Shown here piece after piece: positions 1 to 64,000 of a DNA stretch of 64,000 nucleotides. The translations under genes and the position numbers were made by a program. This stretch comes from Sphingomonadales bacterium (GTDB taxonomy: Bacteria; Pseudomonadota; Alphaproteobacteria; Sphingomonadales; Sphingomonadaceae): NCBI GenBank assembly GCA_027486895.1, contig JAIXOE010000037.1:62001-126000 (forward strand), given 5' to 3'. The first letter of the stretch is position 1. The number at the start of each line of letters is the position of its first letter. The notes under the pieces are model-generated. The model worked only from the letters and a program-made list of their open reading frames with translations, searched no databases and was not told the origin of the DNA.

Positions 1-1050
1 GATATCGACACTTATGGTCTTGATGCGGATGATGTTACTGCGACTACCGCACTGCTGAACCAAATCAAGCCAAGCCTCGTCGTGAACCTCGCGCTCCCCT
101 ACCAAGACCTCAACATCATGGACGCCTGCCTTGCCGCGGGTGTGCATTATATGGACACAGCGAACTATGAGCCGCTTGATGTCGCCAAGTTCGAATATCA
201 TTGGCAGTGGGCCTATCAGGACCGCTTCAAAGATGCCGGCCTGACCGCCTTGTTGGGTTCCGGCTTTGACCCCGGCGTGACGAGCGTGTTCACGACATAT
301 CTAAAAAAGCATCATTTCGACCGCATCGATACGCTCGATATTCTGGACTGCAATGGCGGCGACCATGGCCAGGCTTTTGCCACCAACTTCAACCCGGAAA
401 TCAACATTCGCGAAGTCACCGCCGTCGCGCGTCACTGGGAAAATGGCGAATGGGTTGAAACGCCAGCGATGTCCGTAAAGCAGAGCTTTGACTTTGAGGC
501 TGTTGGCCCGAAGAACATGTATCTTATGTACCATGAGGAAATCGAAAGCCTCAAAACCCATCTGCCCGAAATCAAGCGCATCCGGTTCTGGATGACCTTC
601 GGCGACGCCTACATCACGCACCTTAACGTGCTTAAGGCGGTTGGCATGACCCGGATTGATCCTGTTATGTATGAAGGCAAGGAAATCGTTCCGCTTCAGT
701 TCTTGAAAGCCGTTCTTCCTGAGCCCGCATCGCTTGGTCCAACGACCAAGGGCAAGACCAACATTGGTTGCATCGCCACTGGCCTTGGCAAGGATGGCAA
801 AGAAAAAACCCTCTACATCTACAACATCTGTGACCATGAAGATGCCTATGCCGAAACGGGCAATCAGGCCGTCAGCTATACCACTGGCGTGCCAGCGATG
901 ATTGGCGCAGCCATGCTGCTCACTGGCAAATGGGCCGGTGCGGGCGTTTGGAACATTGAGCAGTTCGATCCGGATCCTTTCATGGACATGCTCAACGCGC
1001 ATGGCCTGCCGTGGCAGGTGAAGGAACTGGACGGGCCATTGACGTTCTAA
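1..1050 (+). CDS. Carboxynorspermidine/carboxyspermidine dehydrogenase (saccharopine dehydrogenase family), 5' end cut by window
   Basis: The reading frame is open from base 1, so the gene starts before the window. 349 codons are visible and roughly 50 N-terminal residues, including the Rossmann nucleotide-binding motif, are missing. The ORF track starts at an internal GTG at 82, which is not a real start. Visible pieces such as NLALPYQDLNIMDACLAAGVHY, GSGFDPGV and the C-terminal YTTGVPAMIGA are typical of Lys9/saccharopine-dehydrogenase-like enzymes. The next gene is an nspC-type decarboxylase coupled by a TAATG overlap. That pairing identifies the family member that reductively condenses aspartate semialdehyde with putrescine or diaminopropane in the carboxyspermidine route. 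Which diamine is used cannot be read from sequence. The protein should be cytoplasmic and NADPH-dependent. Confidence 0.88.
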   Translation, partial: DIDTYGLDADDVTATTALLNQIKPSLVVNLALPYQDLNIMDACLAAGVHYMDTANYEPLDVAKFEYHWQWAYQDRFKDAGLTALLGSGFDPGVTSVFTTYLKKHHFDRIDTLDILDCNGGDHGQAFATNFNPEINIREVTAVARHWENGEWVETPAMSVKQSFDFEAVGPKNMYLMYHEEIESLKTHLPEIKRIRFWMTFGDAYITHLNVLKAVGMTRIDPVMYEGKEIVPLQFLKAVLPEPASLGPTTKGKTNIGCIATGLGKDGKEKTLYIYNICDHEDAYAETGNQAVSYTTGVPAMIGAAMLLTGKWAGAGVWNIEQFDPDPFMDMLNAHGLPWQVKELDGPLTF

Positions 1051-2204
1051 TGGAAACCAAAGCCGGAGATCCTGGCGCGTTTGCGCATTTCGACCTTTAT
1101 CGTGTTCCCTCGCCCGCGTTCGTCGTGGACGAGGCCGCACTGCGGCGGAATCTCTCTATCCTCGCGGATGTCAAAGCACGGTCAGGTGCCAAAATTCTTT
1201 GTGCGATGAAGGCGTTTTCCATGTGGAAAGTTGCGCCCGTCATTGGTGAATATCTTGATGGTGTGTGCAGCTCTGGTCTGTGGGAATCACGCCTTGCTCG
1301 CGATTATTATAAAGGTGAGATCGCAACCTATTGCGCTGGCTATAAAGAAACCGACATGGCCGAAATCGTCGAGATTTCTGACCATGTCATCTTCAACAGC
1401 CCGCACCAACATCAACGTTTTGCGGCGTTCCTCAATGACAGTGTCGACGTCGGCCTTCGGCTGAACCCCGAACATGCCGAGGGCGAAGTCGCAAAATATG
1501 ACCCCTGCTCGCCGGGCTCACGACTTGGCTTTCCTGTTGGCCAGTTAAAGCCAGAACATCTGGAGGGCGTGTCCGGTCTGCATTTTCACACCTTGTGCGA
1601 GCAGGATTTTGAGCCGCTTAAGCGCACGTGGGACGCCCTTAAACCACAGATTGCGCCTTATTTTGGTCAGTTGAGCTGGTTGAACTTCGGCGGTGGCCAT
1701 CACATCACCCGGGCGGATTACCAGCGCGACGACCTTATCGCGTTCATCCAAGAGGTGCGCGCTGAAACAGGATTGGAAGTGTATCTTGAACCCGGCGAAG
1801 CAATTGCGCTTGATACCGGTATATTGATTGGCGAATTGCTCGATGTGTTCGAAAACGGTCTGCCGGTCGGCATAACCGATATCAGCGCGACCTGTCACAT
1901 GCCTGACGTCATTGAGGCACCCTATCGCCCTGCGATGCTTGGCGAGCTTCAGGATGGCCCTGCGGTGCGTCTGGGCGGCCCGAGTTGCTTGGCTGGCGAT
2001 ATCATTGGTGATTACCGCCTTCCGGTCGCAGCAGAAGCCGGCGCGCGCTTCGCGTTTTTGGACCAAGCGCATTATTCAATGGTGAAGACGAACACCTTCA
2101 ACGGCGTGCCGCTTCCCTCTATCTGGCTTTGGAACAGTGCCACCGACGCATTGGAATGTGTGCGCGCATTCGACTGGACCGAGTTTAGGGACCGGCTCAG
2201 CTAA
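1050..2204 (+). CDS. nspC: Carboxynorspermidine/carboxyspermidine decarboxylase
   Basis: This is a fold-III (alanine-racemase-like) PLP decarboxylase of 384 residues, the usual size for NspC. The PLP lysine lies at about residue 54 in KILCAMKAFSMW. A glycine-rich phosphate-binding segment LNFGGGHH, the EPGEA motif and the C-terminal GPSCLAGDIIGDY follow in the expected order. I chose ATG 1050 because it overlaps the upstream TAA as TAATG; the ORF-track start at 1011 would run back into the dehydrogenase. The enzyme removes the carboxyl group from carboxy(nor)spermidine to give (nor)spermidine and completes the pathway begun by the upstream gene. It is translationally coupled to the dehydrogenase. 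Confidence 0.93.
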   Translation: METKAGDPGAFAHFDLYRVPSPAFVVDEAALRRNLSILADVKARSGAKILCAMKAFSMWKVAPVIGEYLDGVCSSGLWESRLARDYYKGEIATYCAGYKETDMAEIVEISDHVIFNSPHQHQRFAAFLNDSVDVGLRLNPEHAEGEVAKYDPCSPGSRLGFPVGQLKPEHLEGVSGLHFHTLCEQDFEPLKRTWDALKPQIAPYFGQLSWLNFGGGHHITRADYQRDDLIAFIQEVRAETGLEVYLEPGEAIALDTGILIGELLDVFENGLPVGITDISATCHMPDVIEAPYRPAMLGELQDGPAVRLGGPSCLAGDIIGDYRLPVAAEAGARFAFLDQAHYSMVKTNTFNGVPLPSIWLWNSATDALECVRAFDWTEFRDRLS

Positions 2205-2331
2205 AAGCCTAACGAATCGCTTTACAACCCCCGCGATTTTGCTAATGCGCACCTCCGCTGCCCCAGGGGGACTTCCAATAACCGCAAGGCAGCCTTGTTG
2301 TTTCCGTTTATTTTTTTGGGGGTCCCTTGAG
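2205..2331 (+). promoter_or_regulatory. Leader of the ornithine-decarboxylase-type gene, possible cis-regulatory RNA
   Basis: These 127 bases separate two genes of one pathway that otherwise pack tightly. The ribosome-binding sequence GGGGG (2318-2322) sits in TATTTTTTTGGGGGTCCC. An upstream ACCCCC at 2227-2232 is complementary to GGGGGT (2318-2323), and GGGAC at 2268-2272 is complementary to GTCCC (2322-2326), so two mutually exclusive pairings over the ribosome site are possible. A cis-regulatory RNA called the speF motif has been described upstream of COG0019 decarboxylases in alphaproteobacteria. I cannot confirm that this leader belongs to it. Confidence 0.35.
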
Positions 2332-3537
2332 TTGCACGAGAACACTGACGCACTTGCTGTAGTCCGCGCCCTTCGCCCGGATGAACCAATCACGCTCCTT
2401 CGCCCGCACGCTGCTTCGCGCGCTGCCCGTTTCTTCGTAGAGAAGTTTCAGGGTAAATCGCTCTATGCCGTAAAAGCCAATCCTTCGCCCGCATTGCTTG
2501 AGACATTGTGGGTCGCCGGGATCACGCATTATGACGTAGCTTCGCTTGGCGAAGTGCGCTTGGTGAGCAAGTTCCTGCCCGATGCAAAGCTGTGCTTCAT
2601 GCATCCCGTAAAAAGCGAACGCGCGATTGCGCAAGCCTATCACAACCACGGTGTTCGGACATTCAGCCTCGATAGCCATGAGGAACTGCAAAAGATTGTG
2701 CGCGCCACTGACGGTGCAACCGATCTTGAACTTTGTGTGCGTATTCGCGTGTCATCAGAGCATGCGAAACTAAGCCTTGCATCGAAATTTGGTGCAGACC
2801 CTTCAGAAGTGGCTGATTTGCTGGTCGCGACCCGTCAGGTCGCCGATAGCTTGGGCATTTGCTTCCACGTTGGAAGCCAGGCCATGACACCTACTGCCTA
2901 TGCTGAGGCAATGGAGCATGTTCGTGCTGCTATTGTTGAAGCGTCTGTCACCGTTGACATTGTCGACGTCGGCGGTGGTTTTCCATCGGTCTATCCCGGC
3001 ATGGAGCCTCCAGCGCTCGAAGGCTATTTCGACGTCATCCACGCCTGCTTTGAAGATTTGCCAATCAGCTACTCCGCTGAACTATGGTGTGAACCAGGCC
3101 GCGCATTGTGCGCCGAATATGCATCGTTGCTCGTGAAGGTCGAAAAGCGTCGCGGGCAAGAACTGTTCATCAATGACGGGGCTTATGGTTCGTTGTTTGA
3201 CGCTGCGCACATCGGCTGGCGCTTCCCTGTGGCGCTTCAGCGCTCGGACACGTCAATCGGCACACAGATGGCTGAATTCAGCTTCTACGGGCCTACCTGC
3301 GACGATATGGACCATATGGCGGGGCCATTCTTGCTCCCCGATGATGTCCAAGCGGGCGACTACATCGAAATAGGGATGCTTGGAGCATATGGTTGCGCCA
3401 TGCGGACCGAATTCAATGGCTTTGGCGAGACGGACACTGTGCCGGTCGAAGACGAGCCAATGGCAAGCCTTTATGCTCAGTTGCCAGCCAATGATGCGAG
3501 CAATGTCGTCAAGATCGGCAAGCGTTCCGCGCAATAA
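2332..3537 (+). CDS. Type III PLP-dependent decarboxylase, probably ornithine decarboxylase
   Basis: This 401-residue enzyme of the eukaryotic-type ornithine/diaminopimelate decarboxylase fold carries the PLP lysine in LYAVKANPSP (about residue 48). It also has HVGSQAMTP, the glycine loop VDVGGGFPS, EPGRA and the active-site cysteine segment FYGPTCDDMD. Ornithine is the likely substrate, giving putrescine for the two genes upstream, so the three genes could form a complete putrescine-to-spermidine route. The track ORF begins at 2137 inside nspC. The likely start is TTG 2332, which has GGGGG nine bases upstream and gives a normal N-terminus (HENTDALAVVRALRPDEP). A lysine or dual-specificity enzyme is possible. 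Confidence 0.87.
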   Translation: MHENTDALAVVRALRPDEPITLLRPHAASRAARFFVEKFQGKSLYAVKANPSPALLETLWVAGITHYDVASLGEVRLVSKFLPDAKLCFMHPVKSERAIAQAYHNHGVRTFSLDSHEELQKIVRATDGATDLELCVRIRVSSEHAKLSLASKFGADPSEVADLLVATRQVADSLGICFHVGSQAMTPTAYAEAMEHVRAAIVEASVTVDIVDVGGGFPSVYPGMEPPALEGYFDVIHACFEDLPISYSAELWCEPGRALCAEYASLLVKVEKRRGQELFINDGAYGSLFDAAHIGWRFPVALQRSDTSIGTQMAEFSFYGPTCDDMDHMAGPFLLPDDVQAGDYIEIGMLGAYGCAMRTEFNGFGETDTVPVEDEPMASLYAQLPANDASNVVKIGKRSAQ

Positions 3538-3568
3538 GATGCAATTGACAATTTACATTAGGTGAAGC

Positions 3569-3600
3569 ACCCTTCCAATTGTAATAATTGGGAGGGTTTT
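3569..3600 (+). terminator. Intrinsic terminator behind the polyamine genes; its 3' arm is also the next gene's Shine-Dalgarno
   Basis: ACCCTTCCAATT, loop GTAAT, AATTGGGAGGGT, then TTTT. This makes a 12-bp stem with one G-U wobble followed by a short T run, 31 bases after the decarboxylase stop. The 3' arm GGGAGGG lies eight bases before the ATG at 3605, so the hairpin would both stop transcription and hide the ribosome site of the next gene in read-through RNA. Confidence 0.7.
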
Positions 3601-3604
3601 CATT

Positions 3605-4033
3605 ATGGATACGTCGATTTTAGCACCAGCAGCGGCGTTGGTCATCTGGTCGATCATCATGCTTTTCTGGATGGCTGGAACACGCCTTCCTGCCATGTCG
3701 AAGATCGGCATGGATCTTAGCAAAGCAGCACCCGGTGGACGCGGACAAGACATTGACCCGAATGTGCCGCCGTCGGTTGCCTGGAAATCCCACAATTATG
3801 CGCATTTGATGGAGCAACCGACCATCTTTTATGCGACGATCATGATCCTCGCGATTTCTGGCGGAGCAACATCGCTTTCTGTGTCACTGGCATGGGGTTA
3901 TACCGTGCTGCGCGTGATCCACAGCATTTGGCAGGCCACAATCAACACGGTTGCTATCCGATTTGTGTTTTTCCTGCTGTCGACTATCTGCCTGACAATA
4001 TTGGCAGTTCAGGCGCTGCTCGCGACGATCTGA
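3605..4033 (+). CDS. MAPEG-family integral membrane protein (first of a tandem pair)
   Basis: This 142-residue protein has about four hydrophobic helices (roughly residues 6-26, 75-92, 95-110 and 118-140). It carries the RLPAMSKIG segment after helix 1 and the NYAHLMEQPTIFYA segment, which resembles the MAPEG region around the ExxP/NxxE-type glutathione-binding motif. MAPEG proteins are membrane glutathione transferases or peroxidases in eukaryotes; bacterial members are mostly uncharacterised. The ATG at 3605 has a strong GGGAGGG site that lies inside the preceding terminator hairpin. The next gene is a diverged paralogue, so the pair probably arose by tandem duplication and may hetero-oligomerise. 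Confidence 0.82.
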   Translation: MDTSILAPAAALVIWSIIMLFWMAGTRLPAMSKIGMDLSKAAPGGRGQDIDPNVPPSVAWKSHNYAHLMEQPTIFYATIMILAISGGATSLSVSLAWGYTVLRVIHSIWQATINTVAIRFVFFLLSTICLTILAVQALLATI

Positions 4034-4068
4034 AGCCAATTTGAATATTTTTTTGGGGGAGAGTAATT

Positions 4069-4512
4069 ATGAATAGTGCAATATTAGGACCAGTCGTCGC
4101 GATGGCGGCTTGGACAATGGTTATTTGGATTTGGATGTACGCGACACGGTTACCCGCAATGGGTCGCGCCGGTATCGATGGCAAGACGGTTGTCGGATCA
4201 ACCGGCGGCGAATTGCGCAATGTCCTTATCGCGAAGGGTGAACAGCGCGCTTCGTGGGTTGCCGACAATTACAATCACTTACACGAAGCACCTACGGTGT
4301 TTTATGCGGTATGCCTTGCGCTGGCGTTGGCTGGACAGGGAGATAATTTGAACGCGACGATCGCGTGGGTCTACGTGGCGCTGCGCGTTGCCCACAGCCT
4401 TGTCCAGATACTTTCAAACCGCGTCATCATTCGCTTTGGACTTTTTGCATTGTCCACATTCGCGCTGATTATGTTGGTAGTGCATGCCGCAATGGCGGTG
4501 TTGCTGAACTAA
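4069..4512 (+). CDS. MAPEG-family integral membrane protein (second of a tandem pair)
   Basis: The 147-residue protein has the same architecture as its upstream neighbour: TRLPAMGRAGID after helix 1, DNYNHLHEAPTVFYAV, YVALRVAHSLVQ and RFGLFALSTFAL. The two copies are clearly homologous but well diverged. The ATG at 4069 is preceded by GGGGGAGAG after a run of seven Ts. The 35-base spacer suggests co-transcription with the first copy. The stop codon overlaps the stop of the convergent RNA methyltransferase by four bases (CTAA). The substrate is unknown. Confidence 0.82.
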   Translation: MNSAILGPVVAMAAWTMVIWIWMYATRLPAMGRAGIDGKTVVGSTGGELRNVLIAKGEQRASWVADNYNHLHEAPTVFYAVCLALALAGQGDNLNATIAWVYVALRVAHSLVQILSNRVIIRFGLFALSTFALIMLVVHAAMAVLLN

Positions 4513-5708
4513 CGGCTGAAATGCCCAACAAGCTCGATATGGGTTGACCAGCGGAATTGTCCAACCGGCCAAATCCGCTGCAACCTGTATCCAGCACCCA
4601 CCAATGTTTTGGCGTCACGCGCAAAACTGGCTGGATTACAGCTGACATATGCAATCGACGGAACAGTTGATGCCGCAAGGTTCGCGACCTGTTCCTTTGC
4701 GCCAGCGCGCGGCGGATCAAGCACTACAGTCTGGAACTTGTTAAGCTCATCCGGCGCCAGCGGCCGTCGAAACAGATCACGATGCTCTGCAAATATTGTT
4801 CGGCCCGAACGGCCCGCTGCGGCTTTGAGTGCTAGACTGGCCTGCAGGTCTGCCTCCCCCGCATAAATCTTACGTCCTGCCCCCATCGACAGCGCAAATG
4901 TCCCTGAACCTGCGAACAAATCCGCTACGATCGTGTCTTCGCCGACAATTTCATTTACAGCATGCACAAGCGCTGCCTCGCCATCCACAGTCGCCTGTAG
5001 GAAGCCATAAGGCTGATAACCCACGGCAACACCGCCAAGCGTTACCGTGACAGGCTCTGGTTCATAAAAGGGTACGGGGCCGTAGCCTTCATCAAGCGAC
5101 AAGCGCGCCAGACCATAGGTTTTGGCAAATTCAGACAAAGTCTCATGGGTATCCAGATCGTTAGCGATCCAGTTTTCAATCAAGACATCAACGCCTTGGT
5201 CGACCATCGCCAGCTTGATCTGAACCTGCCGTGCGCGGTTGAGCCGTGGCTCAAGCAGGCTACGCAGTGGCTTAAGCAGCGCGAACAATTCTGGCGCCAT
5301 GACGTCACATTGCCGTAAGTCTATGATACGGTGGCTTTTTTCGGTGCTAAACCCAAGCTGAAATTGCTTTCCCGCCCATGCCGAACGTACTGCAATGCGC
5401 CGGCGCGTGGCTGGCGGAGACAAATGGACTGGCATGACTTCGCCAATGTCGACCTGCTGCGTTGCAAGCGCATGCGTCACGCGTTCCGCGGCAAACAAGC
5501 GCAAGCTGTCTTCGTCGAGATGCTGCAATTGGCATCCGCCGCATAATGGGAAGTGCTGGCAGGGCGGCGTTGCGTGATGCGGTCCGTGGATCAGCCCGCC
5601 CGCGGGGTCGACCATGTCACCGGGCGCGGCATGCGCTACATAACGTCCGTTTGCAGTTACGCCATCGCCGCGCGCTGCGACCCTGATAATCTCTTCTGTG
5701 ATACTCAT
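4509..5708 (-). CDS. Class I SAM-dependent RNA (uracil-5-)methyltransferase, TrmA/RlmD (RumA) family
   Basis: The protein has 399 residues. An N-terminal TRAM-like segment is followed by the 4Fe-4S cysteine cluster CQHFPLCGGC with a fourth cysteine in LRQCDV, then the SAM-binding VADLFAGSGTFAL and the catalytic motifs VLDPPRAGA and SCNPASFARD. The last contains the nucleophilic cysteine used to form m5U. The iron-sulphur cluster favours a 23S rRNA enzyme of the RumA/RlmCD type over TrmA, but the target base is not determinable here. I chose ATG 5708 (MSITEE), 11 codons inside the track ORF, because it starts at the conserved TRAM region. It is the last gene of the minus-strand block led by ETF-QO. 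Confidence 0.88.
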   Translation of the reverse strand: MSITEEIIRVAARGDGVTANGRYVAHAAPGDMVDPAGGLIHGPHHATPPCQHFPLCGGCQLQHLDEDSLRLFAAERVTHALATQQVDIGEVMPVHLSPPATRRRIAVRSAWAGKQFQLGFSTEKSHRIIDLRQCDVMAPELFALLKPLRSLLEPRLNRARQVQIKLAMVDQGVDVLIENWIANDLDTHETLSEFAKTYGLARLSLDEGYGPVPFYEPEPVTVTLGGVAVGYQPYGFLQATVDGEAALVHAVNEIVGEDTIVADLFAGSGTFALSMGAGRKIYAGEADLQASLALKAAAGRSGRTIFAEHRDLFRRPLAPDELNKFQTVVLDPPRAGAKEQVANLAASTVPSIAYVSCNPASFARDAKTLVGAGYRLQRIWPVGQFRWSTHIELVGHFSR

Positions 5709-5738
5709 AGCGCCCCATGCCCTTGAAGAGGCGCGCAA

Positions 5739-6173
5739 TCAACCGGCGTCTTTGCTTGCGCCCTCATCCGGAGTGTTACCCTGCCCTTTAATTTGCGCAG
5801 GCAAGCGATATTTGTCGTCACCGGACGTCAGCTCAATCATGCTGCCATCGAGCAAGCGGATGCGTGTTTCATCAAATCCATCAGCAGGTGATAAGCCGCG
5901 ACCATCGGTTAAGATATTAAAACGCCGAAAACCGCCGTCGGCTTGGCGGATGACCAATATTTTGCCGTCCGGCGCCGCAATCTGCTCTGTGGTGCAGGTG
6001 CGTTCGAAAGTGTCAGAACCAGCCAACGCGCATTCAATCTTGCCGTTCCGGGCGGCTTGATCACTTGCGTCCTTCTCGGCCTGTTCAAGCGAAGCTGCGC
6101 TATCTCCGCTGCAGCCAGCCAGACTGGCAAGCAACAACGTTGCGGCAAAATATTTAGATATCGGCGTAAACAT
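5739..6173 (-). CDS. Small lipoprotein of unknown function
   Basis: The protein has 144 residues if started at ATG 6173. That start opens with [21 protein letters not shown], a lipoprotein signal whose lipobox LAGC puts the modified cysteine at residue 21. The mature part begins with an Ala/Asp/Glu-rich stretch, contains two cysteines that could form a disulphide (KIECALAG and ERTCTT), and ends in a charged tail. The longer track ORF adds 30 residues that lie over the end of ilvD and have no signal character. It overlaps ilvD by 20 bases, so the two should be translated together. I do not recognise a named family. Confidence 0.75.
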
Positions 6174-7875
6174 GAGTTTCGGCGCTGCCCCCGGGATGCG
6201 TGACTGCGCCTTTATAAGCAGGGCCGACATTTTGTGCATAGCGCCATATTGCGCCTGACCCATAATCGGTCACTCGCGGAGTCCAATGTTTACGCCGTTC
6301 TTCAAGTACTTCGGCAGGCACATTGAGATCAATGACGCCGGTTTCTGCATCGATCATGATCTCGTCGCCATCTTCAATCAGTGCGATAGGTCCGCCTTCG
6401 GCTGCTTCGGGGCCGACATGACCAATGCAGAAGCCGCGCGTGGCACCAGAGAAGCGTCCATCGGTAATAAGCGCGACCTTCTCACCCATTCCCTGCCCAT
6501 ATAGCGCAGCGGTTGTCGAGAGCATTTCGCGCATTCCGGGACCGCCCTTTGGCCCTTCATAACGGATAACGATGACAGATCCCTCGCGGATTTGCCGGGC
6601 TTCGACGGCTGCAAAGCAATCTTCTTCGCAGTCAAATACTTGAGCAGGACCAGTGAATTTCAAGCGGTCCATACCTGCGACCTTCACGATTGCGCCATCA
6701 GGCGCCAACGTCCCGCGCAGTCCAACAACACCACCGGTTGGTGTTATCGGATCGGTTGCTGGATAAATAACCTTCTGATCCGGGTTCCAGGTGATTTCCT
6801 CAATATTCTCGCCAAGCGTCTTGCCGGTAACGGTCATGCATTCGCCGTACAGAAGCCCTTCGGCAAGCAATGACTTCATAAGCATGTAAACACCGCCTGC
6901 GTCGTACATATCGCGTGCCACATATTGGCCGCCGGGCTGCAAATCCGCCATATAAGGCGTGGTTTTGAAAGCTTCGGCCACGTCGAACAGGTCAAATGCG
7001 ATACCTGCCTCATGTGCCATCGCTGGCAAATGCAGTGCGCCATTGGTTGATCCGCCGGTAGCCGCAACAATTCTCGCCGCATTTACAAAGGCTTCACGCG
7101 TACATATGTCACGTGGCCTGATGTTTCGTGCGAGCAATTCCATCACCTGAACGCCTGCGGCATGCGCAATTTGGTCGCGGGTAGAATATGGCGCTGGTGC
7201 CATATTGCTGTTCGGAAGCGAAAGACCAATGGCTTCGCCAACACAGGCCATGGTGTTGGCTGTGTATTGGCCGCCACAGGCACCATGTCCGGGGCAAGCA
7301 ACCCGCTCAAGCTCTTCAAGTTCCGACAACGGACATGCGCCTGCTGCATATTTGCCGACGATTTCGAAAACGTCCTTAACGGTTACGTCCTTATCATGAT
7401 AACGACCGGGAAGAATGGAGCCGCCATAGACAAAGATGGACGGCACGTTCAGCCGAAGCATTGCCATCATGATCCCCGGCAACGACTTGTCACATCCCGC
7501 AAAGCCCACCAGCGCATCATAGCAGTGTCCGCGAACCGAAAGCTCAACCGAATCCGCAATAACCTCGCGGCTGACCAGCGAGGACTTCATGCCCTGATGG
7601 CCCATGGCGATGCCATCGGTCACCGTGATGGTGTTGAACCTGCGGGGCATCCCGCCACCCTGCTCGACGCCCTTGCGCGCGATGTCGGCTTGCGCATCCA
7701 ATGTTGTATTACATGGCGCGCTATCATTTCCTGCCGACACAACGCCCACAAAAGGGCGCGCAATTTCTCCAGCGGTCAAACCCATCGCGTAATAATAGCT
7801 GCGGTGTGGCGCGCGTTCCGGGCCAACAGACACGTGGCGGCTAGGCAATTTGGACTTGTCGAACTGGTTTGGCAT
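6154..7875 (-). CDS. ilvD: Dihydroxy-acid dehydratase
   Basis: IlvD catalyses the third step of valine and isoleucine synthesis, dehydrating 2,3-dihydroxy-3-methyl(pent)anoate to the 2-oxo acid in the cytoplasm. The 573 residues carry the three cluster ligand motifs: APCNTTLD (about 55), [10 protein letters not shown] (about 120) and [14 protein letters not shown] (about 195). The C-terminal [23 protein letters not shown] is also present. Start codon choice: ATG 7887 has no good ribosome site, while the ATG at 7875 (MPNQFDKS) has GGAG six bases upstream. The gap to the preceding amidohydrolase gene is only 36 bases, so it may be read from the ETF-QO promoter. Confidence 0.97.
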
Positions 7876-7911
7876 CATGGTCTCCATTATCGCCGCGGCC
7901 TTTACGCCATT

Positions 7912-8649
7912 TTATGCTGATAAGCCAAGCTGTTCCGAAACAAAATGGCACATTTCCGAGAGAATATGTGCAAATCTTGCTTGCCCGGTGGCATCACTGA
8001 CCAAATCTTGTCGCATCTCAATACCGATATACGGAATGTCATTTGCTTCTGCGTGGCGGTTCATCGTCGCGTTCAGCAATTTGCCTGAATAAGGTAGCTG
8101 GTCACCTACGTTGAGGCCCGCCCCCTCCAGGAACGGAATTGCGCATTTAGAGGCCGCTTCCTGCGCATTGTACAGGACGCCAACCTCCCACGGACGCGCT
8201 TCATCTGGCCGCGTTTTCAAGGCGGGCGTGAAGCTGTGAAGCGACAATATGAGCGCTGGCCGACACGCGCGCAAAAGCGTTTGCAGCTTGTCGTGATAGG
8301 GCCGGTGGTATCGTGCGATGCGTGCCTCTCGTTGCTCCGCATCCAGCTCATTGCCGGAAATCTGACGCCCATCGCTTTCGCGGGGAACCGCGCCGGCCTC
8401 ATCCTCCTCACGGTTTAGATCGACGACCAGACGTGAATAGCTTCCGAGGAACGCCGCAAATGGCACATTTTGCGTAAGTATGCGGGCAACCGGGTCAACG
8501 CCAATGTCCCACGCAATATGTGCATCAAGGCAGCCCGCCTCCAATCCTAACGCGACATCGTCGGGAACCGCATTTGAAGCATGATCGCCAATAATCAGGA
8601 AACCACCACGCTTTGGTTCCCCCAATATTCGGAATGGATCGATACTCAT
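7912..8649 (-). CDS. N-formylglutamate amidohydrolase-family protein
   Basis: This 245-residue protein belongs to the FGase family (zinc hydrolases best known from histidine degradation). The family segment GDHASNAVP lies near the N-terminus, SRLVVDLNRE at about 75, and SLHSFTP at about 140. These contain the histidine and acidic residues expected for the metal site. Start ATG 8649 overlaps the ispE stop as ATGA, so translation is coupled. No other hut gene is nearby, so a role in histidine catabolism is doubtful, and the genuine substrate may be another N-acyl amino acid. Confidence 0.82.
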   Translation of the reverse strand: MSIDPFRILGEPKRGGFLIIGDHASNAVPDDVALGLEAGCLDAHIAWDIGVDPVARILTQNVPFAAFLGSYSRLVVDLNREEDEAGAVPRESDGRQISGNELDAEQREARIARYHRPYHDKLQTLLRACRPALILSLHSFTPALKTRPDEARPWEVGVLYNAQEAASKCAIPFLEGAGLNVGDQLPYSGKLLNATMNRHAEANDIPYIGIEMRQDLVSDATGQARFAHILSEMCHFVSEQLGLSA

Positions 8650-9476
8650 CGCAATATGGTTCCCATCGACCACCAACTGGGATCTAGAAGCGCAGTGGCG
8701 GCTTCTTCATCTCTAGCCTCTGCAAACAGCGCAAAACAGGTGGCACCTGACCCCGACATGCGCGTCATGACAGGGTTGGCGCGTTCAAGCACGTCCAGAA
8801 TATCTGTAATAGAAGGGCAAATAGACGCTGCGATGGGTTCAAGGTCGTTGCGGCCCGACAGCGTTGCTTGCCAGATGTCGCCCCGCGCCACTGGGCCCTT
8901 ATCCTTGCCGTCCCATGCCTTAAAAATGGCCGCTGTCGATACCGACTGCAGCGGGTTTACCAGAAGCAAATGCCGCGCAGGAACCGTGCTGTCATTCAGG
9001 AATTCAAGCGCCGTTCCGGTTCCACTCCCAAAGCTCGTGCGACTGAAAACGCAGGCAGGAATGTCGGCGCCAAGGGTTGCCAACAGATCAGCGAGTTCCT
9101 GTTCGCTTGCATGTATCTCCCATAGCCCGTTCAGCAGCCGTGCGGCAGCTGCAGCGTCCGCCGAGCCTCCTCCGATGCCCGACGCTATCGGCAAGTTTTT
9201 TGTCAGGCGGATGGATGCGCCGTTGGTAATGGAGAAATGCGCGCGAATTCGGTTCGCGGCCTGCATCACCAGATTTTCTTCATCAGCTGAGAGGCCGCTC
9301 CCAAAAGGACCGTCGATGGTGAGGCTTAGGGTGTCAGACAATGATGCCTGTAACTGATCGCCATGCTGGGCAAAGGCAAACAGGGTTTCGATATCATGAT
9401 ATCCGTCATCACGGCGACGCCGCACATGCAAGGCCAGATTGATCTTGGCATAGGCTGTTTCGGTGAAAATTTGCAT
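8646..9476 (-). CDS. ispE: 4-diphosphocytidyl-2-C-methyl-D-erythritol kinase
   Basis: IspE phosphorylates CDP-methylerythritol in the non-mevalonate isoprenoid pathway. The 276-residue protein has the GHMP-kinase plan: the N-terminal AYAKINLALHV with its catalytic lysine, the ATP loop LPIASGIGGGSADAAAA near residue 90, and the C-terminal MSGSGATCFALF motif. ATG 9476 overlaps the stop of the upstream TPR gene as TGATG, and its own stop overlaps the amidohydrolase start as ATGA. It is therefore translated as part of a tightly coupled set. Confidence 0.96.
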   Translation of the reverse strand: MQIFTETAYAKINLALHVRRRRDDGYHDIETLFAFAQHGDQLQASLSDTLSLTIDGPFGSGLSADEENLVMQAANRIRAHFSITNGASIRLTKNLPIASGIGGGSADAAAAARLLNGLWEIHASEQELADLLATLGADIPACVFSRTSFGSGTGTALEFLNDSTVPARHLLLVNPLQSVSTAAIFKAWDGKDKGPVARGDIWQATLSGRNDLEPIAASICPSITDILDVLERANPVMTRMSGSGATCFALFAEARDEEAATALLDPSWWSMGTILR

Positions 9477-11131
9477 CAGTTCGCTGTCTTAATAGTGCCA
9501 GGAAGGCCCACATCCAATTTGGCTGAAATCCGCAATGCAACCGCGGCATCAGATGATATCTGAGCGCTATTCCAAGCATAGCGCGCGTCACGTCGTCGCC
9601 CTGCCCGCCAATATGCATCACCCAAATGTTCAAAGATCGTCGTGTCGCCTTTTTCGGCGGCAGCGGCTTTCTCCAGCATAATGACGGCGTCATTGAATTT
9701 GCCGCTTTTATACAGAGCCCACCCTAGCGAATCTGCATAAGCCGATGATGTAGGCTCTATCTCATACGCACGCCGCACAAATGCCTCCGCTTGGGCCATG
9801 TCAGCGCCGCGCTCCAGCATGCCGTAGCCTAGATAATTCAGGGCACTAGCGTTAGAAGGGTCTAACGTGATCGCATTTTGAAGCTCCCGTTGGGCGTCCT
9901 CCCAACTGCCATTTTTGTCCAGTGCACTGGCGAGCATGACATGAAACGAAGCGCGACTTTGGGGTGCCTGCCTTTTAAAATCATCAAGACCCATTGCTGT
10001 TCGATATTGGGCAATCGCCTCTTCCAACCGTCCATTTTGCTGAAGCATTTGGCCCAGCAACGTCGCACGCGCAGCAGATTTGGCATTCTTATCGAAGCTA
10101 AGGCGCGTCAGTTCGACCGCAGCATTCCCATCACCAAGATCTCTTAGCAGCGCAGCCTTCGTAAAAACTGTTCGTGTCCAATAAGGCGAACTCGATGGAA
10201 TTTTATCCAAAAGCGCAACAGCTTCACGGCCGCCTGATAATTTCCCAAGCGCTTTGGCGGTGGTGATGATGGCAGGTGCATAGTCCGGTGCTGTCCATAC
10301 TGCCAATCGCGCAAGCGCAAGGCCAGGTTCGGGCAAATCCTGATCAATCAGCGACGCTGCGATCCGCACGTACATTGCTGCAAGTCCTACATTTGGGCTG
10401 ATAGTCGATTCAGGTGCACCAGCTTCCTCAAATTGGCCACCAAACTCTGAACCCATTGCAGTACCAAGCATGGCGTTTGCAAAGCCTACTTGTCCCCTCT
10501 TAGCAAGAACGGGGGCGGCGCTGATGTAGAGGTCGCGCATGGCATCGCCGCCAACCGATACCATATTACGCAATCCCAATTTCGCCTTGGCATTCTGGCC
10601 AGTGGCGAGATCAAGATACACGATCTGGTCAACGGCGTAGAAATTGAAAAACGGGTCAGTATTGCCCTCTTGTAGGGTAAGGTCGTGTGTCCCAGTTTTT
10701 GCGACGGACACCCATGCGCGCAATATGGGCGCCATAAAGCCAAAATTACTGCGGGTCTCCAATTCATCGGCTGCCAACAAAGCCATCGACCAACGACGCT
10801 TTTGAAAGGCGTCGGTGAACAGAACCAACGGTCCTTCCGGCGGAACGTCGTTTTTCAGTTCCTGAACACGAATGGCCTTCACAGCGGCCGCGAAGTCGCC
10901 CTGCCTAACAGCATTTTCGTAAACACGTTTCGCCAATGTCTCGCTGTCAGCGGATTCTTCAAACAGTTTGAGATATCCCGCCAATGCTGCCCCGTGGCGC
11001 GCGCCAAACTCTGCAGCACGCGCGTTGGCATAGGCCGTTTGGCCGTCATCCACGGAGGCATAAGCTGGCGCCGCACATAAAAGCAGTGCGGCGGTCAGCT
11101 TACATATTGGGGTAATTCGGCCCACCGCCAC
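9476..11131 (-). CDS. Secreted/periplasmic tetratricopeptide-repeat protein
   Basis: The 551 residues begin with a signal peptide (KLTAALLLCAAPAYAS, cleavage near residue 26). Helical repeats follow, most recognisable in the C-terminal half as TPR units, for example ALDKNGSWEDAQRELQNAI, YLGYGMLERGADMAQAEAF and SLGWALYKSGKFNDAVIML. The arrangement resembles PEP-CTERM/BTAD-like or YfgC-like TPR scaffolds, but no catalytic domain is visible. It starts at GTG 11131 (or GTG 11125) inside the last 32 bases of the ETF-QO gene and is coupled to ispE downstream. The partners are unknown. Confidence 0.85.
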   Translation of the reverse strand: MAVGRITPICKLTAALLLCAAPAYASVDDGQTAYANARAAEFGARHGAALAGYLKLFEESADSETLAKRVYENAVRQGDFAAAVKAIRVQELKNDVPPEGPLVLFTDAFQKRRWSMALLAADELETRSNFGFMAPILRAWVSVAKTGTHDLTLQEGNTDPFFNFYAVDQIVYLDLATGQNAKAKLGLRNMVSVGGDAMRDLYISAAPVLAKRGQVGFANAMLGTAMGSEFGGQFEEAGAPESTISPNVGLAAMYVRIAASLIDQDLPEPGLALARLAVWTAPDYAPAIITTAKALGKLSGGREAVALLDKIPSSSPYWTRTVFTKAALLRDLGDGNAAVELTRLSFDKNAKSAARATLLGQMLQQNGRLEEAIAQYRTAMGLDDFKRQAPQSRASFHVMLASALDKNGSWEDAQRELQNAITLDPSNASALNYLGYGMLERGADMAQAEAFVRRAYEIEPTSSAYADSLGWALYKSGKFNDAVIMLEKAAAAEKGDTTIFEHLGDAYWRAGRRRDARYAWNSAQISSDAAVALRISAKLDVGLPGTIKTAN

Positions 11132-12740
11132 CCTCCGGCGTCACCCAATTGATGTTTTGATTGGGGTCTTTGATATCGCAGGTTTTGCAATGTACGCAGT
11201 TCTGGGCGTTGATTTGATAGCGTGGGTCTTTGCCCTCTTCCTCTATCCATTCATACACACCGGCGGGGCAGTAGCGCGTCGAAGGGCCGGCGAATTCCAT
11301 GAACTCGCTGGTCTTTTGCAGGTCCATATCCTTGACCTGCAAATGGATGGGCTGATCTTCGGCATGGTTGGTGTTCGACAAGAATACAGACGAAAGGCGG
11401 TCAAAGCTGAAGATGCCGTCGGGCTTTGGATAATCGATACGCTCGGCTGCGTTCTTCTTTTTGAGCGCCTTGTGATCGGGATGGTGCTTCATGGTGAACG
11501 GCATGCGAATACCGAAGCTTTCGAGCCACATGTTCACACCAGAAAGCATTGTTCCAAAGACATTGCCGTATTTTTCAACCAGCGGCAAAACGTTGCGTAC
11601 CATGTGAAGCTCTTTGTAGACCCAGCTGTTATCATAACTCGTCTGGTACGTTTGCAACTCATCATGCTCGCGACCTGCGGCCAGCGCTTCCACAACGGCG
11701 TCTGCTGCCAACATGCCCGTCTTCATGGCAGTGTGCGTGCCCTTAATACGTGGCACGTTAACGAACCCAGCAGAACAACCAATCAACGCCCCACCAGGGA
11801 ACGCCAACTTTGGCACCGACTGCCAGCCACCATCGCTGATCGCGCGCGCGCCATAAGAAACGCGCTTACCACCAGCCAAAATCTTCTTAACCTCAGGATG
11901 GGTTTTCCAGCGTTGGAGCTCTTCGAACGGCGATAGATACGGGTTGGAATAGTTCAGCCAAACAACAAACCCTAAAGCCACTTGGTTATTCGCCTGATGG
12001 TACAGGAATGCGCCGCCATTTGCGTCCGTCAAGGGCCAGCCCTGGCTGTGAATCACCCGGCCTGCCGAATGCTGTTCGGCTGGAATGTCCCACAATTCTT
12101 TCAAGCCGATGCCGTAAACCTGTGGCTCGCAATCCTTGTCCAAGGCAAACTGCGGCTTGATCAATTTGGTCAGATGGCCACGCACACCTTCGGCAAAGAA
12201 GGTATACTTCGCATGAAGTTCCATGCCGGGCATATAATCATCTTTGTGGCTGCCATCGCGTGCAACACCCATGTCACCTGTCGCAACGCCCTTAACCGAG
12301 CCATCGGCATTATAGAGAATTTCGGCAGCAGAGAATCCGGGGAAAATTTCAACGCCAAGATTTTCCGCTTGGCCCGCAAGCCAACGACACAGATTGCCAA
12401 GCGAACCTGTGTAGGTGCCCTTGTTATGCATGAAGCCCGGCGTCAGGAAATGCGGCATGTTAAACTTGCCAGTCTTGGTCAATATCCAGTGCTGGTTATC
12501 GTTCACTGGCGTATCAGCCAGCGGGCATCCCATATTGCGCCAGTCAGGCAGCAGCTCGTCAAGCGCCTTTGGATCGATCACAGCGCCAGATAAAATATGC
12601 GCGCCAACCTCAGATCCTTTTTCCAATATGCAAACGCTGGTGTCGGGTGACTGCTGTTTGATGCGTATCGCCGCCGATAGCCCTGCTGGCCCCGCACCAA
12701 CAATTACAACATCATATGGCATCGACTCGCGTTCACTCAT
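11100..12740 (-). CDS. Electron transfer flavoprotein-ubiquinone oxidoreductase
   Basis: This 546-residue inner-membrane-associated enzyme passes electrons from acyl-CoA dehydrogenase ETF to ubiquinone. The N-terminal FAD-binding VVIVGAGPAGLSAAI, the mid-protein GGWQSVPKLAFPGGALIGCSAGFVN and the C-terminal ferredoxin-like 4Fe-4S site (RYCPAGVYEW, NCVHCKTCDIKDP) are all present, in the order seen in mitochondrial ETFDH. It is the first gene of the long minus-strand block. The 114-base gap to the divergent glycosylase gene (12741-12854) must hold promoters for both, but I see no convincing hexamers there. Confidence 0.95.
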   Translation of the reverse strand: MSERESMPYDVVIVGAGPAGLSAAIRIKQQSPDTSVCILEKGSEVGAHILSGAVIDPKALDELLPDWRNMGCPLADTPVNDNQHWILTKTGKFNMPHFLTPGFMHNKGTYTGSLGNLCRWLAGQAENLGVEIFPGFSAAEILYNADGSVKGVATGDMGVARDGSHKDDYMPGMELHAKYTFFAEGVRGHLTKLIKPQFALDKDCEPQVYGIGLKELWDIPAEQHSAGRVIHSQGWPLTDANGGAFLYHQANNQVALGFVVWLNYSNPYLSPFEELQRWKTHPEVKKILAGGKRVSYGARAISDGGWQSVPKLAFPGGALIGCSAGFVNVPRIKGTHTAMKTGMLAADAVVEALAAGREHDELQTYQTSYDNSWVYKELHMVRNVLPLVEKYGNVFGTMLSGVNMWLESFGIRMPFTMKHHPDHKALKKKNAAERIDYPKPDGIFSFDRLSSVFLSNTNHAEDQPIHLQVKDMDLQKTSEFMEFAGPSTRYCPAGVYEWIEEEGKDPRYQINAQNCVHCKTCDIKDPNQNINWVTPEGGGGPNYPNM

Positions 12741-12854
12741 TGCCTTTATCCTTTACCCGGCATGTAAATCAGGCCATCCGAATTTCCGGACAGCTCGTGG
12801 GAATTGCCATGCCAAGCAATTGACCCTGTCGTCAACAAGTGACTGAAGGGATTT

Positions 12855-13616
12855 ATGGAGGATCGCGCAGAAACTGCAGCTTTAGCGGCTGTCGAATCGC
12901 TAACTGGTTGGTGGACGCTGGCCGGTGTGGATTCTGTCGTCGGTGAGGCAGCCGTTAATTGGCTGGCGGAAGATGAAGTAGTCAACCCTCCAAAACTGGC
13001 TGGAGCAGCCGCTAACAGTAATGCCAACGCCCCTGTCGCACCTCAAGTGCCATCGATTCCTTGGCCCAATGATATTGCGACATTGCGGCAAATGGTGATT
13101 GATGGTGCGGCACTTCCCGGCAATGGCTTCGGTCCTGTTCATATCCCCCCAATTGGCCCGGATGACAGTACGATTGTCATCATATCCGACTTGCCCGATC
13201 TGGCAGATGCCAATGAAGCGACTGCCGGAACGTCCGTAACGCACATATTGCTAGAACGTATGCTGGCAGCCATTGGGGTCAATATCGCAGATTGCTACCG
13301 GACATGGCTTGCAACGACGGTGCCGGCGACGGGCGAATTGCCCGATCAGTTTCTGCCTGAATTGGGGCAATATATGCTTCATCAATTGGGTCTAATTAGA
13401 CCCACATCGGTGGTTATACTCGGTTCATCGGCATGCAAGGCTCTGTTAGACGCAGATCTTATGAATGCGCGCGCAGAGTTACGGAATGTTAACCATGATG
13501 GCCGCAACATGGCCGCATTGACGACATTCCATCCGCGAACGCTCATCGCAAGGCCTGCCATGAAAGCACAGGCGTGGAGAGATTTGCAGATGTTTGCAAA
13601 AAGGGATGCCCTGTGA
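12855..13616 (+). CDS. Uracil-DNA glycosylase superfamily protein, degenerate active site
   Basis: This 253-residue protein shows the family 4/5 UDG outline. After a low-complexity N-terminal 60 residues come SIPWPNDIATLRQ, a beta strand ending in VIISDLPD, the helix ILLERMLAAIGV, RPTSVVILGSSACKALL, and the C-terminal TTFHPRTLIARPAMKAQAWRDL. The last matches the usual TYHP...WEDL end with its histidine. The expected GEAPG...GxPFVGxAG motif and the four iron-sulphur cysteines are not seen: only two cysteines occur, in other places. It may be catalytically altered or structural. GGAGGA-like purines overlap the ATG. Its stop overlaps the next start as GTGA. Confidence 0.72.
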   Translation: MEDRAETAALAAVESLTGWWTLAGVDSVVGEAAVNWLAEDEVVNPPKLAGAAANSNANAPVAPQVPSIPWPNDIATLRQMVIDGAALPGNGFGPVHIPPIGPDDSTIVIISDLPDLADANEATAGTSVTHILLERMLAAIGVNIADCYRTWLATTVPATGELPDQFLPELGQYMLHQLGLIRPTSVVILGSSACKALLDADLMNARAELRNVNHDGRNMAALTTFHPRTLIARPAMKAQAWRDLQMFAKRDAL

Positions 13617-15400
13617 GCGCCAAGAATGTGGATATCGCAAAAGTGCGCAACTGCCGAGCGAACGCCTTTAAATGGCTTGTGCCGATGCTAGCCTTATTCC
13701 CAGTGGGGGCTGCGCATGCAAATACGAGCGAGGGCTTTCGCGCGATAGTTTCGACACAGATTGCCCCAACCGTATTGGATGCAAAAGAAAAGGCAGCCTT
13801 TGCGGCAATCTACGACGCCATTCGAAACCAAAAATGGGACGATGCTGCACGGTTAATTGATGCCGCACCACAAGGGCCAATGGCTGCCATGGCGCGCGCC
13901 GAATTATATGTTGCCCCTGACAGCCCAAAGGTTGAGGTCGCGCAACTGCAGTCGCTATTGCAGTCGGCACCCTATCTGCCGCAGGCGGAACAGCTTGCGA
14001 CAATGGCGCGCAAGCGTGGCGGTGGTGTTCTTCCTGAACGTCCCGGTATCCGTCGTTTCTCATGGTTAGGTGGCGCACCAAAGCGAGATTTGCCGACAAA
14101 CGCGGCCAGCGATGCCATTCGCGGCGAGCTTCAGGTGTTTATCAAAAACGACCAGTCTTTAGCCGCGGAACAGTATCTGGAAACCAAGGGCGCTGAACTT
14201 TCACCCGAAGCATTGACTGAGCTCAGATACCGCGTCGCATGGTCATATTATATCGAAAATGACGACCAATCAGCCAAACGGGTTGCAATGCTCGCACGAT
14301 CGGCGGGCGGGGAGTGGGGCACGCAGGCAGCTTGGGTTGAGGGTTTAGCGTCATGGCGACTGCGCGAATATGCTGAGGCTTTCGAAACATTTGATTTCGT
14401 TTCACGCCTCGCAGCCAATGACGACCTAAAAGCGGCAGGTCTGTTTTGGGGCGCGCGCGCTGCTATGGCTGCGAAACAACCGCAATATGTGCAGCTGAAA
14501 ATGCAAAAAGCAGCGCAGTTGCCCGAAACCTTTTATGGTCTGCTTGCGAGCGAGACACTTGGCATGGAACCCATCGCCCGCAAAGCAGCGAAGGTTTCTA
14601 AGCTGGATTGGGCGAGTCTTAAAGATCAACAGAATGCCGTACTTGCGGTCGGCCTCGCTGAAATCGGTCAAACCAAACTTGCAGACGAAGCATTACGCCA
14701 TCAGGCGCGTATTGGTGATGCGCGGCAGCATGCCAATTTGGCGCAATTGGCCGGTTCGCTTAATCTTGCTTCCACCCAGTTTTGGCTGGGGCATTATGGT
14801 CCATCACGCGACCAGAGCAATGCCATAGCACGTTATCCGATGCCCAATTGGGAACCAAGCGGGGGCTGGCGGGTCACGCCAGCTCTTGTCTATGCGCACG
14901 CTTTGCAAGAATCCAATTTTCGCACCGATGTCATTAGCCCAGCGGGCGCTCGTGGTTTGATGCAAGTTCGGCCCGGCACCGCGCAGGATATGGCGCGGAC
15001 GCGTGGCGCTTCGTTCACTGCGTCGGAACTTGACCGTCCGTCAGTCAATCTAGAATATGGTCAGTCGTATCTTGAAAAGTTGCGCGATCTGCCAGCCACC
15101 GGCGGCCTGCTGCCAAAGGTGATTGCTGCGTATAATGCAGGACCCACTCCTGTCACGCGCTGGAACACCGAAATTCGGGACAATGGCGATCCCCTGCTCT
15201 TCATCGAGTCGATCCCTTATTGGGAAACGCGCGGCTATGTTGCCATTATCCTGCGCAATTACTGGATATACGAAATGCGGGAAAATAAGGCTTCGGGAAG
15301 CTTGAAAGGGTTAGCCCAATATATGTGGCCAAAGTTCCCCGATGCCAATGGAACCGTAACTGCGCGCCGCGCAACAGGAGGCGTCATTGCCGCTCGATAA
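13613..15400 (+). CDS. Soluble lytic murein transglycosylase (Slt-like)
   Basis: 595 residues. A signal peptide (FKWLVPMLALFPVGAAHA) precedes a long alpha-helical superhelical region. A C-terminal SLT domain carries the catalytic glutamate at about residue 433 in HALQESNF, followed by SPAGARGLMQVRPGTA and AAYNAGPTPVTRW. It cleaves the beta-1,4 bond of peptidoglycan with formation of 1,6-anhydromuramic acid, in the periplasm. I set the start at GTG 13613 because it overlaps the glycosylase stop (GTGA); the track ORF starts 13 codons earlier inside that gene. It overlaps moaB by 14 bases, so the three genes form an operon. Confidence 0.92.
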   Translation: MSAKNVDIAKVRNCRANAFKWLVPMLALFPVGAAHANTSEGFRAIVSTQIAPTVLDAKEKAAFAAIYDAIRNQKWDDAARLIDAAPQGPMAAMARAELYVAPDSPKVEVAQLQSLLQSAPYLPQAEQLATMARKRGGGVLPERPGIRRFSWLGGAPKRDLPTNAASDAIRGELQVFIKNDQSLAAEQYLETKGAELSPEALTELRYRVAWSYYIENDDQSAKRVAMLARSAGGEWGTQAAWVEGLASWRLREYAEAFETFDFVSRLAANDDLKAAGLFWGARAAMAAKQPQYVQLKMQKAAQLPETFYGLLASETLGMEPIARKAAKVSKLDWASLKDQQNAVLAVGLAEIGQTKLADEALRHQARIGDARQHANLAQLAGSLNLASTQFWLGHYGPSRDQSNAIARYPMPNWEPSGGWRVTPALVYAHALQESNFRTDVISPAGARGLMQVRPGTAQDMARTRGASFTASELDRPSVNLEYGQSYLEKLRDLPATGGLLPKVIAAYNAGPTPVTRWNTEIRDNGDPLLFIESIPYWETRGYVAIILRNYWIYEMRENKASGSLKGLAQYMWPKFPDANGTVTARRATGGVIAAR

Positions 15401-15914
15401 CGATATCGCGTTTAAGCCAGTCAATATTGCACTTCTAACAGTGTCAGATACGCGCGGTCCAGACAATGACACCAGCGGCAATTTATTGGCCGAACGTATT
15501 ATCGCGGCAGGACATAAGATCATCGAGCGCGCGATCTTGCGCGACGATACCGCGATGATCACCGCACGATTGCACAATTGGATCGATGATGATCACATCG
15601 ACGTTGTCATATCCACTGGCGGAACAGGCCTCACCGGACGCGATGTTACGCCTGAAGCACTGGACCGCGTCAAAACCAAAGATATCCCTGGGTTTGGCGA
15701 GCTGTTCCGCTGGTTGAGCTTCGCAAGCATTGGCACGTCCACCATTCAATCGCGGGCCTGCGCGGTGCTGGCACGTGGCACCTACATCTTTGCGCTGCCT
15801 GGCTCAAACGGCGCAGTAAAAGACGGGTGGGACCAGATTTTGGTCCATCAACTCGATAACCGGCACCGTCCATGCAATTTTGTCGAACTGATGCCTCGCC
15901 TGTCGGAGCGCTAA
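15387..15914 (+). CDS. moaB: Molybdenum cofactor biosynthesis protein B
   Basis: This is a 175-residue protein of the MoaB/MogA adenylyltransferase family. The molybdopterin-binding loop [16 protein letters not shown] lies in the middle, LTVSDTRG near the start, and [15 protein letters not shown] near the end. It probably adenylylates molybdopterin before metal insertion, the step that feeds MoeA. Start is TTG 15387 with a strong AGGAGG five bases upstream, inside the end of the transglycosylase gene. Other cofactor genes of this pathway (moaC, moeA) lie 21 kb away in the trp run. Confidence 0.93.
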
Positions 15915-15939
15915 GCGTCGAGACGCCAATCCTCCAAAT

Positions 15940-16443
15940 CTATTTCGCGGAAAGGGCCTTTTGCTCTTTCACAAAAACAGCGAATTCTCCGAGCATCGTT
16001 GACCACCATTCCGCAACATCGGTGAAGTTTTCTTTATTCAGACCGCCGGTGGTGGTGATGTCATAAGCAAGCTGAAGCTTTTTATCCTCCACTGAAGCTT
16101 GGATGAAGCGCTTTTTGGTATTCCATGCGTTGGCATATTCCGGAGTATTGTCATCCTCGGCATCGAAATTGGCGGCGAACTGCAACGAACTGCAATTTTT
16201 TCCTTCATCACAGCCATAAAAATATATCTCAAATTTATAGCCGCTGGCTTCGCTGGATATCATCGGGTCGCCGGTTTTGTCTTTGTCCAGCTTTGCCCGA
16301 AAGCCCGCATCCTGAATGCCCGAAACGATGGTTTCAGGCTTAGAAGCACAGATCAGCCCAGCGGGACAGTCATCCTGAGCCCGTGCGCTACCGCTAAATG
16401 ATAGCAATCCCGCGGACATCAGAATCAGAGCTTTTAGTTTCAC
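15940..16443 (-). CDS. Secreted YbjN-domain protein
   Basis: The protein has 167 residues from GTG 16443, which has AAGGAG upstream; the track ORF adds 17 unlikely residues. A clear signal peptide (LKALILMSAGLLSFSGSARAQDD) is followed by a pattern typical of YbjN/type III chaperone-like folds: PETIVSGIQDAGF, ISSEASGYKFEIYFYGC and a C-terminal helix ending in the mature tail. Two cysteine pairs (DDCPAGLIC, GCDEGKNC) suggest disulphides in the periplasm. Function is unknown. It is convergent with moaB (25-base gap, no T-rich terminator) and divergent from the radical SAM gene, sharing a 97-base promoter region that contains a LexA-type box. Confidence 0.75.
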   Translation of the reverse strand: MKLKALILMSAGLLSFSGSARAQDDCPAGLICASKPETIVSGIQDAGFRAKLDKDKTGDPMISSEASGYKFEIYFYGCDEGKNCSSLQFAANFDAEDDNTPEYANAWNTKKRFIQASVEDKKLQLAYDITTTGGLNKENFTDVAEWWSTMLGEFAVFVKEQKALSAK

Positions 16444-16501
16444 CGGTGATTCTCCTTTCGGACAATTTGGCAGCACGCACTGGCGGTGCAACATGTATTT
16501 T

Positions 16502-16516
16502 GTTCTTTATATGTTC
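16502..16516 (+). promoter_or_regulatory. LexA-type operator GTTC-N7-GTTC upstream of the radical SAM gene
   Basis: The sequence GTTC TTTATAT GTTC is an exact match to the direct-repeat LexA box known from alphaproteobacteria (GTTC-N7-GTTC) and to the boxes in front of lexA in this window. It lies 25 bases before the ATG at 16541 and overlaps a plausible promoter (TTGTTC at 16500-16505, 17 bases, TTATGG at 16523-16528). It could also affect the divergent YbjN-like gene. Confidence 0.68.
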
Positions 16517-16540
16517 TCGCAATTATGGCATTGTTCGCAG

Positions 16541-17629
16541 ATGGAAAATGCAACCAATCGTGATGTGACAAAGGGACGCGGGGCACCCGCCAATGCAGTG
16601 CCAACCCGATTTAATTTGAACAACCTTGTTGCAGACGGAGACTGGCTGGACGCGCGTGAGGCGCTCGATGGTGTGAAGCCTCCGCTTAAGACGACGGTGA
16701 CGGAAGAGTTTGCAAAATCGATACTTTCTTTCAATAATTCCCCCGACATCCCTTTTGACCGTTCGGTGAATGCCTATCGCGGTTGCGAGCATGGCTGCAT
16801 CTATTGTTTTGCACGGCCAACACATGCCTATCATGATCTGTCGCCGGGGTTGGATTTTGAAAGCCGCCTTTTTGCAAAACCAAACGCAGCCGATATATTG
16901 CGCAAAACGATTGCGAAGCCGGGATATCGTGCAGCGACTATCGCGATCGGAACGAACACTGATCCGTATCAGCCGATCGAACGGACGTATCGCATTACGC
17001 GATCGATATTGGCGCTGATGGTGGAAACATCGCACCCCATTGTCGTCACGACAAAATCAGCGCGCGTTATTGATGATATAGACCTGTTGAGCCAACTGGC
17101 ATCCAAGCAACTGACAGGCGTTGCGATATCTGTGACGTCGCTTGATGCGAAGCTTGCTCGGACGTTAGAACCCAGAGCATCATCGCCGATGACGAGGCTT
17201 GCGGCGGTGCGTAAACTTTCTGACGCAGGAATATATGTGCATGTGAACATCGCGCCGATTATTCCAGCCGTAACAGATCACGAAATTGAAGCCATCGCGG
17301 AAGCTGCCGCTGAATATGGCGCAACAAGCATCAGTTCGATACCCATTCGCCTTCCGCATGAAGTCGCGCCTTTGTTCCGCGATTGGCTTGATGTCCATTT
17401 TCCCGATCGCGCGTCGAAAGTCATGAACATCATTCGCGATATGCGCGGTGGTAAAGACAATGATGCCGAATTTTTCTCACGGATGAAGGGGCACGGTCCG
17501 TGGGCGGAGTTGATACGAACTCGAATGCAAATCGCGCGAAAGAAACACGGCTTGGACAGTTCCAAATGGAATGTTAGAAATGACCTGTTCGTACCGCCAA
17601 ATATGAATGGGCAACTGAGCCTATTTTAA
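16541..17629 (+). CDS. Radical SAM protein, PA0069/SplB-like family
   Basis: This 362-residue protein has the radical SAM cluster motif CEHGCIYC (cysteines near residues 82, 86 and 89) in YRGCEHGCIYCFARP. The preceding FDRSVNAYRG and the later TNTDPYQPIER and SPMTRLAAVRKLSDAGI are characteristic of the PA0069/Rv2578c-type family, related to spore photoproduct lyase-like enzymes. The reaction is unknown. I chose ATG 16541 (MENATNRD): the track ORF start at 16493 would place the start upstream of the LexA box and promoter. A LexA-type operator in its promoter suggests DNA-damage control. The stop overlaps the convergent DUF1330 stop by four bases. Confidence 0.88.
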   Translation: MENATNRDVTKGRGAPANAVPTRFNLNNLVADGDWLDAREALDGVKPPLKTTVTEEFAKSILSFNNSPDIPFDRSVNAYRGCEHGCIYCFARPTHAYHDLSPGLDFESRLFAKPNAADILRKTIAKPGYRAATIAIGTNTDPYQPIERTYRITRSILALMVETSHPIVVTTKSARVIDDIDLLSQLASKQLTGVAISVTSLDAKLARTLEPRASSPMTRLAAVRKLSDAGIYVHVNIAPIIPAVTDHEIEAIAEAAAEYGATSISSIPIRLPHEVAPLFRDWLDVHFPDRASKVMNIIRDMRGGKDNDAEFFSRMKGHGPWAELIRTRMQIARKKHGLDSSKWNVRNDLFVPPNMNGQLSLF

Positions 17630-18063
17630 GCGAAAGCTGCGCCGTCGATCTCCAGTGGGTTGAAACGTATAAGGCGGCTGGTTTTTACAGCGGCTTGCCG
17701 GTTGACAACGGCAATACGATATTCAGGGTCAGTAACCATCTCTAGAAATGCGCCGCTATTGGGGTAGCATGCGATAAATGCGGTATCCCAATGCCGGTCT
17801 TCAGGTCCAATGACCATGGACTCCATTCGGCCACGCCAGATAATGCTACCACCTACCCTTTCAAAAATCGGCCCGCTGGTCTTACCATATTCCTCATATG
17901 CCCGCGCGCCTGTCCAACCTTGACTGGCATGGATATGTTCGGCGGGATAAGCCGCAACCGCGTTGAACTTCAGCAAGTTAAGCATATGAATGGGCACATC
18001 ACGCGGGAGCGATTTGAACAAGTCAAACGCTGCGCGACTTGGGTCGATATAACTGTCGGTCAT
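17626..18063 (-). CDS. DUF1330 family protein
   Basis: The protein has 145 residues, a small alpha/beta protein of the dimeric ferredoxin-like (stress-response barrel) type. VPIHMLNLLKFN near residue 25, GARAYEEYGKTSGPIFERVGG and DTAFIACYPNSGAFLEMVTDPEY are the usual DUF1330 landmarks. It lies three bases behind an acyl-CoA ligase gene, so the two are co-transcribed and it may serve in the same pathway. No catalytic function is established for the family. It overlaps the radical SAM stop by four bases. Confidence 0.85.
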   Translation of the reverse strand: MTDSYIDPSRAAFDLFKSLPRDVPIHMLNLLKFNAVAAYPAEHIHASQGWTGARAYEEYGKTSGPIFERVGGSIIWRGRMESMVIGPEDRHWDTAFIACYPNSGAFLEMVTDPEYRIAVVNRQAAVKTSRLIRFNPLEIDGAAFA

Positions 18064-18066
18064 TGT

Positions 18067-19665
18067 TCAGTCTTCCAGCACGAAATCTTTAAACTGCGCG
18101 CGCAATGCGACCTTTTGAATTTTTCCTGTGCCAGTATGCGGGAGCTCATCAACGAACAGCACCCTGTCGGGCATCCACCATTTCACGATCCGTTCGGCCA
18201 AATATGCCTTTACCGTGTCTTCATCGACGTCGGCGCCCGGCTTTTTCACCGCGACCAACACGGGGCGTTCGTCCCATTTGGGATGCGGGATCCCAATAGC
18301 GCCTGCTTCCGCAATTCCGGGACAGCCAACGGCAATATTTTCCAATTCAACTGAGCTAATCCATTCCCCGCCCGATTTGATAACATCCTTTACGCGGTCA
18401 GTGATCTGCATCGTACCATCTGGATGCAAAACGGACACGTCTCCGGTGTCGAACCATTGGTCCGCATCGACCGTATCGGCTTCGGCCTTGAAATAGCGCT
18501 TGATGACCCAAGGCCCACGAATCTGCAGCGCACCGGATGTCGTACCATCGCGTGGGGCAACATTGCCGTCCTTATCGATGACACGCAGCTCGACACCAAA
18601 AGGCGTTCTGCCTTGCTTGCAAACAACGTCTATCTGCTCATCTAGCGTCAGTTCGTCCCAATTAGGCGTCGGCGCGCCCATTGTTCCGATAGGCGACGTT
18701 TCGGTCATGCCCCATGCGTGCGAAACGCGGACACCCGACTTCATCAGCCGCTCAATCATCGCACGCGGCGCGGCTGAACCACCGATAGTGACAAGCCGCA
18801 ATTTTCCAAGCGAGGCATCACGTCCCGCTGCCGCCTCAGCATCGAGATGCGCAAACATCGCGAGCCAAACCGTGGGCACGCCTGCGCTATGCGTAATGCC
18901 TTCCTGAAGCATCAGGCTATGTAATGTCGCGGCGTCATTGGTGGTCGAAAAGACGAATTTAACGCCTGCTGCAGCCCCGGCAAATGGAAGGCCCCAGCTT
19001 GCCGCGTGGAACATCGGCACGATAGGTAGCAACGCGGCCTGCGGGCTCAAATCGAATATGGCTGGAGCGATTTCTGCCATCGCATGCAACATGGTCGAAC
19101 GGTGCTGATAGAGGACGCCTTTGGGATTGCCGGTGGTGCCGCTGGTGTAGCACAGCATGCATGGGTCGCGCTCGTCGCCCGTGGCCCATTCATAATTGCC
19201 ATCCTGGCCGTTGATCAAAGCGCCGTAACTGTCGTCACGGTCAAATATGACATAATGTTCAACAGTCTTCAGGTGCGGCTTTATCCGGTCGATGATTGGC
19301 TGGAACATCGCATCATACATCAACACCTTATCCTCGGCGTGGTTCATGATGTAAATCAGGTCTTCGTCAAACAGTCGGACGTTAACGGTGTGAATAACAC
19401 CGCCAAAGCCAATAGCACCATACCAGGTTGCAAGATGCCGATGGTGGTTCATCGCAAAAGTGGCAATCCGGTCACCCTTTTGCAGGCCAAGGCCGGCAAA
19501 GACTTGCGAAAGCCTGCGTGCTTCGCCCGCGACACCGGCCCAATTTGTCCGTTCAATAGTGCCGTCGGTCCAACGGGTTACGATTTCGCGGGTACCATGC
19601 TCTCGCGCTGCGTAATCAATTAAGTGGGTTACCCGAAGGTCCCAATCTTGCATCGTGCCGTACAT
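18067..19665 (-). CDS. Acyl-CoA synthetase (long-chain fatty acid-CoA ligase, AMP-forming)
   Basis: This is a 532-residue adenylate-forming enzyme. The AMP-binding P-loop LCYTSGTTGNPKGVL lies near residue 175, HAWGMTETSP near 320, the hinge WFDTGDV near 410, VIKSGGEWISS, and the C-terminal catalytic lysine in TGTGKIQK. It activates a fatty or related carboxylic acid as acyl-AMP and transfers it to CoA. Chain length is uncertain; the overall pattern fits medium- to long-chain ligases of proteobacterial fatty acid oxidation. ATG 19665 has GGGAGAG upstream. dnaE ends 63 bases before it without a clear terminator. Confidence 0.93.
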   Translation of the reverse strand: MYGTMQDWDLRVTHLIDYAAREHGTREIVTRWTDGTIERTNWAGVAGEARRLSQVFAGLGLQKGDRIATFAMNHHRHLATWYGAIGFGGVIHTVNVRLFDEDLIYIMNHAEDKVLMYDAMFQPIIDRIKPHLKTVEHYVIFDRDDSYGALINGQDGNYEWATGDERDPCMLCYTSGTTGNPKGVLYQHRSTMLHAMAEIAPAIFDLSPQAALLPIVPMFHAASWGLPFAGAAAGVKFVFSTTNDAATLHSLMLQEGITHSAGVPTVWLAMFAHLDAEAAAGRDASLGKLRLVTIGGSAAPRAMIERLMKSGVRVSHAWGMTETSPIGTMGAPTPNWDELTLDEQIDVVCKQGRTPFGVELRVIDKDGNVAPRDGTTSGALQIRGPWVIKRYFKAEADTVDADQWFDTGDVSVLHPDGTMQITDRVKDVIKSGGEWISSVELENIAVGCPGIAEAGAIGIPHPKWDERPVLVAVKKPGADVDEDTVKAYLAERIVKWWMPDRVLFVDELPHTGTGKIQKVALRAQFKDFVLED

Positions 19666-19728
19666 CCAAGCTCTCCCTCATCTGACGTCGCCAATCTGCT
19701 TGGCGGATATTTTGCGTATGATTGTTGA

Positions 19729-22700
19729 TCAATGCACCAATGCTAGGCTGGGTCCGATCGGCGAAAGTTCAACATTATCGATGCCTTCGATGGCCTTTAC
19801 CTGTTCAAGCAAAGACGCGTCTATACGATATTTTCGGCCAAGGATGATCTGGACCCAGCGCCCATCGGAGGACCGCGTCTTGATGATAAGCTCGCTCCGT
19901 CCGCCTTGCAGCGGTTCAACCATTTCGGCCAAACGGGCGATGGCGGTTTCATGCGATACGTCCAGCTGCATTTTCAGCCGTGATACGCTGGTCAGCCCAC
20001 TTAGAGCCTTTGCGCTTTTTACCGTGAAGCTGGGAACTTCGTCCCCTGCCCGCATATCCATCTCACAGTGCAGCAAAAGGCACTCCGCGTCCTTTGCCCA
20101 TTCCGCCAGTTGACTGCCGACAGCATCATCGAAGCAGCGCACGGAAAACTGTCCGCTCATGTCGGAGAAATCGGCAATCATGAACCGCTTGCCCTTGCGC
20201 GATTCACGCCACCGGACACCTTCAATGAGAGCGGACATCGTGGCTGCCCGGCGAACGCCTTCGGGTATTGGGCCACTTTCCAGCCAAACAGCATAGGGCT
20301 TTGCACCATGGCTGGCCGCCAGCGCGTCATATTGCGAACAGGGATGGGCGGAAAAATAGAAGCCAAATGCGTCTTTCTCCTGATTCATCTGCTCACCGGG
20401 GGCCCATTGCAGTCGGCCATCGATGCGCAAGGCTGCCATGTCAGATCCGCCTTCGCCAAACAGGCCACCCTGCCCGCTTTCACGGGAATCGCGCGCAGAT
20501 TGTGCCGCTGCCAAAAGCGTTTCTGCAGCGCCATGCACCGCGGCGCGGTTAGGCTCCAACGGATCAAATGCACCAGCAGCAGCCAGATTTTCGAGGCTGC
20601 GCCGATTTATCTGGCTGGGGTCAACGCGGTTGGCAAAATCATCAAGGCTTTTGTAAGGGCCAGCCTCTGTGCGCTCCGCCACAAGCACTTCCATGGCGCG
20701 CTCGCCGACATTTTTGATGCCGCCCAGTGCATATCTGACGGCATGTTCGCCATGCGCGTTTGTCTCAACCGTAAACTCGGCATCACTTTGGTTTATGTCG
20801 GGCGGATAGCAGACAACCTCAAGGCGGCGCATATCATCCATGAATATTGCAAGCTTGTCGGTCTGATGCATGTCGAAGCACATTGAGGCCGCGTAGAATT
20901 CTTCGGGATGATGGGTCTTCATCCATGCTGTTTGATATGCAAGCACGGCATAGGCAGCTGCGTGGCTCTTGTTGAAGCCATATCCAGCAAATTTATCGAT
21001 CAAATCGAACAGCTCATTCGCGCGATTTGGCGGGATTGCATGGGCAGCGCAGCCGGTTACAAAACGTTCGCGCTGCGCATCCATCTCGGCCTGGATCTTC
21101 TTACCCATCGCACGGCGGAGCAAATCTGCTTCGCCAAGGCTGTATCCCGCCAATATCTGGGCGGCTTGCATAACCTGTTCCTGATACACGAAGATGCCGT
21201 ATGTTTCGTTCAGCACAGGCTCAAGCATCGGGTGCGGATATTCAATGCTTTCCTCACCATTCTTGCGTCGACCGAACATCGGGATGTTGTCCATTGGGCC
21301 TGGACGATACAGCGAGACGAGCGCGATAATATCGCCGAAATTGGTTGGTTTAACCGCAGCAAGCGTTCGCCGCATGCCCTCAGATTCAAGCTGGAAAACG
21401 CCAACGGTGTCGCCACGCTGCAGCAAATCATACACCGCTGGATCATCATGCGGCAAAAGGCCCAGGTCAATTTCGACGCCGCGCTTCGCTAACATCTGCG
21501 TTGCTTTTTGCAGGACGGAAAGCGTTTTCAGACCCAGAAAGTCGAACTTCACAAGGCCAGCACTTTCGACATATTTCATGTCGAACTGCGTGACCGGCAT
21601 GTCCGAACGCGGGTCGCGGTATAGTGGCGCAAGCTCCGACAACTCGCGATCGCCAATGACCACACCAGCGGCGTGCGTTGAGCTATGGCGTGGAAGGCCC
21701 TCAAGCTTCATGGCAAGGTCAAACAGGCGCTTCACTTGTGCGTCGCGGCGATATTCCTCACGCAACTCTGCCACGCCTGACAGTGCGCGCTTCAAATCCC
21801 ACGGGTCCGCCGGAAGGTTTGGCACTTGCTTACACAGCCGATCCACTTGGCCGTAACTCATTTGCAGAACGCGGCCAGTGTCGCGAAGCACAGCGCGCGC
21901 CTTTAGCTTACCAAAAGTAATGATCTGCGCGACTTGGCGCGTTCCGTATTTTTTCTGCACATAACGGATGACCTCGCCGCGCCGCGTTTCGCAGAAATCG
22001 ATATCGAAATCCGGCATTGAGACACGGTCAGGGTTCAAAAACCGTTCGAACAGCAAACCAAGCTTGATGGGATCAAGGTCGGTGATGGTGAGTACCCACG
22101 CCACCAACGAACCCGCACCGGAGCCACGGCCAGGGCCAACGGCGATATCCTGTTCTTTCGCCCACTTGATGAAGTCCGCAACGATAAGGAAATAGCCTGA
22201 GAAACCCATTGAGCAGATCACGTCAGCTTCGAAAGTCAGCCGGTCGAAATAGACTTCGCGCGTAGCCTCGTCGACAATCCCTGCAGTTTCAAGCCGCTCT
22301 AACAAGCCCAAGCGCGCATCTTCGCGCAGTTGCGCATCCTCTGCAGTGCGATCACCCGCCAAGCTTGGTAGAATTGGGTTGCGATATGGCGCCAATGCAG
22401 CGCAGCGCTGGGCAATAACAAGTGTGTTGGCCAGCGCCTCAGGCACGTCAGCGAAAAGCGTCCCCATTTGCTTGCCGGTCTTGATCCATGTGTCGCGGCT
22501 GCTTCTCCGCCGGTCCTGGCTTTCGACATATTCGCCATCGGAAATGCATAGCATTGCGTCATGCGCATCGAAGAAATCCGGCTCGGCAAAAAACGCGGGG
22601 TTTGTGGCAACCATTGGAATATCGCGGGCATAAGCGAGATCAATCAACGCTTCTTCAGCAGCTTCTTCGCGGCTATCGTTGCGGCGGCTTAATTCAATGT

Positions 22701-23205
22701 ATAGCCGGTCGGAAAATAGGGCCTGCAAGCGCGACAGATATTCAGCCGCAGCATTGTTTTGGCCGTCACTCAGTAACTGCGTCACCGCCCCTTCAGCGCC
22801 GCCTGTAAGTGCAATCAAGCCATCGGAAAATGAGGCAAGCTGCTCAAGCGTAACATGCGCATCCAAGTCTTCTGGGCGGTCCAAATGCGCCATCGAAACA
22901 AGGCGGCAGAGATTGTTATAGCCGCTCTCGTCCTGCGCAAACAACGGCAGCCAGTCACGAATGAACTTGCCATCGCTTGTCGGTCGCCTGACGGCAAGAA
23001 GCGCACCGATGATTGGCTGAATGCCCTTTGATTTCGCACCGTCCTGAAACGGCATAACACCATAGAGACCGTTGCGGTCGCAAATTGCGATAGCAGGAAA
23101 ACCAAGCTTTTTTGCTGCCTCGCCAATCGCCTTTGGCTCGATTGCACCTTCCAACATGGTGTAAGCGGAAAATACGCGCAAGGGGACAAACGGCACATAA
23201 GACAT
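19729..23205 (-). CDS. dnaE: DNA polymerase III alpha subunit
   Basis: The replicative polymerase, 1158 residues. Order: an N-terminal PHP domain, a palm domain with the catalytic aspartates in MPDFDIDFCETRRGE (about residue 400), fingers with GYGFNKSHAAAYAVLAYQTA, a helix-hairpin-helix region and an OB-fold beta-clamp/tau-binding C-terminus. The PHP metal motif is degraded: the usual first histidine is phenylalanine (RVFSAY, about residue 12) and the next motif reads CDRNGLYG. Intrinsic proofreading is therefore unlikely and a separate epsilon subunit is expected. Length and absence of imuA/imuB next door favour DnaE1 over the SOS polymerase DnaE2. Confidence 0.96.
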   Translation of the reverse strand: MSYVPFVPLRVFSAYTMLEGAIEPKAIGEAAKKLGFPAIAICDRNGLYGVMPFQDGAKSKGIQPIIGALLAVRRPTSDGKFIRDWLPLFAQDESGYNNLCRLVSMAHLDRPEDLDAHVTLEQLASFSDGLIALTGGAEGAVTQLLSDGQNNAAAEYLSRLQALFSDRLYIELSRRNDSREEAAEEALIDLAYARDIPMVATNPAFFAEPDFFDAHDAMLCISDGEYVESQDRRRSSRDTWIKTGKQMGTLFADVPEALANTLVIAQRCAALAPYRNPILPSLAGDRTAEDAQLREDARLGLLERLETAGIVDEATREVYFDRLTFEADVICSMGFSGYFLIVADFIKWAKEQDIAVGPGRGSGAGSLVAWVLTITDLDPIKLGLLFERFLNPDRVSMPDFDIDFCETRRGEVIRYVQKKYGTRQVAQIITFGKLKARAVLRDTGRVLQMSYGQVDRLCKQVPNLPADPWDLKRALSGVAELREEYRRDAQVKRLFDLAMKLEGLPRHSSTHAAGVVIGDRELSELAPLYRDPRSDMPVTQFDMKYVESAGLVKFDFLGLKTLSVLQKATQMLAKRGVEIDLGLLPHDDPAVYDLLQRGDTVGVFQLESEGMRRTLAAVKPTNFGDIIALVSLYRPGPMDNIPMFGRRKNGEESIEYPHPMLEPVLNETYGIFVYQEQVMQAAQILAGYSLGEADLLRRAMGKKIQAEMDAQRERFVTGCAAHAIPPNRANELFDLIDKFAGYGFNKSHAAAYAVLAYQTAWMKTHHPEEFYAASMCFDMHQTDKLAIFMDDMRRLEVVCYPPDINQSDAEFTVETNAHGEHAVRYALGGIKNVGERAMEVLVAERTEAGPYKSLDDFANRVDPSQINRRSLENLAAAGAFDPLEPNRAAVHGAAETLLAAAQSARDSRESGQGGLFGEGGSDMAALRIDGRLQWAPGEQMNQEKDAFGFYFSAHPCSQYDALAASHGAKPYAVWLESGPIPEGVRRAATMSALIEGVRWRESRKGKRFMIADFSDMSGQFSVRCFDDAVGSQLAEWAKDAECLLLHCEMDMRAGDEVPSFTVKSAKALSGLTSVSRLKMQLDVSHETAIARLAEMVEPLQGGRSELIIKTRSSDGRWVQIILGRKYRIDASLLEQVKAIEGIDNVELSPIGPSLALVH

Positions 23206-23267
23206 GACGCTATGTTAGATGACTCGCCGGATTCGACAATCCACCATTTGGGCTAATCTGTGGACAA

Positions 23268-23756
23268 TCAGGCGGGCTGAGCGAGCAACTTTTCAATATC
23301 CTTGGCGAGTGCTTCAGGTTTCACCTGTGGGCCATGGCGGGCAACCACATTGCCCTTACGGTCAACGAGGAATTTGGTGAAGTTCCATTTGATGCCGCGC
23401 GACCCCAACAGTCCAGCTTGCTGCTGTTTGAGATAATGCCAAAGCGGATCTTCATTGTCGCCATTGACGTCAATTTTCGATGCCAGAGGAAATGACACAT
23501 CGTAGGTCAGTGAGCAGAAATTCTTTATTTCCTCCTCGTTGCCTGGTTCCTGCGCGCCAAACTGGTTGCACGGGAATGCCAATATCTCGAGCCCTTTGTC
23601 TTTATATTGCCGATACAGCGACTCCAGGCCTTTATACTGGGGGGTGAAGCCACATTTCGACGCAGTGTTCACCACCAACAAAACCTTGCCGGCATGCGCC
23701 GCCATGGCTTCGTTTGCGCCACCGGGCATTTTTACCGTAAAATCATAAACTGACAT
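23268..23756 (-). CDS. Glutathione peroxidase
   Basis: The protein has 162 residues with the three GPx signatures: NTASKCGFTPQYKGLE with the peroxidatic cysteine near residue 35, LAFPCNQFGAQEPG, and WNFTKFLVDRKG with the catalytic Trp-Asn. It has cysteine rather than selenocysteine, so it is probably thioredoxin- or glutathione-linked and reduces hydroperoxides. Of two adjacent ATGs, 23756 sits seven bases from GGGG and is preferred. There is no signal peptide, so it is cytoplasmic. It lies between lolD and dnaE, with only a 16-base gap to lolD. Confidence 0.93.
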   Translation of the reverse strand: MSVYDFTVKMPGGANEAMAAHAGKVLLVVNTASKCGFTPQYKGLESLYRQYKDKGLEILAFPCNQFGAQEPGNEEEIKNFCSLTYDVSFPLASKIDVNGDNEDPLWHYLKQQQAGLLGSRGIKWNFTKFLVDRKGNVVARHGPQVKPEALAKDIEKLLAQPA

Positions 23757-23772
23757 CATCTATCCCCTTAGC

Positions 23773-24444
23773 TTAAGCTAATCTTCCATCCTGCAGGCGC
23801 ACAACGCGGTCCATTTTTGCTGCAAGACGCTCATTATGTGTCGCAACAATTGCAGACGAACCTTGTTCGCGCACCAACGCCATGAATTCCCCCAACACGA
23901 CGTCAGCCGTATGCTCGTCCAAATTTCCTGTAGGCTCATCCGCCAACACAAGTTTCGGGCGGTTAGCGAGCGCGCGCGCCACTGCAACACGTTGCTGCTC
24001 GCCGCCAGACAATTTCGATGGTCGGTGGTGAAGCCGCTCAGCGAGGCCAAGTTGCGTCAACAGATGGGTCGCGCGCTCCAAAGCATCTTCTGGTGTTGCG
24101 TCGGCAATCAATTGCGGAAGGACAACATTCTCGAGTGCATCAAAGTCGGGCAGCAAATGGTGGAATTGGTACACGAACCCGAGCTTCTGCCTGCGTATTT
24201 CGGTCTGACGATCAACGCCTGCGGAACTGACTTCTTCACCATCCAGTTTAATGGAACCCGAAAAACCGCCCTCAAGCAAGCCAACCGCTTGAAGCATTGT
24301 GGATTTTCCGGACCCTGACGGACCAAGCAATGCCACTAACTCGCCATGGCCGATAACTAGGTCGACCCCGCGCAGCACTTCAATGGTGACGTCGCCCTGC
24401 ACGAACTTGCGACGGACATCGATAAGTTCGACGATATTATTCAT
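23773..24444 (-). CDS. lolD: Lipoprotein-releasing ABC transporter ATP-binding protein
   Basis: This 223-residue ABC ATPase has Walker [12 protein letters not shown], the Q-loop [11 protein letters not shown], the signature [10 protein letters not shown], Walker [13 protein letters not shown] and the switch histidine ATHN. The QFHHLLPDF segment and the coupling to a LolC/E-type permease identify LolD. LolCDE extracts mature lipoproteins from the inner membrane and hands them to LolA. The start codon lies inside the permease gene (8-base overlap ATGAATAA). Confidence 0.95.
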
Positions 24445-25687
24445 AACGCAACACCTGAACTGGGTCGGTACTCGCTGCTTTCAGCGCAGGGTACAAAGTT
24501 GCAAGGAAGCTGAAAAGCAAGGCAAGCCCGCAAATCGCCATCACTTCGACAGGGTCCGTGCGCGACGGAAGCTCGGTAAGAAACCTGATCGATGGGTCCC
24601 ACAAATTCTGCCCCGTCACAAACTGGATGAAGTTTACTACTGACTGCCGGAAATAGAGAAATATCGCACCCAATATCAAGCCAAGGACTATTCCAGATGA
24701 ACCAATCAACAAGCCCACAGTCATGAATATCCGCAAGAGCGACTTTCGCGATGCCCCCATGGTGCGCAAAATCGCAATGTCGCGGGTTTTGGCCCGCACC
24801 AGCATGATAAGCGAAGACAAGATATTGAACACGGCAACCAGAACAATGATCGACAGCACCACAAACATGGCGACACGCTCGACCGCAAGCGCCTCAAACA
24901 GCGATGCGTTCATGCTCTTCCAGTCTACGATAAGCCCCTTATTCTCGAGTTTCGGTAGCAAAGGTGCGAGTATCTCATTCACCTTGTCCGGGTTTTCGGT
25001 CTTGATCTCGATCATGCCGATTTCGTCACCCAATAGCATGAGCACCTGCGCCCGTTCGATTGGCATGATAACAAACGCCTTGTCATAATCATAAACGCCA
25101 ACTTCAAAGATGGCCGCGACTTCGTAGGAAATCTCGCGCGGGACCGTCCCAAAGGGCGTGGTGCGTCCAGCAGGGTTGATGATCGTAATGCTTTGTCCAA
25201 CCTGAACCCCCAAATTTTGGGCAAGTCGCGAACCAATGGCGACCTTATCCTCATTGGGGCTCAAAGACCTCAAGCTACCCGCGACCGTTTTACCCTTCAG
25301 CGTTTCATTATTCAAAATATCGTTCACCGACATTCCGCGCGCCAAAATCGCTTCGACCCTGCCATTGAAAGTGGTGAGCAATGGCTGTTCGATCAACGCA
25401 GTGGCATCGGTGACGCCCGGTGTCTTTTCGACATCTTTTAAGATCTGACGCCAATCTTGAAGCCGCCCTCCATAACCCTGAACGACGGCATGGCCATTCA
25501 AGCCAACAATCTTGTCGAATAACTCAGCGCGAAAACCGTTCATGACGCTCATAACGATGATGAGAGCGGCTACACCCAGCGCAACAGCAACGAGGCTGAT
25601 GCTTGCCACGAGGAAGATGAAACCTTCGCCCTTGCCCGGAAGCAGATAGCGGCGCGCTACCATGCGTTCATATCGCGACAATATCAT
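24437..25687 (-). CDS. lolC: Lipoprotein-releasing ABC transporter permease
   Basis: The protein has 416 residues with an FtsX/LolE fold: one N-terminal helix (residues 22-47, [20 protein letters not shown]), a large periplasmic domain (about 50-265), then three C-terminal helices (about 270-300, 315-345 and 375-405). [22 protein letters not shown] after helix 1 is a typical LolC/LolE segment. Only one permease gene is present, so the transporter may use a homodimer, as in many alphaproteobacteria; assignment to LolC rather than LolE is by convention. It is first in the lol-gpx-dnaE run. Confidence 0.93.
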
Positions 25688-25699
25688 GTGCGGTCACTC

Positions 25700-25988
25700 G
25701 TCAATGTTTTCGGCATATCGGGTTCTTAGGTTCCGCCATAAGGACTGGCAAGCATTGTTGCAGTGAAGCAACAGGCTTTGAAAAAGCGTCAGCCGGAGTC
25801 TGGTTCCAATTGCAAAGCCGACAGCAAAGGCAGATGACGTCATTGAATTCGTCGAGTGCCTATACAGGCCGATGGTTCAGGGGGAAAAATCAGACCCGCC
25901 GGTGGGGACCGGCAGAGGACTGAAACTACGCGCTAGCAAAGCTGCAGAGCGAGGCCGTTCGGAAATATCCGGGCGGCCTTGTTTTTTG
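25700..25988 (+). ncRNA. Putative structured small RNA ending in an intrinsic terminator (identity unknown)
   Basis: No protein gene reads into this region on the plus strand, yet it ends in a strong plus-strand terminator. Several hairpins precede it: AAGC-AT-TGTTGC/GCAACA-G-GCTT (25750-25778), GCCGGT-GGGG-ACCGGC (25898-25913), and a long-range pairing GGCTTTG (25774-25780) with CAAAGCC (25813-25819). The 5' end is not defined; the best -10-like element is TATACA at 25861, without a good -35. I tested for conserved pieces of tmRNA, RNase P RNA, SRP RNA and 6S RNA and recognised none. Confidence 0.4.
25952..25987 (+). terminator. Orphan intrinsic terminator upstream of hsp20
   Basis: AGGCCGTTCGG, loop AAATAT, CCGGGCGGCCT, then TGTTTTTT. 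This is an 11-bp GC-rich stem with two G-U wobbles and a run of six Ts, on the plus strand only. The neighbouring upstream gene (lolC) is on the other strand, so this terminates an unannotated transcript. It also insulates the hsp20 promoter that begins 30 bases further on. Confidence 0.82.
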
Positions 25989-26016
25989 CCGCATGTTTTT
26001 TGGCACATTTTTTTAC

Positions 26017-26044
26017 CTTGCATTTTTACCGGCAGTCCCCATCT
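26017..26044 (+). promoter_or_regulatory. Heat-shock (sigma-32/RpoH) promoter of hsp20
   Basis: CTTGCA at 26017-26022, a 14-base spacer and CCCCATCT at 26037-26044 match the RpoH consensus CTTGAA-N(11-16)-CCCCATNT well. Transcription would begin near 26051, giving a leader of about 87 bases before the ATG at 26138. Confidence 0.72.
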
Positions 26045-26052
26045 CCAATCCC

Positions 26053-26137
26053 GGAGGCCGAAAGGCTCCAAAACGACATAGCTGACCGCTGCTCTTGCGG
26101 GGTCAGCACAACCAAATTGCTTGATGGAGAATTTGAT
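26053..26137 (+). promoter_or_regulatory. ROSE-like RNA thermometer in the hsp20 leader
   Basis: Three hairpins follow the predicted start of transcription: GGAGGCC-GAAA-GGCTCC (26053-26069), GCTGACC...GGTCAGC (26081-26107) and CAAATTGCT-TGATGG-AGAATTTG (26113-26135). The last one covers the Shine-Dalgarno GGAGA (26126-26130). Opposite it is TTGCT with a bulged G, the hallmark UYGCU of ROSE elements that repress rhizobial and other alphaproteobacterial small heat-shock genes at low temperature. Heat would melt this hairpin and free the ribosome site. Confidence 0.7.
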
Positions 26138-26623
26138 ATGCAACGTTTTGATTTTACACCTTATCGTCGGAACACTGTCGGTTTTGACCGGTTGTTCGAA
26201 TTGCTCGAAAATACGGGACGGGCAGCAACGAATGAAAACTATCCGCCCTTCAATATCGAGCGCACTGGCGAAAATGACTATCAAGTCACTGTCGCGGTGG
26301 CCGGATTCAAAACCGATGAAATCGATATTGTTGCGCAGCAGAATCTGCTGATCGTTACGGGCAGCAAGCAATCTGACAGCAACGATAATCGCGACTTCCT
26401 ACACATGGGCATCGCGAGCCGCAATTTCGAACGCCGATTCCAACTCGCCGATCATATTCATGTGACCGACGCGGATATGGCAGACGGCCTTTTGATTATC
26501 TCGTTAGTGCGCGAAGTGCCGGAGGAATTAAAACCACGCAAGATCGCGATTGGCGGTAAAACCGCACCGACTGTGATCGAGCACGAGACTGGCTCGAAGA
26601 AAAAAGGCACAAACGCAGCCTAA
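26138..26623 (+). CDS. Small heat-shock protein, Hsp20/alpha-crystallin family
   Basis: This is a 161-residue holdase chaperone. The N-terminal FDFTPYRRNTVGFDRLFELLE is the class A/IbpA-like start, the alpha-crystallin domain spans about residues 38-130 (YPPFNIERTGENDYQVTVAVAGF, LLIVTG, FERRFQLADHI, DGLLIISLVREVPEELKPRKI), and a short charged tail follows. The track ORF begins at 25979 within the upstream terminator. ATG 26138 is right because GGAGA lies eight bases before it and the sigma-32 promoter and thermometer lie upstream. It binds unfolding proteins in the cytoplasm during heat stress. Confidence 0.95.
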   Translation: MQRFDFTPYRRNTVGFDRLFELLENTGRAATNENYPPFNIERTGENDYQVTVAVAGFKTDEIDIVAQQNLLIVTGSKQSDSNDNRDFLHMGIASRNFERRFQLADHIHVTDADMADGLLIISLVREVPEELKPRKIAIGGKTAPTVIEHETGSKKKGTNAA

Positions 26624-26627
26624 GCAT

Positions 26628-26664
26628 ATGTGGGGCGGTCGATCACTCGTCCGCCCCTTCACAT
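26628..26664 (+). terminator. Hairpin behind hsp20, possible terminator
   Basis: ATGTGGGGCGG and CCGCCCC-TTC-ACAT form a stem of seven GC pairs plus four outer pairs around a small bulge, four bases past the hsp20 stop codon. It is followed only by CTTATT, so it is a weak candidate for an intrinsic terminator between two convergent genes. Confidence 0.42.
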
Positions 26665-26691
26665 CTTATTAGCCCGGGTCGCAATTGGGCC

Positions 26692-26745
26692 GCATAGATG
26701 TGAATAGCATTTGACGTAACTTTACATCAGCAAATTCATCTATGC
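26692..26745. repeat. Inverted repeat GCATAGATG...CATCTATGC between hsp20 and pyrG
   Basis: A perfect 9-bp inverted repeat separated by 36 bases. Inside it GATGTGAA and TTTACATC can also pair in an overlapping register. No T run follows on either strand, so it is not an obvious terminator. It lies just beyond the pyrG 3' end and could be an mRNA-stabilising fold or a protein site. Confidence 0.5.
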
Positions 26746-26774
26746 AAACGCGTCGGTGAAAGCGTACCGAAACG

Positions 26775-28409
26775 CTACACTAAACGGCTTTGCTTAACGG
26801 CAGCTGCAACGAAACTTGCGAATAACGGGTGCGGTGCAAAAGGACGCGACTTCAGCTCAGGGTGGAACTGTACACCAATAAACCAAGGATGGTCGGGGCG
26901 CTCGACAATTTCTGGCAACTCACCGTCCGGGGACATCCCACTAAATACTAGGCCGCCCTGCTCCAGAGCCGCTTTGTAATGAACGTTAACTTCATACCGA
27001 TGGCGATGCCGCTCGGAAATGTCTTGAGTGCCGTAAATGGCAGCGACATGACTGTTGCCCGCCAACTTCGCTTCATATGCACCGAGGCGCATGGTGCCCC
27101 CCAGATCGCCCCCAGTTTCGCGTTTCTGTATACCTTCTTCGCTCATCCATTCCGTGATGATACCCACTACTGGCTCGTTCGTAGGGCCGAATTCGGTGCT
27201 TGACGCACCGGCGATGTTGGCGGTGTTCCGCGCGCCTTCGATGCACGCCATCTGCATGCCGAGACAAATGCCAAAGAATGGCACTTCACGCTCACGCGCG
27301 AATTTAACGGCCGCAATTTTACCTTCAGAACCGCGCTCGCCAAAGCCCCCGGGGACGAGGATTGCGTTCATGGGTTCAAGCGCAGCCGCAATATCCTTTT
27401 CGGATTGCTCGAACAGTTCAGCATCAATCCACTTGATATTCACCTTCACGCGGTTCGAAAGACCGCCATGCGTAAGCGCTTCATTCAAGGACTTATATGC
27501 ATCGGCAAGACCAACATATTTGCCAACAACACCAATGGTGACTTCACCTTCAGGATTTAACTGTCGATCAACGATATCATCCCAGCGGCCAAGGTCAGGC
27601 TCACCTTCAGATTCAAGCCCAAAGGCGCGCAGGACCTCGTTATCGAGCCCTTCTGCGTGATATTGCAGCGGAACCGCGTAGATGCTTTTGGCATCCAAGG
27701 CCGGAATAACGGCCTCTTTACGCACATTACAAAATGCCGCGATTTTCGCGCGCTCATTTTCCGGCAGCGGATGTTCGCAACGGCAAAGAAGCACATCTGG
27801 CTGAATACCCAGTGACGTGAGCTCGCGCACACTGTGCTGCGTCGGCTTGGTTTTTAGTTCGCCTGCCGCCGCAATGTAAGGAACCAGCGTGACATGCACG
27901 GACAGGGTCTGTTCGCGGCCAAGCTCATTGCGCAGCTGACGAATGGCTTCGATGAAAGGCAAGGATTCGATGTCGCCAACAGTTCCGCCGATTTCACACA
28001 AAACGAAATCAAGGTCTTGGGTATCTGCCTTGGCAAATTCCTTGATAGCATCTGTCACATGCGGAATGACTTGAACGGTCGCGCCGAGATAATCCCCGCG
28101 GCGTTCTTTTTGAATGATCGTTTGGTAAATGCGGCCGGACGTTATGTTATCCGACTGGCGCGCAGAAACGCCCGTAAAGCGTTCATAATGGCCAAGGTCG
28201 AGGTCGGTTTCCGCCCCGTCGTCAGTCACATAGACTTCACCATGCTGATAAGGCGACATCGTGCCTGGATCAACATTGAGATAAGGATCGAACTTCCGGA
28301 TTCGAACGCGGTATCCGCGCGCCTGCAAAAGGGCAGCAAGCGATGCTGCCATAAGACCTTTGCCAAGCGAGGAGACCACGCCACCGGTGATAAAAATGAA
28401 CCGTGTCAT
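26775..28409 (-). CDS. pyrG: CTP synthase
   Basis: The protein has 544 residues. An N-terminal synthetase domain (about 1-265) contains [13 protein letters not shown] and [22 protein letters not shown]-terminal class I glutaminase domain holds the nucleophile [11 protein letters not shown] and the His/Glu pair in [12 protein letters not shown]. It converts UTP to CTP using glutamine and ATP. It is last in the tpiA-secG-pyrG run; the 102-base gap to secG shows an AAAAAACGCTTTTTA palindrome on this strand but no clear terminator. Confidence 0.98.
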
Positions 28410-28511
28410 GGGAGAAAAGGCTTAAGACACGTTTACAGCAAAACACAAGCGGACGAATCCGTTCAACGAAAAATAAGCTGTGTAAAAAGCGTTTTTTCTG
28501 ATTGAAGCGAT

Positions 28512-28871
28512 TTACTTGTCGAGCGGAACTTCAGTCGCGGGTGCTGTCGAGGCCGGAGCCGCTGGCGCAGTCGTCGCAGGCGCAGTCTGAGTCGCAGGCA
28601 CTTCGGTACGCTGAAGGCTGTTATCGATTTCGCCCGTGCCACCTTTTTTCGCAGCGACGAAAGCCAATGAAATCGACAGCACGATGAACAAAGTTGCCAA
28701 TATGGTTGTCGTGCGCGTTAGAAAGTCAGCTGCGCCACGTGCGGACATCAACCCGGATGGGCTTCCGCCCATTCCCAAGCCACCGCCTTCAGACCGCTGC
28801 ATCAGGATAATGCCAACAAGTGAGGCTGCGATAATTGCCTGAACGACGATAAGAAAATGGAAGATACCCAT
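28512..28871 (-). CDS. secG: Preprotein translocase subunit SecG
   Basis: The protein has 119 residues from ATG 28871; the track ORF adds 21 unlikely residues. Two helices (about 3-23 and 50-72) flank the conserved LMQRSEGGGLGMGGSPSGLMSARGAADFLTR loop. A C-terminal tail rich in Ala, Thr and Pro (ATTAPAAPASTAPATE) is long and low-complexity, as in several alphaproteobacterial SecG proteins. SecG assists SecYE in protein export at the inner membrane. Confidence 0.95.
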   Translation of the reverse strand: MGIFHFLIVVQAIIAASLVGIILMQRSEGGGLGMGGSPSGLMSARGAADFLTRTTTILATLFIVLSISLAFVAAKKGGTGEIDNSLQRTEVPATQTAPATTAPAAPASTAPATEVPLDK

Positions 28872-28918
28872 GATGAATTCCGAATAATTAAAGGCAATAT
28901 GCTGCCGGTTGCTGCGCC

Positions 28919-28947
28919 CACATAGCGAGCGCATGATGGTTCTTCAA
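28919..28947 (-). promoter_or_regulatory. Possible promoter of secG-pyrG
   Basis: On the minus strand, TTGAAG (28947-28942), a 17-base spacer and TATGTG (28924-28919) lie between the tpiA stop and the secG start. The spacing is ideal, but the hexamers are only a moderate match. Confidence 0.3.
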
Positions 28948-28949
28948 TG

Positions 28950-29696
28950 CTATTCGCCGAAAGCTTCCGCTGCGGCCAATATCGGTTCGAATTTTGCACG
29001 GCTTAGACTTGCGCCGCCAATCAGCCCGCCATCGACATTTTCAATGGCCAAAAGCTCAGCCGCGTTGTCGCCATTCATAGATCCGCCATACAGGATCCGG
29101 ACACCGTTCCCGATCGCTCCATAACGATCAACCAAGGCTGAACGAATGGCACTATGCATTTCTTTTACATCTGCCATCTCAGGAATGCGGCCAGTGCCAA
29201 TCGCCCAGACTGGTTCATAAGCCACACTCAACCAGTCACCAGATATGTCCTGGGGCAACGAGCCCGCAACTTGTCCGAGAACAACATGCAGCGCATTGCC
29301 TGCATCGCGTTCAGCCAGCGTTTCGCCGACGCAAATGATGACCTTAAGGCCTGCGTTGTGGGCGGCTTCTGCCTTCGCCAGTATGTCTCCATCCTGCTCG
29401 TGCTGTGCCGCGCGGCGTTCGCTGTGCCCCACGATCGTCAGGGATGCACCGGCATCGGCCAACATAGCTGCTGAAACGCATCCGGTATGGGCACCAGATT
29501 GCTGCAAGTGGCAGTCCTGCCCACCAATTGGGATACTTTTCGTAATGTCGCACGCGCGACTGATTAAGGTCGCTGGCAAGCATAACGCAGATTCAACGCG
29601 GGAGTAATTTATAGCCATATCGCCGATAGCGGCAATTTCGGCTAAGTCGCTTGTCACGCCGTTCATCTTCCAGTTTCCGACAACCAACTTACGCAT
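28950..29696 (-). CDS. tpiA: Triose-phosphate isomerase
   Basis: This 248-residue TIM barrel has all catalytic residues: Lys10 in GNWKMNG, His91 in VGHSERR and Glu161 in YEPVWAIGTG. The phosphate-gripping GGS/GGASL loops are also present (YGGSMNGDNA, LIGGASL). It interconverts dihydroxyacetone phosphate and glyceraldehyde 3-phosphate. It is divergent from the PpiD-like gene and precedes secG. Confidence 0.98.
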   Translation of the reverse strand: MRKLVVGNWKMNGVTSDLAEIAAIGDMAINYSRVESALCLPATLISRACDITKSIPIGGQDCHLQQSGAHTGCVSAAMLADAGASLTIVGHSERRAAQHEQDGDILAKAEAAHNAGLKVIICVGETLAERDAGNALHVVLGQVAGSLPQDISGDWLSVAYEPVWAIGTGRIPEMADVKEMHSAIRSALVDRYGAIGNGVRILYGGSMNGDNAAELLAIENVDGGLIGGASLSRAKFEPILAAAEAFGE

Positions 29697-29774
29697 GGGA
29701 AAATCCTATCTGTGGGGTTTGCGAATCTTGGTCAGGCTCTGGCACGGTTTCGACAATTGGGGCAAGTCTATCCC

Positions 29775-29803
29775 TTGATTGCCAAGGCCTTGCCGCCTAA
29801 AGC
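29775..29803 (+). promoter_or_regulatory. Possible promoter of the ppiD-like/trp run
   Basis: TTGATT (29775-29780), a 17-base spacer and TAAAGC (29798-29803) lie 48 bases before the ATG at 29851. The spacing is correct and the match is moderate. No terminator-like leader or Trp-rich leader peptide is visible before trpE. Confidence 0.3.
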
Positions 29804-29850
29804 GGCTCGCAACAGTCGGCTCACGCCGTGATATCAGGAAATTGCACTTC

Positions 29851-31791
29851 ATGATTAGCTTCATTCGTTCGCTTATTAACTCCAAATTTGGCGCAATTTT
29901 CGCTTTGTTATTCATCGGAATGATTGCCATAGCCTTTGCGCTTGGTGATGTGTCCGGATCGGGCAACTTTGGCGGTTTGAGTGGCGGGAACGTTGCGCGT
30001 GTGGGTGACCGGAACATTACATTGGGCGAACTCAATGACGCTCTTGATAATCGCTTGAAGGCGGAACGTCAGAATAACCCGACACTGAACATGGCCAGCT
30101 TCGTTGAAGGCGGCGGATTGGACTCAACGCTCGAGCAGTTGATCAATCGGTACGCAATTACGGTATTTGGTGACGAATATGGGGTGGCCGTAAGCAAACG
30201 GCTTGTAGACTCTGAAATTCGCAAGATACCCGGTGCCATGGGCCTTGATGGAAAGTTTAGCGCCGATGCCTTTCGCGCATTTGCGCAGCAAATCGGTGTA
30301 AGTGAAAAAGCCATTCGTGACGATCTGACACAGAATTTATTCGCGCAACAAATCTTGCCGTCTGCTGCAAGCGGCCCCCCAGCACCCGATGGTATGGTTC
30401 TGCCTTATGCATCATTGATGCTTGAGCAGCGCGCCGGACAAATCGCGTCGCTTCCAGCAACTGCATTTCTGCCCAAAGCCCCTCCAAGCGCTGCGGTATT
30501 GGCCAAATTCTATTCTGATAACGCGGTTAAATTCACGATCCCTGAAAAGCGCGCAATTAGCTACGCGATTTTTGACAAGACCATCATCGCGGCCCGCGCA
30601 AAACCAACTGAGGCGGATATCGCGGCATATTACAAAGCCAACGCGGCAAAGTTCGCTGCATCGGAAAGCCGCAACATCAGTCAGGTTATTGTGCCCACCG
30701 AAGCTGCTGCGAAGTCGGTCATTAGCCAGGTCACCGCGGGCAAGACATTGTCTGAAGTCGCCAATGGTTTGGGACTGTCCGTAACGACAACAGCCAACGT
30801 CAGCAAAAGCAGCCTTGCCAGCACGGCCACCCCCGCGGTGGCAGACGCAGTATTTGCGGCAAATCAGGGTTCATTGGCAAAACCTGCGCGCGGTAAGCTC
30901 GGATGGACCGTTGCACGCGTGGATAGCGTGAACAATGTCACCGCAAAGTCTCTCGCGGCAGCGCGCGCAGACATTGAAAAAGAACTATTGCAAACACGCA
31001 GCGAGGAAATGCTGACGGAGATGACTTCGGAAATCGAAGATGCATTTGCCGACGGCGCGACGATATCTGACATTGCCAAGCAAAATGGCCTATCGGTCAG
31101 CACCTCGCCAAAATTGCTCGCAACGGGTCAGGATATCAGCAACCCTGCATATAAGCCCATTCCCGAAATGCAGGTCATTCTGCCCGCAGCATTTCAGATG
31201 GAAACCAGCGGCGAGGCACAATTGGTTGAGTTGGTCCCCGGCGAGAAATTCGCGATGATAGCCGTTGCTGATTATGACGAAGCTGCGCCGCCACCCCTTG
31301 GTGAGGTCCGCGCGCTGGTTCAACAGCAATGGGCATTTTCAGAAGGCGCAAAGGGCGCACGCGCTGCTGCAGACCGATTGCGCAAGTTGGTCGATGGCGG
31401 CCAACCGCTTCAAACCGCTCTAGCCGCAGCCAATGTCCAAGGCGCGCAAATCGAGAAACTGACCGGAACGCGTGCAGACTTGTCACGCGAGGGCAAACCC
31501 GTGCCTCCGCCATTGTCACTTATGTTCGCAATGAAGAAAGGCACCGCCAAGATTGTGCAGGCTGGCGGCGACCGCGGATGGTATGTTGTATACTTGACGG
31601 ACGTCATTAAAGGCAACGCGAGTGGCAATGCAGACCTCCTGCGTGCTCGCAAGCAAGAGCTTTCTGGCGTATTGCAGCAGGAATATGCTGCACAATTGGT
31701 CGTTGCTGCATCGAAAGATGCCGGTGTTGAAAAGAATGCAGACGGGATCGCCGAACTGCGCACGCGCCTCACCAACCGTGACGGCAACTAA
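29851..31791 (+). CDS. PpiD-like periplasmic peptidyl-prolyl isomerase/chaperone (SurA N-terminal domain)
   Basis: The protein has 646 residues. One N-terminal membrane anchor (FGAIFALLFIGMIAIAFALGDV, about residues 13-34) is followed by a SurA-N-like helical region containing VARVGDRNITLGELNDALD, then one or two degenerate parvulin (rotamase) domains around residues 240-360, and a C-terminal helical domain. The anchor and layout match PpiD, which helps newly exported proteins leave the Sec translocon. I set the start at ATG 29851, after a possible promoter; the track start 24 codons upstream has no anchor function. The stop is overlapped by trpE. Confidence 0.88.
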   Translation: MISFIRSLINSKFGAIFALLFIGMIAIAFALGDVSGSGNFGGLSGGNVARVGDRNITLGELNDALDNRLKAERQNNPTLNMASFVEGGGLDSTLEQLINRYAITVFGDEYGVAVSKRLVDSEIRKIPGAMGLDGKFSADAFRAFAQQIGVSEKAIRDDLTQNLFAQQILPSAASGPPAPDGMVLPYASLMLEQRAGQIASLPATAFLPKAPPSAAVLAKFYSDNAVKFTIPEKRAISYAIFDKTIIAARAKPTEADIAAYYKANAAKFAASESRNISQVIVPTEAAAKSVISQVTAGKTLSEVANGLGLSVTTTANVSKSSLASTATPAVADAVFAANQGSLAKPARGKLGWTVARVDSVNNVTAKSLAAARADIEKELLQTRSEEMLTEMTSEIEDAFADGATISDIAKQNGLSVSTSPKLLATGQDISNPAYKPIPEMQVILPAAFQMETSGEAQLVELVPGEKFAMIAVADYDEAAPPPLGEVRALVQQQWAFSEGAKGARAAADRLRKLVDGGQPLQTALAAANVQGAQIEKLTGTRADLSREGKPVPPPLSLMFAMKKGTAKIVQAGGDRGWYVVYLTDVIKGNASGNADLLRARKQELSGVLQQEYAAQLVVAASKDAGVEKNADGIAELRTRLTNRDGN

Positions 31792-33253
31792 GCCCGAACT
31801 CATTTGGCGAAAGCGCATTGCTGATACCGAAACGCCGGTGTCAGCAGCGCTTAAGCTGTTTCAGCCTGAGCGCGGTGACTTCATTCTGGAATCCGTGGAA
31901 GGCGGCGAAACGCGCGGGCGTCATAGCCTTATTGGCATAGCTCCAGATCTGGTGTTTCGCGCTGCCGGCGACAAAGCGGAAATCAACAGCCAGTGGATGA
32001 GCAATCGGGACGCCTTCGTGCCTTCCCCGCTGCCATCATTGGACGCGTTGCGTGCACTCGCAGCAGATTGCCGCATGGACGTTCCTGAGGAACTGCCGCC
32101 AGCGCTTGCATGCTTGGTGGGCTATTTTGGTTACGAAACAATCGGTTTGGTAGAAAAGCTGCCACGCGCGCCGCAATCAGCTCTTGAGCTGCCTGACATG
32201 CTGTTTGTTCGGCCAACTGTCATATTGCTGTTTGACCGGCTCAAAGATGAAATGTTCCTCGTGTCCCCGGTATGGACTGGCCTCGGTGATACGCAGGCGG
32301 TGGCATTGGCCAATGAACGCCTCGATGAGACAGAGCGGCTTTTGGACGCAGGGCATATAGCTTTGGCAAACGCGCCATCACACTCAGATGAACGTGATCT
32401 AGAGCTCACGCCTGTGTTGCCCGAGGGCCGCTATGCAGACATGGTTGCTTCTGCCAAAAACTACATTGAGGCAGGCGATATATTCCAAGTCGTGCTTGCC
32501 CAGCGGTTCACCGCGCCATTCGATTTGCCGCCTGTGCATTTGTACCGAGCCTTACGGCGGATCAATCCGTCACCCTTTCTGTACTTCATCGATCTTCCCG
32601 GCTTTGCGCTGATCGGCTCAAGTCCCGAGATATTGGTGCGTGCGCGCGGTGGCGAAGTGACCATCAGGCCGATTGCTGGAACCCGTCCGCGTGGCAAGAG
32701 CAGCATCGAAGACGCTGAAAACCGCGCCTCTTTATTGGCTGACCCGAAAGAGCGCGCAGAACATCTCATGTTGCTCGACCTCGGTAGAAACGACGTCGGC
32801 CGCGTAACCAAAGGCGGGAGCGTAACCGTCACGGACAGTTACATGGTCGAATTTTACAGCCATGTGATGCATATCGTATCCAACGTTGTTGGGGAGCTTG
32901 CCGAGGATAAAGACGCCATCGACGCTTTGTTCGCAGGCTTTCCCGCTGGCACTGTTTCAGGTGCACCCAAAGTCCGTGCATGCGAGATAATCGCTGAACT
33001 CGAACCCGAGACCCGCGGCGCGTATGCTGGCGGCGTTGGATATTTCTCGCCCAATGGCGATATGGATAGCTGCATCGTCCTGCGCACTGCGGTTGTTAAA
33101 GACGGCGTGATGCATGTTCAGGCTGGTGCCGGTATTGTTGCCGACAGCAATCCCGAATATGAGCAGCGTGAGTGCGAAGCAAAAGCCGGGGCGCTCATTG
33201 CTGCTGCGCGTGAGGCTATTCGTATCGCGGGTGAAGCAAAATTTGGACAGTAG
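31778..33253 (+). CDS. trpE: Anthranilate synthase component I
   Basis: TrpE is the chorismate-binding synthase of tryptophan synthesis, 491 residues from GTG 31778. ETRGRHSLIGIAPD near residue 50 belongs to the tryptophan feedback site. AGDIFQVVLAQRF, IAGTRPRGKSSIEDAENRA, HLMLLDLGRNDVGRV and SGAPKVRACEIIAELEPETRG are the usual catalytic segments. The track ORF starts 52 codons upstream in the preceding gene, which cannot be right. The chosen GTG overlaps the ppiD-like stop by 14 bases but has no strong ribosome site, so the start is the least certain part. Confidence 0.95.
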   Translation: MTATKPELIWRKRIADTETPVSAALKLFQPERGDFILESVEGGETRGRHSLIGIAPDLVFRAAGDKAEINSQWMSNRDAFVPSPLPSLDALRALAADCRMDVPEELPPALACLVGYFGYETIGLVEKLPRAPQSALELPDMLFVRPTVILLFDRLKDEMFLVSPVWTGLGDTQAVALANERLDETERLLDAGHIALANAPSHSDERDLELTPVLPEGRYADMVASAKNYIEAGDIFQVVLAQRFTAPFDLPPVHLYRALRRINPSPFLYFIDLPGFALIGSSPEILVRARGGEVTIRPIAGTRPRGKSSIEDAENRASLLADPKERAEHLMLLDLGRNDVGRVTKGGSVTVTDSYMVEFYSHVMHIVSNVVGELAEDKDAIDALFAGFPAGTVSGAPKVRACEIIAELEPETRGAYAGGVGYFSPNGDMDSCIVLRTAVVKDGVMHVQAGAGIVADSNPEYEQRECEAKAGALIAAAREAIRIAGEAKFGQ

Positions 33254-33254
33254 C

Positions 33255-33282
33255 TTGACGGTCACGTAAAGGTCGTTAGCTA
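33255..33282 (+). promoter_or_regulatory. Possible promoter directly before the MetX-like hydrolase
   Basis: TTGACG (33255-33260), a 16-base spacer and TAGCTA (33277-33282) would place the transcription start at or very near the ATG at 33289. No Shine-Dalgarno sequence is visible, so a leaderless mRNA is conceivable. Confidence 0.3.
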
Positions 33283-33288
33283 GTATCG

Positions 33289-34353
33289 ATGCGTAATTTT
33301 CTTATAGCTTCACTGGCATTATTGTCCGCAATTCCTGCTCTGGCTCAATCCGAAGTTGCGCCCCCCACCGAGGCTGACGCGGCCTTCGCTGACTTTACCT
33401 TTGCGAGTGGCGAACGCCTGCCAGAACTCAAAATTCATTACACAACCCTTGGAACGCCAACGCGCGATTCGAGAGGCAATGTCACCAACGCCGTGATGAT
33501 CCTCCATGGCACCGGCGGCACTGGGCATCAGTTTTTTCAACCGCAATTTGCAGGCGAGCTTTTCGGCCCTGGCCAAGTGCTCGACACATCCAAATATTTT
33601 ATCATCTTGCCGGACAATATCGGCCATGGAAAGTCGACCAAGCCAAGCGACGGGCTTCGTATGGCGTTTCCGAAATATGACTATGCCGACATGATTTCGG
33701 CGCAACATCGGTTGGTCACCGAAAAACTAGGCGTGAAAAAGCTGAAGCTGATCCTTGGGACCTCAATGGGTTGCATGCATGCATTTATGTGGGGTGCGAC
33801 CTACCCCAACGCCGTTGAGAAGCTGGCACCATTTGCGTGCCTTCCTGTCGAGATCGCTGGACAAAATCGCATGTGGCGCAAGCTTTCTATGGATGCGATC
33901 AAAGCTGATCCAACTTGGAACAACGGCAACTACACCGCACCGCCATTGGCGGGTCTGCGTACGGCGGCGACGCTTAGCATGGTGGCTGGTGCAAATCCGC
34001 TGGCGTTGCAGGCACAATATCCAACCCGCGCCGCCGCAGAGGCGTTTACAGATGAAGCCTTCGCGCGGACCGTTACGCGCAACGATGCAAATGACATCAT
34101 CTATCAGTTGGATTCTTCGCGGAACTACAACCCATGGCCAACGCTTGAATCGATCAAGGCTCCGACCTTATGGATTAACTCGGCCGATGATTTCATCAAC
34201 CCGCCAAACTATGGCATCACGGAACTTGCCATCAACCGGATGCCAACGACGAAGTTCATCCTCATCCCTGCGTCTATCGAAACAAAGGGCCATGGAACGC
34301 ATACTTGGGCCAAATTCTGGAAGGACGACCTCGCAAAATTGCTTGCGCAATAG
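33289..34353 (+). CDS. Secreted alpha/beta hydrolase of the MetX (homoserine O-acetyltransferase-like) superfamily
   Basis: The protein has 354 residues. A signal peptide ([18 protein letters not shown]) is followed by an alpha/beta hydrolase domain with HGTGGTG as oxyanion region. The nucleophile elbow is [12 protein letters not shown] (MetX has GGSMGGMQ), the acid is in [10 protein letters not shown] and the histidine in GHGTHTW. Export makes a role in methionine synthesis unlikely; it is probably a periplasmic esterase or acyltransferase. It sits between trpE and trpG with 35- and 41-base gaps and may have its own promoter. The function is unknown. Confidence 0.82.
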
Positions 34354-34394
34354 TCCTCTTCCACCCGCGGGTTAAAGCCGCTAGTGCGTCGCCC

Positions 34395-34979
34395 ATGATC
34401 CTCGTTATCGACAATTACGACAGCTTCACTTGGAACCTCGTCCATTATCTGATGGAACTTGGGGCAGAGGTTGAGGTTGTTCGCAACGATCACATCTCGG
34501 CTGGCCAAGCCCTGTCATCTGGCGCCAAGGCCTTCCTGATTTCACCAGGTCCAAAAACGCCGAATGAGGCGGGCGTCAGCCTTGAACTGGTGGCGGCTTG
34601 TGCCGAGGCTGGAAAGCCATTGCTTGGCGTCTGCTTGGGGCACCAGACCATTGGCCAGTATTTTGGTGGCACCGTTGCCCGCGGCGGACTGATGCACGGC
34701 AAAACGTCGCCGGTCACACATGATGGGACCGGATTGTTTAAAGGCCTGCCTTCATCGTTTCAGGCGACGCGTTATCATTCGCTCATTGTGGAAAATGTAC
34801 CCTCCAGTTTGATTGTCAATGCGACGAGCGATGACGGTCATGTCATGGGCTTTCGTCACGCAACGTTGCCGATCCACAGCGTTCAATTTCATCCCGAAAG
34901 TATTGCGACGGAACATGGTCACGCCATGCTTGCCAATTTTATGCGTATTGCCGGCATGGCAGTGAGGGAGAGGGCATGA
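34395..34979 (+). CDS. trpG: Anthranilate synthase component II (glutamine amidotransferase)
   Basis: This 194-residue class I glutaminase delivers ammonia to TrpE. Motifs: [12 protein letters not shown] at the start, the nucleophilic cysteine in [12 protein letters not shown] (about residue 80), and the His-Glu pair in [11 protein letters not shown] (about 170). I chose ATG 34395 because the conserved [11 protein letters not shown] begins there; the track ORF adds 30 residues from the neighbouring gene. It may also serve para-aminobenzoate synthase (PabA), as in many bacteria. Its stop overlaps the trpD start as ATGA. Confidence 0.95.
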
Positions 34980-35971
34980 ACCCGTTTGGCCCGCTCCCCG
35001 ACCCGCAGCATCTGTTCAACCATGACGAGGCCGCACAGGCCTTTGCGGATATCCTCGACGCGCGTGCATCCGAAGATGAAATAGAGGCATTCCTGATCGC
35101 GCTTACCGCACGCGGCGAGACAATGGTGGAGATCGCCGCCGCTGCGCAGGCTATGCGCGAACGGCTAATCCCCATTGACGCCCCCGAAGGTGCGATCGAT
35201 GTCTGTGGTACGGGTGGTGACGGCCATCACACACTTAACGTTTCTACCGCTGTGTCGATTGTGGTCGCAGCATGCGAAGTTCCCGTAGCCAAGCATGGCA
35301 ATCGCGCGGCATCATCAAAGGCAGGTGCAGCTGATACGCTTGAAGCGCTGGGCCTTGATATGGAACGCGCCGGACGCATGGCGGAAGAAACGCTTAAAGA
35401 CCTTGGCATTTGCTTTTTGTTCGCGGCCAATCACCATCCGGCCATGAAGCGCATTCAGCCCATCCGTCAGCGGATCGGCCAGCGCACAATCTTCAACTTG
35501 ATGGGACCGCTCGCCAACCCCGCGCGCGTAAAACGCCAGTTGATCGGCATTGCCCGCCCCGCTTACGTCCCCGTTTATGCTGAGGCGCTTCATCATCTTG
35601 GCACCGAACATTCGCGGATCATTTCAGGCGACGAAGGCCTTGATGAACTGAGCCTAGCCGGCGGCAACGAAGTCGCTGTAGTCGAACCCGAAGGCGTCCG
35701 GTTCCAACGCACAAGCGCAGCCGATGCCGGCCTTCCTGTACATCCGGTAGAAGCCATACGTGGCGGCGATGCACAGCACAATGCGGCCGAATTGCGCAAA
35801 TTATTGCTTGGCGAGCATGGCGCCTATCGCGACGCTGTGCTTTTCAATGCAGCAGAGGCTTTGTTGGTTGCAGGTGTCGTTGAAACCATGCCCGACGGCG
35901 TTGAAGAAGCCGCCGAGGCGATCGACAAGGGGCTGGCCAATGCATTGCTAAACTGTTGGGTGAAATATTGA
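34976..35971 (+). CDS. trpD: Anthranilate phosphoribosyltransferase
   Basis: The 331-residue enzyme joins anthranilate to PRPP. The PRPP-binding [17 protein letters not shown] (about residue 75), [22 protein letters not shown] (about 105), the anthranilate-side [12 protein letters not shown] and [11 protein letters not shown], and [10 protein letters not shown] are in family order. It is coupled to trpG (ATGA) and trpC (TGATG). Confidence 0.97.
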
Positions 35972-36753
35972 TGGCCGACAAGCTTGCCGAAATCTGCGCG
36001 ACCAAGCGCACGGAAGTGGCGGAACGGAAACCGAAAGGCTTGTCGCATTGGCCTGCCCCTTCGCCGCCGCGTGGGTTTGAAACGGCGCTGCGGTCCAAAA
36101 GCGCATCGGGCATTGCGCTGATCGCGGAAATCAAAAAAGCGAGCCCGTCTAAAGGCCTCATCCGTGAGGATTTCGACCCTGCGGCACATGCGATGGCCTA
36201 TCAAGCGGGCGGTGCGGCGTGCCTATCCGTCTTGACCGACTCCCCTTATTTTCAGGGCCATGAGGATTATCTCATTGCTGCGCGTAACGCGTGCAACTTG
36301 CCGGTCATTCGCAAGGACTTCATGGTTGACCCGTGGCAGTGCGCTGAGGCCCGCCAAATGGGCGGCGATGCCATATTGATCATTGTCGCTGCTCTACACG
36401 ATGTAGCTATGGTTGAAATCGAAGAAGCTGCCTTCGCCGAAGGAATGGACGTTCTTATCGAGGTTCATGACGAAGCAGAATTGGAACGGGCACTCACCCG
36501 GCTCAAATCCAAATTGGTTGGCGTCAACAACCGCAACCTCAAGACGTTCGAAGTTGATCTGGCGACAACCGAACGCTTGGCGAAGATGGTGCCTGCCGAC
36601 ATATTGCTGGTGTGTGAAAGCGGCATTTCGACGCATTCCGATTGCCTGCGTATGGCGGCAAGCGGGATTAATACCTTCTTGGTGGGCGAAAGCCTGATGC
36701 GCGAAGCGGACGTTCAGCTTGCTACGCAACGGTTATTGACCGGACATGGCTGA
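35971..36753 (+). CDS. trpC: Indole-3-glycerol phosphate synthase
   Basis: 260 residues, a TIM barrel that closes the indole ring with loss of CO2 and water. [17 protein letters not shown] holds the catalytic lysine near residue 54, followed by [45 protein letters not shown] and LVCESGI. ATG 35971 overlaps the trpD stop; the track start at 35956 is six codons upstream inside trpD. It overlaps moaC by eight bases. Confidence 0.97.
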
Positions 36754-37213
36754 TCTGACGCATCTGGGTGCTGATGGCGCGGCGCATATGGTGGATGTAT
36801 CCGCCAAAGCTGATACAGCGCGTGAAGCCGTTGCGGAAGGGCGTATTACGATGTCCGCCGAAGCACTTCAGGCTGTGCGTGCTGGCAACCTCAAAAAAGG
36901 CGATGTGCTTGGAACTGCTCGTGTCGCGGGCATCATGGCCGCAAAAAAGACCAGTGAGCTCATACCTCTCTGCCACCCGCTCATGCTCTCCAAAATTGCC
37001 ATCGAATTTGATTTTGAAGACCACGGCATTCGGGCAGAGGCGCGTGTGCGCTTGAATGGCCCGACGGGTGTCGAGATGGAAGCCTTAACCGCCGTATCAG
37101 TTGCCTTGCTCACACTTTACGACATGGCCAAGGCGCTGGATAAATTGATGGTCATTTCCGGCATCCGGTTGCTGTCCAAAACGGGCGGTAAATCTGGTGA
37201 CTGGCACGCATGA
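36746..37213 (+). CDS. moaC: Cyclic pyranopterin monophosphate synthase
   Basis: MoaC, 155 residues, carries out the second half of the first step of molybdenum cofactor synthesis together with MoaA. Family motifs: [32 protein letters not shown] with the catalytic residues, and [23 protein letters not shown]. It begins inside the end of trpC, and its stop overlaps the moeA start (ATGA). Confidence 0.97.
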
Positions 37214-38391
37214 TTTCGGTCACCGAAGCGCAAGCCAGATTATTACAGCTGGCTACGCCATTGCCGTCCATCGAATTAGAACTTGCCAAGGCCGCGCGGC
37301 ATTATCTGCATGGCCCGCTCGTCTCTCTACGTACGCAGCCAGCGGCGGATCTTTCTGCGATGGACGGATTTGCAGTTTCGTCCACTGAATTTCCGGGGCC
37401 GTGGCACGTAATCGGCGAAAGCGCGGCTGGCCGGCCATTTGCAGGAACACTCAATTCAGGCGAAGCCGTCCGCATATTTACCGGTGGACATGTTCCTGCT
37501 GGCGCGGATGCAATCCTGATTCAGGAAGATGCCGCACGCGACGATGACCAATTATCTGCCGTCAATGGCGATGCACTTGCATATGGGCGCCATGTCCGAA
37601 AAGCGGGAAGCGATTTTTCGGAAAGAGATCAAATTCTCGAATCAGGCACGCTTCTGGAGGCCGGACCTATCGCCCTCGCCGCGATGGCGGGTCATGGAAC
37701 CGTTCATGTCGGTCGCTGGCCGCGCGTTACCATCGTGGCCACTGGAGACGAACTCATGCCCCCCGGGGCAGATTGCAGTCCAGCGCATATACCCTCGTCG
37801 AACAGCCCCATGTTACATACGATGCTATCAAGCATGCCATGCGAAATCGCCGATGCCGGCATCATCCGGGATAACTTGTCCGAACTGGAGAGCAGGCTGC
37901 GGATGCTCGCGCAAACTTCGGACATTATCGTAACGACTGGCGGTGCCTCAGTTGGCGACCATGATCTGGTCCAAACGGCGCTTTTCAATATCGGCGCAGA
38001 TATGGATTTTTGGAAGGTGGCCATGCGCCCCGGGAAACCCATCATGGCGGGAAAAATCGGCGATACTATTGTGCTTGGCCTGCCTGGAAACCCGTCATCA
38101 GCTTTCGTAACGGCCTTTTTGTTCCTGCTTCCACTCGTACGGCATATGGCGGGCGCCCCCGCGCCATTTCCGGAGCTTTTTGAAGCCCCCGTTGCAATCG
38201 CATTGCCCGCTGGCGGCAGCAGGACAGAGTATTTGCGGGCAAAGGTGGACGATGCGCTCATTACGCCTTTCCGGGCGCAAGATAGCGGCATGGTGTTGCC
38301 GCTGTCCCAAAGCAACGCGTTGATCGTTCACGAAACAAATGCTCCGGCAAAGCCGGCGGGCGCTTCGGTTCATTACCATCGCGTCGCTTGA
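37210..38391 (+). CDS. moeA: Molybdopterin molybdenumtransferase
   Basis: The 393-residue protein inserts molybdate into adenylylated molybdopterin. SAMDGFAV near residue 50, [25 protein letters not shown], the molybdopterin-binding [13 protein letters not shown] (about 240) and [12 protein letters not shown] followed by [16 protein letters not shown] are all typical. Together with moaC here and moaB at 15.4 kb, the window covers three of the cofactor steps. Confidence 0.96.
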
Positions 38392-38420
38392 GCATACATG
38401 ACTGCAAAATGCGTTTGTTC

Positions 38421-38449
38421 TTGACCTAACCGCATTTGTTCTCTAATCG
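38421..38449 (+). promoter_or_regulatory. lexA promoter
   Basis: TTGACC (38421-38426), a 17-base spacer and TAATCG (38444-38449). The -10 element lies within the LexA operators described next, as expected for an autoregulated gene. Transcription would start near 38456. Confidence 0.5.
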
Positions 38450-38463
38450 TTCTTCTCATGTTC
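38438..38463 (+). promoter_or_regulatory. Two overlapping LexA boxes (GTTC-N7-GTTC-N7-GTTC)
   Basis: GTTC at 38438, 38449 and 38460, each separated by exactly seven bases (TCTAATC and TTCTCAT). This gives two consecutive alphaproteobacterial LexA boxes that share the middle GTTC. They cover the -10 region and the expected start of transcription of lexA. A further GTTC at 38417 precedes the -35 element. Confidence 0.87.
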
Positions 38464-38483
38464 AACATGATGGAACCCTGAAT

Positions 38484-39170
38484 ATGCTCACAGCCAAACA
38501 GCATGAACTGCTTGTGTTCATTAACCAGCGACTTGATGAAAGCGGTATTTCGCCCTCATTCGAAGAAATGAAGGAAGCGCTGGATTTGAAAAGCAAATCA
38601 GGCGTGCATCGGTTGATTGGTGCTTTGGAAGAGCGGGGCTTTATCCGCCGCCTCGCCAACCGCGCCCGCGCGCTTGAGGTAATGAAGCTGCCTGAGGGCG
38701 GTAACATGCGCAGCGATAATGTTACGAAACTGGCGCCCGCTATTGCTGGCAACAAGGCGCAGGTTAATCTGCCCGTTGCCGCAAATGACGTCATGGAAAT
38801 ACCGCTACATGGCAAAATCGCCGCTGGTGTCCCAATTGAAGCGTTGGAAGGGCAAAGTTCCTTGTCTGTGCCAATGGCGCTTTTGGGCGCTGGCGAGCAT
38901 TATGCGCTTGAGGTGTCGGGTGACTCAATGATCGAGGCTGGGATATTGGATGGTGATTATGCACTCATCCGTAAAGCCACGACCGCGCGCGACGGCGAGA
39001 TTGTGGTAGCACTGGTGCGCGGCGAAGAAGCGACGCTTAAATATCTGCGCCGCGAGGGTCAGCAAATCCGGTTGGATCCCGCCAATAGCACCTATGAACC
39101 GCAATATTATGCACAGCATGAAGTTGAGGTACAGGGAAAGCTTGCGGGCCTATTACGCAGATATCATTGA
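38484..39170 (+). CDS. lexA: SOS repressor LexA
   Basis: The protein has 228 residues. The winged-helix DNA-binding domain (1-65) starts [13 protein letters not shown] with [24 protein letters not shown]. After a linker comes the Ala114-Gly115 self-cleavage site in [11 protein letters not shown]. The catalytic Ser148 is in [20 protein letters not shown], and the Lys is about 186 in EATLKYL. RecA-stimulated cleavage relieves repression of DNA-repair genes. ATG 38484 is chosen because the track start at 38436 lies within the operator. Its stop overlaps that of the convergent comEC gene. Confidence 0.97.
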
Positions 39171-41278
39171 TCTAAATTGTTGTTCTGCCGCGCGATTTTG
39201 GCGGCATGAACCCATGGCATATGCGCGCGATTTTCATTAGCGGTAATCACGCGCTGGTCTGCCAAATATATAGCAAGGCCGCCGGTCTGTTCTAGCAGCG
39301 CGCGATCAGCTTTCATCCACTTGGGCTGGCACGTTTTCGGTAACCAGCGGTCGCTAATGACGATGTCGACACGCTTGCAGGCTGCAGCCATCTCCATATT
39401 GGGGACTTGATAGGCCGTTCGCGTGGCTAATATCGTCCATGTTCGGTTGTGTGCAGCAACCGATATAATGCAATTGTCAGGAGAGCACCTTGCCCCCGGC
39501 CACTTTTCAATCGGCGTGGCAACAGCATTGCTTCCCGCCTTTTCCGATATCATGTCCCGAACAAAGTCACCGGCCTTACCGCGCAATAGAGCAACTTCTC
39601 CGTCGGCAGTTACGAAAGCGAGATGCTTTCCGTCACCTGTGACTAAGATATTTGGACGGGGAGCCAATATCATGCCGGCAATACCGATAAGGAAAATTGG
39701 AATGCCGACATAACGGATGTTGGTTTGAAGAAGGCCAAATATCAGTGCACCTGCCCAAAATGCGGAAAAAGACCAGATCGGCATTTCAGGCATCATAGAT
39801 ACCGCGCCCGGTAGCCCGCTGACAAAATGTGCTAACGCCAATATCGCTGAAATCCCCTGCCCAGCCAGCCACCAAAATGGCAGGCCAAGCCCAACCAAAT
39901 CGAGGGCAAGTGCCAATGCTTCCAATGGCATAATAACAAAAGTCGTCATGGGGATGGCAATGACATTGGCAAAAGCCCCATAAAGCCCCGTCTTATGGAA
40001 ATGGAACAACGCGATCGGCGCCAAGACGATTTCGAATGCGAGCCCAGTACGCACCAGCGAAGCAACGCCACGCCCCAGACGGCGAATTCTAGACTCGTCC
40101 CGCCGCTCGGTAAATCGCTTCACCACCGGCAATTCGTGGATGATGACAATGGTGGCGACTGCCGCGAAGCTAAGCTGAAAACTTGGCCCGGCCATTGCCT
40201 CAGGCCAAAACAGGAGCACACACAGAGCACCAAACGCAACCAACCGCAAGGTGAGCGCTTCCCTCCCCAAAGCCAACGCGACAAGCACAAGAAGCGCTGC
40301 AATGCAGGACCTTATCGTCGGGACTTCGGCGCCAGTTAAAAGGGTATAAGCCAGCGCACCCGTTGCAGCAGCGGCAGCAGCACAAATAGGCACCGAAACG
40401 CGCAAGGCGAGCCAAGATGACAATGACATCAACCGACTGACCGCGATGAAAATAAATCCAACGACGGCAGTGACGTGAAGCCCGCTGATCGACAGCAGAT
40501 GCGCCAACCCACTGTCGCGCATCGCTTGTGCATCCGCTTCGCTGATATGACCTTGGTCACCCGTCACAAGCGCAGCGCCGATTGCACCGGCATTTCCCGC
40601 CATGGACGTCAAAATATGCTGCGTGAGTTGTTCCCGTTTGGCCGAAAAAACAGTATTGGTATTTGCGGGCTTAATGAGGGTTACGGTTCCCAATGCAGAC
40701 CCGGTTGCGCCAATCTGCTGGAACCAGGCCCGACGCGCAAAATCATATCCTCCAGGCAAGGTTGGACCAGCAGGCGGCATCAACCGCGCACGCAATCTGA
40801 TCACCGCGCCTGACTGGAACACTGGCTGAAATTGTTCTGGGGTAAGGTTGACGCGAACGATTGCAGGTAATCCAGCCTCGGCGCTCGTAACAAGACGCAG
40901 CCGAACGACCTCCCGGGCCGAGATATTCTCCACGGCTTCAATCCGGCCATAAAACTCGCCAATCCATATTTTGCCAAGCACGGGCGCTGCCACGGTCGCG
41001 GATTTCAGGCTAATAAGCCCAAAACCAAACGAGACGGTGATTGCGGCAATACCTAAAACTTGCCGACAGCGGCTATGCGGCCTCGCCAAAAATGCGAACA
41101 GCACAAGCGCGAGCGCAAGTAACAACAATCCTGGAATCGCCGAAGCTCCACCAAATTGCCAAATGGCCACCCCAATTCCAATACCCACGGGCAACCACAG
41201 GGGCAGCTGATCACGTTCGCGATCAAGCCAGTTTTCGAGGACACCACCCCACATACCGCCCGCGCGTGCGCTAGCCAT
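39164..41278 (-). CDS. ComEC/Rec2 family DNA-uptake channel protein
   Basis: The protein has about 704 residues. N-terminal helices are followed by a DUF4131-like OB-fold region (about 80-210) and the Competence domain with many helices, including [19 protein letters not shown] (about residue 270), [22 protein letters not shown] and [17 protein letters not shown] soluble C-terminal part resembles a metallo-beta-lactamase remnant without the HxHxDH motif. It would carry single-stranded DNA through the inner membrane, but no other competence gene is near. Start is uncertain: GTG 41314, ATG 41278 (used here) or ATG 41257. Confidence 0.88.
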
Positions 41279-41564
41279 ATTGTTGAGGGTCAAAATGTTC
41301 GATATCCCCGCCACAATGGCTGTGTACCATCAATGCGGAGCGTGGCAAATAACGCACTAATTTTCGGCTATTGTTTGCCTTGACGACCGCTAAATTTGCT
41401 ACCATTGGGCTAGCCAACGACAAAGCCATTTTCTCCCCATGAAATAGTGGCATTTGAAGGGCTGAAAGCAGTCGCAAACGACGTTTTGAGCGTCCTGTGT
41501 CTTAAACGGAAATATGCCCAATTGGGCAGCCCGCTTTTCGGGTAGCAATGTATGGAGTTTGAAA
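41279..41564. other. Divergent intergenic region between comEC and gltA
   Basis: These 286 bases must contain promoters for both genes. For gltA the best -35 is TTGACG at 41380-41385, without a good -10 at the correct distance. A small hairpin CCCG-CTTTT-CGGG occurs at 41531-41543, close to the gltA start. I see no conserved regulator site and no small ORF worth calling. Confidence 0.4.
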
Positions 41565-42851
41565 ATGGCCGAGAATAACGCAACTCTTACCGTTGGCGAA
41601 ACCAGCTTTGATTTGCCGATCATGAAGGGTTCGGAAGGACCCGACGTTATCGATATCCGTAAATTATATGCAGTGTCGGATCATTTCACCTTTGATCCTG
41701 GCTTCACGTCAACCGCGAGCTGCGAATCTGCCCTGACCTTCATCGATGGTGACGAGGGCATCCTTTTGCACCGGGGCTATTCCATCGAAGAACTTTCCGA
41801 ACAGTCGAGCTTCATGGAAGTGTCTTATCTGTTGTTGAATGGCGAATTGCCAACGAAGGCGCAGCTTGACCAGTTCAGCCATACCATTTCGCGTCACACC
41901 ATGCTGCACGAGCAGTTAGCGACATTCTACCGCGGCTTCCGCCGTGATGCACATCCAATGGCGATTATGTGCGGTGTAGTTGGCGCGCTTTCAGCATTTT
42001 ATCATGACTCCACTGACATCAGCGATCCGACGCACCGCATGATTTCGAGCCATCGTTTGATTGCCAAAATGCCAACAATCGCCGCAATGGCGTATAAATA
42101 TTCGGTCGGTCAGCCATTTGTCTATCCAGACAATAGCCTGTCATACACCGGCAACTTCCTGCGGATGACCTTTGGCGTTCCCGCTGAAGAATATGTTGTG
42201 AACCCAGTCATCGAACGCGCGATGGACCGGATATTCATCCTCCACGCCGACCATGAACAAAACGCCTCGACATCGACGGTGCGTCTTGCCGGATCATCGG
42301 GTGCAAATCCGTTTGCATGTATTGCGGCGGGCATTGCATGCCTCTGGGGCCCGGCACATGGCGGCGCTAACGAAGCTGCACTTAACATGCTGCGCGAAAT
42401 CGGCACCCCAGACCGTATTCCGCATTACATTGAGCGCGCAAAGGACAAGAATGATCCATTCCGCCTGATGGGCTTTGGACATCGTGTTTATAAAAACTAC
42501 GATCCGCGCGCTTCGGTCATGCAAAAGACGGTACGTGAGGTTCTGACCGAACTGAACATTACTGACCCAATCTTTGATGTTGCGATGCAGCTTGAAGAAA
42601 TGGCGCTAAATGATCCATATTTCATCGAAAAGAAGCTGTTCCCGAACGTAGATTTCTACTCAGGCATCATTTTGTCGGCGATTGGTTTCCCGACTGAAAT
42701 GTTCACAGTGTTGTTTGCACTTTCGCGCACCGTGGGTTGGGTTGCGCAGTGGAATGAAATGATTTCCGATCCGGCTCAAAAAATCGGTCGCCCGCGCCAG
42801 TTGTACACTGGGCCAAACCACCGCCCATATCCGGGCCTCGCCCAGCGTTAA
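41565..42851 (+). CDS. gltA: Citrate synthase
   Basis: This is a 428-residue hexameric-type (type II) citrate synthase of the TCA cycle. [50 protein letters not shown], the catalytic histidine in [24 protein letters not shown] and the catalytic aspartate region [10 protein letters not shown] are present in order. The ATG at 41565 has GGAG seven bases upstream. Its stop directly abuts the stop of the convergent kinase-like gene. Confidence 0.98.
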
Positions 42852-44198
42852 TTATTGTGGAAGGCGGAGCGTGAATTTAGCGCCTCCGCCTTTTGCATCC
42901 TCAACGGTTAAATCGCCGCCCATCGCACGTGCAAGACGTCGTGATATGTAAAGACCTAGGCCGCTTCCGCCATCGCCGGTGCGCCCCAGGCGCTCGAATT
43001 TCGCAAAGATGCGTTCGTGGTTATCCATGCCAACGCCCGAACCTTGGTCCGCCACAGATATACGCGCACATCCATCCCCGGCGCCGACTTCAACCCGTAT
43101 TTCGGTTCCGTCGGGCGAATATCGTATTGCATTGGTAATCAGGTTTAACATTACTTGCAGCACGCGCCTGAATTCGGCGTTGGCCGGGACGTGCGTTTGG
43201 TCATCAGGCACTACGAGGGTAATGCTGTGATCTGCGGCCTTTAACGCGAGCAAACCAGCAGCACGCCGCGCAACATCGCCTAACTCTATCTCGTCCTTTG
43301 CCGTCGCAAAGCCCGGTCGCTCGACAGCCTCTAAATCGCCAAGATCCTCCACCAGCGCCGTCAGGTGCCGCGCCGCATTGGCGATATCGCGTGCATATGA
43401 CGCATAGTTTTCACGGATCGGGCCTAACAATTCGCTCCCAATCGTTTCTGCATTGGCAATGATACGGTTCAACGGCTGCCGGAGGACCGGAGCAAGCTGA
43501 TTCCCAAAAAGCGCACCCGGCGTTGATTGGTCGCCGCCTAGGCCGGTCGGACCAACAATTTTCTCATTCTGCGCAAAAAACAGTGTGTAGCCAGAAACCT
43601 CGCCGTCGGTATTGCGTTCCGCCTGCCCCCACACCAACATGTTGCCATCGTTGAGCGTCGTAACGTTCCGCCGGCTGATCGGAAGGAATTTTTCGACATT
43701 TTGGAATTGCGCAAATTGCTCCGTCCCAAAAAACCTTTCGAGTATAATTTTGGCCGAAGAACCGAAATCTGCGGGCCTTACGATGTCTTCGACGGGTCCG
43801 CGGGCATCAACTAGCCGCAAGGCTCTGTCGAATCCAAGCCTGACTGGTTCTTGACCTTGATCAGGCCAGACAGCCTGCAATTTTGAACTGGCAGCAACAT
43901 TTTCAATTTTGCGCCAACTCAAGATGGAGAGTTTAACTTCATTGTCAGAAGGCTCGGCTTCCACCCACAATTCCAGATTATCCGCACCATCCGAAACTCG
44001 AACAGCGCGTGCTAGCCGCATGCGAAGACTTACCACCATCTGTGTGAGGCTCAGCAAAGCTGGACAAGCAACTATACCGCCAAGCTCGCCCCCTGCCCTC
44101 AAATGAAGCTGCTCCAAGGCGTCGTCCGCACGCAACAACATGCCCTCGTGCGAAACCTCGCCTGTGACGGCGCGTGTTAAAGGCGCTGTACCGTTCAT
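42852..44198 (-). CDS. Histidine-kinase-like protein without the phospho-accepting histidine
   Basis: The protein has 448 residues and no membrane helix. An N-terminal region of about 220 residues, possibly PAS-like, has no recognised sensor motif. Where the dimerisation H-box should read SHELRTPLN the sequence is APVLRQPLN (about residue 236), so the histidine is replaced by proline. The ATP-binding domain is intact: N-box LNLITNAIRYSP (about 352), G1 DQGSGVG (about 384), F-box FAKFERLG and G2 GSGLGLYISRRLARAMGG (about 412). It may bind ATP and act as a pseudokinase. ATG 44198 overlaps the DUF2336 stop as ATGA. Confidence 0.82.
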   Translation of the reverse strand: MNGTAPLTRAVTGEVSHEGMLLRADDALEQLHLRAGGELGGIVACPALLSLTQMVVSLRMRLARAVRVSDGADNLELWVEAEPSDNEVKLSILSWRKIENVAASSKLQAVWPDQGQEPVRLGFDRALRLVDARGPVEDIVRPADFGSSAKIILERFFGTEQFAQFQNVEKFLPISRRNVTTLNDGNMLVWGQAERNTDGEVSGYTLFFAQNEKIVGPTGLGGDQSTPGALFGNQLAPVLRQPLNRIIANAETIGSELLGPIRENYASYARDIANAARHLTALVEDLGDLEAVERPGFATAKDEIELGDVARRAAGLLALKAADHSITLVVPDDQTHVPANAEFRRVLQVMLNLITNAIRYSPDGTEIRVEVGAGDGCARISVADQGSGVGMDNHERIFAKFERLGRTGDGGSGLGLYISRRLARAMGGDLTVEDAKGGGAKFTLRLPQ

Positions 44199-45145
44199 GT
44201 TTTGCAGAAGCTTAGAAACGCCAACCGCGCGGCAGACCATTTGTTGAGCTGTTCGCGTGCCATTTCACGAATGATATGTACGTATTCAGACTCAAACAGC
44301 ACAGCTTCGCGTGGCAAGAGGATTTGCCCCCTCAAAGCAATCATGGTCTGCAGAGCTTCATCCTTGGGAACACCGTCGGCTGCCAGCAAAACCATCATCG
44401 GAAATGCAGATTCAAAATCTATCATCCGCAGAATATGATCATGTCCGATATTCAGGTCAGCGCTGAGTTGAGCCACGAAAAGATGAATCCCGGCATAATG
44501 CGGGTTCGACAGCGAAACTTTGGCCTCGTTACCGATAAAATGCGCAATTTTTCGTGCCGATGCCGGAGCTGTGTGCGCTTCGTCATAGCTTGAAATCAGC
44601 AAACGCGCTTTATTGATCACCTCATCAGACCGGCTGCCCGACAAGACCTCAAGCGCGGCAACAATCCGCCAGCAAACCTTGTATAGAAGTTCAGGCGGCA
44701 GCGTCAGATAAGACCGACCCTGCGCCCGCAATTGCAAGCTATCGGCAGCAAGCAACGCTTGTGCTGCGTGGGCTACGCTTTCGTCTGCATGATCCAGCAA
44801 TTCAACGGCGAATTCAGAGAAGCCACCCCCAAGCCGGGCAATCAGATTGTCTTCAGCGACACGCGCGAGCGCGAAGTCCACTATGTCCGGTTCGCGCAAA
44901 AAACCTGACCGCGCAAGCAATGGTCCAGTAATTGATTCTGGGGTGGCACCCTGCAACCGTGCCTCGATATCGCGCACGATTTGCAGCAATTTTACCGAAA
45001 CTGCGCTGATCGTGGCTTCTGACGGTGTATGCACGGCGGACGGAAATATGATTGATGCGACGTCTTGGCACAACGCATCAACATCGCGCGCATGAAACGA
45101 CGCGATTGAAAGCAAATCATCTTGAGGGCCGAGCAAACCGTCCAA
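44195..45145 (-). CDS. DUF2336 domain-containing protein
   Basis: The 316 residues are almost all helical and soluble. The repeats look HEAT-like, for example LARSGFLREPDIVDFALARVAEDNLIARLGG and ELLDHADESVAHAAQALLAA, with a C-terminal half that matches my memory of DUF2336 proteins in alphaproteobacteria. No catalytic motif is seen. It starts at TTG 45145; an in-frame five-codon ORF (ATG AAC AGC ACT GGA TAG) ends just before this codon. It is translationally coupled to the kinase-like gene, so the two products probably act together. Confidence 0.78.
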   Translation of the reverse strand: MDGLLGPQDDLLSIASFHARDVDALCQDVASIIFPSAVHTPSEATISAVSVKLLQIVRDIEARLQGATPESITGPLLARSGFLREPDIVDFALARVAEDNLIARLGGGFSEFAVELLDHADESVAHAAQALLAADSLQLRAQGRSYLTLPPELLYKVCWRIVAALEVLSGSRSDEVINKARLLISSYDEAHTAPASARKIAHFIGNEAKVSLSNPHYAGIHLFVAQLSADLNIGHDHILRMIDFESAFPMMVLLAADGVPKDEALQTMIALRGQILLPREAVLFESEYVHIIREMAREQLNKWSAARLAFLSFCKT

Positions 45146-45201
45146 AGCCTATCCAGTGCTGTTCATGGCGGCCGTTATAGGTTTTTTCGGTTAACGCCGC
45201 T

Positions 45202-46428
45202 TTAAGCCTGATCGGCCTTTTTATCTGGGCCGCTATCGTAGCATGCAAACATAAACACGCTTAATTGTGCAACCATAATCCATTGCAAAGCATAAGTGAA
45301 ACCGAGCACGGCAGTGCCAACAATGGCTAAAATGGACAGCATTGCAGCCGACCGGAGAAGCCCATAAGCCCAATGGGGCAAAGAAACGCGCATGCTGATA
45401 AACGCAATGGAGGCCACAGCAAAGGCCGCAAAGAGGCCGTCGCTGGTGTAAGAGGTGTCCATATAGGCGGCGCCAAACATCGCGATTACGAGCAGCACCA
45501 ACGTCACAGTAGTCAGGCTAGGGATTTTCCCTCGGCCATTCGGATCGTCTGTTGCTGCAAGGCGCAGGGAATTGGCGACGACAGCTGCAAATGCCGCGCC
45601 AGTTGCTGCCAGGGCATAGCCCGACACGCCGAGCGCGATTGCGCCAAATGCAAAAATCGGACCCGCAAATTTGACGAGCTTCAGTGCGATCGGACTTTGC
45701 CAGATGAAGGGAACCAACTTCGCGGATGCCGGCCCCAAAACCCGTGCTTCAACCATACCAGGCTGACTTGCGACCCGTCTGCGCAATATCTGTTTGTTAA
45801 GCTGGACAAAATCCTGCGGGCCTTGGACAATATTCAGGGTTCCGTTGTTGACATGCTGTTGCGACAAAAGTCTCAACGGCACATTTGCGAGGATTGCCTG
45901 CCGCAAAAGGGAGGAAATGATGCTCCAGTCTTCGGGCAGATCTTTAAGCATCGATATCGTGCTTGCACTGACGACCGAGATACCCGCCCAGCGGGTATTC
46001 AAATCGATCCGTTCGAAAAGGCTATTTTCATCACGCCCGTCAAGCGTAGCTACGAAGTTATCCGCCGATTTCGCAAGCGTCTCAACAAAGTCGGGTTGAA
46101 CATATAGCTGCCCAGACTGAACCCAAACGCGATCATCAAGCTTTAAATAGCGCTGGATGTCCGCACCCGTACGCACGAAATCTACGAGGATATCTTGCTG
46201 GCGGCATTGGTCAGCCAAGGCCAGCATTGCCCCATCGACATTTTCGACTTCAACGAGAAACCGTGAAATGCCAGCACGACACAGTGTTTTAATCTGATAC
46301 GCGACAAGCGATCCCCCCGCCAACTCGGTATTCCCCCTGTCGGTGGGCGCGGACGACGTTGATACATCGCCACCTGTGACGGAGAGCAGAGCAACAGACG
46401 GTTTTTCGGGAAAGCGGACGGACACCAT
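45202..46428 (-). CDS. Nucleotidyltransferase-like membrane protein of unknown function
   Basis: The protein has 408 residues. The N-terminal 210 residues resemble a sugar-nucleotidyltransferase fold (ELAGGSLVAYQIKTLCRAGISRFLVEVE, then VQSGQLYVQPDFVETLA, WAGISVVSAST), but the usual G-x-G-T-R loop and metal aspartates are not recognisable. The C-terminal half has about five to six helices without the DGxxAR...GxxxD motif of CDP-alcohol phosphotransferases, the enzymes to which such domains are sometimes fused. It may be a degenerate form of those bifunctional lipid-headgroup enzymes. The track start is a TTG at 46485; I prefer ATG 46428. The gene lies 60 bases behind the Hpt-like gene. Confidence 0.68.
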   Translation of the reverse strand: MVSVRFPEKPSVALLSVTGGDVSTSSAPTDRGNTELAGGSLVAYQIKTLCRAGISRFLVEVENVDGAMLALADQCRQQDILVDFVRTGADIQRYLKLDDRVWVQSGQLYVQPDFVETLAKSADNFVATLDGRDENSLFERIDLNTRWAGISVVSASTISMLKDLPEDWSIISSLLRQAILANVPLRLLSQQHVNNGTLNIVQGPQDFVQLNKQILRRRVASQPGMVEARVLGPASAKLVPFIWQSPIALKLVKFAGPIFAFGAIALGVSGYALAATGAAFAAVVANSLRLAATDDPNGRGKIPSLTTVTLVLLVIAMFGAAYMDTSYTSDGLFAAFAVASIAFISMRVSLPHWAYGLLRSAAMLSILAIVGTAVLGFTYALQWIMVAQLSVFMFACYDSGPDKKADQA

Positions 46429-46488
46429 AGGCCCGATATGAAGGTTAGCTGTCTTTTGCCAATAAAAATCTACGAAACGACTCAATCA

Positions 46489-46797
46489 TTAAACAATGAA
46501 ATGTTCAATTTCGGATATCGCCTTGTTGAGTTTGCGAATGACAACTGGGTCACCGGGCGCACCTTCGCCTGCTTCGTCAGCCAAAGTCATGATGTGTATC
46601 GCGCCAAAGCTGGCGGCCAAACCTTTTAAACGCCAGCTGGAATATTGCCAATTTGCATCGCAACGCGACCGCGATAACAGGCTGATTTGCCGCTTCGCGC
46701 TTTCAACGAAGGACAAACGCAGTTCCGCCATGAGGGATGCATCATCCCCGACTGCAGCCTTTAACGCTGTGTCAAATTGGCCATAATCCATCGACAT
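46489..46797 (-). CDS. Hpt-like phosphotransfer domain protein lacking the histidine
   Basis: This 102-residue single-domain protein of the four-helix Hpt type shows the expected core pattern xHxLKGxAxxxGA as SWRLKGLAASFGA (about residues 54-66). Tryptophan takes the place of the phospho-accepting histidine. The remaining landmarks, SFVESAKRQISLL before it and LADEAGEGAPGD after it, fit the family. It cannot take part in ordinary phosphorelay and may act as a binding module. It is first in the minus-strand set and divergent from the coiled-coil gene, with a 70-base shared promoter region. Confidence 0.72.
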   Translation of the reverse strand: MSMDYGQFDTALKAAVGDDASLMAELRLSFVESAKRQISLLSRSRCDANWQYSSWRLKGLAASFGAIHIMTLADEAGEGAPGDPVVIRKLNKAISEIEHFIV

Positions 46798-46867
46798 TCC
46801 ACGGGTTTACAACTGATAGTGTTAAGTTTGCGTTTCTCTCTCGCAATAATATGGTAAATACGAAATT

Positions 46868-49156
46868 ATGACCACACGTTCAAAAATCGTCGGCTTGACG
46901 CAGCATATTTCGGATCAATCCACGCACGACCATGTCGTAGAGGAAACGAACGCGACTACGGACATGCTTCCGGACGATGTATATTCAGCAACTTACGATG
47001 ATGCGTATGAACTTCAGGAGCCGCGGCGCAGTGTTTTGGCATTTGTGGTGCCGACGTTGCTTCTTGTCGCATTTGTCGGCTGGACTGCATTTTTTGCAAT
47101 GACCTATTGGCCCGAGGCGCAAACTGGCCTCACCAATAATCGCGTTGTTGAACTTGTCGCTAATTGGGCCATCCCTGCCCTATTGATCGCAGTAGCTTGG
47201 TTGCTGGTGATGCGTAGCAGCAGCCGTGAAGCTACCCGATTCGGCAATGTAGCTGCTTTGTTGCGTAACGAAAGCGATGCGCTGAGTCAGCGGATGCGCA
47301 CGGTAAACGAAGAGATCTCGTTGGCACGCGAGTTTTTGTCGCAAAACGCGCGTGATTTGGAGTCGCTTGGGCGGCAGTCCTCTCAGAAATTGATGGATTC
47401 GGCGCAGGTGCTCACGGCAGCGCTCGCCGATAGCGACGAAAAGGCAAAAACGCTTGAGGCGGTAAGCCAATCCGCAAACACCAATTTGGAGCAGCTTCGC
47501 AAGCATCTGCCTGTCGTCACGAGCGCAGCGAAGGACGTGACGAACCAGATTGGCAGTGCTGGAAATAACGCGCAAATCCAGATCAAGGCGCTGATAGCCA
47601 CTCTCGAGCGCGTCAGCGATGCGGGGAAATCCGTGCGCGACTATATCGATGATGTTGAAGTGCGCGCTGATGATTTAGCGGTTAAATTAGAACAGTCGCT
47701 AAGCAGCAGTGCAAAGCTGCTCGACGTACGAAGTGCTGAAGCGCTTGACCGAAGCGCCGAAATGGCGACTTTGATGGACAGCGCATCGCAAGCGATATCG
47801 AGCGGCATCGCGCAAGCATCGGGCGATATAGATTCGATCCTCACTGACAGTCAGGAACATATTCAGTCGAGCCTAGTAGAATTGCGGCAGGCACTTGGTG
47901 AGGTCGGCAGCCAGACCGAACAGGAAGAGGCGCGCATCCACGACATGATTGCGACAATAAGCACGCACATTCGCACCAGCGCAGACCAAATTTCTGAGGT
48001 TGATCGGGTAGCAACCGAACAAACATCCAAACTTGCCTTTGCGGTTTCCGCGCTGGGAGAGAGCACGCGGTCAGTCGGCTCCGCGCTGACAGATAATCAG
48101 GCGGTCACCGAACAACTTATTGGACAATCCGACAGGCTGTTGGAATCGCTTGGCACGGCAAACCACGAAATCAGCAAGACCATCCCTGCAGCTATGGACG
48201 TACTCAGCGTTCAGTTGTCCGATGGTGTCGCGCAGATCAAATCAGCTTTGTCGAGTGCGCAATCCCTCGAGGAACTGAGCGACAACATGCTTGAGAAGCT
48301 AAACGGGCTTGAGCAGCTTATTGCCACCCAGCGCGACTCTGTGAGCGTGCTCATGACGCAAAGCGATGCGCATTTTTCAGCACGTCATGAGCAAGTCGAC
48401 GCGCTTGGTTCATCGCTTCGACAGACACAATCGCTGCTTGAGGAAATGTCGGATGAGGCAAATGACCGGCTCGTAACCTCGTTGCTTCGGGTGCGCGAAT
48501 CCACACGTGCAGCCGCGGAGAGCAGCCGGAAGATATTGGATGATGAACTTGCACATATTGCGGACCAATTAACTGAACAAAACCGGACGGCGCTTGCAAA
48601 CGCATTGGATGCGCAAGTTGCTTCGATGAATTCGGCGGTCCAGGAAGCGATTGAACGCAATGTAGAGCTGTCCGAAGCTGCGTCAGGCCTAGTCGTCAAG
48701 CAATTGGCCGAACTGGATGAAATGACCAGCAGCCTCGAAAGCCGCATTGCCGATAGCAAAAACAGCTTTGAATCAGTTCATGATGACAGCTTCGCCCGCC
48801 GGATGGTGCTGTTAACGGAATCGCTGAATTCGACGGCAATCGATGTCGCTAAAATATTGTCGAACGACATTACCGACACGGCATGGGCATCTTATCTCAA
48901 GGGCGACAGGGGCGTGTTTACCCGCCGTGCGGTTCGGCTATTGGATGCTGGAGAGGCAAAGATCATCGCCAATCATTATGGCGAGGACAGCGAATTCCGC
49001 GAGCATGTGAACCGTTACGTACACGACTTTGAATCCATCATGCGCCTGTTGCTGAGCACACGCGATGGCAACGCCATTGGTGTAACTCTCCTGTCGTCCG
49101 ATATTGGTAAGCTATATGTTGCGCTTGCCCAAGCTATCGAACGACTGCGGAATTAA
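46868..49156 (+). CDS. Large membrane-anchored coiled-coil protein of unknown function
   Basis: The protein has 762 residues. An acidic N-terminal tail of about 50 residues precedes two membrane helices (about 56-79 and 98-116). About 500 residues of heptad-like, Ser/Ala/Gln/Leu-rich helix (120-640) then read like the signalling stalk of a chemoreceptor but lack the conserved hairpin tip. A C-terminal globular part of about 120 residues contains TAWASYLKGDRGVFTRRAVRLLDAGEAK and RYVHDFESIMRLLLSTRDGNAIGVTLLSSDIGKLYVALAQA. It may be a scaffold in cell division or envelope organisation, but that is a guess. The stop is three bases from the convergent DUF1467 stop. Confidence 0.83.
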   Translation: MTTRSKIVGLTQHISDQSTHDHVVEETNATTDMLPDDVYSATYDDAYELQEPRRSVLAFVVPTLLLVAFVGWTAFFAMTYWPEAQTGLTNNRVVELVANWAIPALLIAVAWLLVMRSSSREATRFGNVAALLRNESDALSQRMRTVNEEISLAREFLSQNARDLESLGRQSSQKLMDSAQVLTAALADSDEKAKTLEAVSQSANTNLEQLRKHLPVVTSAAKDVTNQIGSAGNNAQIQIKALIATLERVSDAGKSVRDYIDDVEVRADDLAVKLEQSLSSSAKLLDVRSAEALDRSAEMATLMDSASQAISSGIAQASGDIDSILTDSQEHIQSSLVELRQALGEVGSQTEQEEARIHDMIATISTHIRTSADQISEVDRVATEQTSKLAFAVSALGESTRSVGSALTDNQAVTEQLIGQSDRLLESLGTANHEISKTIPAAMDVLSVQLSDGVAQIKSALSSAQSLEELSDNMLEKLNGLEQLIATQRDSVSVLMTQSDAHFSARHEQVDALGSSLRQTQSLLEEMSDEANDRLVTSLLRVRESTRAAAESSRKILDDELAHIADQLTEQNRTALANALDAQVASMNSAVQEAIERNVELSEAASGLVVKQLAELDEMTSSLESRIADSKNSFESVHDDSFARRMVLLTESLNSTAIDVAKILSNDITDTAWASYLKGDRGVFTRRAVRLLDAGEAKIIANHYGEDSEFREHVNRYVHDFESIMRLLLSTRDGNAIGVTLLSSDIGKLYVALAQAIERLRN

Positions 49157-49159
49157 ACC

Positions 49160-49432
49160 TTAGACAGGCCTGTTTAACAGCGAGTCAAAACTGTGGCGGT
49201 CAACCCAGCCATAGATGTAATTGGCATAATATAACCCGAACAGGGCAGCGGATAACAATGTTGTCCGCAACAATATGGTACGGGGTTGGAAGTTTCCGGG
49301 GGCACTGTCAGCTTGCCCGGGCACCTTAGGCAGCCCCAATTCATCATGGGTACGCACGCCGATTGGAAGAATGACAAACGCCGTCATCACCCAAAAAAGC
49401 ACGTAAATAGCGACAATTGATGTCCAGTTCAT
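49160..49432 (-). CDS. DUF1467 family small membrane protein
   Basis: This is a 90-residue protein with two helices (about 5-24 and 52-72). The family hallmark WVMTAFVILPIGVRTHDE after the first helix is seen here as FWVMTAFVILPIGVRTHDELG. Its start overlaps the rnj stop (ATGA), an arrangement I recall from other alphaproteobacteria. It is the last gene of the long minus-strand nuo-birA-coaX-rnj run. Function is unknown. Confidence 0.87.
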   Translation of the reverse strand: MNWTSIVAIYVLFWVMTAFVILPIGVRTHDELGLPKVPGQADSAPGNFQPRTILLRTTLLSAALFGLYYANYIYGWVDRHSFDSLLNRPV

Positions 49433-51072
49433 GCTGTCTCCAATATCATCACATCAACTATTGGCTTTTTGCCAGTCCAACTCACGGCAACGCGGCGAAC
49501 GGCCAAGCGTACGGACTCGCGGAGCTTTTCATAATCACCGCGATTGTCCTTAACTGCTTTCACTGCAGCCGCGGTTGCTTCCTCGACAAAATCATCAAGA
49601 TCTTCTTCGATAGGAACGCCATGCAAACGGATTTCCGGACTACCGAGCAACCTGTCATTCGCCCCAAGGGCGAAAGCGACCGAAATCAATCCGTACCAAG
49701 AAAGTCGCCGGCGTTCGTTCAACGTTGCGCCATCGGCAGCAATTATGGTGTCACCATCAAGAATCAGGCGACCAGTTCGTTCCTTACCGATGGTCTTGGG
49801 GTCACCGGGCGCCAAACGCACGACGTCTCCATTCGATTGCACCACAGACTTTGGAACGCCATGCGCGAGCGCGAAACGTGCCTGTTCTGCCATGTGCCGG
49901 CGTTCGCCATGAACTGGGACAAGGATTTCAGGCCTGATCCAGTCATACAAGGCAGCAAGTTCGGGCTGACCCGGGTGACCCGAGACATGGACATGCGCCT
50001 GCTTTTCCGTAACCGTCAGAATGTTGCGCTCGGCCAGCTTGTTCATAATGATGCCGATCGCGATTTCATTACCCGGGATTTGCTTGGACGAGAAAATAAC
50101 GGTGTCGCCTTCTTCCAGCTTCACAGGATGATTTCCTTCCGCAATGCGGGCGAGCGCTGCGCGGGCCTCACCCTGCCCGCCTGTCGCAACAACCATGACT
50201 TCATGACGTGCAAGGCTATCAACGCTTTCCATGTCGATAGTTTTGGGCAAGTCCTTCAAATAGCCATTGGCTTGCGCTGCCTCAAGGATCCGATGCAACG
50301 ATCGACCTGCAAAGCACAATGTACGTCCGCTTTCGCGCGCAACTTCGCCCAAAGTCTGCAATCGGGCCGCGTTGGAAGCGAATGTCGTAACAACCACTCG
50401 GCCCTTCGCTGCTCTGACGGACTTCAGCAGGTCATCCTTCACGCTGCCTTCGCTGCCACTGTTTCCAGTATTGAAGACGTTGGTGGAATCGCAGACCATC
50501 GCCAGTATTCCTGTGTCGCCAATGGCGGTCAGCGCGTCTGCGGTGGTCGGAGTGCCCAATACGGGGCGTTCATCCAGCTTCCAGTCGCCGGTATGGAAAA
50601 TCTTGCCATAAGGCGTGGTAATCAGACAGGCGCTCATCTCAAGAATGGAGTGCGCCAGCGTCACAAATTTAAAGTCGAACGGCCCCATGGAGAATGCACC
50701 TTCCATGGGAATGACATTCAACTCTACAATATCAGCAATGCCTTCTTCCTCAAGCTTGCCGCGAATGAGCGTTGCTGTGAACGGCGTCGCATATAACGGC
50801 ACACCAAGGTCAGCAGCAAAATAGGCCACCGCACCGATATGATCTTCGTGACCATGCGTCAGTACAATGCCCAAAAGATCTTTTTTGCGTTTCTCGATAA
50901 ATTCCAGATCTGGAAGTACGAGGTCAATGCCGGGATATTCTGAGTTGGCAAATGTCAGGCCAAGATCGACCATTACCCACTTGCCATCGCAACCATATAA
51001 ATTGACGTTCATGCCAATTTCATTTGATCCACCAAGAGCAAGGAAAAGCAGTTCATTTTTTGGGGTCGTCAT
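49429..51072 (-). CDS. rnj: Ribonuclease J
   Basis: The protein has 547 residues. A metallo-beta-lactamase domain carries the metal motif HGHEDH (residues 73-78), with further ligands in LAHSI and FHTGDW. The beta-CASP insert includes TTFASNAARLQTLG, and HVSGHPGQPELAALYDWIRPEILVPVHGE follows, then a C-terminal domain. It has both 5' exonuclease and endonuclease activity on RNA and matures or degrades mRNA and rRNA in alphaproteobacteria. Its start overlaps the coaX stop by one base (TAATG). Confidence 0.96.
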   Translation of the reverse strand: MTTPKNELLFLALGGSNEIGMNVNLYGCDGKWVMVDLGLTFANSEYPGIDLVLPDLEFIEKRKKDLLGIVLTHGHEDHIGAVAYFAADLGVPLYATPFTATLIRGKLEEEGIADIVELNVIPMEGAFSMGPFDFKFVTLAHSILEMSACLITTPYGKIFHTGDWKLDERPVLGTPTTADALTAIGDTGILAMVCDSTNVFNTGNSGSEGSVKDDLLKSVRAAKGRVVVTTFASNAARLQTLGEVARESGRTLCFAGRSLHRILEAAQANGYLKDLPKTIDMESVDSLARHEVMVVATGGQGEARAALARIAEGNHPVKLEEGDTVIFSSKQIPGNEIAIGIIMNKLAERNILTVTEKQAHVHVSGHPGQPELAALYDWIRPEILVPVHGERRHMAEQARFALAHGVPKSVVQSNGDVVRLAPGDPKTIGKERTGRLILDGDTIIAADGATLNERRRLSWYGLISVAFALGANDRLLGSPEIRLHGVPIEEDLDDFVEEATAAAVKAVKDNRGDYEKLRESVRLAVRRVAVSWTGKKPIVDVMILETA

Positions 51073-51854
51073 TATGTTATTTCTCTATTCCTGTACAAAA
51101 GCGCCAGCCCCCGCAGCGTAAGATCGGGTTCTACCCGGTCAAATAAATGGCCATGTTGCTGAAACAAGATCGCCAAACCGCCGGTTGCAATGACCGATAC
51201 CGGTTCGCCAATTTCAGCCTTCATTCGGGCAATCATCCCCTCGATCATTGCCACATAGCCCCAATAGATGCCAATCTGCATTTGTCCAACAGTGGTTGTA
51301 CCAATTACACTTTCATTTGGCGGCGGTTCGATTGCAATTCGTGGAAGCATCGCCGCTGCGCCATACAATGCATCAAGCGACAGATTAACGCCTGGCGCAA
51401 TGCTTCCGCCTCGATACGAACCATCAGGTCCAATATAGTCAAACGTCGTAGCTGTGCCGAAGCTGATCACGATCTTATGCCCGTTGGCTAGGGATTGGGC
51501 AGCGATTGCATTCACTGCGCGGTCTGCGCCAACCGACTGCGGCTCAGCAACACGCAGCTGAATGCCCCAAGCAGCAGCGCCCCGCCCAGCCACAAGCGCT
51601 TCACACCCAAAATAGCGCGTCGCCAAAAGTTGTAGATTGTGAAGCGCGCGCGGTACGACCGTCGCGATGATCACTGCGTCGATATCAGACCGCTTAAACC
51701 CTGCCATTTGGATCAACTGATCTAACCAAACCGCATATTCATCGGCCGTGCGGCGCGCATCTGTGGCAATGCGCCAGCGGTGTAATATCTCACCATTGTC
51801 ATCGACCAACGCAAACTTCGCGTTTGTATTACCCGTGTCTATTGCGAGCAACAT
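51072..51854 (-). CDS. coaX: Type III pantothenate kinase
   Basis: The 260-residue ASKHA-fold enzyme starts coenzyme A synthesis and needs a monovalent cation. [16 protein letters not shown] holds the catalytic Asp6 and phosphate loop. [12 protein letters not shown] (Asp about 111), [24 protein letters not shown] and IATGGLA follow in order. It lies 11 bases behind birA and overlaps rnj. Confidence 0.96.
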
Positions 51855-51865
51855 CGCCCACCCCT

Positions 51866-52582
51866 TTAAACTAGAAAAACATCTGCCGCGTGAATGGCAC
51901 GAATTTCTCCATCCGCCAAGCGAAGCCGAAGTGCACCTTGATCGTCCAAACCTTGGAAAAGCCCCTGTAATTCCTCACCATCAGGTAATCGCGCCGAGAG
52001 TAGCGTACCCCGTGGATGCGCATATTCTTCCCATTGCCGGACAATGGTTTGTATGCCCGAAAACCGCCAGATCGCCATGTAACGCGCAAAAGCTTCAGCT
52101 AAGATTTCTACGCTTGACTGCGCGTCAGGAGGTGTTGCGCCAAGCGCACGCAAGTCTGACACTTTACGGTCGAGATTTTCAGGATGCCAAACCAGATTTA
52201 GCCCAATGCCGACCACGACCGCATCGGACGCTCTTTCCAACAATATTCCGCACAATTTCGCCCCATCGCGCGAAAGTATATCGTTTGGCCATTTCAGCGA
52301 AATATCGACATGCGGCGCCACTTGCCGGATGGCATCAAACACAGCCAAGGCTGTTACAAAAGCGAGGCTCGCAGGTGCGGGGTCGGTATCGCGCAGTCGA
52401 ACGATGGTGCTTGCGAACAAATTGCCCTTTGGGCTTTCCCAGCTGCGGCCAAGACGGCCTCTACCGCCATCCTGCGCATCGGCGCGAAGCCATAATCCCT
52501 CGGGAGCCCCCTGAGCCGCGCGCATCAGTAAATCAGCATTCGTTGAGCCCGTAAGCGCAACCTCTTCAAATATCGGCGTCAG
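51866..52582 (-). CDS. birA: Biotin-[acetyl-CoA-carboxylase] ligase
   Basis: The 238-residue catalytic and C-terminal domains without the N-terminal repressor helix-turn-helix make this a group I Bir[10 protein letters not shown] binds biotin, [17 protein letters not shown] is the biotinyl-AMP loop, and LKWPNDI carries the catalytic lysine; KLCGILLE and VVVGIGLNL follow. Start: homologues begin about 11-13 residues before TGSTN, and the only start-like codon there is CTG 52582, which overlaps the nuoN stop (CTGA) and has GAAGG upstream. The ATG at 52681 in the track lies 100 bases inside nuoN. Confidence 0.92.
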
Positions 52583-54021
52583 AAAAGGGCCTTCGCTGCA
52601 ACAGCTGTCCAAACACCAAGCACCGGAATGGCAAAATAGCCAAGCGGTGAATTGGCCGCGGCAAGAATTCCACCCGTCCACACAAGCACCTTGTCATCGC
52701 TTTCCGCAATAACATCGGCTGCATCATCGAAATACATGACTTTGACGACCTTCAGATAATAGAACGCGCCAATAACCGAAGCGGCGATACCGATGACAGC
52801 CAGTGGCAGCAAGCCAGCAGCGACAGCGGCATTGAATACCACCAACTTACCCCAGAAGCCGAACAATGGCGGAATGCCAGCGAGGCTGAACATGAAGATA
52901 GCGAATGCTGCCGCAAGCGCGGGGCGGGTCTTTGACAAGCCAGCGATATCGGCAAATTCTTCCCGATAGCTTCCGTCTTTGTCCTTCAGTTGCATCAGGC
53001 AGACGAAGCTGCCCAGTGTCATGACAACATAGATGGTCAGGTACACAAGCATAGCGGCGATGCCCTGTTCCGTTCCAGTCGCCAAACCGATCAGGATGAA
53101 GCCAACATTGTTGATGGAGCTATACGCCATAAGGCGCTTCAGATTTTGCTGACCGATTGCGCCGACTGCGCCGATGATGATCGACATCAACGCAACGGCA
53201 ATAATGATTTGCTGCCAGACAAGAATTTGCGAGCCAAATGCCTCAAGCACAATGCGCATTAACAAAGCCATGGCTGCAACTTTTGGCGCGCTTGCAAAAA
53301 ATGCGGTGACGGGCGTTGGCGCACCTTCGTAGACGTCAGGCGTCCACATATGGAACGGGGCGGCACTAATTTTGAACGCCAAACCGGACAGAATGAATAC
53401 GATGCCAAATATAAGGCCAAGGCCGACTTCCTTGTCCATCGCAACGCCGATTGCTGCGAAGCTTGTCGACCCAGCAAAACCATAAACCAGCGATGCGCCA
53501 AAAAGCAGCATACCGCTCGCTAAGCCGCCCAAGACGAAATATTTCAGGCCGGCTTCAGCTGAACGGCCATCCGAGCGAACAAAGCTTGCAAGGACGTAAG
53601 CCGAAAGGCTCTGAAGTTCTAAACCGATATATAATGAAATCAGATCGGTCGCCGATACCATCACGCCCATGCCAATGCACGAAAGCAAGATAAGAACCGG
53701 GTACTCAGCGCGCATCGCGCCAGCCTTCTCCAAGAAACGCGGCGCAATCATCAACGAAACCGCTGCAGCAATGTAAATCAGTAATTTGGAGAAATTGCCG
53801 AAAGCATCATTCACCATCAAACCGTCGAATGCCGATGAATTGGACCCCGAACCAAGAGAATTGACAGTCAGAGCGGCGGCCGCGGCAAGTGCAGCGACAG
53901 CCAATATGCTGATCAAGCGTCCAGCCTGATCCATCCACGCAGCCAACAACAGCAAAAAAAGCGCCGAGAAGCTGAGAATGATCTCGGGACGTACCAAGGA
54001 GAGAGAAGCGTTAAGTTCCAT
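52579..54021 (-). CDS. nuoN: NADH-quinone oxidoreductase subunit N
   Basis: This 480-residue Mrp-antiporter-like proton-pumping subunit of complex I has about fourteen helices, with family segments LIALYIGLELQSLSAYVLA, FKISAAPFHMWTPDVYEGAPTPVTAF (pumping-site lysine/histidine region) and LMAYSSINNVGFILIGLA. It is in the inner membrane. It is two bases behind nuoM and its stop overlaps the CTG start of birA. Confidence 0.96.
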   Translation of the reverse strand: MELNASLSLVRPEIILSFSALFLLLLAAWMDQAGRLISILAVAALAAAAALTVNSLGSGSNSSAFDGLMVNDAFGNFSKLLIYIAAAVSLMIAPRFLEKAGAMRAEYPVLILLSCIGMGVMVSATDLISLYIGLELQSLSAYVLASFVRSDGRSAEAGLKYFVLGGLASGMLLFGASLVYGFAGSTSFAAIGVAMDKEVGLGLIFGIVFILSGLAFKISAAPFHMWTPDVYEGAPTPVTAFFASAPKVAAMALLMRIVLEAFGSQILVWQQIIIAVALMSIIIGAVGAIGQQNLKRLMAYSSINNVGFILIGLATGTEQGIAAMLVYLTIYVVMTLGSFVCLMQLKDKDGSYREEFADIAGLSKTRPALAAAFAIFMFSLAGIPPLFGFWGKLVVFNAAVAAGLLPLAVIGIAASVIGAFYYLKVVKVMYFDDAADVIAESDDKVLVWTGGILAAANSPLGYFAIPVLGVWTAVAAKALF

Positions 54022-54023
54022 TA

Positions 54024-55583
54024 TTAATGGCTCCCCTCAGCCACGTCGTTTTTAGGTTCATGAGCAACGCGAAAGCGCGTTGTTGTCGGGTCGACTGCCA
54101 TTAATTTGCTGTCGCCAGATGGAGCTGCCCGTTCAATACGATCGACAATCGTCGCAACATCGCGGCGAATAGGGGCGAGGAAAGTTTCCGGATATACCCC
54201 CATCCACAACACAACGACCGCAATCGGTACGAGCAACCACATTTCGCGACCGCCAATATCCTGCATCGCTGCGGCATCGGCATTGACCTGCGGCCCGAAG
54301 GCTATCCGGCGATACAGATACAACATGTATCCTGCGCCAAGGATGATGCCCGTTGTTGCGATCAGCGTGGCCCATGTGGACACCTTATAGGCACCCGCAA
54401 GGCTCAGAAATTCTCCGACAAACCCGCTGGTACCGGGCAACCCTACGCTGGCCATGGTAAACAGCATGAACAGCAATGCATATTTGGGCATATTCACGCT
54501 GATGCCGCCATAACGGCTGATTTCACGTGTATGCAGACGGTCGTATATGACACCCACACAAAGGAAGAGCGCGCCCGAAACCAAACCGTGGCTGAGCATC
54601 ACGATAATTGCGCCTTCAATACCCTGCTGGTTGAATGTGAAGAGCCCGACCGTCACAATCGCCATGTGGGCGACCGACGAATATGCAATCAGCTTCTTCA
54701 TGTCCTGCTGCACCAACGCAACGAGCGACGTGTACACGACCGCGACCATCGATAGGCCAAACACCAACGGAATGAAGTTTGCGCTGGCCTCCGGGAACAT
54801 CGGCAACGAGAAACGCAGGAAACCGTAACCACCCATTTTTAGCAAGACGCCAGCCAAAATCACTGAGCCCGCAGTTGGGGCCTGAACGTGCGCATCAGGA
54901 AGCCATGTATGCACCGGCCACATCGGCATCTTCACGGCAAAGGACGCAAAGAATGCCAGCCACAACAACGTCTGTGCCTGTGCAGGAAAATCGGTGTTGA
55001 GCAATGTTGGAATGTCTGCGGTGCCCGCAAACTGGATCATCCACAACATCGCGATCAGCATCACGACGGACCCAAGCAACGTGTACAAGAAGAATTTGTA
55101 CGATGCGTAAATGCGGTCCTGACCACCCCAGATACCGATGATGAGGTACATCGGGATCAAGCCAGCTTCGAAGAAGATGTAGAACAGCAGCAAGTCCTGC
55201 GCTGCGAACACGCCAATCATCAGCGTTTCCATCAGCAGGAAGGCCGCCATATATTCGCCAACACGCTTTTGGATCGTATTCCAGCTTGCGCCGATGCAAA
55301 TCGGCATCAGGAACACGGACAGCATGATGAGCGTCAACGAGATACCGTCAATGCCAAGCTTCCATCCAATGGGACCGAACAGCTGCGCACTCTCAGTAAA
55401 CTGCCACTGCGCTCCAGCGGGATCATAGCTCATCCAAAGCAGCACGCCGAGGATTAGGTTGCCAAGGGTAGCAGTGAGCGCAATCGTACGCGCCAATTCC
55501 GCACGAACGAACAAGCACAATGCAGCAGCCACCATCGGAATGGCCAACATGATGGAAAGGACAGGAATATCCGCGACGTTCAT
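54024..55583 (-). CDS. nuoM: NADH-quinone oxidoreductase subunit M
   Basis: 519 residues, the second antiporter-like subunit. FFEAGLIPMYLIIGIWGG, VKMPMWPVHTWLPDAHVQAPTAGSVILAGVLLKMGGYGF and KKLIAYSSVAHMAIVTVG carry the conserved glutamate, lysine and histidine residues of the channel. The start overlaps the nuoL stop by one base. Confidence 0.97.
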   Translation of the reverse strand: MNVADIPVLSIMLAIPMVAAALCLFVRAELARTIALTATLGNLILGVLLWMSYDPAGAQWQFTESAQLFGPIGWKLGIDGISLTLIMLSVFLMPICIGASWNTIQKRVGEYMAAFLLMETLMIGVFAAQDLLLFYIFFEAGLIPMYLIIGIWGGQDRIYASYKFFLYTLLGSVVMLIAMLWMIQFAGTADIPTLLNTDFPAQAQTLLWLAFFASFAVKMPMWPVHTWLPDAHVQAPTAGSVILAGVLLKMGGYGFLRFSLPMFPEASANFIPLVFGLSMVAVVYTSLVALVQQDMKKLIAYSSVAHMAIVTVGLFTFNQQGIEGAIIVMLSHGLVSGALFLCVGVIYDRLHTREISRYGGISVNMPKYALLFMLFTMASVGLPGTSGFVGEFLSLAGAYKVSTWATLIATTGIILGAGYMLYLYRRIAFGPQVNADAAAMQDIGGREMWLLVPIAVVVLWMGVYPETFLAPIRRDVATIVDRIERAAPSGDSKLMAVDPTTTRFRVAHEPKNDVAEGSH

Positions 55584-57634
55584 TATGTTCTCACCATCAT
55601 CCAGCTAACCGCTGAGACAAGTCCCAGAAGCATCACCAGCGCATATGTATAAAGATAACCCGACTGCATTTTAACGGCCAGCTTACTGCCAAAGGAAACG
55701 ACTGCAGCCGAACCATTTGGTCCAAACCGGTCAATAATACCGATATCGCCCTGCTTCCAGAACAGGCGGCCGAACCAGAAGGCGGGCCGGATAAACACCG
55801 CATTATACAGCTCGTCAAAATACCATTTGTTGAGGAAGAAACGGTACAAAGGTGCAAATGCCGAAGCTAAACGCTGCGGCGCATCCTTTGACTGCTGATA
55901 CATCAAATAGGCAACCACTAGGCCAGTCAGCATGGCCACTGTCGACGACAGCTTCACCCACAACGGGACCTCATGCATCGCATGCATCAAATGTTCATTG
56001 AAGAACAACGTGCTGTTCGCCCAGAATGCCTTGCCCGTTTCGGCTTCAATGAATCCGCCATGGAATGCAAAGCCCGCGAACACCGCGCCCAATGTCAGCA
56101 CGCCCAATGGAATGAGCATCGACAGCGGACTTTCATGCGGATGGTAACCACCGGTGCCCTCACCGTGCGCATGTTTAGCATGACCATGGCCATCACTCTC
56201 ATGCGCCGGCTCGTCATGTACGGCATGGTCATGAATCGCATGCTGAATATGCTCGGACTGCGCCCAACGCGGCGTTCCAAAAAATGTCAGGAACATGAGG
56301 CGCCAGCTGTAGAAGCTGGTCAATAGTGCAGCAACGACGCCGATTGTGAACGCATACATGTGATAGGTCGAGTTGCTCGCGAACGCGGCTTCGATGATAG
56401 CGTCTTTGGAATAGAACCCAGCCAACCCGCCAACACCGACAATGCCAACGCCCGTAATCGCCAATGTGCCCGCCATCATCGCCCAGAAGGTCAACGGGAT
56501 ATGTTTCCGAAGACCGCCGTAATAACGCATGTCCTGCTCATGATGCATCGCGTGAATAACTGAGCCAGCACCTAAGAACAGCAACGCCTTAAAGAAAGCG
56601 TGTGTGAACAGATGGAACATCGCTGCTCCATATGCGCCCGAACCCGCTGCAAAGAACATGTAGCCAAGCTGCGAGCAGGTCGAATACGCAATGACGCGCT
56701 TGATGTCCGTTTGCACCAAACCAACGGTTGCTGCAAAAATCGCAGTTGTCGCGCCGACTATCGTCACCACGTTGAGCGCGAACTGGCTTGTCTCAAACAA
56801 TGGCGACAAGCGGCAGACCATGAACACGCCAGCGGTAACCATTGTCGCAGCGTGGATCAGCGCTGACACAGGCGTAGGGCCTTCCATCGCGTCGGGTAGC
56901 CAAGTGTGAAGACCCAACTGCGCAGATTTACCCATCGCACCGATGAACAACAATATGCACAGCAAGCTCATGGTGTCGACGCGCATGCCAAGGAAGCCAA
57001 TGCTTGAGCCAACCTTGTCCGGTGCAGCAGCCAAAATTTCCGGGATGGAAACTGTGCCGAACAGCCAGAACACACCGAATATACCAAGCATGAAGCCAAG
57101 GTCACCAACGCGGTTCACGACAAATGCCTTGATTGCGGCGGCGTTTGCGCTTGGCTTTTTATACCAGAAACCAATCAGCAGATAAGACGCGAGACCAACG
57201 CCTTCCCATCCAAAGAACATTTGAACGAGATTGTTGGCGGTCACGAGCATCAACATCGCGAAAGTGAACAGCGACAGGTACGCAAAAAAGCGCGGTTGAT
57301 CAGGGTCTTCCTCCATATAGCCCCAGCTATACAAATGGACGAGTGCGGAAACCGTGGTGATAACCACCAGCATGACCGCAGTCAGCGCATCAACACGCAG
57401 TTCCCAATCAAATGACAAATCACCCGATTGGACCCAGTTCATCACCGGCGCGACATACGCAGTTTCACTGCCGTTGAGAAATCCGATGAAGATGGGCCAA
57501 CTCAGCAAAGACGCAGTGAACAGGCCCGCTGTGGTGATTGTCTTGGACGCAACCGCGCCAATGAAGCGTTGGCCAAGACCAGCAACGAGCGCTGCCAAAA
57601 GCGGCAGGAAAACAATGATATGGATCGAAGTCAC
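55583..57634 (-). CDS. nuoL: NADH-quinone oxidoreductase subunit L
   Basis: 683 residues, the largest antiporter-like subunit. [57 protein letters not shown] and [18 protein letters not shown] are the typical channel motifs. A histidine-rich cytoplasmic or periplasmic loop ([26 protein letters not shown], only in part conserved) lies near residue 470. The C-terminus extends as the lateral helix that spans the membrane arm. Confidence 0.97.
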
Positions 57635-57640
57635 TGGATG

Positions 57641-57946
57641 TTATCCCTTCATCCGATTGACATCGTCAACCGCAATGGTGCCCCGGCCACGGAAGTAGAT
57701 GACCAAAATAGCAAGGCCAATGGCCGCTTCACCAGCAGCCACAGTCAACACGAACATCGCAAAAATCTGGCCTGTAAGGTCGCCAAGAAAGACGCTGAAC
57801 GCGACAAGGTTGATGTTTACTGCCAGCAATATCAACTCAATCGCCATCAAAATGATGATCACGTTTTTGCGGTTCAGGAAAATGCCCAGCACACCCATGA
57901 CAAACAGAATGCTGCTGACCACAAGATAATGTTCGATACCAATCAC
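57641..57946 (-). CDS. nuoK: NADH-quinone oxidoreductase subunit K
   Basis: This is a 101-residue, three-helix subunit. [46 protein letters not shown] carries the conserved membrane glutamate in [11 protein letters not shown], and [17 protein letters not shown] holds the second. The ATG overlaps the nuoJ stop (ATGA). Confidence 0.97.
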
Positions 57947-58563
57947 AACTCGATCCCCTGCCCTACCGGTTGATTGACGTTGCGCGTCGCGTCTTCGGGA
58001 CGGCGCTGTACCTGGCTGCTGATGCTTTGGCCTCGGGTGCCATGGCTCTTACGATGCGTAAGAACGATCGCGCCCACCATTGCCACCAACAAGATCAAGC
58101 CCGCAGTTTCAAACATGAAAACATATTTGCTGTAAAGAAGGGCACCGACAGCCTCGATATTGGGAACAGCAGCCGAAACGGTAGCTGAGCCAGCCTCTGG
58201 CGTGCCAAGTGTGACGGCACCAGCCTGATAAGCGCCAATGCCAAGCACGAGTTCAGCGGCGAGAACAACCGCAAGCAACAAACCCAATGGCACGTTTTTC
58301 ACGAAGCCCGCGCGCAGTTCGGCGAAATCAATGTCGAGCATCATCACAACAAACAGGAACAGTACGGCGACGGCGCCCACATAAACAATGACGAGCAGCA
58401 TCGCGATAAATTCTGCGCCGATTAGGACCATGAGGCCGGCGGCGTTAAAGAACGCGACGATCAGCCAAAGCACGCTGTGCACTGGGTTGCGCGCAAAGAT
58501 GACCATCGCGGCAGACGCGATAACAATGCTTGCGAAAATATAGAATGAGACGAGTTGGATCAC
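57943..58563 (-). CDS. nuoJ: NADH-quinone oxidoreductase subunit J
   Basis: This 206-residue, five-helix subunit carries the family segments [56 protein letters not shown] and a hydrophilic C-terminal tail ending in [20 protein letters not shown]. It contributes to the quinone-linked E-channel. The gap to nuoI is 12 bases. Confidence 0.96.
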
Positions 58564-58575
58564 GATGGGCCGCCC

Positions 58576-59064
58576 TTAACGATAGGGTGCATCGGCGGCA
58601 AGGTTCGCGGCGATTGCCCGTTCCCATTTCGCGCCGTTGTCGAGGAGCTTGGCCTTGTCATAGAACAATTCCTCGCGAGTTTCGGTAGCAAATTCGAGGT
58701 TTGGCCCCTCGACGATCGCATCCACGGGGCAAGCTTCTTGGCAGAAACCGCAATAAATGCACTTCGTCATGTCGATGTCGTAGCGCGTGGTGCGGCGGCT
58801 GCCGTCTTCGCGTGGTTCTGACTCGATCGTGATCGCCAATGCCGGACATACTGCTTCACACAGCTTGCAAGCGATGCAGCGCTCTTCACCATTGGGATAA
58901 CGCCGCAAAGCATGCTCACCGCGAAAACGCGGGCTCAACGGGTTCTTCTCGAACGGATAGTTGATCGTCGCCTTTGGCTTGAAGAAATATTGCAAGGTCA
59001 GCCAGTGCGCCTTGACGAATTCCCACAGAGTAAAGGTTTTTATGAGATGCGCGATGGTGGTCAT
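58576..59064 (-). CDS. nuoI: NADH-quinone oxidoreductase subunit I
   Basis: This 162-residue ferredoxin-like subunit holds two 4Fe-4S clusters (N6a and N6b). The ligands are in [12 protein letters not shown] (Cys 63, 66, 69 and 73) and [12 protein letters not shown] (Cys 102, 105, 108 and 112). It transfers electrons from the peripheral arm to cluster N2. The start overlaps the nuoH stop by four bases. Confidence 0.97.
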
Positions 59065-60107
59065 GCGAAATGTCCTGTGAACATAAGATAGCCGCTCACC
59101 AGAAAGACCCAGAACAGCGAGATTGGCAGGAACACTTTCCAGCCCAGACGCATCAATTGGTCATAGCGGTAACGCGGAACAGTCGCCTTCACCCAAGCGA
59201 AGATGAAGAACATCAAAAGAATTTTGGCGAAGAACCAAATGATGCCGGGAACGGCATAAAGTGGCGCCCAATCCACTGGCGGCAAATACCCACCCCAAAA
59301 CAGGATGGCGTTCAGCGCGCACATCAGGAGCACGTTGGCGTATTCGCCCAACCAGAACAGCGCAAACGCCATCGACGAATATTCGGTCTGGTAACCGGCA
59401 ACCAATTCGCTCTCTGCCTCGGTCAAATCAAACGGTGCACGCGCTGTTTCTGCCATGGAACTGATGAGGAACATCACCGCAATCGGGAACAGCAACGGGT
59501 TGAATGCATAAGCATTGATAAAGCCGAAGATGTGGCCGCGCTGTGCTTCAACAATGCCACCAACATTGAAGGTGCCTGCCCACAAAACGATGCAGATAAG
59601 GATAAAGCCAATCGAGACCTCATAGGAAATCATCTGCGCAGCAGCGCGCATGGCCGAATAGAAAGGATATTTCGAGTTGGAAGCCCAGCCCGCAATAACA
59701 ACGCCATACACACCCAGACTGCTGATCGCGAGAATGTAGAGCAAGCCAACGTTGATGTTGGATAGCACAACGCCGTCCGCAAAAGGTATAACCGCCCATG
59801 CCATCAAAGCGACGGTGAAGGTAATGATTGGCGCAATCAGGAAAAGTCCGCGGTTCGACGCGCTTGGAATGATTGTTTCCTGTAGGAATACTTTGAGGCC
59901 GTCAGCGAACGACTGTAGAATACCAAAAGGACCAACGACGTTAGGGCCTTTGCGAAGGGCAAAAGCTGCCCACAATTTACGTTCGGAGTAAATGATGAGC
60001 GCAACAGCCAGCATCAGCGGAAACGCGATGAGCAATATGCCTGCAATGGTCGCCGTGAACCATGCCGCTTCGTAAGACATGCCGAGGTTTTGGAAGAAGG
60101 AGGTCAT
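59061..60107 (-). CDS. nuoH: NADH-quinone oxidoreductase subunit H
   Basis: This 348-residue, eight-helix subunit forms the quinone chamber. [64 protein letters not shown] and [24 protein letters not shown] are the diagnostic segments. ATG 60107 overlaps the nuoG stop (ATGA) and is preferred over the track start 25 codons further upstream. Confidence 0.97.
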
Positions 60108-62104
60108 TCCGCTGCCTCCAGATATTGCGTGCCGTGAACGAGTTCTGCCGAGCATTTCTGCATCGTCTCCGACGCACGACATATGGCATTGGTCAGATAG
60201 AAATCCTTAATCGGATAATCGGCGATCTTGCCACTTACAGTTGAAGGCAATGTGGGTTCGGACCAGCCATAATCGGCAAGGCCTTCGACGCCTAATGCCG
60301 GAACAGCTTTGAACATTTCAACGCGGAGCGCTTCAAGGCTATCAAACGGTAGGCGCTTGCCAAGCACATCCGACAATGCGCGGAATATCGCCCAATCTTC
60401 GCGTGCATCGCCGGGTGGGAACACCGCACGCTCACCGCGTTGCACGCGGCCTTCGAGATTTACATATGTGCCGGATTTTTCGCTATATGCTGCGCCTGGC
60501 AAAATGACGTCTGCGTGATGCGCGCCATTGTCGCCATGGTGGCCGACGTAAACTTTGAAGCTACCCGCAAACAGGCTGTAGTCGGCCTCATCAGCGGCCA
60601 AGAAGAATGCCAGTTTTGGCTTCTTCGCAGCCAAGGTTTTGATGCCTCCATCATGCGCATAGCCGAGCATCAGTCCACCCATCCGCGCTGCGGCGAAGTG
60701 CAAGACGTTGAAGCCATTCCAGCCATCACGGACGAGCTTATACTTCTTGGCAAACGCCAATGCCGCGCCATGAACGCCTTCGTAACGAAGCGCGCCACCA
60801 CCAACAATAATCGCAGGGCGTTCTGCCGTCTTCAATGCATCAGCAAGTGCCTTTGGCGCCTTGGCCAGCACGCTCAAATCATCGCCGAGCCATTCGACCT
60901 TATAGGTTAGGTCGGTGACTGGCCCGATCGCAAAGACCTTCGCACCGCGCTTGCGGATTGCTTTTTGAATACGCGAGTTCACCAAAGGTGCTTCGCGCCG
61001 CAAATCGCTACCCACCAGCAGGATTACGTCAGCATTTTCGATGCCAGCAATCGTACTGTTGAAGTTTACCGCGCTCAGGCTCGACGTGTCATAGGCAAGA
61101 CCGGTTTGACGGCCCTCAAGCATCGACGAACCTGCAAGTGCACGCGCGGCATACATGGTTTCGCAATCAACCTGATCACCCGCGATTACCGCAGCATCGC
61201 CGGACCAACTGGCCTTGATTGCGTCAAACGCTTCTGTCCAGCTTGCTGCCACGAGCTTTCCGTCTCTGCGGATATATGGCTTGTCCAAACGACGATGCGT
61301 GAGACCATCAACCGCATGGCGTGTCTTATCCGACGCCCATTCTTCGTTCACGTCGTCGTTGATGCGCGGCAGTGCCCGCAATACAGCCCTGCCCCGACTA
61401 TCGAGGCGAATGTTGGTGCCGACCGCGTCCATCACATCAATGCTTGGCGTCTTCTTCAATTCCCATGGGCGCGCTTCGAAAGCATAAGGTTTCGACGTCA
61501 GCGCACCGACAGGGCAAAGATCAACAACATTGCCTGAGAGCTCGCTCTGCATCGCGTGCTCAAGGTAGGTCGTAATCTGCATGTTTTCGCCGCGACCGAT
61601 CGCACCGACTTCTTCGATGCCAGCGACTTCTTCGGCAAAACGAACGCAGCGGGTGCACTGGATGCAACGCGTCATCGCTGTCTTAACGATGGGACCCATA
61701 TATTTTTCGGTTACCGCACGCTTATTCTCTTCGAAACGCGATGCGCCACGCCCATAAGCAACGCTTTGGTCTTGCAGGTCACACTCACCGCCCTGATCGC
61801 AAATAGGGCAATCGAGCGGGTGGTTGATGAGCAGGAACTCCATCACGCCCTCACGCGCCTTTTTGACCATAGGCGTGTCAGTGCGAATAATTTGACCTTC
61901 TGTTGCGGGCAATGCGCACGATGCCTGCGGCTTTGGCGGACCCGGTGCAACCTCGACCAGGCACATGCGGCAGTTGCCAGCGATGGACAGCCGCTCGTGA
62001 TAGCAAAAGCGAGGAATTTCCTTGCCCGCCATCTCGCAAGCCTGAAGCACAGTGGCCCCTGCAGGAACTTCGAGTTCTAGACCGTCTACGGTAACTTTAG
62101 GCAT
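60104..62104 (-). CDS. nuoG: NADH-quinone oxidoreductase subunit G
   Basis: 666 residues, the large iron-sulphur subunit. An N-terminal 2Fe-2S site uses Cys 34, 45, 48 and 63 (FCYHE, GNCRMCLVEV, ASCALP). A 4Fe-4S cluster follows at HPLDCPICDQGGECDLQ, another at TRCIQCTRCVRF, and the rest is a molybdopterin-oxidoreductase-like domain without cofactor. It accepts electrons from NuoF. It starts directly next to the stop of the secreted gene upstream. Confidence 0.97.
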   Translation of the reverse strand: MPKVTVDGLELEVPAGATVLQACEMAGKEIPRFCYHERLSIAGNCRMCLVEVAPGPPKPQASCALPATEGQIIRTDTPMVKKAREGVMEFLLINHPLDCPICDQGGECDLQDQSVAYGRGASRFEENKRAVTEKYMGPIVKTAMTRCIQCTRCVRFAEEVAGIEEVGAIGRGENMQITTYLEHAMQSELSGNVVDLCPVGALTSKPYAFEARPWELKKTPSIDVMDAVGTNIRLDSRGRAVLRALPRINDDVNEEWASDKTRHAVDGLTHRRLDKPYIRRDGKLVAASWTEAFDAIKASWSGDAAVIAGDQVDCETMYAARALAGSSMLEGRQTGLAYDTSSLSAVNFNSTIAGIENADVILLVGSDLRREAPLVNSRIQKAIRKRGAKVFAIGPVTDLTYKVEWLGDDLSVLAKAPKALADALKTAERPAIIVGGGALRYEGVHGAALAFAKKYKLVRDGWNGFNVLHFAAARMGGLMLGYAHDGGIKTLAAKKPKLAFFLAADEADYSLFAGSFKVYVGHHGDNGAHHADVILPGAAYSEKSGTYVNLEGRVQRGERAVFPPGDAREDWAIFRALSDVLGKRLPFDSLEALRVEMFKAVPALGVEGLADYGWSEPTLPSTVSGKIADYPIKDFYLTNAICRASETMQKCSAELVHGTQYLEAAE

Positions 62105-62776
62105 TTAATTCTGCCCCTCATTTCTAAGTAAACCGACAACTCCTTCAGCAACCGCGGAACGGACAAATTGGCGGGATAGCCGCAAAGTTTGCCCGGCGGG
62201 AATACATGCGCTGAATGAAGGCGTAAGACCTCTGACGAGGGTTTCCTCACTTGATGAACCCGGTAAGCTGTTTAAAAATTGCACGGAATTGGCCCCTTCT
62301 TTCCGCGCAACACACTCGCCAAATCGTGCGATAGCTATTACCGATACAGCCTCTGGCGCCAAGGGCTGCGTATAGCCTTTCAGATAATCCGGCGAAGCCA
62401 ATCCCGAAAAGTCGATGCGGCCTTGAGACGAGTACAAGCGTTCATAAAGCGCCACGAACAAAGCCCCTCGCAGTAAGCTGCTCGACATGCTTAACTCACC
62501 GGTCGACAAACAGTCCTCGTCCGCGAGGGCCTTAAGGCGGGAACTATATTCTGGGTCTGTTACTACCATCCGAGTGACGACCTGGGCGCGTTCTGGATAT
62601 TTACGCACCACGCATGTACCAAATTCGGCAAGTGTGCGGCTGACTGCTTCAGGTGACGTGCCACGTATCTGCGCAGCCGGACGTTTGATCAACGAACCGG
62701 TTTCCTGCGCAAAGATTGATGCCGACGGCGAGATGGTCAGCGCAACAACGAGCGAAATGGCAAGCGCATGTTTCAT
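62105..62776 (-). CDS. Secreted protein of unknown function inside the nuo operon
   Basis: The protein has 223 residues. A clear signal peptide ([24 protein letters not shown]) is followed by a mature part of about 200 residues with two similar-looking segments, [14 protein letters not shown] and [13 protein letters not shown]. Each segment ends with a later cysteine (DEDCLSTGE and SFSACIPAG), which suggests an internal repeat with paired cysteines. No known complex I accessory family is recognised. It lies exactly between nuoF and nuoG: its ATG overlaps the nuoF stop (ATGA) and its stop abuts the nuoG start. It is therefore co-translated with complex I although exported to the periplasm. Confidence 0.82.
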
Positions 62777-64000
62777 TCCGCTGCCTCCAGCATGTCATCG
62801 CCCTTGGCTTCGTGAATACGCCGCTCCATCTCTGGACGGAAATGCTTGATGAGGCCCTGAATTGGCCACGCAGCTGCGTCGCCAAGCGCACAAATTGTGT
62901 GGCCTTCAACCTGCTTGGTGACGTCGTACAGCGTATCGATGTCGCCAATCTCGGCATTGCCTGTGCGCATCTTTTCCATGACGCGCCACATCCAGCCAGT
63001 GCCTTCGCGGCATGGCGTGCACTGACCGCAGCTTTCGTGCTTGTAGAAATAGGAAAGCCGCGAAATGGCCCGGACGATGTCGGTAGACTTATCCATCACG
63101 ATGACGGCTGCAGTGCCAAGGCCTGAACCGACCTCTTTACAGCCGTCGAAATCTATCGGGACGTCCATCATCATGGCCGCAGGCACCAATGGCACCGATG
63201 AACCGCCTGGGATGACTGCAAGCAGATTGTCCCATCCACCGCGAATGCCACCACAATGCTTTTCGATGAGTTCACGGAATGGGATGCCCATCTCTTCTTC
63301 AACGACGCATGGCTTTTCCACATGGCCCGAAATCTGGAACAGCTTCGTCCCATGGTTATTCTCGCGACCGAAGCTTTTGAACCAAGCTGCGCCACGACGC
63401 AGGATTGTCGGCACAACTGCAATGCTCTCGACATTGTTAACCGTCGTCGGGCAGCCATAGAGGCCAGCGCCTGCCGGGAATGGCGGCTTCAGACGGGGTT
63501 GGCCCTTCTTACCCTCAAGGCTTTCGATCATCGCGGTTTCTTCACCGCAGATATAAGCCCCCGCGCCACGATGGACGAAGACGTCAAAATCATAACCCGA
63601 CTTTGCGGCGTTCTTGCCAAGCAAGCCCGCTGAATAGGCTTCGGCCACTGCCTTTTCGAGGACCTTGGCTTCAAAAATATATTCGCCGCGAATGTAGATA
63701 TACGCCGCACGTGCGCGCATCGCAAAACCGGCGATCAGAGCGCCTTCAATCAGCTTGTGCGGATCATGACGGATGATTTCGCGGTCCTTGCAAGAACCGG
63801 GTTCGGACTCATCGGCGTTGATAACAAGGAAATTAGGCCTCTCGGGCGTCGGCGCTTTGGGCATGAAGCTCCACTTCATACCCGTCGGGAAGCCAGCACC
63901 GCCACGGCCACGGAGACCAGAGGCCTTCACTTCTTCAATGATGGCGTCTTGTCCAGCTTTCATCAGATTGGCAGTTTTGTCCCAATCGCCACGCGCCTGC
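62773..64000 (-). CDS. nuoF: NADH-quinone oxidoreductase subunit F, 5' end cut by window
   Basis: The frame stays open to the right edge (codons for [12 protein letters not shown] precede the track start at 63963), so the true start lies outside. About 409 codons are visible. [21 protein letters not shown] is the NADH/FMN site, and [19 protein letters not shown] follows. The 4Fe-4S ligands are in [12 protein letters not shown] and TICALGD. This subunit oxidises NADH at the tip of the peripheral arm. nuoA-E are expected beyond the window. Confidence 0.97.

Follow-up and report, generated by a model that had tools for sequence, protein, structure and literature searches.

The single gene at positions 16541–17629 (+ strand) of the 64,000-nucleotide sphingomonad stretch analysed here (the window) probably encodes a LexA-induced radical SAM enzyme that is tethered to the beta sliding clamp and processes DNA lesions. 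This reading is built on a predicted LexA (SOS) operator just upstream of the gene (16502–16516, + strand), conserved before its orthologues, and on a conserved C-terminal pentapeptide, QLSLF (residues 358–362; 17612–17626, + strand), predicted from the translation and its conservation to be a clamp-binding motif.

The predicted product is a 362-residue radical SAM protein (Pfam PF04055) and a full-length member of the PA0069 family, matching positions 1–348 of the 348-position NCBIfam profile NF033668 with 460 bits (curated cut-off 360); we found no difference from this family, whose function is annotated as hypothetical. The cluster motif CEHGCIYC (residues 82–89; 16784–16807, + strand) holds all three cysteines of the protein in a Cx3Cx2C arrangement that is invariant in 70/70 homologues, and no further conserved cysteine column was found across this set. 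A search by sequence found no solved relative. Both flanking genes, encoding a YbjN-domain protein and a DUF1330 protein, lie on the opposite strand, so the radical SAM gene stands alone. The wider region (12855–17629) carries genes for a UDG-superfamily protein, a lytic transglycosylase, MoaB and the radical SAM protein in an order common to many sphingomonads; moaB also lies upstream of the gene in 23 of 35 non-sphingomonad loci, and the two do not form an operon in the window. A role in anti-phage defence was rejected, as PADLOC gave no match. The gene is retained in 22/45 genomes of the genus versus 177/201 in the family, and many of the genomes without it are small. Because about half of the genus and class genomes lack it, the gene is dispensable. 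Three IMG/VR contigs (L197, L198 and L199) end within PA0069-family genes and possibly represent provirus borders or host sequence.

A pattern search of the window bore out the preliminary description of an exact LexA-type box: GTTCTTTATATGTTC at 16502–16516 on the + strand is an exact GTTC-N7-GTTC (GTTC-TTTATAT-GTTC), with the ATG of the radical SAM gene (16541) 24 bases downstream. An alternative in-frame ATG at 16493 was set aside, since the box would then fall inside the coding sequence, and ATG 16541 fits better. The overlap with a likely -35 region given in the preliminary description found no support, as no promoter resembling the sigma-70 consensus was recognised around the box. The same architecture occurs before lexA, also as previously described, where two overlapping boxes (38438–38452 and 38449–38463, + strand) precede the putative gene for the cognate repressor (38484–39170, + strand; start ATG 38484 set by eye). 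In this upstream region (38418–38463) the two exact boxes share one GTTC, and an additional GTTC-N7-AACC half-match lies just upstream. Elsewhere in the genome, a box (GTTCTTGATATGTTC, C35:71990–72004, L039) lies 15 bases before the start of a RadA-like gene, possibly a further SOS gene, and recA-, ruvA-, uvrD- and mmcB-like ORFs (identities by eye) also carry boxes. An exact box at C32:14082–14096 near dnaE2 (C32:8478–11870, reverse strand) probably precedes an imuA-imuB-dnaE2 operon.

The window contains seven GTTC-N7-GTTC sites versus 1.57 expected. Genome-wide, 91 sites were found versus 134 for the backwards control pattern, and the bare pattern is thus not enriched. The box by itself is weak evidence, and because the bare pattern is common in the genome, conservation across orthologues is the real and decisive test. 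Among orthologues of the same genus or family, an exact GTTC-N7-GTTC was present upstream in 47/49 (fewer than 0.4 expected), and the remaining two differed by one mismatch; other GTTC–GTTC spacings (2–6 and 8–14) occurred in only 0–1 of these 49 upstream regions. Loss of the box from close relatives, named beforehand as grounds for refutation, was therefore not observed. Similarly, exact boxes were found upstream of 62/70 orthologues from other alphaproteobacterial families (0.24 expected from shuffles), with a single match in equally long downstream stretches as the control. Outside the class, none of 26 orthologues from the same phylum was preceded by GTTC-N7-GTTC; CTGT-N8-ACAG, the form known for LexA of beta- and gammaproteobacteria, was instead present upstream of 18 (0.06 expected, none in controls). 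An exact box was thus missing in 8/70 orthologues of the same class and in 8/26 from other classes. Taxa with the GTTC box include Sphingomonas, Sphingopyxis, Novosphingobium, Rhizobium, Agrobacterium and Ensifer, as well as an annotated PA0069-family gene on pSymB of S. meliloti, and those with the CTGT box include Duganella and Caballeronia. Among 45 sphingomonad loci, a divergent YbjN gene was nearby in six and the box was present in 43; the box persists while the divergent neighbour varies, which assigns it to the radical SAM gene, and its assignment to YbjN was rejected. The non-enrichment of the bare pattern would be compatible with a chance match before a gene outside SOS regulation, but conservation at one sharp spacing in 47/49 relatives and the lineage-matched swap to the other LexA box leave this explanation with a negligible probability. 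The conservation of lineage-matched LexA boxes over three proteobacterial classes, each with its own form, strongly supports the SOS control proposed in the preliminary description and argues that the radical SAM gene is a real and ancient SOS gene.

SOS regulation of this gene group is not new, because LexA control of splB/COG1533 was already inferred in 2012 for multi-chromosome alpha- and betaproteobacteria (PMC3323433), and similar genes occur in the LexA regulons of Bacteroidetes, Balneolaeota and Gram-positives (PMC8565304, PMC7739468). The sphingomonad gene adds one more case to an established rule. PA0069 itself is, we presume, a member of the LexA regulon of P. aeruginosa. At the COG level, the gene behind the LexA box is the same in the window and in the 2012 work; that work concerned multi-chromosome species and not sphingomonads, called the gene a photolyase and, in its available text, makes no mention of a clamp motif (PMC3323433).

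The relation to spore photoproduct lyase (SPL) given in the preliminary description appears to hold at the level of the fold only and does not extend to family membership. An AlphaFold2 model built from the 70 homologues (mean pLDDT 79) had SPL structures as its six best PDB matches, with E values of 6e-9 to 1e-7 and TM-scores of only 0.51–0.54, followed by NifB, SkfB and lipoyl synthase. Judged from the model, SPL is the nearest solved fold and the resemblance is distant; the two proteins share the Cx3Cx2C radical SAM core and have about 15% identity. The Pfam SPL model (PF20903) gave no match at E values up to 10, whereas a control SPL-like protein matched at 3e-81; TIGR04070 did not match the window protein, and TIGR03886 scored 19.7 bits versus a cut-off of 437.55. 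A profile comparison with hhalign revealed weak similarity between PA0069 and SPL over 109 columns, with the donor-cysteine region outside the alignment. The hydrogen donor of SPL is Cys140/141, and a hand alignment on the shared T-D-P anchor puts T138 in its position. As read from the translation, an SPL-type cysteine hydrogen donor cannot be used by the window protein, because its only three cysteines are all cluster cysteines. SPL family membership was therefore rejected on the unmatched family models and the missing donor. Direct reversal of UV thymine dimers by SPL-like chemistry, as proposed in 2012 for ‘splB’ in alpha- and betaproteobacteria, would be in keeping with SPL as the closest solved fold, the weak profile similarity, the SOS control and the published annotation as splB (PMC3323433). 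We nevertheless consider it unlikely given the silence of PF20903 even at E 10, the absence of the Cys140/141 donor and the non-sporulating nature of the bacteria concerned.

The C-terminus suggests a different connection to DNA. Clamp-binding motifs follow QL[S/D]LF or QxxLF, with PolC carrying QLSLF at its C-terminus (PMC12309361); transposases reach the clamp through a C-terminal QLxLF (PMC4549789). Such motifs are often C-terminal, and a hexamer form, QLSLPL, is also established (PMC12309361, PMC4549789). The window protein thus carries at its extreme C-terminus a pentapeptide identical to that of known clamp clients, enzymes otherwise unrelated to the radical SAM protein (PMC12309361, PMC4549789). 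Across the 70 homologues, Gln358 is present in all 70, residue 361 is Leu in 68 and Phe in two, and residue 362 is Phe, Leu, Ile or Met in 69. In the tails of 221 proteins, the pentamer was found in 210 and either the pentamer or the known hexamer form in 218, and the motif was exactly C-terminal in 199 versus 1.8 expected from shuffled tails. The pattern persisted among 92 representatives below 70% identity (pentamer in 84, pentamer or hexamer in 90, exactly C-terminal in 75), and one of the exceptions (L067) comes from a gene interrupted by a stop. The tail preceding the motif is rich in Pro and Gly and variable in length; the last 12 residues of the model have pLDDT values of 72 (residues 351–360) and 54, and the tail is not clearly disordered. 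As a signal in a single genome the motif is not significant, with three matches to a related C-terminal codon pattern versus three in the reversed control, and the predicted significance comes entirely from conservation, with the caveat that conservation of a short motif can have other causes. A literature search of partial coverage found neither the PA0069 family nor any other radical SAM enzyme linked to the sliding clamp. The clamp-type tail of this radical SAM family thus appears to be unreported and would be a new and directly testable element. As a predicted docking element, the conserved tail, which the preliminary description does not mention, provides for the first time a ground in the sequence itself for locating the enzyme on DNA, the earlier assignment to DNA repair having been a guess.

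Related features extend to the actinobacterial Rv2578c family (NF038135), of which the window protein is not a member (219.8 bits versus a cut-off of 430) although the core is homologous. Four Rv2578c-type relatives, sampled from plasmid-collection records, end in QLTLL, QLRLL, QESLF and QEPLF, a C-terminal Q-x-x-L-[FL] that lies beyond the end of the family model. The Streptomyces and Nonomuraea relatives carry an upstream GAAC-N4-GTTC, the Gram-positive-type LexA box. A 2026 study described a Streptomyces relative that is naturally disrupted by a phage at no obvious cost, and called any connection of this gene with DNA repair speculative (PMC12924846). The clamp-type tail was absent from the distant homologues checked in Priestia, Runella, Selenomonas (mobile pair B) and Haloarcula. 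On the Runella plasmid (L292), the distant radical SAM homologue is preceded by HipA genes and directly followed by a UvrD-like helicase.

These observations fit a mechanism in which LexA, bound to the box shortly before the start codon, would keep the gene repressed in undamaged cells, repression by LexA being established biology. After damage, RecA-stimulated LexA cleavage would allow the enzyme to be made. The protein, presumably a [4Fe-4S] radical SAM enzyme as a member of the PA0069 family, would then dock through QLSLF, on its short Pro/Gly-rich tail, in the peptide pocket of DnaN, the beta sliding clamp, and docking would deliver it to replication forks, gaps or repair patches. There, 5'-deoxyadenosyl-radical chemistry could act on a DNA lesion without recourse to the SPL hydrogen-donor cysteine. 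We infer LexA repression and radical SAM chemistry from what is known of the respective families; clamp docking is predicted from an established motif, action on DNA is likewise putative, and the nature of the substrate is a guess. In the model comparison, the nearest solved fold, SPL, is itself a DNA-repair enzyme, which would support such a role.

Two other accounts share the clamp docking and assign the enzyme a different task. The tail might dock on the clamp while the substrate is a protein or nucleotide, giving the enzyme a regulatory role instead of one in lesion repair. Many radical SAM relatives do act on peptides or small molecules, among them NifB, SkfB and lipoyl synthase, which follow SPL in the structural matches, but SOS control and clamp docking would both point to DNA, and the neighbourhood comparison found no peptide or biosynthetic partner gene in a conserved operon; we regard this account as quite improbable. 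Alternatively, the enzyme could be an accessory of the ImuA-ImuB-DnaE2 translesion mutasome, working beside it on the clamp. Both are under SOS control, ImuB is a predicted clamp client (PMC11791113), and co-occurrence with dnaE2 is strong overall (53/69 genomes with the radical SAM gene versus 11/73). However, the association is largely gone after matching for genome size (p = 1, 0.25 and 0.04 in three size bins), and dnaE2 is missing in 16/69 genomes that carry the gene. An obligate partnership with the mutasome was rejected on these grounds, and even a looser accessory role seems very unlikely.

A LexA-induced, clamp-tethered enzyme acting on DNA lesions remains the reading that we favour, and it may reach beyond sphingomonads. 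The gene recurs in SOS regulons of Bacteroidetes, Gram-positives and Proteobacteria (PMC8565304, PMC7739468, PMC3323433). Tentatively, and with slightly less than even confidence, we suggest that the PA0069/Rv2578c group forms a widespread, SOS-induced class within the radical SAM enzymes, whose members operate on the beta sliding clamp and reverse or process a replication-blocking DNA lesion by a non-SPL radical mechanism. If this is true, the conserved docking tail would locate the enzyme at the replication fork and make an open annotation concretely testable, and radical SAM chemistry would enter the sliding-clamp interactome.
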